Source: an uncultured Clostridia bacterium
Lineage (GTDB): Bacteria; Bacillota; Clostridia; Christensenellales; Borkfalkiaceae
Reading direction: 5' to 3'
DNA: 37,501 bases
Assembly (NCBI GenBank): GCA_944367415.1
Contig: CALVWN010000036.1
Coordinates: 1-37,501, forward strand
This document shows, in pieces, positions 1 through 37,501 of the stretch (within the stretch, counting starts at the first letter, position 1; each line of letters starts with the position of its first letter). Position numbers and translations under genes: made by a program. The notes beneath the pieces are model-generated. The model saw nothing but the letters and a program-made list of their open reading frames with translations, had not been told where the DNA came from and ran no database searches.

Positions 1-614
1 AGCACGCCGTCGCACTTCTCGCGCGTCAGACGGTGAACGCCGCTATCCTCGCCGCCCACGACAAGCCCCACTTTGCCCGTCAGCTTTTTGTCGTAAATGC
101 TCTCGCCGCCCGCCTCGAGCGCATACACCCAGTAACCGTTTTTCTGCAGCTCCTCGACGGCGCGGTTGACGGAGGGCACTTTGGCGACCTTGATATGCTC
201 CGCCGCCCCCGCCGAGATGCGGATGACCGCCTCGGTGACCGTCGCACCCTTGGCGGCGGGAATGACCACGCCGCTCGCGCCCGCACACTCCGCCACACGC
301 AGGATGCTGCCGAGATTGTGTACGTCCTCGATGCCGTCGCACAGCACGATGAGGCCGTCCTCCTGCGTGAACAGCTCGTCGAGCGCCGCGTACTCGAACG
401 CCGTCGTCACGGCGATGACCCCCTGATGGCGGCCCGTCACGCTCTCCTTGTCGAGCACAGCGCGGTCAACGAACTGCACCCGCACGCCCCGGCGGCGCGC
501 CTCGGCGAAGATCTTGCCGAGCGTACCCTGCGCGCCCTTTTCGAGCATGATCTTCTCGATGGTCTTGTCCGTTTTTAATAGTTCCAACACGGCATTTCTG
601 CCCTCTGTCTTCAT
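1..614 (-). CDS. rlmB: 23S rRNA 2'-O-ribose methyltransferase, RlmB/TrmH family (3' end outside window)
   Basis: SAM-dependent SPOUT methyltransferase that 2'-O-methylates a guanosine in 23S rRNA (family knowledge). About 204 codons are visible, starting MKTEGRNAVLELLK. An N-terminal substrate-binding domain (residues ~1-75) is followed by the SPOUT domain, with motif 1 seen as DGIEDVHNLGSILR and later VGGEDSGVHRLTREKCDG. The last part, including the end of the knot, lies beyond base 1. The ATG at 612-614 overlaps the stop of mrnC as ATGA, so the two are translationally coupled; mrnC-rlmB is a common Bacillota pair. A paralogous TrmH-type enzyme (TrmH, TsnR) is less likely given this context and the N-terminal domain. 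Confidence 0.9.
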   Translation of the reverse strand, partial: MKTEGRNAVLELLKTDKTIEKIMLEKGAQGTLGKIFAEARRRGVRVQFVDRAVLDKESVTGRHQGVIAVTTAFEYAALDELFTQEDGLIVLCDGIEDVHNLGSILRVAECAGASGVVIPAAKGATVTEAVIRISAGAAEHIKVAKVPSVNRAVEELQKNGYWVYALEAGGESIYDKKLTGKVGLVVGGEDSGVHRLTREKCDGV

Positions 615-1009
615 ACTTCTTCCTCGCAAAAGAATAATTCCCCGATGCGCGCCGCCTGTCCCGTCAGATAGAGATAGCCGATGAGCGCCTCGAACCCCGT
701 CGAGCGCACATATTCGCCCACCGACGCATTCTTGCTGCGGGTGGGCTTTTTGGCGTTTCTGCCACGGCGGAACACGTCCGCCTCCTCCTCGGTGAGGCGG
801 GGCAGGATGCGCTCGAGCGCCGCGCTCTGTCCGTGCGCGGAGACCTGTTCGGACGCGCGCCGGTTGAGCGCGCCCGTCCGCTCTCCGGAAGAGAGCGCGA
901 GCCGCTGGCGCACGCACAGCGTATAGACCGCGTCCCCCACAAAGGCGAGGACGATGGGATTCATGAGTTTTGCCCGCTGCGGCGGGATGGGTTCATCCGG
1001 TAAAAACAT
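611..1009 (-). CDS. mrnC: Mini-ribonuclease III
   Basis: RNase III-like endonuclease domain without a dsRNA-binding domain; in Bacillus it matures 23S rRNA ends. The 132-residue protein has the catalytic-type motif LAFVGDAVY (D26), the RGRNAK segment and EALIGYLYL, all expected of the family. The frame stays open to 1045, but the upstream ATG lies inside the promoter. The ATG at 1007-1009 gives the usual N-terminal length, about 15 residues before the NPIVLAFVGD block. That start lies only 7 bases after a perfect -10 box and has no Shine-Dalgarno, so the message is probably leaderless. An internal ATG at 962-964 is possible but also lacks a ribosome-binding site. It overlaps rlmB by ATGA. Confidence 0.9.
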   Translation of the reverse strand: MFLPDEPIPPQRAKLMNPIVLAFVGDAVYTLCVRQRLALSSGERTGALNRRASEQVSAHGQSAALERILPRLTEEEADVFRRGRNAKKPTRSKNASVGEYVRSTGFEALIGYLYLTGQAARIGELFFCEEEV

Positions 1010-1016
1010 CTTCAGG

Positions 1017-1045
1017 ATTATACCATATTTGCGGCAAATTGACAA
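1017..1045 (-). promoter_or_regulatory. Sigma-A promoter of mrnC-rlmB
   Basis: On the minus strand, -35 TTGTCA (1040-1045), a 17-base spacer and -10 TATAAT (1017-1022). The -10 ends 7 bases before the mrnC ATG, so transcription should start at or one base before the start codon. Confidence 0.8.
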
Positions 1046-1103
1046 GTGTTGTGGAAAAGTTTTCGCGCGGGCGCAGGATTTCCGTAAAAATTTTCCCGCC
1101 CCG

Positions 1104-1132
1104 TTGCATTTTCGGGCAAAGCATGGTATGAT
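1104..1132 (+). promoter_or_regulatory. Sigma-A promoter of the aldo/keto reductase operon
   Basis: -35 TTGCAT (1104-1109), 17-base spacer, -10 TATGAT (1127-1132), followed by AGGAGA (1145-1150) and the ATG at 1156. It is divergent from the mrnC promoter. Confidence 0.75.
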
Positions 1133-1155
1133 AGAGAAAAAAACAGGAGAACAGC

Positions 1156-2130
1156 ATGAACTATCGCAATCTCGGAAAATGGGGACTCAAAGTGAGCGAG
1201 GTCGCCCTCGGGAGCTGGGTGACCGACCTTGCGGGCACGGAGGCGGAAAAGACCGCGCAATCGACCGTCAACGCCGCCTTTGACGCGGGCGTCAACTTCT
1301 TCGACTGCGCCGACGCCTATTCGGGCGGTGCCGCGGAGCGCTTCCTCGGAAAGGCATTGAAGCAGCACAGCCGCAACGAATACGTCGTCTCCTCCAAGGT
1401 GTTCTTCCCGATGGGACGGGGCGCGAACGATTGGGGGCTGTCGAGAAAACACATCATCGAACAGCTCGACAAGACGCTCAAAAATATGCAGCTCGACTAT
1501 CTCGATCTGTATTTCTGCCACAGGTTCGATCCCACCACGCCCATCGAGGAGACCATGCAGGTGCTCTCCGACCTCGTCGCGGCGGGCAAGATCCTCTACT
1601 ACGGCGTGTCCGAGTGGTCGCCCGTGCAGATCACCGAGGCGGTCGCCGTCACGAAGGAATATCATTTAAGGCCTCTCTCCGTCATCCAGCCCGAGTACAA
1701 CATGGTCGATCGCTACATCGAGGACGAGATCATCGGCATCTGCGAAAAAAACGGCATCGGCATCACGACGTTCTCCCCGCTCGCGCAGGGACTGCTGACG
1801 GGCAAATACCGCAAGGGCGCCCCCATCCCCGCAGGCTCGCGGGCGACCTGGCAGGCGGACAGACAGATCAACAATCTCTTAACGGAGGAAAACCTTGACA
1901 AGGTGGAGCGCCTCCTGCCCGTCGCGGAGCGCGTGGGCGTCCCCCTCTCCGTGCTCGCCCTCGCGTGGATCCTGCGCAAAAAGCAGGTGACCTCCGTCAT
2001 CACGGGCGCGAGCAAGCCCGCCCAGCTCGAGACGAACGTGAAGGCGAGCGGGCTTGTCCTTCCGCAGGACGTGCTCGACGAGATCGACGCCATTCTGGAC
2101 TATCACCCCTTCTTCCGCAAGATCGGGTAA
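1156..2130 (+). CDS. Aldo/keto reductase (Kv-beta / YghZ-like)
   Basis: NADPH-dependent cytosolic reductase of carbonyl compounds, 324 residues, of normal length for the Kv-beta-like branch. The complete AKR catalytic tetrad is visible: D50 and Y55 in NFFDCADAYSGG, K81 in VVSSKVF, and H122 in LYFCHRFDP. The GILYYGVSEW-type strand (here KILYYGVSEWS) and the C-terminal cofactor segment with ITGASKPAQLETNVKA are also present. The start has AGGAGA 6 bases upstream. The nitroreductase follows after 15 bases with its own strong ribosome-binding site, so the two form an operon of soluble oxidoreductases. The physiological substrate cannot be read from the sequence. Confidence 0.9.
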   Translation: MNYRNLGKWGLKVSEVALGSWVTDLAGTEAEKTAQSTVNAAFDAGVNFFDCADAYSGGAAERFLGKALKQHSRNEYVVSSKVFFPMGRGANDWGLSRKHIIEQLDKTLKNMQLDYLDLYFCHRFDPTTPIEETMQVLSDLVAAGKILYYGVSEWSPVQITEAVAVTKEYHLRPLSVIQPEYNMVDRYIEDEIIGICEKNGIGITTFSPLAQGLLTGKYRKGAPIPAGSRATWQADRQINNLLTEENLDKVERLLPVAERVGVPLSVLALAWILRKKQVTSVITGASKPAQLETNVKASGLVLPQDVLDEIDAILDYHPFFRKIG

Positions 2131-2145
2131 ACAAAGGAGGATACC

Positions 2146-2670
2146 ATGCAATTTCAGGAAGTTTTGAAGCGCCGCGTCTCCACGCGGGATTTTGAAGCGC
2201 GCGCCCTCCCGGAAGGCGCGGTGAAGGCGCTGCTCGACGCCGCGCTCTATGCGCCCGTCGGGATGCACCGCTATGAGACACTCCACCTCTCCGTCATCAC
2301 GGACAAAAGCGTCTTGGAGCGCATCCGCCAATGCGCCGTCCGCGCCTCGGGCAACGAAAACGCCGATGCCCTGCACGGCGCGCCCCTGCTCATCGTCGTC
2401 TCCACCTCGCCGGAAGGCGGCATCGGCGCGCTCAACGTCTCCTGCCTCATCGAGAATATGCTGCTCGCGGCGACCGATCTGGGGCTGGGAAATCTCTATG
2501 TGCGCGGCGTCATCACGGAGGCGGCAAAGGACGCCGCCCTCGTCGGCGACATGAAAGTTCCCGCGGGATTCACCCCCGTGGCGAGCGTCGCGGTCGGCTA
2601 TGCAAAGAGCGAACCCGCCCCGCGCGAGACCCCCAAAAACGATGTGACGAAGATCGACTTCGTCGGCTGA
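2146..2670 (+). CDS. Nitroreductase-family flavoprotein
   Basis: FMN-dependent NAD(P)H oxidoreductase fold, 174 residues. The N-terminal FMN phosphate-binding segment is seen as LKRRVSTRDFEARALP. A helix-rich core carries SCLIENMLLAATDLGLGN, the usual flavin-contact region, and the C-terminal PVASVAVGYAKSEP is typical. AAAGGAGG (2132-2139) precedes the ATG at the right distance. It lies just downstream of the aldo/keto reductase and ends in a strong terminator. The family includes nitro/quinone reductases and dehalogenases; the substrate is not predictable here. Confidence 0.88.
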   Translation: MQFQEVLKRRVSTRDFEARALPEGAVKALLDAALYAPVGMHRYETLHLSVITDKSVLERIRQCAVRASGNENADALHGAPLLIVVSTSPEGGIGALNVSCLIENMLLAATDLGLGNLYVRGVITEAAKDAALVGDMKVPAGFTPVASVAVGYAKSEPAPRETPKNDVTKIDFVG

Positions 2671-2682
2671 AACGGAAAACAG

Positions 2683-2717
2683 AATGCCGTCGGCACCGGG
2701 TGCCGACGGCATTTTTT
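2683..2717. terminator. Bidirectional intrinsic terminator between nitroreductase and glmS
   Basis: Arms AATGCCGTCGGCA (2683-2695) and TGCCGACGGCATT (2701-2713) with a CCGGG loop and a T run on the plus strand. On the minus strand the glmS stop (2716-2718) sits at the foot of the hairpin, so both convergent units can use it. Confidence 0.85.
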
Positions 2718-4485
2718 ATTCGACGGTGACGGACTTGGCGAGGTTGCGCGGCTTGTCGGGATCGTTGCCGCACGCGAGCGCGACGTGATAGGCGAGCAGC
2801 TGCAGCGGAATGACGGAGAGCATGGGCGAAAACGCGGGATCACACCGCGGGATGAGGGCGCAGGCGGTGACCTCGCGGGCGCGCGCAAGCGCCTCGAAGG
2901 GCGTGACGAGAAAGACGGGCGCGCCCCGCGCGTACACCTCGTGGACGGCGTTCATCGTCCTGTCGGCAAGCGCCTCGTCGCAGACGACGGCGACGACGGG
3001 CGTACGGCCGTCGACGAGGGCGAGCGTGCCGTGCTTGAGCTCTCCCGCGGCATATCCTTCGCTCGGCAGATAGCTGATCTCCTTGAGCTTGAGGCTCCCC
3101 TCGAGCGCGGCGCAGCGGTCTGCTCCCCGCCCCAGAAAGAACACGCTGCGCGCCTCACAAAAGAGGGGCACCCACGCCTCAACGGCGGCGCTGCGCGCGA
3201 GCGTCTCCGCGGCGAGAACGGCAAGCCCCGCAAGCGACGGCGCGGGCAGATTTCTCCCCTTCGCGAGCTGTGTGCAGAGAACGTAGAGCGCCGCAAGCTG
3301 TGCCTGGAAACTCTTGGTCGCGGCGACGGCGACCTCCCGCCCCGCGCGCGTCGGAAGGACAAAATCGGCGGCGCGCTCGAGCGAGCTGCGGGCGACGTTG
3401 GTGACGGCAAGCACCCGGCAGCCGCGCGCCTTCGCCGCCTGCGCGGCAGCGAGCGTATCGGCGGTCTCCCCGCTCTGGCTGACGGCGATCGTCAGCGTAT
3501 GCGGCATGGCGACGGGCTGCAGGTCGCGGTATTCGCTTGCGGAAAATACCTCCGTCCGGATGTGCGCAATGCGCTCTGCGGCATACTGAAAGCACAATCC
3601 GCTGTGATATGCCGTGCCGCAGGCGACAATATCGAGGTACTCTGTCTGACATAGTACCTCGCAAAGTTGCGAATTTATGTGCTTTTCTGCCTCAAAAAGC
3701 GTCTTTTCGATCGCAGAAGGCGCTTCCGCGATCTCCTTTCGCATGAAGTGAGGGTACTCCCCTTTTCCGGGCAAGGCCTCCTCGTCTCCGAGCGAAAAGA
3801 AGGTGCGCCGCACGGGGTGCAGATGCGCGTCGAACACCTCGGCGCCCTCTCGGGTGAGCCGCGCGAACTCCCCGTCCTCCAGCACGCAGCCCTGCCGCCC
3901 CGGTGCTGCGACGGCGCCGATGTCGCTCGCGGCGAACGCACCGTCCTCCCCCTTCGCGACGATGAGCGGACTGCGCATCCGCGCGCAGACGACCTCCTCT
4001 CTCCCCTCGCACAGCACCGCAAACGCATAGGATCCGGAAAGCCGTCCGCACGCCCGCCGCACGGCGCGCAGCAGATCGTTCTCCTCTTGGTACAGCCCGT
4101 CGATGAGATGCGCGGCGACCTCGCTGTCGGTGTCCGAAGAAAAGCGCTCACCGCGCGCGAGGCACTCTCTGCGCAGCGCGTCGGCGTTCTCGATGATGCC
4201 GTTGTGAACAAGGCAGATCCTGCCGTAGCGATGGGGATGCGCGTTGCGCTCGGAGGGCGCGCCGTGCGTTGCCCAACGGGTATGACCGATGCCCGCGTTC
4301 CCCGCAAGCGTCCGCGCAGGCTCCAGCGCCTCGACGCGCCCCTGCCGCTTGAACACCTCGAGCTTTCCGTCAAAGAGGAGGGCGACGCCGGCGCAGTCAT
4401 AGCCGCGGTATTCGAGTTTTTTCAGGCCGTCGAGCAGAACGGGCGCGGCACGTTTTTTTCCGATGTATGCGACGATGCCGCACAT
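2716..4485 (-). CDS. glmS: Glutamine--fructose-6-phosphate aminotransferase (isomerizing)
   Basis: Makes glucosamine-6-phosphate from fructose-6-phosphate and glutamine, the first step to UDP-GlcNAc. 589 residues, the normal length. The protein begins MCGIVAYIG, so Cys2 becomes the N-terminal nucleophile of the glutaminase domain; GHTRWATHG and SDTDSEVAAH are further glutaminase motifs. Two SIS domains follow (VACGTAYHSG, AVSQSGETADTLAA, LGRGADRC, EGYAAGELKHGTLAL), and the C-terminus is NLAKSVTVE. The frame continues 89 codons upstream, but that Arg-rich stretch is antisense to glmM; the ATG at 4483-4485 is fixed by the required N-terminal cysteine. It overlaps the glmM stop as TGATG. No glmS ribozyme is possible in this arrangement. 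Confidence 0.96.
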   Translation of the reverse strand: MCGIVAYIGKKRAAPVLLDGLKKLEYRGYDCAGVALLFDGKLEVFKRQGRVEALEPARTLAGNAGIGHTRWATHGAPSERNAHPHRYGRICLVHNGIIENADALRRECLARGERFSSDTDSEVAAHLIDGLYQEENDLLRAVRRACGRLSGSYAFAVLCEGREEVVCARMRSPLIVAKGEDGAFAASDIGAVAAPGRQGCVLEDGEFARLTREGAEVFDAHLHPVRRTFFSLGDEEALPGKGEYPHFMRKEIAEAPSAIEKTLFEAEKHINSQLCEVLCQTEYLDIVACGTAYHSGLCFQYAAERIAHIRTEVFSASEYRDLQPVAMPHTLTIAVSQSGETADTLAAAQAAKARGCRVLAVTNVARSSLERAADFVLPTRAGREVAVAATKSFQAQLAALYVLCTQLAKGRNLPAPSLAGLAVLAAETLARSAAVEAWVPLFCEARSVFFLGRGADRCAALEGSLKLKEISYLPSEGYAAGELKHGTLALVDGRTPVVAVVCDEALADRTMNAVHEVYARGAPVFLVTPFEALARAREVTACALIPRCDPAFSPMLSVIPLQLLAYHVALACGNDPDKPRNLAKSVTVE

Positions 4486-5804
4486 CAGAGCGCCTCCCGC
4501 GCCGCAAGCACGGCGCGCACGGCCTGTTCCGCCGCTTCCTCGGCGGCGCGTTCCTCGCCCTCCGCGAGAATGCGCACGAGCGGCTCCGTTCCGGACGGAC
4601 GCACGATCATGCGAACGCCATGCGCCTCCGCCTCCGCGACGGCGCGCGCGACTTCCCCGCTTGCGACAAGCTCCGCGCCGTTTGCGGCGGGAACGGTGCG
4701 CGTGCGCTGCGGAAGGGGCCGGTAGCCGCGCAGCAGAACGGAGAGCGGGCACTTGCGCTCCACCATGATCTCAGCGATCTTGAGCGCGGTCAGGATGCCG
4801 TCCCCCGTCGTCGCATAGCGGCGGAACACGATGTGTCCGGAGGGTTCGCCGCCCAGCATACTCCCCCGCCGCGCCATCTCCTCGGCGACGAACTTATCCC
4901 CCACCTGCGTGCAATGCACTGCGACCCCCAAGCGCCCGAGGGCGCGCGTGAGACCGCCGTTGGAGACCACCGTCGTCACGACCCCGGCGCCCTGCTCGCC
5001 GCGCTCCGCAAGCTCCTTCGCGCAGACGTAGAGGATACCGTTTCCGTCCACGATCTCCCCGCGTTCGTCGACGGCGATACAGCGGTCGGCATCGCCGTCG
5101 AAGGCGAAGCCCGCGTCAAGACGGTGCAGCCGCACGAGTTCGGCAAGCCCTTCGGGATGCGTGGAGCCGCAGTCTGCGTTGATGTTGGTGCCGTCCGGCG
5201 TCCTGCCGATGCACCACACCTGCGCGCCGAGCGCGTCAAACACCGTCTTGGCTAACGCCCAGGCGCTTCCGTTTGCGCAGTCAAGCCCCACTCTCAGGCC
5301 GCGGAAGGAGGCACGCGGCACCGACAGAAGATAGGCGAGATAGCGGTTTCTGCCCGCCACGAAGTCGATGGTGCGCCCCATCTCCTCCCCCGTCGCAAGC
5401 GGCAGCGTTCCCCCGTCCAGGTAGTCCTCGACGAGAGCAAGCTCCCCGTCGGGCAGTTTCTCGCCGTCAGCGCCGAACAGCTTCAGGCCGTTGTCGGAGA
5501 AGACGTTGTGGCTCGCCGAGATCATCACGCCGCAGTCGAATCCCTCCGTGCGCACGACGAAGGAGACGGAGGGCGTCGTCGTGACGTGCAGAAGATAGAC
5601 GTCCGCGCCCGACGCCGCGGCGCCCGCCGCAAGGGCATATTCAAAGCAATAGGAGGAGCGGCGCGTATCCTTCCCGACCGCGATGCGCGCCCGTCCGCCC
5701 CGCGCAAAATGACGCCCCAAAAACCGCCCCACGCGAAAGGCGTGGATGGCGGTGAGCGTCTCGTTCGCCCGGCCGCGAAAACCGTCCGTTCCGAAGTATT
5801 TCAT
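4485..5804 (-). CDS. glmM: Phosphoglucosamine mutase
   Basis: Converts glucosamine-6-phosphate to glucosamine-1-phosphate. 439 residues with the family signatures: the substrate loop KYFGTDGFRG at the N-terminus, the phosphoserine loop MISASHN with S98, the metal-binding loop DGDADR (D236, D238, D240), the sugar-binding loop GGEPSGH, and the phosphate-binding loop RPSGTEPLVRI near the C-terminus. GGGGAGGT lies 5 bases before the ATG. It is the middle gene of the glmU-like/glmM/glmS operon and its stop overlaps the glmS start, suggesting coupled synthesis. All catalytic residues are intact. Confidence 0.95.
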   Translation of the reverse strand: MKYFGTDGFRGRANETLTAIHAFRVGRFLGRHFARGGRARIAVGKDTRRSSYCFEYALAAGAAASGADVYLLHVTTTPSVSFVVRTEGFDCGVMISASHNVFSDNGLKLFGADGEKLPDGELALVEDYLDGGTLPLATGEEMGRTIDFVAGRNRYLAYLLSVPRASFRGLRVGLDCANGSAWALAKTVFDALGAQVWCIGRTPDGTNINADCGSTHPEGLAELVRLHRLDAGFAFDGDADRCIAVDERGEIVDGNGILYVCAKELAERGEQGAGVVTTVVSNGGLTRALGRLGVAVHCTQVGDKFVAEEMARRGSMLGGEPSGHIVFRRYATTGDGILTALKIAEIMVERKCPLSVLLRGYRPLPQRTRTVPAANGAELVASGEVARAVAEAEAHGVRMIVRPSGTEPLVRILAEGEERAAEEAAEQAVRAVLAAREAL

Positions 5805-5864
5805 AGCACCTCCCCGCGCGGCAGCGCATTGCCATCCTATGCCGCCCGCAGCGGGAATGGTGCA

Positions 5865-6842
5865 TCATCCGAGGTATTTGTCCGCTCCCGTGTGCTTGAT
5901 CGTCTCGCGGCTTCTGCCGATGCAGAAATCGCCGTCCGCGAGGTCGCACGTCAGCGTCGTTCCCGCCGCGAGAAAACACCCCTTCCCCACGCGCACGGGC
6001 GCGACGAGATTGCAGTTGCTCCCCAAAAACGCGCCGTCGCCGACGACGGAGCGATGCTTGTGCCGCCCGTCATAGTTGACGAACACGACCCCGCACCCCA
6101 CGTTGACGTTCTCGCCGAGATCGGCGTCGCCGACATAGGCGAGGTGTGTGATCTTGCAGCCGCTGCCGATGCAGGCGTTCTTGCACTCGACGAAGGCGCC
6201 GATGCGCACGCCGTCGCCGATCCGGGTTCCCGGGCGCAGCGAAGCAAACGGGCCGACCTTACACCCCGCCCCCACGCGCGAGGAGAGGATGCGGCTGCTC
6301 TCAACGATGCTCTCCGCTCCCACAACGGCGTCCTCCAAATAGCTGTCTCCCGCGATGACGGCATTTTCGCCGATCTCGCACGCGCCGCGCAGAACGGCGC
6401 CCCTGCGCACGATCGCCCCGCCGCGCACCTTCACCGTCACATCCACCCGGGCGCCCTCTTCGACCAGAGCGCCTGCCTGCGCACACGCGAGCGCGCTCTC
6501 GCGGAAGGCGCGCAGCCGCATGGCGGGATAATCGGCGAGGGAAAAAAGCCCCTCGTCGGGGTCGCTCCCCTCCGAAAAACTCCCGCCCCGCTCCAAAAAA
6601 CCGCCGCGAAAGCGCAGGCTGCCCGGATGCGCCGCCAAAAACGCGGCGAGCTTCTCCCGCGTCAGGAAGGGAAAGACGGGATAGAGCACGATTTTTTCGC
6701 CCGGAGGCGGCGCACATTCCGGCGTCTCGGCGCCGAGCAGGCGCTGCATCCGCGCAAGCACGCTCTCGCCCGCCAGGTCGAGCGCATAGCTCTTTTCGCC
6801 GCGAAAGGTAAAAAACGCACGTCTGACAAGATAAACTTTCAT
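5865..6842 (-). CDS. GlmU-like acetyltransferase with degenerate N-terminal nucleotidyltransferase half
   Basis: Left-handed beta-helix protein, 325 residues against ~450-460 for GlmU. Residues ~130-325 match the GlmU C-terminal acetyltransferase domain. Counterparts of the E. coli active-site residues occur with exactly conserved spacing: R203, K221, H233, Y236, N256, S275, A293 and R310 (E. coli R333, K351, H363, Y366, N386, S405, A423, R440). The first ~125 residues look like a shortened GlmU pyrophosphorylase domain (EKSYALDLAGESVLARM, FPFLTREKL), but the Gly-rich LAAGxGTRM loop is absent. It probably acetylates glucosamine-1-phosphate but should not make UDP-GlcNAc by itself. It is first in the glm operon. 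The ATG follows a -10 box by 6 bases with no clear Shine-Dalgarno. Confidence 0.82.
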   Translation of the reverse strand: MKVYLVRRAFFTFRGEKSYALDLAGESVLARMQRLLGAETPECAPPPGEKIVLYPVFPFLTREKLAAFLAAHPGSLRFRGGFLERGGSFSEGSDPDEGLFSLADYPAMRLRAFRESALACAQAGALVEEGARVDVTVKVRGGAIVRRGAVLRGACEIGENAVIAGDSYLEDAVVGAESIVESSRILSSRVGAGCKVGPFASLRPGTRIGDGVRIGAFVECKNACIGSGCKITHLAYVGDADLGENVNVGCGVVFVNYDGRHKHRSVVGDGAFLGSNCNLVAPVRVGKGCFLAAGTTLTCDLADGDFCIGRSRETIKHTGADKYLG

Positions 6843-6848
6843 CCCGAC

Positions 6849-6878
6849 AGTATATGAAAGCGCCGCGCCCGATGAGAA
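6849..6878 (-). promoter_or_regulatory. Putative promoter of the glm operon overlapping the glpK terminator
   Basis: Minus strand: -35 TTCTCA (6873-6878), 18-base spacer, -10 TATACT (6849-6854), then 6 bases to the ATG at 6842. The -35 lies in the loop of the glpK terminator and the spacer is one arm of that hairpin. The -35 match is only moderate. Confidence 0.5.
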
Positions 6879-6890
6879 CGGGCGCGGCGC
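6851..6890 (-). terminator. Intrinsic terminator of the glycerol kinase gene
   Basis: Perfect 12-base arms GCGCCGCGCCCG (6860-6871) and CGGGCGCGGCGC (6879-6890), loop ATGAGAA, followed on the minus strand by TTTCATATA. Confidence 0.8.
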
Positions 6891-6905
6891 AAAGAAACAA
6901 AAGAA

Positions 6906-8389
6906 TCACAAATTTTCATGCAGCTGCGCGCGGCGTACGGCAAGAAGATACGCCCGGTACTCCGCTTCGCGCCGCTCCGAAAGCGCGCGATTCGGCTCAA
7001 AAAGCTGTCCCGCACGGCGATATAAGCCGAGTGAAGCGACATCGGTCAATCCGAGCGAGAGCGCGCAGAGCATGGCGGCTCCCAGCGCGGTGCTCTCGCG
7101 TTCGGAGGGCCTGTCCACCGCCGCGCCGAGCACGTCCGCCTGGTACTGCATGAGAAAGTTGTTCGCCGAAGCGCCGCCGTCGCAGCGAACGGCGGAGATG
7201 GCGACCCCCTCCGCACGGATGCAGTCAATGAGTTCGCGCGCCTCGAACGCGATGCTCTCGAGCACGGCGCGCACGAGATGCGCTCGCGTCGTACCGCGCG
7301 TGATGCCGCAGAACATCGCCCGCGCCTCCGCGTCCCAGTGGGGTGCGCCCAATCCCGTGAAGGCGGGCACAAAGACGACGCCGCCGCTGTCCTCCACGCT
7401 CGTCGCGATCTGCTCGGTCTGCTCCGCCGTCTGAATGATGTCAAGCTCGTCGCGCAGCCACTTGATCCCGCTGCCCGCATGAAAGGCGCTCCCCTCGAGC
7501 GCGTACGACGTGCGCTTTCCGACGCGGTAACCGATCGTCGTCAGAAGCCCTCGCCCGGAGACGACCGCCTCCTCCCCCGTCGAGAAGAGCAGAAACAGCC
7601 CCGTTCCATAGGTGATCTTGCCGTCTCCCGGATGCAGACACCCCTGTCCGACAAGCGCCGCCTGCTGATCGCCAGCAAGCCCCGCAATGGGTAAAACCCA
7701 ATCCCGCAGGCACATTTCTCCGAAACGCGCGTCGCAGTCGCGCACCTCCGGGAGGATGGAACGCGGGATCTGAAAACGCGCGAGCAGGTCATCGTCCCAA
7801 TCGAGCGTATGGATATTGAAGAGCATCGTGCGCGAAGCGTTCGTCACATCCGTCACGAAGGAGCGCCCCTGCGTGAATTTAAAGATGAGATAGCTGTCCA
7901 CCGTTCCGGCACACAGTTTCCCCTGCGCGAGCAGATCGCGCGCGGCGGGGATATGTTCGAGATCCCAGACGATCTTGCTCGCCGAAAAATAGGCGTCGGG
8001 AACAAGCCCCGTGCGTGCGGCGACGAGGCGCTTTGTCTCCTCGTCGAGGGCGGCGCACCACGCGCTCGTGCGGCGGCACTGCCATCCGATCCAGGGCAGA
8101 CGGGTTCGCCCGTCTCGCGGTTCCACAGCACCGTCGTCTCGCGCTGGTTGGTAAAACCCACACCCGCGACCGTTTTTCCCGCCGCAAAACGCAGACAGTC
8201 GTTGAGAACGTACGCCGATTTGTAATAGATCTCGTCGGCGTCCTGCTCCACCCAGCCGGGCTGCGGAAAGCGCTGTTCCACCTCCTGCTGCGCGCGATAG
8301 ACAAAACGGCGCGCCGCCATGTCGTAGACGAATGCACGCACGCTCGTCGTGCCCGCATCCAACGCGATGAGATAGGTCTCGCGTGCCAT
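6906..8389 (-). pseudogene. glpK: Glycerol kinase, interrupted by a one-base frameshift
   Basis: FGGY-family kinase converting glycerol to glycerol-3-phosphate. The first frame (from 8389) gives MARETYLIALDAGTTSVRAF through NQRETTVLWNRETGEPVCP. The reading then moves to another frame, which gives WIGWQCRRTSAWCAALDEET and runs to 6906 with EGSAFHAGSGIKWLRDEL, FTGLGAPHWD and CDGGASANNFLMQ. Restoring one base in the CCC/GGG run at 8094-8096 makes one ~494-residue protein with PVCPWIGWQCRRT aligned to the family, so a single base is missing. This may be a real mutation or a homopolymer error. The first ATG has AAGGAGG upstream. No glpF or glpD is adjacent, and a terminator follows. Confidence 0.88.
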
Positions 8390-8411
8390 ATCATGCCTCC
8401 TTGAAACAAGA

Positions 8412-8436
8412 AATGCCGCCCGTGCGTTCGGGCGGC
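8412..8436 (-). terminator. Terminator after the macrodomain gene
   Basis: Arms GCCGCCCG (8415-8422) and CGGGCGGC (8429-8436) with a 6-base loop. On the minus strand it is followed by ATTTCTTGTTT, a weak T tract. It separates the macrodomain gene from glpK. Confidence 0.6.
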
Positions 8437-8441
8437 TTCGC

Positions 8442-9284
8442 TCAGACGAGCGAAAGGATCCTGCGATAGATCTCGGTATCCGAGTCGAGGAAGGTGTTGA
8501 AGATGACGTGCAATTTTACGTCGGAATGGCGCATCTTCCAGCGCAGCACCGCCCCCGTGGCGATCTCCGCCGCCTCCGCCTGCGGAAAGCTGAACACGCC
8601 CGTGGAGATACAGCAGAAGGCGACCGACGCAAGCCCCGCTTCCGCGGCAAGATCGAGGCATGCCTGATAGCAGGAGCGCAACATGGCGCGGTCGTTTTCC
8701 GTCACCTCCCGCCGCACCATCGGCCCCACCGTGTGCAGAACGTACTTCGAAGGCAGGTTATAAGCGCGCGTCAGTTTACAGTCGCCGCAGTCCTCCTCGT
8801 GCCCCTGCGCCGCGATGAGTTTGGCGCAGTCGTCGCGCAGCTGCATCCCGGCAGCCGAATGGATGACGTTGTCGATGCAGTTGTGATTGGGCAGAAAGCA
8901 TCCCAGAAGCCCCTTGTTGGCGGCATTGACGATGCCGTCCGCCGCAAGGCGCCTGATGTCGCCCTGCCAGAGAGAGATGCCGTTCTTCTGTCCGAGGCTC
9001 TCGGGCGAGACAATGCCGCGCTCGAGCGATTCCGTCCAGAAAAGTCTGTCCTGCACGGCGATCATCTCCGCAGGGAGCGGGTGCGCGGGACGCTCGTTCA
9101 TATAGGCGCGCACGAGCGCGCGCTTTTTTTCCGTCGTCGCGCTGAACGCCGCGATCATGCCGCGTTCACGCAGCAGCCATTTGAGGAGCGTTTCCGTCGC
9201 CTCCCGTTTCCCCTCCGCGTCGAGCGGCTCCGGCCGCCCGTAGGGCGTGAGGCTAATCACCGATCTCATCTGCTCGAGTGTCAC
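8442..9284 (-). CDS. Macrodomain protein-ADP-ribose hydrolase (zinc-dependent type)
   Basis: Removes ADP-ribose from proteins (family knowledge). 280 residues: an N-terminal lobe of ~95 residues typical of the bacterial zinc macrodomains, then the macrodomain with ISLWQGDIRRLAADGIVNAA, the Cys/His-rich segment LLGCFLPNHNCIDNVIHSAA, LPSKYVLHTVGP and CCISTGVFSFP. The Cys and His residues near GCFLPNHNC are of the kind that hold the active-site zinc. The start is GTG at 9282-9284, overlapping the stop of the hydratase (GTGA), with AAGGAG 8 bases upstream. In staphylococci and streptococci this family pairs with SirTM and a lipoylated GcvH-like protein; neither is present here. Its partner is an aconitase-like enzyme instead. 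Confidence 0.88.
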   Translation of the reverse strand: MTLEQMRSVISLTPYGRPEPLDAEGKREATETLLKWLLRERGMIAAFSATTEKKRALVRAYMNERPAHPLPAEMIAVQDRLFWTESLERGIVSPESLGQKNGISLWQGDIRRLAADGIVNAANKGLLGCFLPNHNCIDNVIHSAAGMQLRDDCAKLIAAQGHEEDCGDCKLTRAYNLPSKYVLHTVGPMVRREVTENDRAMLRSCYQACLDLAAEAGLASVAFCCISTGVFSFPQAEAAEIATGAVLRWKMRHSDVKLHVIFNTFLDSDTEIYRRILSLV

Positions 9285-11512
9285 TTTGCAAGCTCCTTAT
9301 TGTAATTGATGAGGCAGCCGTCGAGAAGGATGCGCCGCTCCTCCTGCGTGAGCGCGCCCGTCTCCAGCACGATGTCGCGCGTCTTTCCGCGCGAGATGAC
9401 GGTCGCGACGAACCGCTCTTCGCCCGCAGCGATCCCCTCCGCAATGTCCGGGATGTACAGATAGTCGCCCACCCTGACCCCCGCCTGCTTGCAGGTGAAG
9501 GGAAGCATCCCCCAGTTGATGAGGTTGGAGCGGTAGCGCTTGGTGGCGTACTCCTTGCAGATGTTTGCGACGCCGCCCAGCACGCGCTGACAGGACGCCG
9601 CCTGTTCGCGCGCCGAACCGTCGCCCGGCTTGTTGGAGACGACGACGCTGCCGTAGATCGTTCCCTCGCCCGGCACAAAGTCCCCCAGCTCGCGCAGCAC
9701 CTTTTCGGGAAGCGCGCCCGTCTTGCGGCGCTCCGCCTCGTCTGCGGCGACCGCCTTGGCGCGCCCGACGTAGGCAGGATCCTTGCGCGAGAGCGCAAAC
9801 TCCGCCAGCTTCATGGGATTGGAGCGGTAGGAGGAAGTCTCCCCCGAGGGAATGAGTTCGTCCGTCGTCGTGACCGCGTCGTGCAGCACGGAGACCACCT
9901 TCATCAGAAGATGCTTTCCGAGTGCGATCTGTTCGGGCCAGTCGGCGATGTTGGGGCCGTAGACGAGTTCGACGTCCGGCTGCGGGTTGCCGATGCCGTG
10001 ATAGACGCGGTTTTCGTAAATTTTACCGTCGTAATGATACTTTTTGACGCGCTTGTTGTATGCATAGTCGAGCGCCGACGTGAGCACGCCGCCGTTTGCC
10101 GCCGTCGCTGCAATGGAACGCGCGTCCATGAGGGCGACCGCCGCGAGCTGTCCCTGCGCGGGCTTGCTGCCCTCGCGGTTTTCAAAGTTGCGCGTCGTAT
10201 GGCGCACGGAAAGTCCGTTGTTGGCGGGAACGTCTCCCGCGCCGAAGCAGGGGCCGCAGAAAGCCGTCTTGACGACGGCGCCCGCCTCCATGAGCGCGGA
10301 CGTATAGCCCGCGTCCGTGAGCGCCTTGTAAACGGGTTGGGAGGCGGGATAGACGGAGAGCGAAAATTCGCCCGTGCCGATGCTCTTGCCGCGCAGGATC
10401 TCTGCCGCCTCGGCGACGTTCTCGTAGCCGCCGCCCGCGCACCCGACGATGACGCCCTGCGTGACATACACTTTGCCGTCCTTCACTTTGTCGGTGAGCG
10501 TGAAGCTGTCATCCCCCTTGATCTTTCTGCCCTGTTCCTCCGCCGCCCGCAGAAGCTCGACGGGATGTTCGAGGAACTCGCGGATGGTGTAGGCATTGGA
10601 GGGATGGAAGGGCAGCGCGATCATCGGCTCGACGCGGGAGAGATCGATGATGACCGCACCGTCGTAGTAGGCGGGCTGCGCCGCCTTCATCTCGGCATAG
10701 TCCCCCTCTCTGCCGTGTTCTTTGAGGTACTCGCGCGTCTTTTCATCCGTCTCCCAGACGGAGGAAAGACAGGTCGTCTCCGTCGTCCTGACGTCGATGC
10801 CGATGCGGTAGTCCATCGAGAGGTTGGCAATGCCGGGCCCGATGAATTCGAGGATCTTGTTCTTGACGAAGCCGCTCGCAAACGTCGCCTTGACGAGGGC
10901 GAGCGCCACGTCCTGCGGCCCCACACCCTTGCGCAGCTTTCCCTTGAGGTAGACCGCGATGACCTCGGGGCGCGCGACGTCGTACGTCTGCCGGAGCAGC
11001 TGTTTGACAAGCTCCGGCCCCCCTTCGCCGACGGCGAGGGTGCCGAGCGCGCCGTAACGGGTGTGCGAATCGGAGCCGAGGATCATTGCCCCGCACTTCG
11101 CCGCGCACTCGCGCATATACTGATGGATAACGGCGAGATGGGCGGGCACATAGTCGCCGCCGTATTTCTTCGCCGCGGAGAGACCGAATACATGGTCGTC
11201 CTCGTTGATCGTTCCCCCCACCGCGCACAGCGAGTTGTGGCAGTTGGTGAGCGTGTAGGGAATGGGGAAGGAGGAAAGTCCGCTCGCCTTCGCAGTCTGG
11301 ATGATGCCGACGTAGGTGATGTCGTGCGAGACGATGGCGTCGAAGCGCAGTCTGAGATGCTCCTCGTCGCCGACGTTGTGCGCCTTTAAGATGGCATAGG
11401 AGAGCGTATTTTTCTCCGCTCTCTCCTTCTTGTCCGACGTATAAAATGCCTGCGATTGCTTGACGATGCGGCCGTCCAGATAGTAGACGCCCTGTCTTAT
11501 GAGCTTGACCAT
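9281..11512 (-). CDS. Aconitase-family hydratase (YbhJ-like)
   Basis: Large 4Fe-4S (de)hydratase-like protein, 743 residues, resembling the poorly characterised YbhJ branch rather than true aconitase. ILGSDSHTRYGALGTLAVGEGG is the aconitase substrate-binding segment. Candidate cluster cysteines are in VIVGCAGGGYEN and the C-x2-C of TAFCGPCFGAGD. The C-terminal swivelling domain has GDGSAREQAA and KRYRSNLINWGMLPF, where the arginines usually hold substrate carboxylates. GGAGGGAG precedes the ATG. It overlaps the macrodomain gene by GTGA. The substrate is unknown; the annotation should stay at hydratase, not citrate/isocitrate. Confidence 0.85.
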   Translation of the reverse strand: MVKLIRQGVYYLDGRIVKQSQAFYTSDKKERAEKNTLSYAILKAHNVGDEEHLRLRFDAIVSHDITYVGIIQTAKASGLSSFPIPYTLTNCHNSLCAVGGTINEDDHVFGLSAAKKYGGDYVPAHLAVIHQYMRECAAKCGAMILGSDSHTRYGALGTLAVGEGGPELVKQLLRQTYDVARPEVIAVYLKGKLRKGVGPQDVALALVKATFASGFVKNKILEFIGPGIANLSMDYRIGIDVRTTETTCLSSVWETDEKTREYLKEHGREGDYAEMKAAQPAYYDGAVIIDLSRVEPMIALPFHPSNAYTIREFLEHPVELLRAAEEQGRKIKGDDSFTLTDKVKDGKVYVTQGVIVGCAGGGYENVAEAAEILRGKSIGTGEFSLSVYPASQPVYKALTDAGYTSALMEAGAVVKTAFCGPCFGAGDVPANNGLSVRHTTRNFENREGSKPAQGQLAAVALMDARSIAATAANGGVLTSALDYAYNKRVKKYHYDGKIYENRVYHGIGNPQPDVELVYGPNIADWPEQIALGKHLLMKVVSVLHDAVTTTDELIPSGETSSYRSNPMKLAEFALSRKDPAYVGRAKAVAADEAERRKTGALPEKVLRELGDFVPGEGTIYGSVVVSNKPGDGSAREQAASCQRVLGGVANICKEYATKRYRSNLINWGMLPFTCKQAGVRVGDYLYIPDIAEGIAAGEERFVATVISRGKTRDIVLETGALTQEERRILLDGCLINYNKELAK

Positions 11513-11541
11513 TGCGCTCCCTCCGTGTGTATATTATCTCT

Positions 11542-11570
11542 ATTATACTTGATTTCGTCCGATTTTTCAA
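11542..11570 (-). promoter_or_regulatory. Sigma-A promoter of the hydratase-macrodomain operon
   Basis: Minus strand: -35 TTGAAA (11565-11570), 17-base spacer, -10 TATAAT (11542-11547). The start codon is ~30 bases downstream. Confidence 0.78.
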
Positions 11571-11671
11571 GTGTTCGGCGAAAAGAAGCGCCCGCGGCGC
11601 GCAAAAAACTTTTTTCCTGTGCCGTCCGAAACGGCGCAATATGAAATTTTCCGCCATCCGCGCCGCCCCTC

Positions 11672-11700
11672 TTGCTTTTTTCAGGGAGATTTGCTATACT
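11672..11700 (+). promoter_or_regulatory. Sigma-A promoter abutting the 11707 start codon
   Basis: -35 TTGCTT (11672-11677), 17-base spacer, -10 TATACT (11695-11700). Only GTTGTC separates the -10 from the ATG, so the predicted +1 is the A of ATG. Confidence 0.7.
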
Positions 11701-11706
11701 GTTGTC

Positions 11707-12306
11707 ATGAAAAAGAACCAGACGATCTGTCCCTCCGAGACGCCCGAGGTGATCGCGCCCGAACTTCCCAAAAAAGAGATGCCCGTGCGCACGGAACAGC
11801 AGCCCTCCTCCCGCCCCGTCACGCGCTATAAATTCCGGTTTTCCATCCTCATCCTGTGTGTGCTGGGTGCGGGTCTGGCGCTCTGTCTCGCCGCCATCGG
11901 ACTGACGACCTGGCAGCTTGCCGACTTTTTGCAGGCGGGAAGTCCGGGCAGCGCGGCGCAATGGCTCAAGTTCGCCCTGCTCTATCTCGTAAGCGGATCG
12001 CTCGCCGTCATCATCATCGCCCTGCTCATCCGCTCCGAATACCTTCTGACGGGCAAAGAACTTGTCCTCGCCTTCGGGTTCATCCGGATGCGCTATCCGC
12101 TCGAGAGCATCCTCTCCGTCCATCTTTTTAAGGGAGCGGGAAAACTTGCCGTCTACTTCAGCGACGAAAAGAACAAATACATGGCGATCGTCATCAGGGA
12201 ATCGCTCTACGAGACGTTCGTCAAAGATCTTCTCTCGCGCAGCGAACGCATCGCCTTCTCCTTCTCCACCGCCGAGGAAGAGGAGGAATTCAAAAAGAAA
12301 AAATAA
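11707..12306 (+). CDS. Two-TM membrane protein with PH-like C-terminal domain, function unknown
   Basis: 199 residues. A Pro/Glu-rich cytoplasmic-type N-terminus (~45 residues) leads to two hydrophobic helices (about residues 43-65 and 85-106). A basic/beta-strand-rich tail follows, with SEYLLTGKELVLAFGFIRMR and MRYPLESILSV, resembling the bacterial PH-like (bPH) arrangement seen after paired TM helices. It ends in an acidic then Lys-rich tail. The frame is open upstream to 11512, but that sequence contains the promoter; the ATG at 11707 is the first start after the -10 and lacks a Shine-Dalgarno. It is a single-gene unit ending in a terminator. No function is assigned; the PH-like reading is an inference from pattern. 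Confidence 0.7.
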   Translation: MKKNQTICPSETPEVIAPELPKKEMPVRTEQQPSSRPVTRYKFRFSILILCVLGAGLALCLAAIGLTTWQLADFLQAGSPGSAAQWLKFALLYLVSGSLAVIIIALLIRSEYLLTGKELVLAFGFIRMRYPLESILSVHLFKGAGKLAVYFSDEKNKYMAIVIRESLYETFVKDLLSRSERIAFSFSTAEEEEEFKKKK

Positions 12307-12335
12307 AAAAACGGGACGCGCAGTCCCGTTTTTTT
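12304..12335. terminator. Bidirectional intrinsic terminator
   Basis: Arms ACGGGAC (12311-12317) and GTCCCGT (12323-12329), loop GCGCA, with A6 before and T7 after. It serves the 11707 gene and the convergent SDR gene, whose stop (12334-12336) lies in the T run. Confidence 0.85.
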
Positions 12336-13119
12336 AATAGGCTTCCTTCTCCGTCTTTGACCACATCTTCGCGATCAATCTCATGCGCACGGAGAGCGGC
12401 ACGAGGTGCATGAGGATGTAGAGCAATTTGTTCCAGCCGCCGATCACGACGCGCCGGCGGTTGCGCGCCGCCGCCCGCAGCGCCCGCGCCGCCACCCGCT
12501 CGGGCGGGAGCGCGGAGACTCTTCCGAACCACCCGTGCGCGGCGATGTTCTCCCGGATGTCCTCCCGCGTGGGAATACCGCCCGGCAGCACGACCGTCAC
12601 GCCGGCGCGCCCCCGCCACTCGGTGTGAAGCGCCATGCAGTAGTGCTCGAGCGCCTTTTTGGAGGCGCTGTACAGCGCGAAATAGGGCATGGGCGTGACG
12701 CCCGACATACTGCCGACGGCAAGGATCTCGAGGGATGGCCCGCGGCGCGCAAAGACGCCGCGCATGAGCGAGACGGCGCCTTCAAAATTGACGCGTGCCT
12801 GCGCGGAGAGTTTTTCTTCGGAATATTTTTCCGCCGCCTTCTGCGTGTCGATGCCCGCGACGTAGACGAGGCGGGAAAAGCGCACCCCCTGCCTGTCCGC
12901 AAACGCAAAGAGCGCCGTGCGCTGCGCGCTGTCCGAAAGGTCGCACGCAAACGTGAGCAATGCAAGCGAAGGATACGCCTCGGCAAGCGATCGCGCCAGC
13001 GCCCCGAGCCGCTCCGCGCTGCGTCCGGTGAGAAAGAGCGACTCTCCCCGCTCCGCCAGAAGGCGCACGAACGCCCCGCCCAATCCGCCGCACGCGCCCG
13101 TCACAAGCGTGTACCCCAT
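12334..13119 (-). CDS. Short-chain dehydrogenase/reductase
   Basis: NAD(P)-dependent Rossmann-fold oxidoreductase, 261 residues. It shows TGACGGLGGAF (cofactor glycine motif, residues ~7-17), CDLSD, YVAG in place of NNAG, the serine in VGSMSG, and catalytic YSASK (Y and K). The C-terminus carries a hydrophobic segment (KLLYILMHLVPLSV), as in the DltE/YqjQ-like SDRs that associate with membranes or lipids. AAGGAG lies within the end of the LysR gene and the ATG is 2 bases after that stop, so the pair is one operon. The LysR protein may regulate it. The substrate is unknown. Confidence 0.85.
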   Translation of the reverse strand: MGYTLVTGACGGLGGAFVRLLAERGESLFLTGRSAERLGALARSLAEAYPSLALLTFACDLSDSAQRTALFAFADRQGVRFSRLVYVAGIDTQKAAEKYSEEKLSAQARVNFEGAVSLMRGVFARRGPSLEILAVGSMSGVTPMPYFALYSASKKALEHYCMALHTEWRGRAGVTVVLPGGIPTREDIRENIAAHGWFGRVSALPPERVAARALRAAARNRRRVVIGGWNKLLYILMHLVPLSVRMRLIAKMWSKTEKEAY

Positions 13120-13121
13120 CT

Positions 13122-14015
13122 TCAGCGCTCCTTACGCAGGAGATTGATGAAGGCGCGAAGGGAATACGGCGTGTTGGCATCCTTCGGCACCGCCAGCCCC
13201 ACCGACCGCGAGGGCATGGCAGGCCTGACGTTGAGTTCGAAGAGTTCGCCGTCGCGCAGACGGCGCTGCGCGTATTCGCGCGGAAGACATCCGATGCCCA
13301 TGCCGTCCGTCACCAACCGCTTCATAAAGTCCCAGCTCCCCACTTCCACGGCGGGAACGAGTCTGGCGCCCAGGCTCTCGGCAAAATGGTCGACGGCGGC
13401 GCGTGCCACCGTGTTTTCCTCCAGAAGCAGCAGCGGATAGTCCTGCAGATCCCATACGGTGAGTTCCTTTCCCTTGAGATCGGAAAACGCTTCGCCCGCA
13501 AGAAATACGTCGTTAAGCAGGGCGACGGTATCCGTGATGACGATGCCGTCATCGGGCGGGATAGGCAGGTTCAGAAAGCCGACGTCGCAGCGGTCGGTCT
13601 TGAGAAACTCGATGATGCGGGGTGAAACATCGGAGATGAGTTCGATCTTCACCTGCGGACACGCCTTGTGGTATGCGACGATCTTTTCCGCAAGGATATA
13701 CTGAAAGATGGTCTCGGAAGCGCCGATGCGCAGCGTTCCCGTGGCGCTGTTCTGCAGTTCGGAGAGCTTATCCTCCACGCCGTTCAGGAGGCGCAGCGCG
13801 CGGGCGACGTCGGGGTAGATGAGCTCTCCGCCCTGTTTGGAGAGTTCCATGCCCTTGTGCAGGCGGTTGAAGAGCGGGGTGCCGAGCTGCGTCTCCAGCT
13901 GTTTGATCGCCTGCGAAACGGCGGGCTGGGAGATATAGAGTTCCTCCGCCGCCTTGGTCAGGCTGCCGCACCGCGCGACCGTATAAAATACTTTATAGAG
14001 TTCCAGATTGACCAT
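13122..14015 (-). CDS. LysR-family transcriptional regulator
   Basis: 297 residues, the standard LysR length. An N-terminal winged helix-turn-helix (residues ~1-60: YKVFYTVARCGSLTKAAEEL, ISQPAVSQAIKQLETQLG, LFNRLHKGMELSKQG) is followed by a periplasmic-binding-protein-like effector domain with TLRIGASETIFQYILAEKI. GAGGA precedes the ATG. It lies 30 bases after mnmE with no terminator between and is coupled to the SDR gene. LysR genes are more often divergent from their target, so autoregulation within this operon is uncertain. The ligand is unknown. Confidence 0.88.
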   Translation of the reverse strand: MVNLELYKVFYTVARCGSLTKAAEELYISQPAVSQAIKQLETQLGTPLFNRLHKGMELSKQGGELIYPDVARALRLLNGVEDKLSELQNSATGTLRIGASETIFQYILAEKIVAYHKACPQVKIELISDVSPRIIEFLKTDRCDVGFLNLPIPPDDGIVITDTVALLNDVFLAGEAFSDLKGKELTVWDLQDYPLLLLEENTVARAAVDHFAESLGARLVPAVEVGSWDFMKRLVTDGMGIGCLPREYAQRRLRDGELFELNVRPAMPSRSVGLAVPKDANTPYSLRAFINLLRKER

Positions 14016-14045
14016 TCGTTTCCTCGCTCAAAATTTTGTGTCTCA

Positions 14046-15332
14046 TCATTTTCCGACGCAGAACCTGGAAAAAATTTCATCGATGATGCTCTCGTTCGCC
14101 GTCTCGCCCGAGATCGCGCCCAGCGCCTCCCATGCGCGGCGGACGTCCTCCGCATACAGCTCGCCCGGCTCCGTCTTTACCGCGCGCAGCGCCTCTTTCA
14201 CCGCGTCCGACGCCGCAAGCAGGGCGCGGTAATGTCGTTCGGAGAGCAGGAACGCATCGTCGTTTTCCCGCCCGAACCCCCTTTCGTAGAGCAGAGCGCG
14301 CAGATCGTCCAGCCCCTCCCCCGTGACGGAAGAGACCAGGACGTCGCAGCCGCCGCGGCGTGCGAGGTCGCTCTTTGCGCCCACCGTGATGACGGGCGTC
14401 CCGGCGGGGAAGTCGGGCGCGGGCGCCTCATCCCGGAGCCAGACGATGACGTCCGCTCCCCGGATGGCATCCTTTGCCCTGCGCACCCCCTCCTGTTCGA
14501 CCTTGTCCGCGCTCTCGCGCAGCCCCGCCGTGTCCGTCAGAAGAAAGTTGACGCCGCAAATCTCGAGGACGCCCTCGTTGAGATCGCGCGTGGTACCCGG
14601 CACGTCCGACACGATGGCGCGGTCATATCCCAAAAGCGCGTTGAGCAGGCTGCTCTTTCCCGCATTCGGCGCGCCGACGAGGGCGACGCGCACGCCGGAC
14701 TTGATCTTACGTCCGGCAGAGTACTGTGCAAGCAGCGCTGAAAGGCGTTGTCCGACATGAGAAAGGCGCGTTTCGATCGCTTCGCGCGCATCGGCATCGA
14801 GATCCTCCTCGGGATAGTCGAGGTCGGCGTCCACCTGTGCAAGGCACTCGGTGAGCTGCGCCTGCAGCTGCGTGCCGAGGCGCGTGAGCTTCTCGCTGTA
14901 GAGCAGATACCCCGCCCGCACCTGCGCCTCGGAGGAGGCGGAGATCATCTCCCCCAGTCCCTCCGCCGCAGAGAGCGAGAGCTTGCCGTTGAGGTATGCC
15001 CTGCGCGTAAATTCGCCGCGCTCCGCCATGCGTGCGCCGAGCTGAAGGGTGCGCCGCAGCACTCCGCGCGCGATCTCCGTTCCGCCGTGGCAGTGCAGCT
15101 CCACGACGTCCTCGCCCGTAAACGACCGGGGCGCGCGGAAATAGACGCACATGCCGTAGTCGCGGAATGCTCCCGCGTCGATGACGCCCGGGTACATGAC
15201 GTTTGGCTGAAACTCTCCCCGGCGGGAGAACATTTTTTTTGCGGTCTCGAGCGCGCCCTCCCCGCTCATGCGGACGACGGCGATCCCCGCTGCTCCGCTC
15301 GCCGTAGCGATTGCCGAGATCAGATCATTCAT
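14046..15332 (-). CDS. mnmE: tRNA uridine-5-carboxymethylaminomethyl modification GTPase
   Basis: With MnmG, modifies U34 of tRNAs reading two-codon boxes. 428 residues, somewhat short for the family (~450-460). N-terminal formyl-THF-binding domain (AIATASGAAGIAVVRMSG, FTGEDVVELHCHGG, GEFTRRAYLNGKL), helical domain, and inserted G domain with P-loop GAPNAGKSS (220-228), TTRD, DTAGLRE and a G4 motif that reads AKSD (319-322) where NKxD is expected. The C-terminus FCVGK carries the conserved cysteine (usual FCIGK). No good Shine-Dalgarno is seen before the ATG. It has its own promoter and a leader of ~70 bases. thdF/mnmG neighbours are not in view. Confidence 0.94.
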   Translation of the reverse strand: MNDLISAIATASGAAGIAVVRMSGEGALETAKKMFSRRGEFQPNVMYPGVIDAGAFRDYGMCVYFRAPRSFTGEDVVELHCHGGTEIARGVLRRTLQLGARMAERGEFTRRAYLNGKLSLSAAEGLGEMISASSEAQVRAGYLLYSEKLTRLGTQLQAQLTECLAQVDADLDYPEEDLDADAREAIETRLSHVGQRLSALLAQYSAGRKIKSGVRVALVGAPNAGKSSLLNALLGYDRAIVSDVPGTTRDLNEGVLEICGVNFLLTDTAGLRESADKVEQEGVRRAKDAIRGADVIVWLRDEAPAPDFPAGTPVITVGAKSDLARRGGCDVLVSSVTGEGLDDLRALLYERGFGRENDDAFLLSERHYRALLAASDAVKEALRAVKTEPGELYAEDVRRAWEALGAISGETANESIIDEIFSRFCVGK

Positions 15333-15401
15333 CTTAACTTATATGTGCAGGGTGTCCTGCCCCTCTTTTTGCTTTTTTCTATAACTTTCACTGATACTGA
15401 T

Positions 15402-15429
15402 ATTATAGCACACTTTTATAAAAATGCAA
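15402..15429 (-). promoter_or_regulatory. Sigma-A promoter of mnmE
   Basis: Minus strand: -35 TTGCAT (15424-15429), 16-base spacer, -10 TATAAT (15402-15407). The leader contains a small hairpin (GCAGG/CCTGC, 15347-15360). Confidence 0.7.
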
Positions 15430-15492
15430 ATGTTTCTCAAAAAATCACGGCAGTTTTCACAAGAAAACCACCGTGTCTTTCAGCTGTGTATC

Positions 15493-16407
15493 TCAAAAGT
15501 CGGGGAAAGGATCGTCTCCGCCCGAATTGCCCGAATTTCCGGCATTGTTCGCGCCGTCCGCGGTTCCGCTGCCGGGAGAGGCGCCGCCGAAATCGGAGAA
15601 GGGTTCGTCCTGCGGCGCGGCGCCCGCGCCGCCCGTGCGGTTGCCGTCCGCATCATATCCGCCCTGTCCGTAGGGGCCATACATTCCGCCGCTGCGGCGG
15701 GCATACTCCTCCATCCGCCTGCGCATATACGCGTCATAGTCAACGGGCGTATTGTTGCGCACCGCAAAGATCACCAGCCCGCGCAGGGGCAGCACCGCAC
15801 AGAGGAAAGTCATGAGGAAGGGACTGCGCGCATAATATTTGCGGAAGAAGGCGTAGAACAGCGTACACAAAAAGAAGATGAGAACGAGATAGGAGATGGT
15901 GTTGACCCATGTGAGGACGGTATCCGCAACGATCATCCACCGCAGGCCGAGCGGCACCCGCTTCACCTCGAGATAGATCCCGATAAATTCACCCGATTCA
16001 TTGAATTGTTCAACGAAATAATCCGGCTGATAGAGTGCAAACTGCACCACGAGCGCGAAGACGTTGATGGCGACATAGACAAGTTCCGTAATCATCGCAT
16101 ACAGGCCGGCGCGTTTCATCTTCTGCCCGAACACGCGCGTCTCCCCCGCGAGTTTTCCCGCATACCACGTGTTGGCAAAGGGCAGAAAGGCGAGCCAGGA
16201 GTGCTTCATGCCGACCTTTTTCGCCATCGCGCGCATCCCGAGCCCGCCGAGCACGAGACAGATGAGGTACAGCCCCGCCGCAACGCCGACGCTGATATAG
16301 AGAATGCGCAGGACGATCTGCACATATTCCGCCGCCGGGGAGACAGTTGCCACCGTGAAATACTCGGTGAAGATCTGCACCACATTGATCCAGTCAAAAA
16401 ATTCCAT
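15493..16407 (-). CDS. Multi-pass membrane protein with Gly/Asn/Ser-rich tail, function unknown
   Basis: 304 residues. About five hydrophobic segments are visible (near residues 30-55, 100-125, 165-190, 195-215), with the small-residue-rich cytoplasmic stretch MKHSWLAFLPFANTWYAGK between the first two. That FLPxANxWxxG pattern is common in uncharacterised Bacillota membrane proteins. The last ~75 residues are low-complexity (GGMYGPYGQGGYDADGN, then Gly/Asn/Ser repeats, ending DDPFPDF). AAGGAG lies 7 bases before the ATG. The gene follows truA by 9 bases and probably ends the ECF operon; mnmE has its own promoter downstream. No function is assigned. Confidence 0.75.
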   Translation of the reverse strand: MEFFDWINVVQIFTEYFTVATVSPAAEYVQIVLRILYISVGVAAGLYLICLVLGGLGMRAMAKKVGMKHSWLAFLPFANTWYAGKLAGETRVFGQKMKRAGLYAMITELVYVAINVFALVVQFALYQPDYFVEQFNESGEFIGIYLEVKRVPLGLRWMIVADTVLTWVNTISYLVLIFFLCTLFYAFFRKYYARSPFLMTFLCAVLPLRGLVIFAVRNNTPVDYDAYMRRRMEEYARRSGGMYGPYGQGGYDADGNRTGGAGAAPQDEPFSDFGGASPGSGTADGANNAGNSGNSGGDDPFPDF

Positions 16408-16416
16408 AGTTACTCC

Positions 16417-17181
16417 TTATTCTCCGAAGAGAGGGATTCCGTAGTCGACCCGCTCGAGCATGAGCCCCTCGGCGGGCAGGGTGCGGAAGAGCATATCCCG
16501 CCGCCCCGTCTCCAGCGCCGCGCCGATGTCGGCGGCGTCCGCAATGCCGCATCCGACGGCATACAGCTCGCCCGCGAGGATGCGCACCATGTTGTAGAGA
16601 AATCCGTTTCCCGTGACGCGCAGCTCATACACGGGTGTCCCGCAGACAGACACGGCGTCCGCCGTGATCGCATAGATCGTGCGCACCGTCGTCCTGGCGG
16701 AGGAGCCGGTCGCGCGGAATGCAGCAAAATCGTGCTCCCCCTCAAGCAGGCGCGCGGCGGCGCGCATGAGCTGCAGATCGGGCGCCCCCTCCAGCCGCGC
16801 GGCATAGCGCGAAAGCAGCGGATGCGCCGTCCGCGCGCAGTAAAAGCGATAGCAGTACGTCTTTTTGCGCACGGCGCGCGTGCAGTCAAACCCCGCGGGC
16901 GCCGGCGCACTTCTGAGCACCTTTACGTCGGCGGGAAGGAAGCGGTTGAGCACTTCGGCAAGTTTTTGAGGCGGGACGGGCGTCTCTCCGTCCGTCTGCC
17001 CTACCTGCGCCGCCGCATGAACGCCCGCATCCGTCCTGCCGGAGAGGGTCACGCGCGTCGGCACACCGAACAGCGCCTGCGCCGCCTGCTCCAGTTCGCC
17101 CTGCACGGTGCGCGCATTTTTCTGCCGCTGCGATCCGGCGAAGTGCGTGCCGTCATAGGAAATTTCCAGACAGTAACGCAT
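16417..17181 (-). CDS. truA: tRNA pseudouridine(38-40) synthase
   Basis: Isomerises U38, U39 and U40 in the anticodon arm of tRNAs. 254 residues. It shows the N-terminal LEISYDGTHFAGSQRQ, catalytic D51 in TLSGRTDAGVHA, KKTYCYRFY, HDFAAFRATGSS, and the C-terminal NGFLYNMVRILAGEL, all standard for TruA. A weak GAGG lies before the ATG. It directly follows ecfT, the usual order ecfA1-ecfA2-ecfT-truA in Bacillota. No anomalies. Confidence 0.95.
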   Translation of the reverse strand: MRYCLEISYDGTHFAGSQRQKNARTVQGELEQAAQALFGVPTRVTLSGRTDAGVHAAAQVGQTDGETPVPPQKLAEVLNRFLPADVKVLRSAPAPAGFDCTRAVRKKTYCYRFYCARTAHPLLSRYAARLEGAPDLQLMRAAARLLEGEHDFAAFRATGSSARTTVRTIYAITADAVSVCGTPVYELRVTGNGFLYNMVRILAGELYAVGCGIADAADIGAALETGRRDMLFRTLPAEGLMLERVDYGIPLFGE

Positions 17182-17190
17182 GGGCAGGCC

Positions 17191-18003
17191 TCAATAGGAT
17201 GCGGGCAGGTAGATGCGCATGAGCACCACGCCCGCAATGAGCGCCGCCCCCAGCAAAAAGGCGACCAGGTCGCGCCAGGTAAAGCGCAGTTTTTTATACT
17301 TCGTGCGGTGATCGCCGCCCGTATAGCAGCGCGCGTCCATCGCATCGCCCAGTTCGTCCGCGCGGCGGAGCGCCGAGAGAAGGAGCGGGACGAGAATGGG
17401 AATGGTCGCCTTGACGCGCTTGATGATGTTCCCGCTCTCAAAATCCGCCCCGCGCGCCATCTGGGCATTCTTGATGCGGGAGGTCTCGTCCATGAGAACG
17501 GGGATCATGCGCAGCGCAATGCTCATCACGAGTGCGAGCGCATGGACGGGGATGCGGATCCACTTGAGGGGGGTGAGCAGGCTCTCCACCCCGTCCGTGA
17601 GCGACACGGGCGTCGTGGTGTAGGTGAGCATGGAGGAACAGACGACGAGCAGCACCAGCCGCAGCGCGAGGAATACGGAGAAGATGATCCCCTCGAAGGA
17701 GACGCAGAAGATCCCCCACTCCCAGTACACCGTGTCCCCCTTGTAAAAGAGCAGGTTGAGCGCCGTGGTGAACAGCACCAGAAAGGTGACGCCGCGCACG
17801 GCGCGCAGCACTTTGCCGATGGGGATGCGCGCAAAAAAGACGATGAGCAACAGCACAAGCGCACACGCCGCAAGTTCGTAGAAGTTGGTCGCCAGAAAGA
17901 TCGCAACGATGTACGCGATGAGAAAGACGATCTTCAGCCGGGGATCGAGGCGGTGGACAAAGGAATTGACGGGATAGAACTGACCGAATGAGACGTCCTT
18001 CAT
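17191..18003 (-). CDS. ecfT: ECF transporter transmembrane component EcfT
   Basis: Membrane scaffold of group II energy-coupling-factor vitamin importers, connecting the two ATPases with exchangeable S-components. 270 residues with N-terminal FVHRLDPRLKIVF, four or five hydrophobic helices, and the two coupling motifs near the end of the cytoplasmic region: QMARGADFESG and MDARCYTGGDH (usual xRG). The ATG overlaps the ecfA2 stop (ATGA). No S-component gene is present, so substrate specificity must come from S-proteins elsewhere. Confidence 0.94.
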   Translation of the reverse strand: MKDVSFGQFYPVNSFVHRLDPRLKIVFLIAYIVAIFLATNFYELAACALVLLLIVFFARIPIGKVLRAVRGVTFLVLFTTALNLLFYKGDTVYWEWGIFCVSFEGIIFSVFLALRLVLLVVCSSMLTYTTTPVSLTDGVESLLTPLKWIRIPVHALALVMSIALRMIPVLMDETSRIKNAQMARGADFESGNIIKRVKATIPILVPLLLSALRRADELGDAMDARCYTGGDHRTKYKKLRFTWRDLVAFLLGAALIAGVVLMRIYLPASY

Positions 18004-18950
18004 GCCTCGCCTCCTTCATCGCGTTCTTTTTTCGGGTGCGCCGCCGCATAGGCGAGCACCTTTTCGCAGAAGTCCGCCGCCGTGAAGTCGCACTCGATGT
18101 CGATTCCCCGCTCGTGCAGGAGGGATACGAGTTTTGCCGTGAGCGGCACGTCCAGCCCCATCGCGGTCAGTTCCTGCGCGTGGCAGAACAGTTCGCGCGG
18201 AGGAAGGACGTAGCGCACCGTCCCCTCCGAAAAGACCGCCGCGCGCGTGCAGTTTTCGCTGATCTCGTCCATGTCGTGCGAGACGATGATGACCGTCCTG
18301 CACCATTCGCGGTGCAGCTTGTGCAGAAGCTCCATGATCTCCCGCTTGCCGAGCGGGTCAAGCCCCGCGGCGGGTTCGTCGAGGACGAGCACTTCGGGGC
18401 GGGTGACGATGACGCCCGCGATGGCGACGCGGCGCTTCTGCCCGCCCGAGAGATCGAAGGGAGATTTGTCCTTCATCTCCTCGTAATCAAGCCCCACCAC
18501 TTCGAGCGCCGCGCGGACTGCGGCGGCGGTCTCCTCCTCGGAGAGCTTGGTCTCGGAGAAATTCTTAAGGCCGAACGCCACGTCCTCGGCGACCGTCTCG
18601 GCAAAGAGCTGATACTCGGGATACTGGAACACCATCCCGACGCTCCTGCGCAGCGCGCGGAAGTCGGTCTTTTTGTCGGTGAGATCGAACTCCCCCACCG
18701 TGAGGACGGTTTTCGGCGGCAGCGTCTGCCCCTTTTTGGGTTTTTTGGGGCGGTACTTCTTCATCGAAGAGGGCAGGCGCAACAGCCCGTTCAGGTGCTG
18801 CACAAAGGTGGATTTCCCGCTGCCCGTATGTCCGATGATGCCGAAAAACTCCCCCTCCTCGATGGTGAGCGAGACGTCTTTCAAGGCCGCGGTCTCGAAG
18901 GGAGACCTGGGGTTATAGGTATAGGAGAGATGTTCGGCTACGATACGCAT
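18000..18950 (-). CDS. ecfA2: ECF transporter ATPase EcfA2
   Basis: ABC ATPase of the ECF module, 316 residues. Walker A GHTGSGKST, Q-loop FQYPEYQLF, signature LSGGQKRRVAIAG, Walker B VLVLDEPAAGLDP, and switch His in VSHDMDE. An insertion of ~25 residues after Walker A is rich in Lys/Pro (KKYRPKKPKKG) and longer than usual. The start has AAAGGAGAT inside the end of ecfA1 and overlaps it by 13 bases. It acts as a heterodimer with EcfA1. Confidence 0.94.
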   Translation of the reverse strand: MRIVAEHLSYTYNPRSPFETAALKDVSLTIEEGEFFGIIGHTGSGKSTFVQHLNGLLRLPSSMKKYRPKKPKKGQTLPPKTVLTVGEFDLTDKKTDFRALRRSVGMVFQYPEYQLFAETVAEDVAFGLKNFSETKLSEEETAAAVRAALEVVGLDYEEMKDKSPFDLSGGQKRRVAIAGVIVTRPEVLVLDEPAAGLDPLGKREIMELLHKLHREWCRTVIIVSHDMDEISENCTRAAVFSEGTVRYVLPPRELFCHAQELTAMGLDVPLTAKLVSLLHERGIDIECDFTAADFCEKVLAYAAAHPKKERDEGGEA

Positions 18951-19762
18951 TCGGCGATCTCCTTTGCAAGTTCCTGCGCATCCAGCGTATAGCCGACGTT
19001 CATGCCGCCCGCGCGCAGCTTTTCGCAGATGATGCCGATGCGCGGCAGGGCGAGATTGTAGGTGACGAGTTCTTCGCGCCGTTCGAAGATCTCGGCGGGC
19101 GCGCCCTCCATGACGAGTTCGCCGCGGTTCATGACGACGGCACGGTCGGCGAGCAGCGCCTCCTCCATGAAGTGGGTGATGAGAATGACGGTGATGTGTT
19201 CCTCGCGGTTGAGGCGGGTGACGCCGTCGACGATCTCGCGCCGTCCGCGCGGGTCGAGCATGGCGGTGGATTCGTCGAGAATGACGATCCTTGGCATGAG
19301 CGCGAGCACGCCCGCGATGGCGACGCGCTGCTTCTGCCCGCCCGAGAGGCGTGCAACCGTCGCGTGACGGTATTCCTCCATCCCCACCGCCTTCAGCGCG
19401 AAGTCGATGCGCTTTCCGATCTCCTCGCGGGGAAGCCCCACGTTCTCGGCGCCGAACGCCACGTCGTCCTCGACGATGGTCGCGACCGTCTGGTTGTCGG
19501 GATTCTGGAACACGACGCCCACATTCTTGCGGACGTCATAGAGATTTTTCTCCCCGAGCTGCGTGGAGAACACGCAGATCGTGCCCTCGTCGGGGGTGAG
19601 CAGGCCGTTGGCGAGACGGGCGAGCGTACTCTTGCCGCTGCCGTTGTGTCCGAGCACGGCGACAAACTCCCCCTCTTCGACGGAAAAATTCAGATGTCTG
19701 ACGGCGTACGGCCCCTCGTCCTCATACCGGAAGGAGACGTCCGTAAAAGTAATGGCTTTCAT
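18938..19762 (-). CDS. ecfA1: ECF transporter ATPase EcfA1
   Basis: Partner ATPase of EcfA2, 274 residues. Walker A GHNGSGKST, Q-loop FQNPDNQTVA, signature LSGGQKQRVAIAG, Walker B IVILDESTAMLDP (the EcfA1-type ESTAMLDP rather than EPAAGLDP), switch His in LITHFMEEA. A longer frame exists from 19807, but the ATG at 19760-19762 has GGGAG upstream and begins the family-typical KAITFTDVSFRYE. It is the first gene of the operon. Confidence 0.94.
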   Translation of the reverse strand: MKAITFTDVSFRYEDEGPYAVRHLNFSVEEGEFVAVLGHNGSGKSTLARLANGLLTPDEGTICVFSTQLGEKNLYDVRKNVGVVFQNPDNQTVATIVEDDVAFGAENVGLPREEIGKRIDFALKAVGMEEYRHATVARLSGGQKQRVAIAGVLALMPRIVILDESTAMLDPRGRREIVDGVTRLNREEHITVILITHFMEEALLADRAVVMNRGELVMEGAPAEIFERREELVTYNLALPRIGIICEKLRAGGMNVGYTLDAQELAKEIAECVS

Positions 19763-19821
19763 ACTGCTCCCAAGGCGCGTTCCGCAGCACGCGCTGCGGC
19801 ATATCATGCGATGTTTCCCAT

Positions 19822-19850
19822 ATTATACCAAATTGTCTCTCATTTTACAA
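19822..19850 (-). promoter_or_regulatory. Sigma-A promoter of the ecfA1-ecfA2-ecfT-truA operon
   Basis: Minus strand: -35 TTGTAA (19845-19850), 17-base spacer, -10 TATAAT (19822-19827), ~50-base leader to ecfA1. It is divergent from the promoter at 19910. Confidence 0.75.
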
Positions 19851-19909
19851 TGAAAACACCGTGATATTTTTGTAAAAGCGGCGCCGCGACACAATTTTCT
19901 CCCACGCTA

Positions 19910-19938
19910 TTGACAATTCCCCGCAGCGGAACTATAAT
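19910..19938 (+). promoter_or_regulatory. Full-consensus sigma-A promoter of the LRR lipoprotein gene
   Basis: TTGACA (19910-19915), exactly 17 bases, TATAAT (19933-19938). Both hexamers are perfect, predicting strong expression. Confidence 0.85.
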
Positions 19939-19973
19939 GCAAATACAAAATCGATGACCGATCGGGGGTGATC

Positions 19974-21713
19974 ATGAAAAAACTCTTTGCCGCGGCGGCG
20001 ATGCTTGCCGCCCTGCTCTCCGGCGCGCTGTGCGCGTGCAGCGGTTCGGACGCGGGGATCGCATACGTTCTTTCGCCGTCGGAGGATTGTTATTACGCTG
20101 CCATCGGCGACAGGGCAAGTCTTTCCGCCGATCTGCACATTCCCGAACAGCACGAGGGGCTGCCCGTCGTGCTTGCCCCCGGTGCATTCGAGGACTGCGA
20201 CACGATCGAGCGCGTCACCATCGACGGCGCCGCGCAAGGCTGCGTGCCGAAGGACGCCTTCCGCGGATGCGACGGCCTGCAGCGCGTCACCATCCGCATC
20301 GAGGGGGTGACCATCGATCCGTACGCCTTTGCGGATTGCCCCGCCCTCACCGCCGTCACCTTCCCCGCCGACGCACGATCCGTCAGCGGAAAGGCGTTTC
20401 TCGGGAGCGGCACGCCCACGTTCGCGCTCACGGGGGAGGGCGACAACTACGCCGTCGTCGACGGCTGTCTCCTGGAGACCGACTTCAACCGATACGTCTA
20501 TGTCCCCTCTCCCGACCGCCTGCCCTCCGGCACGCAGGACATCTCCGAGGAGCTGTTTGCGGACAGAACCGACCTCACGACTGCAAATATCCCCTTCGGC
20601 GTCACATACATCGGCAGAAATGCCTTTTCGGGCTGCACCGCCCTCACCTCCGTCACCCTGCCCGCCACGCTCTCTGCCATCGATGAGGGCGCCTTTTCGG
20701 GCTGCACCTCTCTCGCCTCCGTCGTCATCCCCGAAAGCGTCACGCAGATCGCTTCCTTTGCCTTCGCACGATGCACCGCCCTCTCCGGGATCGAACTGAA
20801 CGGCTCGCCCGAGCGCGTGGGCGAATACGCCTTTTCGGACACCGCCTATGCGGAAGATCCGGAAAACTGGCAGGACGGGGCGCTGTATCTCGGCACCTGC
20901 CTGTATGCGACGAACGACGACATCCCCGCCGACTATACGCTGCGCGCGGGAACGACCTGCACGGCGGACGGGATATTTTCCGAAAGTCCCGCGCTCGCGT
21001 TGCTCACCTTCCCCGACTCGATGCGCACGATCGGCTCGTACGTCGCCGTCGCGTGTCCCCGTCTGCTGCGCGTGGATACAGGCAACGGCGTGCGGAAGAT
21101 CGGCATCGGCAGCTTCAACGACTGCCCCCGTCTCGTCAGCCTCACCGTCGGCATCCTCGTGCGCGAATTTTACCTGCCCAAAAACCTTCCCGCTCTCACC
21201 GAGCTGTACAACACCTCCGGCCTGACGATCTACACGGCGGACAAGCTCTCGCTGTACGACATCCATACAGACCGCAGCGAGCCGAGCGCGCTCTTTGAAC
21301 GGGAGGGGTTCATCTTTCATCGGGGCACCCGTCTTACGCTCATCGTCAACACGGGCGAACAGGAGCGCATCGCGCAGTTCCCCGATCTCGGCGAACCGTA
21401 CAACATCGGCGGCAACGCAATGGCCGGCGCGGATACCGCCGGGACGCTCACGCTGCCCGAGGGCGTCTCGGAGATCGCCGATCATGCCTTCCGGGGATGC
21501 TCGATGCGCGAAGTCGTCATTCCCGCCTCCTGCAACGAGATCGGAACGGGCGCGTTCGAAGACTGTGGCGCCCTTGAGACGGCGCACTTTGCGGCGCCTG
21601 CGGGATGGCGGTACGGAGGCAGTCTGCCCGATCATGACATGAGCGATCCCGCCGAAGCGGCGCAAAGACTCACGCAGATGTCGGCAATGCGCTGGATCCG
21701 CGTTTCGCCCTGA
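19974..21713 (+). CDS. Surface lipoprotein with BspA-type leucine-rich repeats
   Basis: 579 residues. The N-terminus MKKLFAAAAMLAALLSGALC followed by ACSG is a lipoprotein-type signal, with LCAC the likely lipobox. The rest is LRR_5 (BspA-like) repeats, for example GAFEDCDTIERVTIDG, NAFSGCTALTSVTLPATL, GAFSGCTSLASVVIP and HAFRGCSMREVVIP, separated by a middle section with degenerate repeats. Such proteins sit on the outside of gut bacteria and bind host or other surfaces (family knowledge); the ligand is not predictable. The ATG at 19974 follows GGGGGTG; a GTG two codons earlier overlaps that site and is less likely. It is monocistronic, with a consensus promoter and a terminator. Confidence 0.85.
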   Translation: MKKLFAAAAMLAALLSGALCACSGSDAGIAYVLSPSEDCYYAAIGDRASLSADLHIPEQHEGLPVVLAPGAFEDCDTIERVTIDGAAQGCVPKDAFRGCDGLQRVTIRIEGVTIDPYAFADCPALTAVTFPADARSVSGKAFLGSGTPTFALTGEGDNYAVVDGCLLETDFNRYVYVPSPDRLPSGTQDISEELFADRTDLTTANIPFGVTYIGRNAFSGCTALTSVTLPATLSAIDEGAFSGCTSLASVVIPESVTQIASFAFARCTALSGIELNGSPERVGEYAFSDTAYAEDPENWQDGALYLGTCLYATNDDIPADYTLRAGTTCTADGIFSESPALALLTFPDSMRTIGSYVAVACPRLLRVDTGNGVRKIGIGSFNDCPRLVSLTVGILVREFYLPKNLPALTELYNTSGLTIYTADKLSLYDIHTDRSEPSALFEREGFIFHRGTRLTLIVNTGEQERIAQFPDLGEPYNIGGNAMAGADTAGTLTLPEGVSEIADHAFRGCSMREVVIPASCNEIGTGAFEDCGALETAHFAAPAGWRYGGSLPDHDMSDPAEAAQRLTQMSAMRWIRVSP

Positions 21714-21717
21714 CCCC

Positions 21718-21750
21718 TTTCCCCTCCCCGGCGGCGGAGGGGAAATTTCT
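21718..21750 (+). terminator. Intrinsic terminator of the LRR lipoprotein gene
   Basis: Arms TTTCCCCTCC (21718-21727) and GGAGGGGAAA (21736-21745), 8-base loop, then TTTCTTTT. Confidence 0.8.
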
Positions 21751-21784
21751 TTTGCAAAAGGGTGAATTTTTTCACGATTGGGGG

Positions 21785-21813
21785 TTGACTTGTCCGAAGA
21801 AAACATTTATAAT
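21785..21813 (+). promoter_or_regulatory. Sigma-A promoter of the PFOR gene
   Basis: TTGACT (21785-21790), 17-base spacer, TATAAT (21808-21813). A second TATAAT at 21865-21870 has a weak TTGCGC 18 bases upstream and could be an additional start. GGAGG (21877-21881) precedes the ATG. Confidence 0.8.
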
Positions 21814-21888
21814 AAATGTGTGCGTGTAAAAGCGCTCTTTTTGCGCGCGCCGAAACTTTGAAACTATAATATTTATGGAGGTTTTTCG

Positions 21889-24800
21889 ATGACCAAAATG
21901 ACGATTGACGGCAATACCGCCGCATCGCACGTCGCGTATGCTTTCTCGGAAGTCGCGGCGATCTACCCCATCACCCCATCTTCGCCGATGGCGGAGTCTG
22001 CGGATGAATGGGCGACCCAGGGAAGGCTGAATATGTGGGGACAGAAGCTCCGCATTGCAGAGATGCAGTCGGAGGGCGGCGCCGCCGGCGCCGTGCACGG
22101 TTCCCTCTCCGCAGGTGCGCTCACGACGACGTACACCGCTTCGCAGGGACTGCTCCTCATGATCCCCAATATGTATAAGATCTCGGGCGAGCTGCTCCCG
22201 ATGGTCATGCACGTCTCGGCGCGCGCCATCGCCGCGCACTCGCTGAACATCTTCGGCGATCACCAGGACGTCATGGCGTGCCGTCAGACGGGCTTTGCGA
22301 TGATCGCAGGCTGCTCGGTGCAGGAGGTCATGGATCTCGCGCTCGTCGCACACCTCTCCACCCTGCGCGCACGCGTCCCCTTCATCAACTTCTTTGACGG
22401 CTTCCGTACCTCGCACGAGGTCGCCAAGATCGACGTCATTTCCTATGAAGAGATGAAGGCGATCTTCGACAAGAAGGGACTTGCAAAGGACGTCGCGGAA
22501 TTCCGCGCACGCGCCCTCAACCCCGAGCACCCCGTCCAGCGCGGCACCGCGCAGAACGGCGACACCTACTTCCAGAACCGCGAGACCGCGAACAGCTACT
22601 ATCTCGCCGCTCCCGCCATCGTGCAGGAGATGATGGATGAAGTGTCCGCGCTCACCGGCAGAAGCTATCACCTCTTCGACTACGTCGGCGCACCCGATGC
22701 GGAAGAAGTCATCGTCATCATGGGTTCGGGCGCCGAGACGGTGGAGGAATCCATCAACAAGCTCAACGCGATGGGCAAAAAGTACGGCCTCATCAAAGTG
22801 CGCCTCTATCGCCCCTTCGTCTCCGACGCGTTCGTCGCGGCAATTCCCGCGACCTGCAAGAAGATCGCCGTCCTCGACAGAACGAAGGAGCCCGGGTCGC
22901 TGGGCGAGCCGCTCTACCTCGACGTCTGCACCGCACTTCTCGAGAAGGGCAAGAAGGACATCACGGTCGTCGGCGGCAGATACGGCCTCGGCAGCAAGGA
23001 GTTCAACCCCTCGATGGTGCTCTCCGTCTATAAGAACCTCGAGAAGGACGAGCCCAAGAACCACTTCACCGTGGGCATCTACGAGGATGTGACCAACTCC
23101 TCTCTCGACTTCTCCGAAAAATTCGACGCGGCGCCCGCAGGCTCGACGAGCTGCAAGTTCTACGGTCTCGGTTCGGACGGCACGGTCGGCGCGAACAAGA
23201 ACTCCATCAAGATCATCGGCGACCACACCGATATGTATGCGCAGGCGTACTTCTTCTATGATTCCAAGAAGTCGGGCGGCATCACGGTCTCCCACCTTCG
23301 CTTCGGCAAGACGCCCATCCAGTCGGAATACCTCATCGACGCGGCGGACTTCATCGCCTGCCACAACCCCTCCTACGTCATCCGCTATGACATGGTGAGC
23401 GACCTCAAGGAAGGCGGATCCTTCCTTCTGAACGCGCCCTGGACGACGGTCGAGGAACTGGACGCCAACCTTCCCGCAAAGGTCAAGAACGCCCTTGCGA
23501 AGAAGCACGCAAAGCTCTATGTCATCGACGCGATCTCCGTCGCGGGCAAGCTGGGGCTGGGCAACAGAACGAACACCATTCTTCAGTCGGCGTTCTTCCT
23601 CATCAATGAGCAGATCATGCCCTACACGGAGGCAGTCGATCTCATGAAGAAGATGGCGTACAAGTCCTTCGCGAGAAAGGGCGACGCCGTCGTGCAGATG
23701 AACTATGCCGCGATCGACTCCGCGAAGGAGCACCTCGTCAAGATCGACATCCCCGAGAGCTGGGCAACCACCACCGAGGGCGCCGAGATGGTCAAGCTCG
23801 CGGACAACGAATACTTCAAGGACGTCATCGCTCCCATCCTCGCGCTCGAGGGCGACAAACTTCCTTCCTCCGCCTTCAACGCGGACGGTTCCGTTCCCAC
23901 GGGCACCACGAAGTTCGAGAAGCGCGGCGTCGCCGTCATGGTTCCCAAGTGGATCAAGGAAAACTGCGTACAGTGCAACCAGTGCTCCTTCGTCTGCCCG
24001 CACGCCTGCATCCGTCCCGCGCTCGTCGCAGACGGCGCGGACAAGCCCGCAGCGTTTGACACCAAGCCCGCGCTCGGCGTCAAGGGTTACGGCTTCCGTA
24101 TGCAGGTCTCACCGCTCGACTGCATGGGCTGCGGCGTCTGCGCGGACGTCTGCCCCGGCATGAAGGGCAACAAGGCGCTCGTCATGACCCCCTTCGAGGA
24201 AATGGAGACGGAAGAGGCGAAGAACTGGGAGTACGCCGTCGATCTGCCCGAAGTCGATCTCTCCGAGGTCAAGATGGCGGACGTCAAGAAGAGCCAGTTC
24301 ACGCCTTCCCTCTTTGAGTTCTCGGGCGCCTGCGCAGGCTGCGGCGAGACGCCTTACGTCAAGGTCGTCACCCAGCTCTTCGGCGATCGCATGATCATCG
24401 CCAACGCGACGGGCTGCTCCTCCATCTACGGCGGTTCCTCCCCTACCTGCCCCTACACGGTCAACAAGCAGGGTCACGGCCCCGCATGGGCGAACTCGCT
24501 GTTCGAGGACAACGCGGAGTTCGGCTACGGCATGAACCTTGCGTACAAGGCAAGAAGAAACGCGCTCAAAGACAAGGTCGCAAAGCTCGCCGAAGTGTGG
24601 GCAAACTATGAGGAAGGCAAGGCTGCCTGCGAGGCATGGATCGCGGGCATGGACGACGCAGAGGCAAGCAAGAAGGCGGCGGCTGCGCTCGTGAAGTGCT
24701 GCGAGAGCTGCAAGGAGTGTGGCTGCGATGCGGACGCGCTCGTCAAGGAAGTGCTTGCGGACAAGGATTGCCTCGTCAAGAAGTCCTTCTGGATCATCGG

Positions 24801-25425
24801 CGGCGACGGCTGGGCGTATGACATCGGCTACGGCGGACTCGACCACGTTCTTGCCTCCGGCGAGGACGTCAACGTGCTCGTGCTTGACACCGAGGTGTAC
24901 TCCAACACGGGCGGACAGGCTTCCAAGTCGACGCCCATCGGCGCGGTCGCGAAGTTCGCTTCCTCCGGTAAGCGCGTCAAGAAGAAGGATCTGGGCATGA
25001 TCGCCGCGACGTACGGCTATGTCTATGTCGCACAGTGCGCGATGGGCGCGGACAAGAACCAGCTCGTCAAGGCACTCAAGGAAGCCGAGGCATACCACGG
25101 GCCTTCCCTCATCATCTGCTACGCGCCCTGCATCAACCACGGCATCAAGATGGCGAAGTCGCAGTCCGAAGAGAAGGCGGCGGTCGAGTGCGGTTACTGG
25201 CAGCTCTATCGCTACAATCCAGAACTCAAGGCGAAGGGCGAGAACCCCTTCACCCTCGACTCGAAGGATCCCACGGGCGACTACCAGGCGTTCATCCTCG
25301 GCGAGACGCGCTATGCTTCGCTGAAGAAGACGCAGCCCGCCATCGCGGACGAACTCTTCAAGGAGACGGAAGAATCCTCGAAGGAGCGCCTTGCAGGTTA
25401 CAAGCACATGGCTGGCAAGGACTAA
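21889..25425 (+). CDS. nifJ: Pyruvate:ferredoxin (flavodoxin) oxidoreductase
   Basis: Oxidises pyruvate with CoA to acetyl-CoA and CO2, reducing ferredoxin; the key enzyme of anaerobic pyruvate metabolism. 1178 residues, the full single-chain length. Domain I has YPITPSSPMAE. The 2x4Fe-4S domain has CVQCNQCSFVCP (C693, 696, 699, 703) and CMGCGVCADVCPG (C745, 748, 751, 755). The TPP domain carries proximal-cluster cysteines C815, C818, C843 and C1081, plus GGDGWAYDIGYGG and the YSNTGGQASKSTP loop. An extra Cys-rich run (C937-C946) precedes the TPP motif. It is monocistronic between strong promoter and double terminator; highly biased codon use (mostly GGC, AAG, CTC) suggests abundant expression. 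Confidence 0.97.
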   Translation: MTKMTIDGNTAASHVAYAFSEVAAIYPITPSSPMAESADEWATQGRLNMWGQKLRIAEMQSEGGAAGAVHGSLSAGALTTTYTASQGLLLMIPNMYKISGELLPMVMHVSARAIAAHSLNIFGDHQDVMACRQTGFAMIAGCSVQEVMDLALVAHLSTLRARVPFINFFDGFRTSHEVAKIDVISYEEMKAIFDKKGLAKDVAEFRARALNPEHPVQRGTAQNGDTYFQNRETANSYYLAAPAIVQEMMDEVSALTGRSYHLFDYVGAPDAEEVIVIMGSGAETVEESINKLNAMGKKYGLIKVRLYRPFVSDAFVAAIPATCKKIAVLDRTKEPGSLGEPLYLDVCTALLEKGKKDITVVGGRYGLGSKEFNPSMVLSVYKNLEKDEPKNHFTVGIYEDVTNSSLDFSEKFDAAPAGSTSCKFYGLGSDGTVGANKNSIKIIGDHTDMYAQAYFFYDSKKSGGITVSHLRFGKTPIQSEYLIDAADFIACHNPSYVIRYDMVSDLKEGGSFLLNAPWTTVEELDANLPAKVKNALAKKHAKLYVIDAISVAGKLGLGNRTNTILQSAFFLINEQIMPYTEAVDLMKKMAYKSFARKGDAVVQMNYAAIDSAKEHLVKIDIPESWATTTEGAEMVKLADNEYFKDVIAPILALEGDKLPSSAFNADGSVPTGTTKFEKRGVAVMVPKWIKENCVQCNQCSFVCPHACIRPALVADGADKPAAFDTKPALGVKGYGFRMQVSPLDCMGCGVCADVCPGMKGNKALVMTPFEEMETEEAKNWEYAVDLPEVDLSEVKMADVKKSQFTPSLFEFSGACAGCGETPYVKVVTQLFGDRMIIANATGCSSIYGGSSPTCPYTVNKQGHGPAWANSLFEDNAEFGYGMNLAYKARRNALKDKVAKLAEVWANYEEGKAACEAWIAGMDDAEASKKAAAALVKCCESCKECGCDADALVKEVLADKDCLVKKSFWIIGGDGWAYDIGYGGLDHVLASGEDVNVLVLDTEVYSNTGGQASKSTPIGAVAKFASSGKRVKKKDLGMIAATYGYVYVAQCAMGADKNQLVKALKEAEAYHGPSLIICYAPCINHGIKMAKSQSEEKAAVECGYWQLYRYNPELKAKGENPFTLDSKDPTGDYQAFILGETRYASLKKTQPAIADELFKETEESSKERLAGYKHMAGKD

Positions 25426-25435
25426 AAAACGATAA

Positions 25436-25467
25436 AAAGAACGGCCCGCAAGGGTCGTTCTTTTTTT
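25436..25467 (+). terminator. First intrinsic terminator after PFOR
   Basis: Arms GAACGGCCC (25439-25447) and GGGTCGTTC (25452-25460, one G-U pair), loop GCAA, then T7. Confidence 0.85.
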
Positions 25468-25470
25468 GCG

Positions 25471-25505
25471 CCCTGTCGGAGCATTTTTACTCCGGCAGGG
25501 TTTTT
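25471..25505 (+). terminator. Second intrinsic terminator after PFOR
   Basis: Arms CCCTGTCGGAG (25471-25481) and CTCCGGCAGGG (25490-25500), then TTTTT. With the preceding hairpin it makes a tandem terminator. Confidence 0.75.
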
Positions 25506-25522
25506 CTCTTTCGTCGATCGCG

Positions 25523-26008
25523 TCAATATCCCTTATATTTCATGAGAAATTCGAGCACGTTCAATTTTTTGATATCCGATAAGATCTCCTCATCATCGTA
25601 CCACCAAGTGTCGCCGATGTATGATCGACTATCCGCATAGTACCATGGAATGATTTTCGTGTATGCCTCGTCTTTGGGGATCAGATGATAAAGATAAATA
25701 TTTCTGTCCAAAAAGACGGCAAACCGTTCGTGTACCCGATATGCCGACGTAAAATCATCGGAAGTATGCAACCCGTCCTCCGTCTCGGACTGCCTGCTCA
25801 TCGTCAGATATTCCCGATAGAGCGCGGACGTCTCCAGGGTTTCGGAATCCCATATCTCCCGATATAAGGTACGCATCAAAACCGGATATCCGTAGTCCGC
25901 GATCAATTTGTCTGCGCTTTTATACGTCTTCCCGTCTGTGAGCCGGATGAACGCGGAATTGACCGTCCCCCTTCCCGACACGTTGCTCCGTATGATGATC
26001 TTTTCCAT
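25523..26008 (-). CDS. Hypothetical protein (161 aa), last gene of the Rhs-remnant island
   Basis: Not recognised. Predicted soluble, mixed charge, Tyr/Trp-rich towards the C-terminus (KIIPWYYADSRSYIG, DTWWYDDEEIL). It opens with MEKIIIRSNVSGRGTVNSAF, a beta-rich start. The start chosen is the ATG at 26006-26008 with GGGGGAAG upstream; an in-frame ATG 5 codons earlier is possible. It follows the 26050 gene by 41 bases in the same direction. Position in a row of small soluble genes behind an Rhs remnant makes an immunity-type role plausible, by context only. Confidence 0.6.
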   Translation of the reverse strand: MEKIIIRSNVSGRGTVNSAFIRLTDGKTYKSADKLIADYGYPVLMRTLYREIWDSETLETSALYREYLTMSRQSETEDGLHTSDDFTSAYRVHERFAVFLDRNIYLYHLIPKDEAYTKIIPWYYADSRSYIGDTWWYDDEEILSDIKKLNVLEFLMKYKGY

Positions 26009-26049
26009 CTTCTTCCCCCGCATGGCATCATGTCCGACAGCCCGACCGG

Positions 26050-26664
26050 TCAGGTGACGTCGGGTATGAGATATTTTTTTCTTAAAAAATCTTCTATCTT
26101 CCCCAGGCATTGATTTTCAGGAAGCCCGTAAAAAAACAATGTGTTCCCGTCGTAAGACAGATCCAACAACTCCACAATGACAGAAAACTTGGAAATCAAC
26201 TGATCTTTCAGTTTGCCGAAATCCGAAAAAATCTTTTCATTTTGTTGCGCAAACAGGCTTTCCGCAACGGCAGGCTCTGTAAAACAAATCACCCGATCCA
26301 TGCGGTCTGCACAAAGACTCGATCGGATCTGTTCTGCAACAAGTTCACGGCAGCCGGCCATGACCGAAAAAGAATCATTTTGGAATACCTGCTGCTTCGC
26401 CTTCTTGAACTGATCGAGCCCCTTATAAATCTCGACCCGGGAAAAGGGCGCCTCTTTCACATTCGCTGCGATCTCATAGAGTCTTTTCTTGCCGACGACG
26501 GAACGCACTTCATCGATGAGCGCGGCATAGAACGAGATACTTTTCGGATATAACTCCGGATCCGACCAAAAATCTTCCTCTACGGTAACCCCGATCGACT
26601 CTACCGGCATTCCCGTCTTATGCCAATGGCCGTTGAATTCTGTATTTACGATCTTAACCGTCAT
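26050..26664 (-). CDS. Hypothetical protein (204 aa) in the Rhs-remnant island
   Basis: Not recognised. 204 residues, no signal peptide or TM segment. It begins MTVKIVNTEFNGHWHKTGMP, and has an acidic Trp/Phe-containing segment (VTVEEDFWSDPELYP), a helical middle and a C-terminal stretch ELLDLSYDGNTLFFYGLPEN. AAGGGGAC precedes the ATG at 26662-26664. GC content is already lower than in the housekeeping genes. Size, solubility, mild acidity and the position downstream of an Rhs tail suit an immunity-type protein, but this is inference. Confidence 0.65.
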   Translation of the reverse strand: MTVKIVNTEFNGHWHKTGMPVESIGVTVEEDFWSDPELYPKSISFYAALIDEVRSVVGKKRLYEIAANVKEAPFSRVEIYKGLDQFKKAKQQVFQNDSFSVMAGCRELVAEQIRSSLCADRMDRVICFTEPAVAESLFAQQNEKIFSDFGKLKDQLISKFSVIVELLDLSYDGNTLFFYGLPENQCLGKIEDFLRKKYLIPDVT

Positions 26665-26750
26665 GGGCGTCCCCTTACAAATTCAATTTTGCACTCCCTG
26701 ATCGACACGCATTTTGCCCCACCGCGCAGGCGTCGGAAACATAAAATAGC

Positions 26751-27179
26751 TCATATGTTTAAGTATTCCAACAATTTCGCAGATGACATATTATATAGCG
26801 TCTGATGGCGTAACGTTAAATTTCGCAATTTTTCTATGCCGGAAAACCCATCTACATAATAATCTATATCCGCCAAACACGCTTCCAAAGATCCTTTATC
26901 ATCTAATCTGACAAAATTACACCTGTCTCTGTCAAACAATGGGGCGGATGTATGATTGGATAAGGCTTTGACGACACATGCAAGATTGACATAATAATCA
27001 ACAGGGTCATAGCAAGATGTTTGAACTTGAACCATGGCAATCGTTTCTGTAAATTCTTTCATAAAAGATACAGCGGTACGAGAAACAAAACCTTTTGAAA
27101 ATAATGCATTTTTGAAAAGTTTTAAAAAAACTTTCTTTTCTAACCCTGCTATACCATATATTTGCGTTCCTAATTCCAT
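26751..27179 (-). CDS. Hypothetical protein (142 aa), DUF4304-like layout
   Basis: Small soluble protein in an AT-rich stretch. The order of features (KVFLKLFKNALFSKGFVSRT, then an aromatic/strand region, MVQVQTSCYDPVDYYVNLAC) resembles DUF4304-type proteins: F-x2-L-x4-GF, then a V-x-Q-x-S strand and YYVNL. These often occur among immunity-like genes. The match is by eye and weak. AAGGAGA precedes the ATG at 27177-27179. A perfect 10-base inverted repeat (27195-27218) lies just upstream of that ribosome-binding site and could regulate the gene. Confidence 0.62.
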   Translation of the reverse strand: MELGTQIYGIAGLEKKVFLKLFKNALFSKGFVSRTAVSFMKEFTETIAMVQVQTSCYDPVDYYVNLACVVKALSNHTSAPLFDRDRCNFVRLDDKGSLEACLADIDYYVDGFSGIEKLRNLTLRHQTLYNMSSAKLLEYLNI

Positions 27180-27194
27180 TTTGTCTCCTTCAAA

Positions 27195-27218
27195 ATTTTA
27201 TTTGTATGCAAATAAAAT
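27195..27218. repeat. Perfect inverted repeat upstream of the 27179 gene
   Basis: ATTTTATTTG (27195-27204) and CAAATAAAAT (27209-27218) separated by TATG. It could be an operator or, in RNA, a hairpin next to the ribosome-binding site; there is no strong T tract. Confidence 0.6.
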
Positions 27219-27226
27219 ATTAAAAT

Positions 27227-27739
27227 TTACACGACTTTCTCTGTGATGTCTGCAAATTTTATTGCTTGCTTGGATCCTGTCAAGTCAAAACGTTGTTTGG
27301 CAATATAAATTACATAACGATTTTCTCCGTTCTGTTTCATAACAGAATAATATTTTTTCATCTTGAGCGTTTGCGCAATATTCATTATAAAAAGAGAGAT
27401 AATATCATTGTGATGCAATTTTAAGTACCTGATTTCATTGTCAGGCAAATCGTCACAGCCGGAAGATTTCTGCAATTCACTACACGTTGCGTCATGAAAT
27501 ATTCTTGCAAATTTGAAATCCGTGAATGTGAGATCTTGAATATTATCTATAAAATATTGCTCGATCTCATCATACATGACCGCCACGATCAGCGTTTTCT
27601 CCCGCTCGCTCGATTCCACATGAAATAAGATACGATCGTCATTTTTGACATAAAAGAATTTTTCACATTCCGAGATCAGATATTCATACACCGCTTCTGT
27701 CATTTGCTCCCATTGATAGTTGATAAAATATACTTTCAT
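27227..27739 (-). CDS. Hypothetical protein (~170 aa) in the Rhs-remnant island
   Basis: Not recognised. AT-rich gene, soluble, beginning MKVYFINYQWEQMTEAVYEY, with alternating aromatic and acidic residues (SECEKFFYVKNDDRILFHVE, DEIEQYFIDNIQDLTF) and a C-terminal YVIYIAKQRFDLTG. The ATG at 27737-27739 is preceded by GGAAGAG; another ATG four codons earlier (27749-27751) follows AAGG and gives 174 residues. It shares size range and direction with its neighbours. The amino-acid make-up (Lys, Ile, Asn, Tyr) reflects the low GC and differs sharply from the flanking core genes. Confidence 0.65.
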   Translation of the reverse strand: MKVYFINYQWEQMTEAVYEYLISECEKFFYVKNDDRILFHVESSEREKTLIVAVMYDEIEQYFIDNIQDLTFTDFKFARIFHDATCSELQKSSGCDDLPDNEIRYLKLHHNDIISLFIMNIAQTLKMKKYYSVMKQNGENRYVIYIAKQRFDLTGSKQAIKFADITEKVV

Positions 27740-27818
27740 GAGCTCTTCCATCCTTATTTTTTAACTTTTTGGAGTAATCAAGAATTATTTTGTTGCAAAA
27801 TCGTAAAATTTCAAGGCA

Positions 27819-27855
27819 GGATCAGAAGAATGCAACAAATGCATTCTCCTGATCC
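27819..27855. repeat. Long imperfect hairpin between two island genes
   Basis: GGATCAGaAGAATGC (27819-27833) pairs with GCATTCTcCTGATCC (27841-27855), one mismatch, 7-base loop. No T run follows on either strand, so it is not a classical terminator. It may be an RNA processing or recombination-related structure. Confidence 0.6.
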
Positions 27856-27909
27856 CACAAGTGAGATAAGCACTTTATCTAACCCCATAAAATATCAGTT
27901 ATTCCTAAA

Positions 27910-28398
27910 CTACTCTTCCCATGCATCTTTCAAATCCAAGTAAATCGCGACTAAAATATTATCACAAATTACCGCAATTGTTCTATCTGTAAATTCTATA
28001 GCAACTCCATTTAAGCAAGGATTCCCAACGCATAAAATTTTTTGAATAGAATCATAATACGCGTGATCATCAATACATAAATAACGACATCCGGCTCCAA
28101 TTAAAAGTTCGCCTTCATGGCAAAAGAATAAATCTCCCTTGTGGTAAGAGGGAATTTTTAAGGTTTTTTCTTGTATATTACCAATTAAAGTTCCCTGAAA
28201 ATTAATGCATTTTCCTGTATTACCATCTACATTTAGTTCAAACCGCCAATCCCCACCAAGAGAAATAGTAAAATTTCCTCCTTTGGTAGAATAGAGTAAA
28301 GAACAATCTTTCATAATAGAGAAAAAACCAGTATCGCAGTTTTCTTTTACAATATATTTAAATTGCATATTTTCTTGTTTGATACTTTCCTTTTTCAT
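27910..28398 (-). CDS. Hypothetical protein (162 aa) directly behind the Rhs remnant, candidate immunity gene
   Basis: Not recognised. Soluble, beta-strand-rich (TKGGNFTISLGGDWRFELNV, GELLIGAGCRYLCIDD, EFTDRTIAVICDNILVAIYL), with six cysteines. The ATG at 28396-28398 has GGAG 7 bases upstream; the frame extends ten codons further, into the end of the Rhs frame. It starts only 13 bases after the stop of the Rhs remnant, the spacing expected for a toxin-immunity pair. The immunity role is inferred from position alone. Confidence 0.65.
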   Translation of the reverse strand: MKKESIKQENMQFKYIVKENCDTGFFSIMKDCSLLYSTKGGNFTISLGGDWRFELNVDGNTGKCINFQGTLIGNIQEKTLKIPSYHKGDLFFCHEGELLIGAGCRYLCIDDHAYYDSIQKILCVGNPCLNGVAIEFTDRTIAVICDNILVAIYLDLKDAWEE

Positions 28399-28411
28399 AG
28401 AAAAACTCCAA

Positions 28412-28840
28412 TTAAAAACCAAATCCAAAATGCCAAATAACTCGTGCAGTAATCGTTACTCCAGCCACAATGAGCATTGGAACTAATGCAACTCCACTAG
28501 CAATCACCAAAGTACCAGCAACAACTGCACCTATTCCCGTAATAATTCTTCCTATTCCAGTTATCCACTCTGGCATATGCCCGGATCCGTCGATAAACAT
28601 CACCGGATTGTTTCCACAATAGACATAGAGGTTGAGCTGTCCGGGAACCTGGGCAAGCACGGGCACAAGCTCTAAATTGTCCGCACTGATAAAACGACAT
28701 ATTTCCGGATCGTAATAACGGCTCTGCAGATAATAGAAGCCCGTTTCATCGTCGTAATAATACCCGCGATACAGGAAGGGATCGATCGAAAGAAGTTCGG
28801 AGCCGCCCCGCGAAAGAAGATTCTCCCATACGTCGTATCT
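28412..28840 (-). pseudogene. 5'-truncated Rhs/YD-repeat core remnant with hydrophobic tail
   Basis: An open frame without an early start codon encodes the end of an Rhs core: YDVWENLLS, then FLYRGYYYDDETGFYYLQSR, YYDPEICRFISAD and NLYVYCGNNPVMFIDGSGH. These are the conserved last ~80 residues of the repeat-associated core. After it come ~55 hydrophobic, Gly-rich residues (GIGRIITGIGAVVAGTLVIA, ending RVIWHFGFGF), a variable tip that might be a membrane-acting domain or a truncated toxin. Reading upstream, a TAG (28841-28843) follows immediately and no more Rhs sequence exists, so thousands of bases of the gene are gone. A GTG at 28666 could start an 84-residue product. Confidence 0.82.
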
Positions 28841-28842
28841 CT

Positions 28843-28870
28843 ATTGTATCATGATTTGCGTCATTGTCAA
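28843..28870 (-). promoter_or_regulatory. Promoter-like sequence reading into the Rhs remnant
   Basis: Minus strand: TTGACA (28865-28870), 16-base spacer, TACAAT (28843-28848), ending right where the Rhs remnant begins. It overlaps a small inverted repeat ATTGTC/GACAAT (28863-28880). Confidence 0.5.
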
Positions 28871-28880
28871 GCAGGACAAT

Positions 28881-28912
28881 AAAAATCGCGCCCGCCGTAT
28901 GGCGGACGCGAT
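28881..28912 (-). terminator. Intrinsic terminator of the DUF1858 gene
   Basis: Arms ATCGCGCCCGCC (28885-28896) and GGCGGACGCGAT (28901-28912), one G-U pair, loop GTAT; followed on the minus strand by TTTTATTG. Confidence 0.8.
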
Positions 28913-28917
28913 CTTCT

Positions 28918-29115
28918 TTATTCAATGCCTTCGTTGAGCTTTGCGAGGAGCTTGTCAAGGTCTTCCCCGTGAACGGCGACCGCTTCTTCGATCGTCTCGC
29001 CGTGCGCCATCGCGCAGCCAAAGCAGTGCATCCCCGCGCCGAGCAGGATCTCCGCCGCGTTGGGATTGATCTGCAGGCACTCGGCGATCAACGTATCCTT
29101 CGTGATCTTTGCCAT
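28918..29115 (-). CDS. DUF1858-domain small protein
   Basis: 65 residues. It matches the DUF1858 pattern: an initial ITKDTLIAECLQINPNAAEI, then the cysteine pair in GMHCFGCAMAHGETIEEAVA (C-x2-C) and a C-terminal DLDKLLAKLN. Members are found alone or fused to redox and hybrid-cluster proteins, and the CxxC suggests a redox or metal role; the precise function is unknown. A longer frame exists, but the ATG at 29113-29115 follows GGAGGAA at good distance and begins the domain exactly. It has its own promoter and terminator, so it is a single-gene unit. Confidence 0.85.
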   Translation of the reverse strand: MAKITKDTLIAECLQINPNAAEILLGAGMHCFGCAMAHGETIEEAVAVHGEDLDKLLAKLNEGIE

Positions 29116-29143
29116 AGCCGTATTCCTCCGTACTTTTTCAAGT

Positions 29144-29172
29144 ATTATATCACATTGTGCGCAAAAAAGCAA
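29144..29172 (-). promoter_or_regulatory. Sigma-A promoter of the DUF1858 gene
   Basis: Minus strand: TTGCTT (29167-29172), 17-base spacer, TATAAT (29144-29149). Confidence 0.72.
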
Positions 29173-29187
29173 TGTTTTTGCAGACAC

Positions 29188-29643
29188 TTACAGCGCGATC
29201 AGCCAATAGATGAGCCCCACCGCCGCGCCCGCCGTCACGCCGAACACGATGATCGGCCCCGCGACGACGAACATCTTTGCAGCAGTCCCGTAGACAAAGC
29301 CCTCCGTTTTGAACTCCACGGCGGGAGAGGCGACAGAGTTTGCAAATCCCGTGATGGGAACGATGCTCCCCGCGCCCGCGTTCTTGCCGATGCGGTCATA
29401 CACCCCCAGCCCCGTCAGGAGAACGCCGAGAAAGATGAGCGCGACGGACACCGTCCCCGCAAGCACATCCCCCGTCAGCCCCGCAAGTTCGAACATCATG
29501 CGGAAAAACTGTCCGATGCAGCAGATGAGCCCGCCCACAAAGAAGGCGCGCACGCACGTCTTGAAGTGCTGTGTCGGCGGCGCAAAGGAATGAACGTAGT
29601 TGATATAATTTTTGTTATAGTTCTCGCGCGAGCGTCCCGTCAC
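29188..29643 (-). CDS. spoVAC: Stage V sporulation protein AC
   Basis: Membrane channel component needed for dipicolinate movement into and out of spores (known from Bacillus). 151 residues with FKTCVRAFFVGGLICCIGQF, LLTGLGVYDRIGKNAGAGSI and VPITGFANSVASPAVEFKTEG, a near-textbook SpoVAC core, plus three or four hydrophobic segments. The start is GTG at 29641-29643 with GGAGGAG 8 bases upstream; it overlaps the stop of a possible 30-codon ORF as GTGA. Unusually, no spoVAD or spoVAE is adjacent. It lies directly downstream of spoIVA, whose terminator separates them, and a sigma-G-like promoter lies between. Confidence 0.93.
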   Translation of the reverse strand: MTGRSRENYNKNYINYVHSFAPPTQHFKTCVRAFFVGGLICCIGQFFRMMFELAGLTGDVLAGTVSVALIFLGVLLTGLGVYDRIGKNAGAGSIVPITGFANSVASPAVEFKTEGFVYGTAAKMFVVAGPIIVFGVTAGAAVGLIYWLIAL

Positions 29644-29732
29644 GGGCGGATCTCCTCCCTCCCCGCTTCGGGGAAACAGGTCTCGCGCTCCTCCCGCGTC
29701 TTGCCGAGCGGGTTCTGCCTGATCTTTTTCAT
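29640..29732 (-). CDS. Possible 30-aa ORF overlapping the spoVAC start
   Basis: ATG at 29730-29732, product MKKIRQNPLGKTREERETC and on to REEIRP, very basic. Its TGA overlaps the spoVAC GTG. There is no well-placed Shine-Dalgarno (AAGGGT directly abuts the ATG), and the candidate sigma-G -10 box ends 5 bases before the ATG. It may be a leader peptide coupling spoVAC translation, or simply untranslated leader. Confidence 0.3.
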   Translation of the reverse strand: MKKIRQNPLGKTREERETCFPEAGREEIRP

Positions 29733-29737
29733 ACCCT

Positions 29738-29767
29738 TATTTTGGCAGCCCGCCGCGCAATTTATAC
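29738..29767 (-). promoter_or_regulatory. Sigma-G-like (forespore) promoter of spoVAC
   Basis: Minus strand: GTATA (29763-29767), 18-base spacer, CAAAATA (29738-29744). This fits the Bacillus sigma-G pattern (GHATR, ~18 bases, CATnHTA) with one mismatch, and spoVA is a known sigma-G target. No sigma-A promoter is seen here. Confidence 0.5.
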
Positions 29768-29770
29768 AAA

Positions 29771-29803
29771 AGACGAAAAAACTCCCCCGATCGATCGGGG
29801 GAG
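29771..29803 (-). terminator. Intrinsic terminator of spoIVA
   Basis: Perfect palindrome from CTCCCCCGATC to GATCGGGGGAG (29782-29803), followed on the minus strand by TTTTTTCGTCTTTT. Confidence 0.85.
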
Positions 29804-29808
29804 ATGGT

Positions 29809-31275
29809 TCAGAGCAGGATGCAGATGACGCCGCCCTTGCCTTCATTGACGATCTTGGTGACGGTGCGGCGCATCTTGCGCTGCGCCGTCTCGCCCATTG
29901 CGCGGTTTTTGGCGAGCAGCTCCTCGCCCAGCAGTTCCTTCAGGGTGCGCCCGAACATATTCGTCTCCCATGCGCGCGCGGGATCCTCCTCGAGCGTCTC
30001 GGCAAGACGGCGGACGAACGCCGCACTCTGTTCCTCCGTACCGAGGGCGGGGCGCACTTCGCCGCGCACGTCCACGCGGATGACGTGATAGCTGGGCGCG
30101 TCGGCGCGCAGGCTCACGCCCACCCTTCCGCCGCGCCGCACGAGCGTCGGCTCGGAGAGGTGCATCTCCGTCTCCTCGGGCGCGACGATGGCGTACCCCA
30201 TCTCCTGCGCCGTGTCAAACGCCTGCCCGACGCGGTCGTAGAGTTTTTTCGCCGCGGCGAGCTGTGAACAGTAGCGCATGAGCGAGAGGTCGTCGGTGAT
30301 CTCCCCGCCGCACTGTTCGCCCAGAACGGCATAGAACACCCCCTCTTTGGCACGGACGGTGCAATGCACGCCGCCCGTCGCCGCGTCGAGCTGTACGTCT
30401 GCGGGCGGCAGCAGCCGCTCGCTCGTCGCATAGAGCGTGTCGAGCAGGGCGCAATCGCTCATCTTGACGAGTTTCGGTGCGATGGCGCGGACGCCGCCCA
30501 GCACTTCGGACAAAATGGGACTGTCCGCGTCGAGCACGCGCATCCAGTCGGGAAGATCGATGTCCACGCATGAGACGGGGAACTCATACACGACGCGCTC
30601 CAGCACGGAGGCGAGCTTTGCCGCATCCGCCTCCTCCACATTCATCGCGAGCACGGGCGCCCGGTAGCGCTCCTCCAGCTCCGCGCGCAGCGTCTCCGCG
30701 GCGGCGGGTTCCCGACAGTTGAGGACGATGACGTAGGGCTTCCCGAGCGCCTGCAGCTCCGCCTGCGCGCGCTCCTCTGCACTCTCATAGGCGGCGCGCG
30801 GAAGCTCTGTGACGCTGCCGTCCGTCGTGACGAGGATGCCGATGGTGGAATGGTCGCGGATGACGCGGCGCGTTCCGTCCTCCGCGGCGCGATAAAAGGG
30901 AACGCTCTCCTCGCTCCACGGCGTTCGGACGAGGCGCGGCTCGCCGCCCTCTTCAAACCCCGTCGCACCCTCGACGGGAAATCCCACGCAGTCGATGAGC
31001 CGCACGCGCGCCACGGCGTCTTTGACTTTGAGCTGCGCCGCCTCCTCGGGCACAAACTTCGGCTCGGTCGTCATGACCGTCTTACCGCTCGCCGACTGCG
31101 GCAGCTCGTCGGTATAGCGCTTCTTTTTGGCGCCCGTCACCTGCGGAAGCACCAGCTCCTGCATAAATTTCTTGATGAACGTCGATTTTCCCGTCCGGAC
31201 GGGGCCGACGACGCCGATATAGATGTCGCCGCCCGTCCGCGTCGCAATATCCTCATACACTCCGAAAGATCTCAT
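29809..31275 (-). CDS. spoIVA: Stage IV sporulation protein A (spore coat morphogenetic ATPase)
   Basis: ATP-driven polymer that forms the basement layer of the spore coat on the forespore surface in the mother cell. 488 residues, as in Bacillus. The N-terminus has YEDIATRTGGDIYIGVVGPV and Walker A VRTGKSTFIKKF, then DELPQSASGKTVMTTEPKF, LIDCVGFPVEGATG and HSTIGILVTTDGS. The C-terminus ends MNEGKGGVICILL-like (NEGKGGVICILL), matching the localisation tail of the family. A longer frame runs to 31404 but crosses the promoter; the ATG at 31273-31275 begins the conserved region, with GGAGGG 12 bases upstream (rather far). A sigma-E promoter lies directly upstream. It proves sporulation ancestry, and probably ability. 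Confidence 0.96.
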   Translation of the reverse strand: MRSFGVYEDIATRTGGDIYIGVVGPVRTGKSTFIKKFMQELVLPQVTGAKKKRYTDELPQSASGKTVMTTEPKFVPEEAAQLKVKDAVARVRLIDCVGFPVEGATGFEEGGEPRLVRTPWSEESVPFYRAAEDGTRRVIRDHSTIGILVTTDGSVTELPRAAYESAEERAQAELQALGKPYVIVLNCREPAAAETLRAELEERYRAPVLAMNVEEADAAKLASVLERVVYEFPVSCVDIDLPDWMRVLDADSPILSEVLGGVRAIAPKLVKMSDCALLDTLYATSERLLPPADVQLDAATGGVHCTVRAKEGVFYAVLGEQCGGEITDDLSLMRYCSQLAAAKKLYDRVGQAFDTAQEMGYAIVAPEETEMHLSEPTLVRRGGRVGVSLRADAPSYHVIRVDVRGEVRPALGTEEQSAAFVRRLAETLEEDPARAWETNMFGRTLKELLGEELLAKNRAMGETAQRKMRRTVTKIVNEGKGGVICILL

Positions 31276-31314
31276 ACCGTCACTCTGCCCTCCGCGAAAT
31301 AGCTTTGCTGAATT

Positions 31315-31344
31315 ACTGTATGCCGGAGGCGGTCGGAATATGCC
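31315..31344 (-). promoter_or_regulatory. Sigma-E (mother cell) promoter of spoIVA
   Basis: Minus strand: -35 GGCATATT (31337-31344), 14-base spacer, -10 CATACAGT (31315-31322). This matches the Bacillus sigma-E consensus (GKMATATT, 14-15 bases, CATACAMT) at all but one position, and spoIVA is a classic sigma-E gene. Confidence 0.75.
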
Positions 31345-31349
31345 GGGAA

Positions 31350-31386
31350 ACAAAAGCCCCCGTTCCGCCGATGCGGAACAGGGGCA
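31350..31386 (-). terminator. Intrinsic terminator after fucO
   Basis: CCCCcGTTCCGC (from 31357) pairs with GCGGAACaGGGG (to 31384), loop CGAT. On the minus strand it is followed by TTTTGTTT. Confidence 0.75.
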
Positions 31387-31400
31387 GATGTTCATGGTTC

Positions 31401-32549
31401 TCAAAGGAGGGAACGATAGAGCGCGATGATGTCCTCTTTCGTGGGATCCTTGGGGTTGCCGGGACGGCAGGCGTCGTCCATTGCGGACTGTGCCAGGAAA
31501 TCGAGATCCTCTTCCTTGACGATGTTCTTGAGATCCTTAGGGATACCGACGTCCTCGGAGAGCTGCTTGACGGCGGCGACGGCTGCCTTGCGCGCCTCGT
31601 CGAGCGTCATCTTGTCGACGCCCTCCACGCCCATCGCCTTGGCGATGTCGCGGTACTTCTCGCCCGTCGCGTCTGCATTGTACTCCATAACGGTGGGCAG
31701 CAGGATGGCGTTTGCGACGCCGTGAGGGGTATCATAGAGCGCACCGAGAGGGTGAGCCATCGAGTGGACGATGCCAAGCCCCACGTTGGAGAAGCCCATG
31801 CCGGCGATGTACTGACCGAGCGCCATGCCCTCTCTGCCTACGGGGGTGTTGGCGACGGCGCCGCGCAGGTTCGTGGAGATGATCTCGATCGCCTTGGGAT
31901 GGGACCTATCGCTCATCGCCCATGCGCCCTTGGTGATATAGCCCTCGATGGCGTGGGTGAGCGCGTCCATGCCCGTTGCTGCCGTGAGGCCCTTGGGCAT
32001 ACTGCTCATCATGTCGGGATCGACGACGGCGACGACGGGGATGTCGTGCACGTCGACGCAGACCATCTTACGGTTCTTTTCGGTATCCGTGATGACGTAG
32101 TTGATGGTGACTTCCGCCGCGGTGCCCGCCGTCGTGGGAACGGCGATGATGGGCACACACTTATTCTTGGTGGGCGCGACGCCCTCCAGCGAACGCACAT
32201 CTGCGAACTCGGGGTTGGCGATGATGATGCCGATCGCCTTTGCGGTGTCCATCGAGGAACCGCCGCCGATGGCGACGATGCAGTCTGCGCCGCTCTTCTT
32301 GAACGCCGCAACGCCCGTCTGCACGTTTTCGATGGTGGGATTTGCCTTGATCTGCGAATAGATCTCGTAGGCGATGCCCGCCTCATCGAGGACGTCGGTC
32401 ACCTTCTTGGTGACGCCGAACTTCAGAAGATCGGGGTCGGAGCAGACGAAGCACTTCTTGAAGCCTCTGCCCTTGACCTCGTTTGCGATCTCCTTGATCG
32501 CGCCCTTGCCGTGATAGCTCGTCTCATTGAGAACAAAACGATTTGCCAT
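31401..32549 (-). CDS. fucO: Lactaldehyde reductase (iron-containing alcohol dehydrogenase)
   Basis: Reduces L-lactaldehyde, the product of rhamnulose-1-phosphate cleavage, to 1,2-propanediol with NADH. 382 residues, nearly colinear with E. coli FucO: MANRFVLNET start, NAD-binding IGGGSSMDTAKAIG, PTTAGTAAEVTINYVIT, and metal ligands in GMDALTHAIEGYI (Asp, His) and HSMAHPLGALYDTPHG (two His). AAGGAGAT precedes the ATG. It lies downstream of rhaD but has its own strong promoter, so it may also be expressed apart from the rhamnose genes. Confidence 0.94.
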   Translation of the reverse strand: MANRFVLNETSYHGKGAIKEIANEVKGRGFKKCFVCSDPDLLKFGVTKKVTDVLDEAGIAYEIYSQIKANPTIENVQTGVAAFKKSGADCIVAIGGGSSMDTAKAIGIIIANPEFADVRSLEGVAPTKNKCVPIIAVPTTAGTAAEVTINYVITDTEKNRKMVCVDVHDIPVVAVVDPDMMSSMPKGLTAATGMDALTHAIEGYITKGAWAMSDRSHPKAIEIISTNLRGAVANTPVGREGMALGQYIAGMGFSNVGLGIVHSMAHPLGALYDTPHGVANAILLPTVMEYNADATGEKYRDIAKAMGVEGVDKMTLDEARKAAVAAVKQLSEDVGIPKDLKNIVKEEDLDFLAQSAMDDACRPGNPKDPTKEDIIALYRSLL

Positions 32550-32578
32550 ACAAAATTATCTCCTTATCATTTTTTTCT

Positions 32579-32607
32579 ATCATACCCCTTGCGGGGCAAA
32601 TTGTCAA
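32579..32607 (-). promoter_or_regulatory. Sigma-A promoter of fucO
   Basis: Minus strand: TTGACA (32602-32607), 17-base spacer, TATGAT (32579-32584). The spacer contains the palindrome CCCC-TTGC-GGGG (plus strand, 32585-32596), a possible operator. Confidence 0.8.
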
Positions 32608-32615
32608 GATACAAG

Positions 32616-33449
32616 TTACAGATTGAGGAAATCTTTGCGGTATTTGACGCCGAACAGCTCGACGAGCTTGACCATATCCTCGTCCTTTATGGTGTTCTTC
32701 CTCGGAAGATGCGCCGTGAGCATATAGATCTGCGCGGCTTTTTCCACCGTCTCGATGAGTCCGAAGGTCTCGTCCATCGTCTTGCCCGCGCCGTAGATGC
32801 CGTGCATCGCCCAGATGACGAGGCGGAACTCCTCCATCTTCTTTGCCGTCGCCTTGCCGATCTCCGACGTGCCGCACAGCATCCAGGGAAGCACGCCCAC
32901 GCCGTCGGGGAAGACCACGATGCACTCCGTGCACATCTCCCAGAGGGTGTGCGTGAACTTCTTCTCGTCCAGCTCGTGCACATAGTTCATCGCAAGCGTG
33001 TTGGTCGGGTGCGAATGCATGACGACGCGGTTCTCGGGGTCGACCTTGAGGCGAGCCATGTGGCTCATCATATGTGCGGGGAACTCCGACGTCGGCCTGC
33101 CGCCGTCCTTAAAGCCCCAAAGAAGCTCCGCGTTCTTGCCGCCCTTGCCGATGCGCACGATGCCGAGGTTGGTCTCGGGATCCTTTTCGACGTTCTTGAA
33201 ATACTTGCCCGTTCCCGTAACGATGAAGATCCTGCCCTCGAGCGGGGAGGCGTCGAAGTCCTCCTCGTTGACGCCCATGAAGGGAATGGTGCGGATGACC
33301 TTGCCGAGGTCGAGATACTCCGCGACTTCCTCCGTCTTGAGCAGATAGCTGATGTTGCCGCCGTTGCGCTCGTCCCAGCCGAGACGGTACATATTTGCCG
33401 TCGTGTCACACATCTCGCGCACAAAGGGCGCCGTCATGATATCCTTCAT
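32616..33449 (-). CDS. rhaD: L-rhamnulose-1-phosphate aldolase
   Basis: Class II zinc aldolase splitting L-rhamnulose-1-phosphate into DHAP and L-lactaldehyde. 277 residues. It shows LGWDERNGGNISYLL, phosphate-binding IVTGTGKYFKNV, catalytic Glu in TSEFPAHMMSH, zinc ligands HSH in VVMHSHPTN and the third His in WAMHGIYGAGKTMDETFGL, and FPDGVGVLPWM. The ATG overlaps the rhaA stop (ATGA), with ribosome-binding sequence GGAGAG inside the end of rhaA. All expected catalytic residues are present. Confidence 0.95.
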   Translation of the reverse strand: MKDIMTAPFVREMCDTTANMYRLGWDERNGGNISYLLKTEEVAEYLDLGKVIRTIPFMGVNEEDFDASPLEGRIFIVTGTGKYFKNVEKDPETNLGIVRIGKGGKNAELLWGFKDGGRPTSEFPAHMMSHMARLKVDPENRVVMHSHPTNTLAMNYVHELDEKKFTHTLWEMCTECIVVFPDGVGVLPWMLCGTSEIGKATAKKMEEFRLVIWAMHGIYGAGKTMDETFGLIETVEKAAQIYMLTAHLPRKNTIKDEDMVKLVELFGVKYRKDFLNL

Positions 33450-34687
33450 TTTCTCTCCTCCAGAATCTTCTTTTCATAGTTCATGATGGGGTCAAAGTCA
33501 TTCTCCTCCAGCCCGTTGCGCCGCAGGTACTCCTCCCAGACGTCGCCGAAGGGCAGCATCTTGACGCGCTCCTGCAGGTACATGAGGCGGGTGAACTCCC
33601 CCTTCTCCTGCACTTCTTTCATCGCCGCGTTGGGCAGAAGCAGCGCATACAAAAGCCCCTTCTCGACGGAGCGCTGCCCCGTCACCCACGCAAACACGCG
33701 GTTGATGGAGGCGTCGAAGTAGTCGAGCGCGATCTTGACCTTGCCGAGCGCGTCGTTGCGGACGACCTCCTTCATGATCTCCTTGAGTTCATCCTCGAAG
33801 ATGACGACGTGGTCGCTGTCCCAGCGCACGGGGCGGGAGACGTGCAGCGCCACCTTGTCGTAGAAGGCGAGCATGGCGGGGATCTTGTCGGAGACCACCT
33901 CGGTCGGGTGATAGTGCCCGTTGTCGAGCAGCGAGCAGATGCCGCGCGTCGCCGCATAGTTCTGACAGAATTCGCTCGGACCGACCGTGTAGCTCTCCAC
34001 GCCGATGCCGAACACCTTGCTCTCGACGGCGGGGATCACCCACTCCTTGTCATAGTTTTCGAGGATCTCGTCGAGCGACTGCTTGTAGCGCAGGCGGGGC
34101 GAGAGACGGTCGGCGGGAATGTCCTTATAGCCGTCGGGGATCCAGATGTTGACGAGGCAGAGGCTGTTCATCTCCTTTGCAAGATACGCGGCGATCTCCA
34201 TGCTGCGCTTGCCGTGCTCCACCCAGAACTTTCTCGTCGCCTCGTCGGGCGAGGAGAGCGTCAGCCCGTCCTTCATCTTCGGGTGCGCGAAGAAGGTCGG
34301 GTTGAAGTCGATGCCCTCGATGCCGTGTTCCTTTGCGAACTTCACCCAGGGTGCGAAGTGCTCGGGGCGGTAGGCGTCGCGGTCGATCTTGCCCTTCTCA
34401 TCGCCGAGGAAGGCGTAGCTCGCATGGATGTTGATGCGCTTGGTGCCGGGCATCAGCGAGAGCGCATAGGCATAATCCGCCATCAGCTCTTCGGGCGTGC
34501 GCGCACGGCCGGGGTAATTGCCCGTCGTCTGGATGCCGCCCGAGAGGCTCTCGGCGCCCTCGAACCCGAGCACGTCGTCTCCCTGCCAGCAGTGCACGGA
34601 GATCGGCACGCGCTGCAGCGTCGCGAGCGCCGCTTCGGTGTCGATGCCGAGGCCGGCGTACGCCTTCTTTGCTTCCTGATAACTCAT
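33446..34687 (-). CDS. rhaA: L-rhamnose isomerase
   Basis: Interconverts L-rhamnose and L-rhamnulose; TIM-barrel with two divalent metals. 413 residues. The family block PISVHCWQGDDVLGFEG near the N-terminus is followed by GGIQTTGNYPGRARTPEEL, INIHASYAF, the metal-site segments VESKVFGIGVESYTVGPSEF, LLDNGHYHPTEVVSDK and ALDYFDASINRV. The ATG at 34685-34687 has GGAGG upstream at a good distance; a start seven codons earlier overlaps that site. It lies between rhaB (52 bases upstream) and rhaD (overlap). Confidence 0.96.
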   Translation of the reverse strand: MSYQEAKKAYAGLGIDTEAALATLQRVPISVHCWQGDDVLGFEGAESLSGGIQTTGNYPGRARTPEELMADYAYALSLMPGTKRINIHASYAFLGDEKGKIDRDAYRPEHFAPWVKFAKEHGIEGIDFNPTFFAHPKMKDGLTLSSPDEATRKFWVEHGKRSMEIAAYLAKEMNSLCLVNIWIPDGYKDIPADRLSPRLRYKQSLDEILENYDKEWVIPAVESKVFGIGVESYTVGPSEFCQNYAATRGICSLLDNGHYHPTEVVSDKIPAMLAFYDKVALHVSRPVRWDSDHVVIFEDELKEIMKEVVRNDALGKVKIALDYFDASINRVFAWVTGQRSVEKGLLYALLLPNAAMKEVQEKGEFTRLMYLQERVKMLPFGDVWEEYLRRNGLEENDFDPIMNYEKKILEERK

Positions 34688-34739
34688 GATCTTACCTCCA
34701 CTTGTCATATTGATGGTTTTTATCGTTTTATTCGGTCGT

Positions 34740-36038
34740 TCAGCGGCGCGCCTGCACGCTCAGATTTCCGAGCGCCGTCGCCTCGATGGGCAGCGCCACC
34801 ACGCGGATCCCGCAGAGCGAATAGGTCAGCTCGTTGAGATAGCTGTTCTTGGCGCCGCCGCCCACGATGTAGAGTGTCTCGAAACGCTTGTCCATACAGG
34901 TGCTGAGTTCGGTGAGCGCGAGGCGATAGCTCGTCGCGAGGCTGCGATAGGCGCAGCGGAAGAAATCGCCGATCGTCACGGGGCGCTTGTCCGCGTCGAA
35001 CCAGCTCTCGAACGCCGCCTTCATGCTCTCGGGCGCGAGGAAACGCGCGTCGTCGGCGTCCACGATGCCCGCAAAGGCGCTCTCCTGCGCCGCGTGCATG
35101 ACGTCGTCATAGGACATCTCGGGGCACAGCTCCTTCTTGAGCGACTGGATGAGCCACATTCCCATGATGTTTTTCTGAAAACGGACGTATCCCACGCCGC
35201 CCTCGTTGGAGAAGTTCGCCCTGCGCGCGGCGTCCGTGCAGATGGCGTGCGGCGATTTGGCACCGAGCAGCGACCACGTGCCGCTCGAAAGGTAAGCGCC
35301 CTCCGTCATGGGAATGCCCTCCACGGCGCTCGCCGTGTCGTGCGAGGCGCAGAACACCACCTGCGTGTCGCCCCCCACTTCCGCCGCGATCTCGGGCAGG
35401 AGCGAGCCGAGCGCGCTCCCGGGCGCCGTGAGCTTGCAGAAGAGCTGCTGCGGCAGTCCCAGCGCGCCGATGAGTTCGCGGTCATACTCTCCCGTCGCGG
35501 CGTTGACAAGCCCCGTCGTCGTCGCATTGGTATATTCGTGCGCCTTGACTCCCGTCAGACGCCAGGAGAGATACTCGGGGATCATGAGAAAATCGGTCAC
35601 CCCTTCCAGCCGGCCGCGCACAAGATCGTCCGACAGCTGATAGACGGTATTGAAGGGCTGGAACTGAATGCCCGTGTGCGCATACAGCGTCTCGAAAGGC
35701 ACCTTGCGATGCACCTCGCCGATGACGCTCTGCGTACGGTCGTCGCGGTAGGCGTAGCAGGGCAGCACCTCGCGCGTTCCCCGCAAAAGAACATAGTCGA
35801 CCGCCCAGGTGTCGATGGCGAGACTCTCGATGTGCGGGTATTTGGCGAACGCCGCCCTGATCCCCGCCTTGACGTTTTCAAACAGCGCGGCGATATCCCA
35901 GACGAGATGCCCGTCCTGCCGCACGACGCCGTTGGGGAAACGGAACACTTCCTCGGTGCGCATCGCACCGTTTTCCTTCCAGCCGACAATGTGGCGTCCG
36001 CTCGACGCGCCGATATCGATCGCCAGGTAATATTTCAT
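34740..36038 (-). CDS. rhaB: L-rhamnulokinase
   Basis: FGGY-family kinase phosphorylating L-rhamnulose at O1. 432 residues. Phosphate-1 loop AIDIGASSGRHIVG, DTWAVDYVLL, PFNTVYQLSDD, CASHDTASAVEGIP, SSGTWSLLG, and adenosine loop IVGGGAKNSYLNEL are as in RhaB. The ATG at 36036-36038 has AAGGAG 9 bases upstream; an ATG three codons earlier directly abuts that AAGGAG and is less likely. It is the first gene of the catabolic operon rhaB-rhaA-rhaD(-fucO), divergent from the AraC regulator. No rhamnose transporter or mutarotase (rhaM) is in view. Confidence 0.95.
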   Translation of the reverse strand: MKYYLAIDIGASSGRHIVGWKENGAMRTEEVFRFPNGVVRQDGHLVWDIAALFENVKAGIRAAFAKYPHIESLAIDTWAVDYVLLRGTREVLPCYAYRDDRTQSVIGEVHRKVPFETLYAHTGIQFQPFNTVYQLSDDLVRGRLEGVTDFLMIPEYLSWRLTGVKAHEYTNATTTGLVNAATGEYDRELIGALGLPQQLFCKLTAPGSALGSLLPEIAAEVGGDTQVVFCASHDTASAVEGIPMTEGAYLSSGTWSLLGAKSPHAICTDAARRANFSNEGGVGYVRFQKNIMGMWLIQSLKKELCPEMSYDDVMHAAQESAFAGIVDADDARFLAPESMKAAFESWFDADKRPVTIGDFFRCAYRSLATSYRLALTELSTCMDKRFETLYIVGGGAKNSYLNELTYSLCGIRVVALPIEATALGNLSVQARR

Positions 36039-36071
36039 ATCCTTCATCTCCTTTTCCCTCTCTTCAAACGT

Positions 36072-36099
36072 ATTATATCACACCTTGAAAATAAAACAA
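36072..36099 (-). promoter_or_regulatory. Promoter of the rhaBAD operon
   Basis: Minus strand: weak -35 TTGTTT (36094-36099), 16-base spacer, perfect -10 TATAAT (36072-36077). The poor -35 is expected for an activator-dependent promoter. Confidence 0.65.
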
Positions 36100-36120
36100 G
36101 GACGTTATTTTTGAAAAATA
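36085..36120. promoter_or_regulatory. Candidate operator between rhaB and the AraC gene
   Basis: Direct repeat TTGAAAATA (36085-36093) and TTGAAAAATA (36111-36120), 26 bases apart; also an inverted repeat AAAATAA/TTATTTT (36088-36094, 36105-36111) and palindrome ATTTTTGAAAAAT (36107-36119). AraC-family activators usually bind direct half-sites overlapping a weak -35, as here. Confidence 0.45.
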
Positions 36121-36130
36121 CTGTCCTGAC

Positions 36131-36159
36131 TTGACTTTTTTCTCCTTTTGTGCTATCCT
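36131..36159 (+). promoter_or_regulatory. Sigma-A promoter of the AraC-family gene
   Basis: TTGACT (36131-36136), 17-base spacer, TATCCT (36154-36159); only ATCCGC separates the -10 from the ATG, predicting a leaderless mRNA. Confidence 0.7.
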
Positions 36160-36165
36160 ATCCGC

Positions 36166-37113
36166 ATGGACAGCACCATCATTGAACGCCTGACAAGGCT
36201 CACCGACGAGGAGCGCGACATCCTGCGCGGCAAAGCGGTACGCAAGGGCGACTACACCGTCTCCGAGCGGTTCATCGTCGACAGCGCAAAACTCCTGGAG
36301 GGGAAGGAGCTGGATCTGCGCCTGCACACCCGCTTTATCGACTTTCCCGAACACGGACATGACTACATGGAATTCATGTATGTGTATGCGGGCAGCATCT
36401 CCCACGTCATCGGCAGGGAGACGCTCACGCTCGAGCGCGGCGACATCCTCTTTCTCAACCGCCACGCGCGCCACTCCGTCAGACGGGCGGGCGAGACGGA
36501 CATCGGCATCAACTTCATCCTCTCCAACCCCTTTTTGCAGGTGGTCTTTCAACAGGTCAAAAACAACCCCGTGATGAGCGAGTTTCTCACGCACAATTTC
36601 GACGACCGCGGCGAAGGCGAATATCTGCTGTTCCGCACCAAGGACAACTTCCCCATCCGCAATCTGATGGACAACCTCATTTTCGCCATCGTCAACCGCT
36701 CGCAGGAAGTGTACGCCGGACTTGTCACACTGCTCTTTTCCTATCTCGCATACTACCGCGACACGCTCGTCAACACCCTGCGCGACACCTCTCCCGATGC
36801 GAAGCTGCGGCGCGCCGTGCTCGATTACCTCGAGCGGCACTATCCGGACGCCACCCTCGGCGAACTTGCGCGGACGCTCGGTTATGCGCCCGCCTATCTC
36901 TCGCGCCGCATCCGCGACGCGACGGGCAAGTCCTTCCGACAGCTGCTGCAGGAGGAGCGCATCCAGGCAGCGGGCAAACTGCTGCACACGTCCTCGCTCG
37001 ATATCGAAGAGATCGCCCGCGCCGTCGGCTATGAAAATCAGAGCCACTTCTACCGCATCTTTTCCAAGACATACGGCATGACGCCGCACAAATACCGCAA
37101 AACCGCCGAATGA
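36166..37113 (+). CDS. AraC-family regulator, probable rhamnose operon activator
   Basis: 315 residues. N-terminal cupin-type sensing domain (residues ~45-140: FPEHGHDYMEFMYVYAGSIS, ETLTLERGDILFLNRHARHS), helical linker, then a C-terminal double helix-turn-helix (residues ~215-310: DATLGELARTLGYAPAYLSR and IEEIARAVGYENQSHFYRIF, ending GMTPHKYRKT). Divergent placement next to rhaB implies it senses L-rhamnose and activates rhaBAD, like RhaS/RhaR, although overall similarity to those cannot be judged here. The frame extends six codons upstream, but that ATG lies upstream of the -10; the ATG at 36166 has no Shine-Dalgarno and is probably leaderless. Confidence 0.88.
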   Translation: MDSTIIERLTRLTDEERDILRGKAVRKGDYTVSERFIVDSAKLLEGKELDLRLHTRFIDFPEHGHDYMEFMYVYAGSISHVIGRETLTLERGDILFLNRHARHSVRRAGETDIGINFILSNPFLQVVFQQVKNNPVMSEFLTHNFDDRGEGEYLLFRTKDNFPIRNLMDNLIFAIVNRSQEVYAGLVTLLFSYLAYYRDTLVNTLRDTSPDAKLRRAVLDYLERHYPDATLGELARTLGYAPAYLSRRIRDATGKSFRQLLQEERIQAAGKLLHTSSLDIEEIARAVGYENQSHFYRIFSKTYGMTPHKYRKTAE

Positions 37114-37117
37114 ACGC

Positions 37118-37145
37118 CGCCCCCGCACGGGGGCGCGCACTTTTT
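37118..37145 (+). terminator. Intrinsic terminator of the AraC-family gene
   Basis: Arms CGCCCCC (37118-37124) and GGGGGCG (37129-37135), loop GCAC, then CGCACTTTTT. Confidence 0.75.
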
Positions 37146-37176
37146 GCAGAAACTGCATTCGCCGCCCCGAAAACTC

Positions 37177-37205
37177 TTGCTTTTTTCGCCCGGATGGTGT
37201 AAGAT
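37177..37205 (+). promoter_or_regulatory. Promoter reading into the 161-base repeat array
   Basis: TTGCTT (37177-37182), 17-base spacer, TAAGAT (37200-37205). It lies after the AraC terminator with no gene downstream in the window, so the repeats are probably transcribed on their own. Confidence 0.5.
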
Positions 37206-37246
37206 AAACATACTGCACCGGCTTCCCGCCTCTGTAATTCAAAATC

Positions 37247-37501
37247 ATACGCTTCCGTAGTTAAATGGATATAACAGCCCGCACCTTTCGGGCCGTTGTG
37301 CGTTCGCGCGAGGGCTTTGCACGCTGCTCTGCCGAGTGGGCCCCTTTCAGGGGTTTCGGCAGATACCTGCTACAAGCCATAGGCTTGTCGGCGGGAATAC
37401 AAATTGGATACGCTTCCGGAGTTAAATGGATATAACAGCCCGCACCTTTCGGGCCGTTGTGCGTTCGCGCGAGGGCTTTGCACGCTGCTCTGCCGAGTGG
37501 G
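37247..37501 (+). repeat. 161-base tandem repeat with tRNA-like and hairpin segments (continues past window)
   Basis: Unit 1 is 37247-37407; unit 2 starts at 37408 and runs off the end. The 94 overlapping bases differ at one position (T37258/G37419). Each unit opens with a tRNA-Arg-like 5' part and then has a two-part hairpin (TCTGCCGA 37328-37335 with TCGGCAGA 37356-37363, enclosing CCCCT/AGGGG) and ACAAGCC/GGCTTGT (37372-37388). The stretch 37146-37246 holds only a promoter. No recognised family. Confidence 0.85.
37251..37306 (+). other. Truncated tRNA-Arg(CCU)-like sequence within the repeat
   Basis: Follows tRNA geometry: acceptor-like GCTTCCG, TA, D-stem GTTA/TAAC around loop AATGGATA (with GG), A26, anticodon-type stem GCCCG/CGGGC with 7-base loop CACCTTT (CCT at anticodon positions, but A not U at 33), four variable bases, GTGCG and TTCG. 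It then departs: no 3' T-stem, no CGGAAGC and no CCA. It is not a working tRNA gene. A second copy starts at 37412. Confidence 0.5.

Follow-up and report, generated by a model that had tools for sequence, protein, structure and literature searches.

A putative family of short hairpin elements in the loops of partial tRNA gene copies

Introduction

The systems closest to the repeat analyzed here are integrative elements and genomic islands at tRNA genes, including cis-mobilisable elements, hairpin repeats of the REP and MITE type, eukaryotic tRNA-derived SINEs, and tRNA introns. Integrative elements at tRNA sites have their junctions in tRNA loops, leave an intact tRNA beside a partial copy, and accrete in tandem. 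REP/MITE-type repeats are short non-coding hairpins with several copies per genome, SINEs join a tRNA-like head to an unrelated body, and tRNA introns are inserts in tRNA loops.

The units described here, from an uncultured Clostridia bacterium and its relatives, are like each of these systems in the respects just named. Unlike tRNA-site integrative elements, however, they are 88-240 nt long, carry no integrase or other gene, and have a structured body and an inverted copy of the T-arm. Unlike REP/MITE-type repeats, they are found with partial tRNA copies, their terminal stem matches the neighbouring tRNA, and Y1 genes are present in 3 of 12 element-bearing genomes tested. They differ from SINEs in sitting at their tRNA gene, in including DNA from outside the mature tRNA, and in that no reverse transcriptase (RT) was found in 11 of 12 element-bearing genomes tested, and from tRNA introns in that the interrupted copy is without its acceptor 3' strand or its 5' part and is adjoined by an intact tRNA. 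No description of such a family of tRNA-gene hairpin repeats was found in the open-access literature.

Results

The window analyzed, 37,501 nt in length, is the whole of contig C36 of the source genome (G000), a 1.73 Mb draft in 86 contigs that is 74% complete. At its end, an AraC-type gene is followed on the forward strand by a terminator-like hairpin, a promoter, a first unit, and a second, partial unit. The terminator-like structure (37118..37140; hairpin at 37118-37135 plus a T-run) is of a kind expected 0.8 times by chance and agrees with a prior sequence-only reading in which the upstream gene is terminated. That reading also had a promoter reading into the repeat; the element concerned, TTGCTT-17-TAAGAT (37177..37205), aligns with the tRNA-Arg promoter of the relative G004, although a simple consensus scan (0.3 expected by chance) did not pick it up. 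Unit 1 (37251..37411) defines a period of 161 nt, from G1 of one tRNA copy to G1 of the next, and unit 2 (37412..37501; 90 nt), delimited by comparison with unit 1, is stopped by the contig end. The two are identical at 93 of 94 bases (99%), confirming the claim of at least 1.6 tandem copies with one difference; as fewer than two copies lie in the window, the repeat is absent from the TRF output. On the upstream side of the array region, the same contig carries genes at 31400-36050 that, from their translations, we take to serve rhamnose use (kinase, isomerase, aldolase, and alcohol dehydrogenase).

The intact tRNA-Arg(CCU) gene of the source genome lies at C64:136-210 (locus L041), close to the start of that contig. 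In G004, the AraC orthologue (77% identity) and the aligned promoter run straight into an intact tRNA-Arg with no 5' unit, and on this basis C36 and C64 very likely flank the array as the two halves of a single locus. Rather than standing free, the unit sits on the leader side of the tRNA-Arg(CCU) gene. The sequence of locus L151 is that of the G004 locus, so the orthologous site without a 5' unit counts once and not twice. C64 matches G017 at 96% over its first 249 bases, and a weak match to model R1 (24.3 bits) suggests that a degenerate unit lies immediately 5' of the tRNA in G017 (L255).

Compared with the intact C64 gene and with relatives, the first part of unit 1 (37251..37306) is the 5' part of tRNA-Arg(CCU) up to the TTCG of the T-loop. 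As had been noted, the acceptor 5' strand, D-arm, anticodon stem, CCU, and TTCG are all present; the anticodon loop reads CACCUUU and has lost U33. A conserved 56-nt hairpin insert, the class A1 body, follows (37307..37362); it is delimited by alignments A1 and A3, by covariation, and by model R3, which matches 37298-37370, the window being among the sequences that built it. Behind the insert, the T-stem 3' strand ATACCTGC (37363..37370) re-closes the T-stem as judged by covariation, with two of five pairs changed on both sides and 96.4% of cells paired in A1 (77% in A3), and the relative locus L024 has an exact ATTCCCGCC at this position. An inverted copy of the T-arm 3' strand, CGGCGGGAATAC (37389..37400), is identified by its sequence and by counting the alternative helix that it would form, and occupies the place of the acceptor 3' strand, which is missing. 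The view that both the T-arm and the acceptor 3' strand were lost thus holds for the latter but not for the T-arm, which is split by the insert with its 3' strand following. Read from its sequence, the unit is a pseudo-tRNA-Arg whose T-loop is split TTCG/ATT by the 56-nt insert. Neither ARAGORN nor Rfam at gathering score makes any call in the window, and Rfam run over ten loci gave only tRNA rows above cut-off. Relative to tRNA (RF00005, complete cloverleaf), the window unit falls outside the family, with no call and no acceptor 3' strand; a relative's unit, L115 2889-2958, scores 31.3 bits versus the tRNA cut-off of 29.

The unit folds with z = -4.25, and none of 200 shuffles folded as well. 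Alignment A1, comprising the window unit and 16 others, has a common layout of a tRNA-Arg copy, a T-loop insert, and a T-stem re-closed behind the insert, which in most rows is followed by a short hairpin ending in the inverted copy of the T-arm 3' strand. RNAalifold on A1 gave a fold that ignores the tRNA arms, structures were therefore set by hand, and the covariation counts for A1, the alternative helix, A3, and model R2 accordingly lean towards the chosen folds; on this footing, 96.8% of 410 cells in A1 pair, and 25 cells in nine pairs are changed on both sides, versus 5.7 ± 1.8 two-sided cells in shuffled controls and 0-3 cells when the structure was slid by one to three columns, with about equal support for the alternative helix, in which the T-stem 3' strand pairs with the inverted copy. 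As the tRNA part of the units follows the local tRNA, tRNA evolution contributes part of the A1 covariation. The insert helices (A1 columns 86-117) are free of this contribution, and in the insert alone (A3; 23 sequences at eight tRNA species plus one unassigned), again with a structure set by hand, 31 two-sided cells were counted versus 10.6 ± 2.4 in shuffles. The predicted insert fold is supported by this covariation.

The repeat has matches in 37 of 61 relative genomes, a count that includes plain tRNA-Arg heads. Its exact 26-base head is present in at least 119 records of the genome collection, and 99 of the 119 matches listed have an intact tRNA-Arg by pattern. Among these 99 listed loci, at least 27 have upstream copies of the head, at least 15 have a downstream copy of the 3' part, and one has both, these counts being lower bounds as two loci scored empty, L146 and L088, carry degenerate units. 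Several unrelated kinds of upstream unit occur at the tRNA-Arg(CCU) locus. In kind A, that of the window, hairpins occupy the T-loop; in kind B, the break is at the anticodon loop and there are repeated arm-like sites, with an integrase-like frame, recognized by eye, past the tRNA at some loci; and further kinds are broken at the D-arm. Tandem units that are identical or nearly so occur at L065, L119, L131, and L132, the last of which is a complete locus with two A units and then the tRNA. No clean pair of loci before and after insertion was found: the closest pair, L146 and L157, has a unit in both, and the differences between G004 and the window extend far beyond the array.

Individual loci in this set have features of their own. 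L023, L024, L025, L031, L032, L044, L111, and L118 have upstream units of 185-206 nt broken at the anticodon loop CTCCTAA, most of them with paired direct repeats such as TTGGTATAAA; at L023 and L024 the same repeat also lies past the tRNA, ahead of an integrase-like frame called by eye. To judge by these repeats, the units look like an integrase element shrunk to its two ends. At L096 (7557-), two different tRNA-Arg-like 5' halves stand in tandem, each broken at CTCCTAAG and each followed by near-identical foreign sequence. At L042 (2562-; G048:C21), a truncated tRNA-Arg(CCU) head is followed by a seemingly different tRNA with anticodon CCU, inside which the contig ends; the locus looks as if the tRNA had been replaced.

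The A1 body is also found at other tRNA genes. Model R3 gave 26 matches in 11 of the 61 relative genomes, all within the genus of the source genome; roughly half of these places had supplied sequences to the 23 from which the model was built, having first been found with model R1. Over 291 genomes drawn across the class, two matched, namely the source genome and another member of its family. For 18 of the 26 matches, a same-strand intact tRNA lies within 450 nt, with the body in the T-loop or anticodon loop; units are upstream at Ala(CGC), Arg(CCU), and Arg(CCG), where the body is placed in the anticodon loop, and downstream at Tyr, Ser(GGA), Ser(CGA), Ala(GGC), Glu(CUC), Leu(AAG), and Arg(ACG). 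The other eight have no such tRNA, and four of these are at contig ends of the source genome (C36, C43, C7, and C28). All five A1 matches in the source genome are at most 131 bases from a contig end. At the end of G000:C28 (L253), an A1 unit in a tRNA-Arg(CCG)-like copy stands directly ahead of the last 35 bases, which look like an Illumina adapter.

A second body class, with a common body of ~116 nt, follows tRNA-Pro(CGG), Ser(UGA), Leu(CAG), and Ser(GGA) in the source genome, where each of the four bodies has an inverted copy of its own tRNA's T-arm before it and a direct copy of that tRNA's 3' part, from the T-loop onward, after it. Model R2, built from seven sequences (98% paired; 25 two-sided cells versus 7.7 ± 2.0 in shuffles, on a structure set by hand), gave 84 matches in 21 of the 61 relative genomes, all in the source genus, of which the four in the source genome were in the model. 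Among the 291 class genomes, three matched including the source genome, all of the same family and one of them weakly. The R2 hairpin GTTTGCG..CGCAAAC has well conserved arms and a hypervariable apical loop of ~30 bases.

The inverted T-arm copy follows the tRNA at which it is found. Irrespective of mismatches, 36 R2 matches, representing 13 tRNA species, have a same-strand tRNA ending 20-90 nt upstream. Over 13 nt, the inverted T-arm agrees with this tRNA without mismatch in 29 of them, with one mismatch in five, with two in one, and with seven in one, giving a mean of 0.39 mismatches versus 4.08 for other tRNA species (1164 comparisons, 2.9% of which have at most one). When 72 R2 loci, some of them overlapping, were sorted by the presence of a tRNA and a downstream inverted T-arm copy with at most three mismatches, 45 had both and 27 did not. 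In the set filtered at this threshold, 27 of 37 copies are exact, with a mean of 0.41 mismatches versus 4.42 for other species, and the inverted copy starts 47-56 nt past the tRNA; overall, this class stands ~52 nt downstream of its tRNAs. Of the 27 non-matching loci, 16 were read: at least five follow a large serine recombinase-like C-terminus that runs into a tRNA 3' end, with Pfam backing the recombinase at two (G005:C3 and G002:C22), and the others stand after partial tRNAs or contig ends or have neither. At G005:C3 (L308, L328), G002:C22 (L324, L330), L294, L298, and L325, the last three called by eye, the C-terminal codons of the recombinase-like gene seemingly enter the last bases of the tRNA, with the R2 element next.

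Bodies were next compared within and between genomes. Among 34 distinct bodies, the mean identity is 0.655 for pairs in the same genome at another tRNA (34 pairs), 0.583 for pairs at the same tRNA species in another genome (46 pairs), 0.598 for the remaining pairs (478), and 0.741 for three tandem pairs. When labels were permuted, the same-genome value was reached in 61 of 2000 permutations and the same-tRNA value in 1554 of 2000, so that the signal of the genome is modest and that of the tRNA absent. In G028, the within-genome nearest-neighbour identity is 0.78-0.94 for the bodies at Ser(GCU), Ser(CGA), and Gly(CCC), and each stem fits its own tRNA. Since identity is higher among bodies of one genome than among those of one tRNA species, elements may spread inside a genome, change tRNA, and re-match the stem; alternatively, gene conversion among resident copies could produce the same signal. 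A structured RNA or tRNA-derived mobile repeat had been favoured over a protein, and the structural part of that proposal is borne out by the covariation, the insert at other tRNAs, and the tandem copies. Presence across loci is patchy and the G004 site is without a 5' unit; movement itself was not seen.

For enzymes that might mobilise the units, 12 of the 21 R2-bearing genomes were compared with 13 genomes without R2 matches, three of which have R3 matches. RT was found in 1 of 12 R2-bearing versus 4 of 13 R2-less genomes, Y1 transposase in 3 of 12 versus 3 of 13, with none in the incomplete source genome, and large serine recombinase in 10 of 12 versus 12 of 13. These figures disfavour a reverse-transcribed element and a Y1-driven (IS200/IS605 or REP-type) repeat. 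A large serine recombinase is a possible mobiliser; it was not found in the source genome or in G011, both element-bearing and ~74% complete. The search, which covered these three enzymes, tied none of them to the family, and the unit is too small for any gene. The break point fits the proposed integrase cut at the T-loop. Phage and plasmid records held no match to the unit or body, neither of two core patterns was found in viral contigs, and no free or excised form was seen; a phage or plasmid origin of the body was rejected on these searches. The 22-base head does occur in viral contigs, where 13 of 15 loci are, by pattern, ordinary complete phage tRNAs and two are cut or partial, none being a unit of the window kind. 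Integron-like cassettes using the T-arm as attachment hairpin were also considered from the sequence; the T-loop departs from the R-box rule at its fourth base. A chance repeat is ruled out by the 93/94 identity and the matches in 37 of 61 relatives, and plain tandem tRNA duplication by the presence of the same body at other tRNAs.

Discussion

Partial tRNA copies, mostly beside an intact tRNA, have a conserved body in their T-loop or anticodon loop, and such bodies recur at no fewer than ten tRNA species. With confidence that we would put at about even, we propose that the units may form a family of short, non-autonomous, protein-less hairpin elements anchored to tRNAs, residing in the loops of tRNA-gene copies. 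As in integrative elements, the junction lies in a tRNA loop and one tRNA part is repeated. In the proposed mechanism, recombination would place a body in a loop of a tRNA gene, and the body would carry along or duplicate one tRNA part, thereby restoring an intact tRNA next to a partial copy; the repeated part would be the 5' part upstream, as in the window, or the 3' part with the terminator downstream. After a move to another tRNA, intrastrand templated repair, the process known as quasi-palindrome correction, would bring the hairpin stem into line with the new T-arm, and extra copies would arise by unequal crossing-over. With the array placed between promoter and tRNA, the source of tRNA-Arg in this organism would be a long precursor with pseudo-tRNA leaders. 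We advance more tentatively, as a possibility that we still doubt, that the element is gene-less, confined to tRNA genes, and rewrites its terminal stem for each new tRNA, such that each copy would carry an inverted T-arm imprint of its host tRNA. We place the family between tRNA-site integration and MITE-like repeats, possibly as a class of its own.

The units may instead be scars, namely shrunken attachment sites of integrase-borne elements that were multiplied by slippage and palindrome-driven mutation and make up no family of their own, a reading that we consider unlikely but worth weighing. It accounts for break points in tRNA loops, where integrases break tRNA genes, and it is favoured by type B units at the tRNA-Arg locus, whose arm-like repeats and integrase-like frame resemble integrase ends by eye, as well as by the R2 units, at least 5 of the 16 read, that follow an apparent recombinase C-terminus into a tRNA 3' end (two by Pfam). 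Fragments of tRNA left by integration are also reported to be common (PMC9897764). Decaying scars would not, however, be expected to retain a fairly constant length, covarying helices, and motifs conserved at ten or more tRNA species.

We rate as unlikely, too, and place just behind the scars, a structured leader RNA in which units transcribed from the tRNA promoter and preceding tRNA-Arg(CCU) would control how it folds or is processed, with the T-stem 3' strand possibly acting as a switch between two pairing partners, its own 5' strand and the downstream inverted copy. The promoter conserved with G004, the position of the units between it and the tRNA site, the two-sided changes in both alternative helices, and a stem that follows the local tRNA sequence all suit such a leader. 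It fits poorly with the patchy occurrence of upstream head copies, in at least 27 of the 99 listed tRNA-Arg(CCU) loci, with several unrelated bodies at the same place, and with the same bodies downstream of tRNAs at other loci. Lastly, that an assembler produced the repeat is very improbable: the array is at a contig end, as are all five A1 matches of the source genome (within 131 bases, one before an adapter-like tail), but records of other studies hold complete arrays inside contigs (L065, and L132 with two units and then the tRNA), which refutes an artefact for the family.

If the proposal of a tRNA-anchored hairpin family is correct, tRNA genes would host a tiny repeat class of their own with a target-matched stem, whose recognition rule could be tested by sequence alone. 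Such a family could also account for the positions at which contigs of this draft genome end, and would put a structured RNA inside a tRNA precursor.
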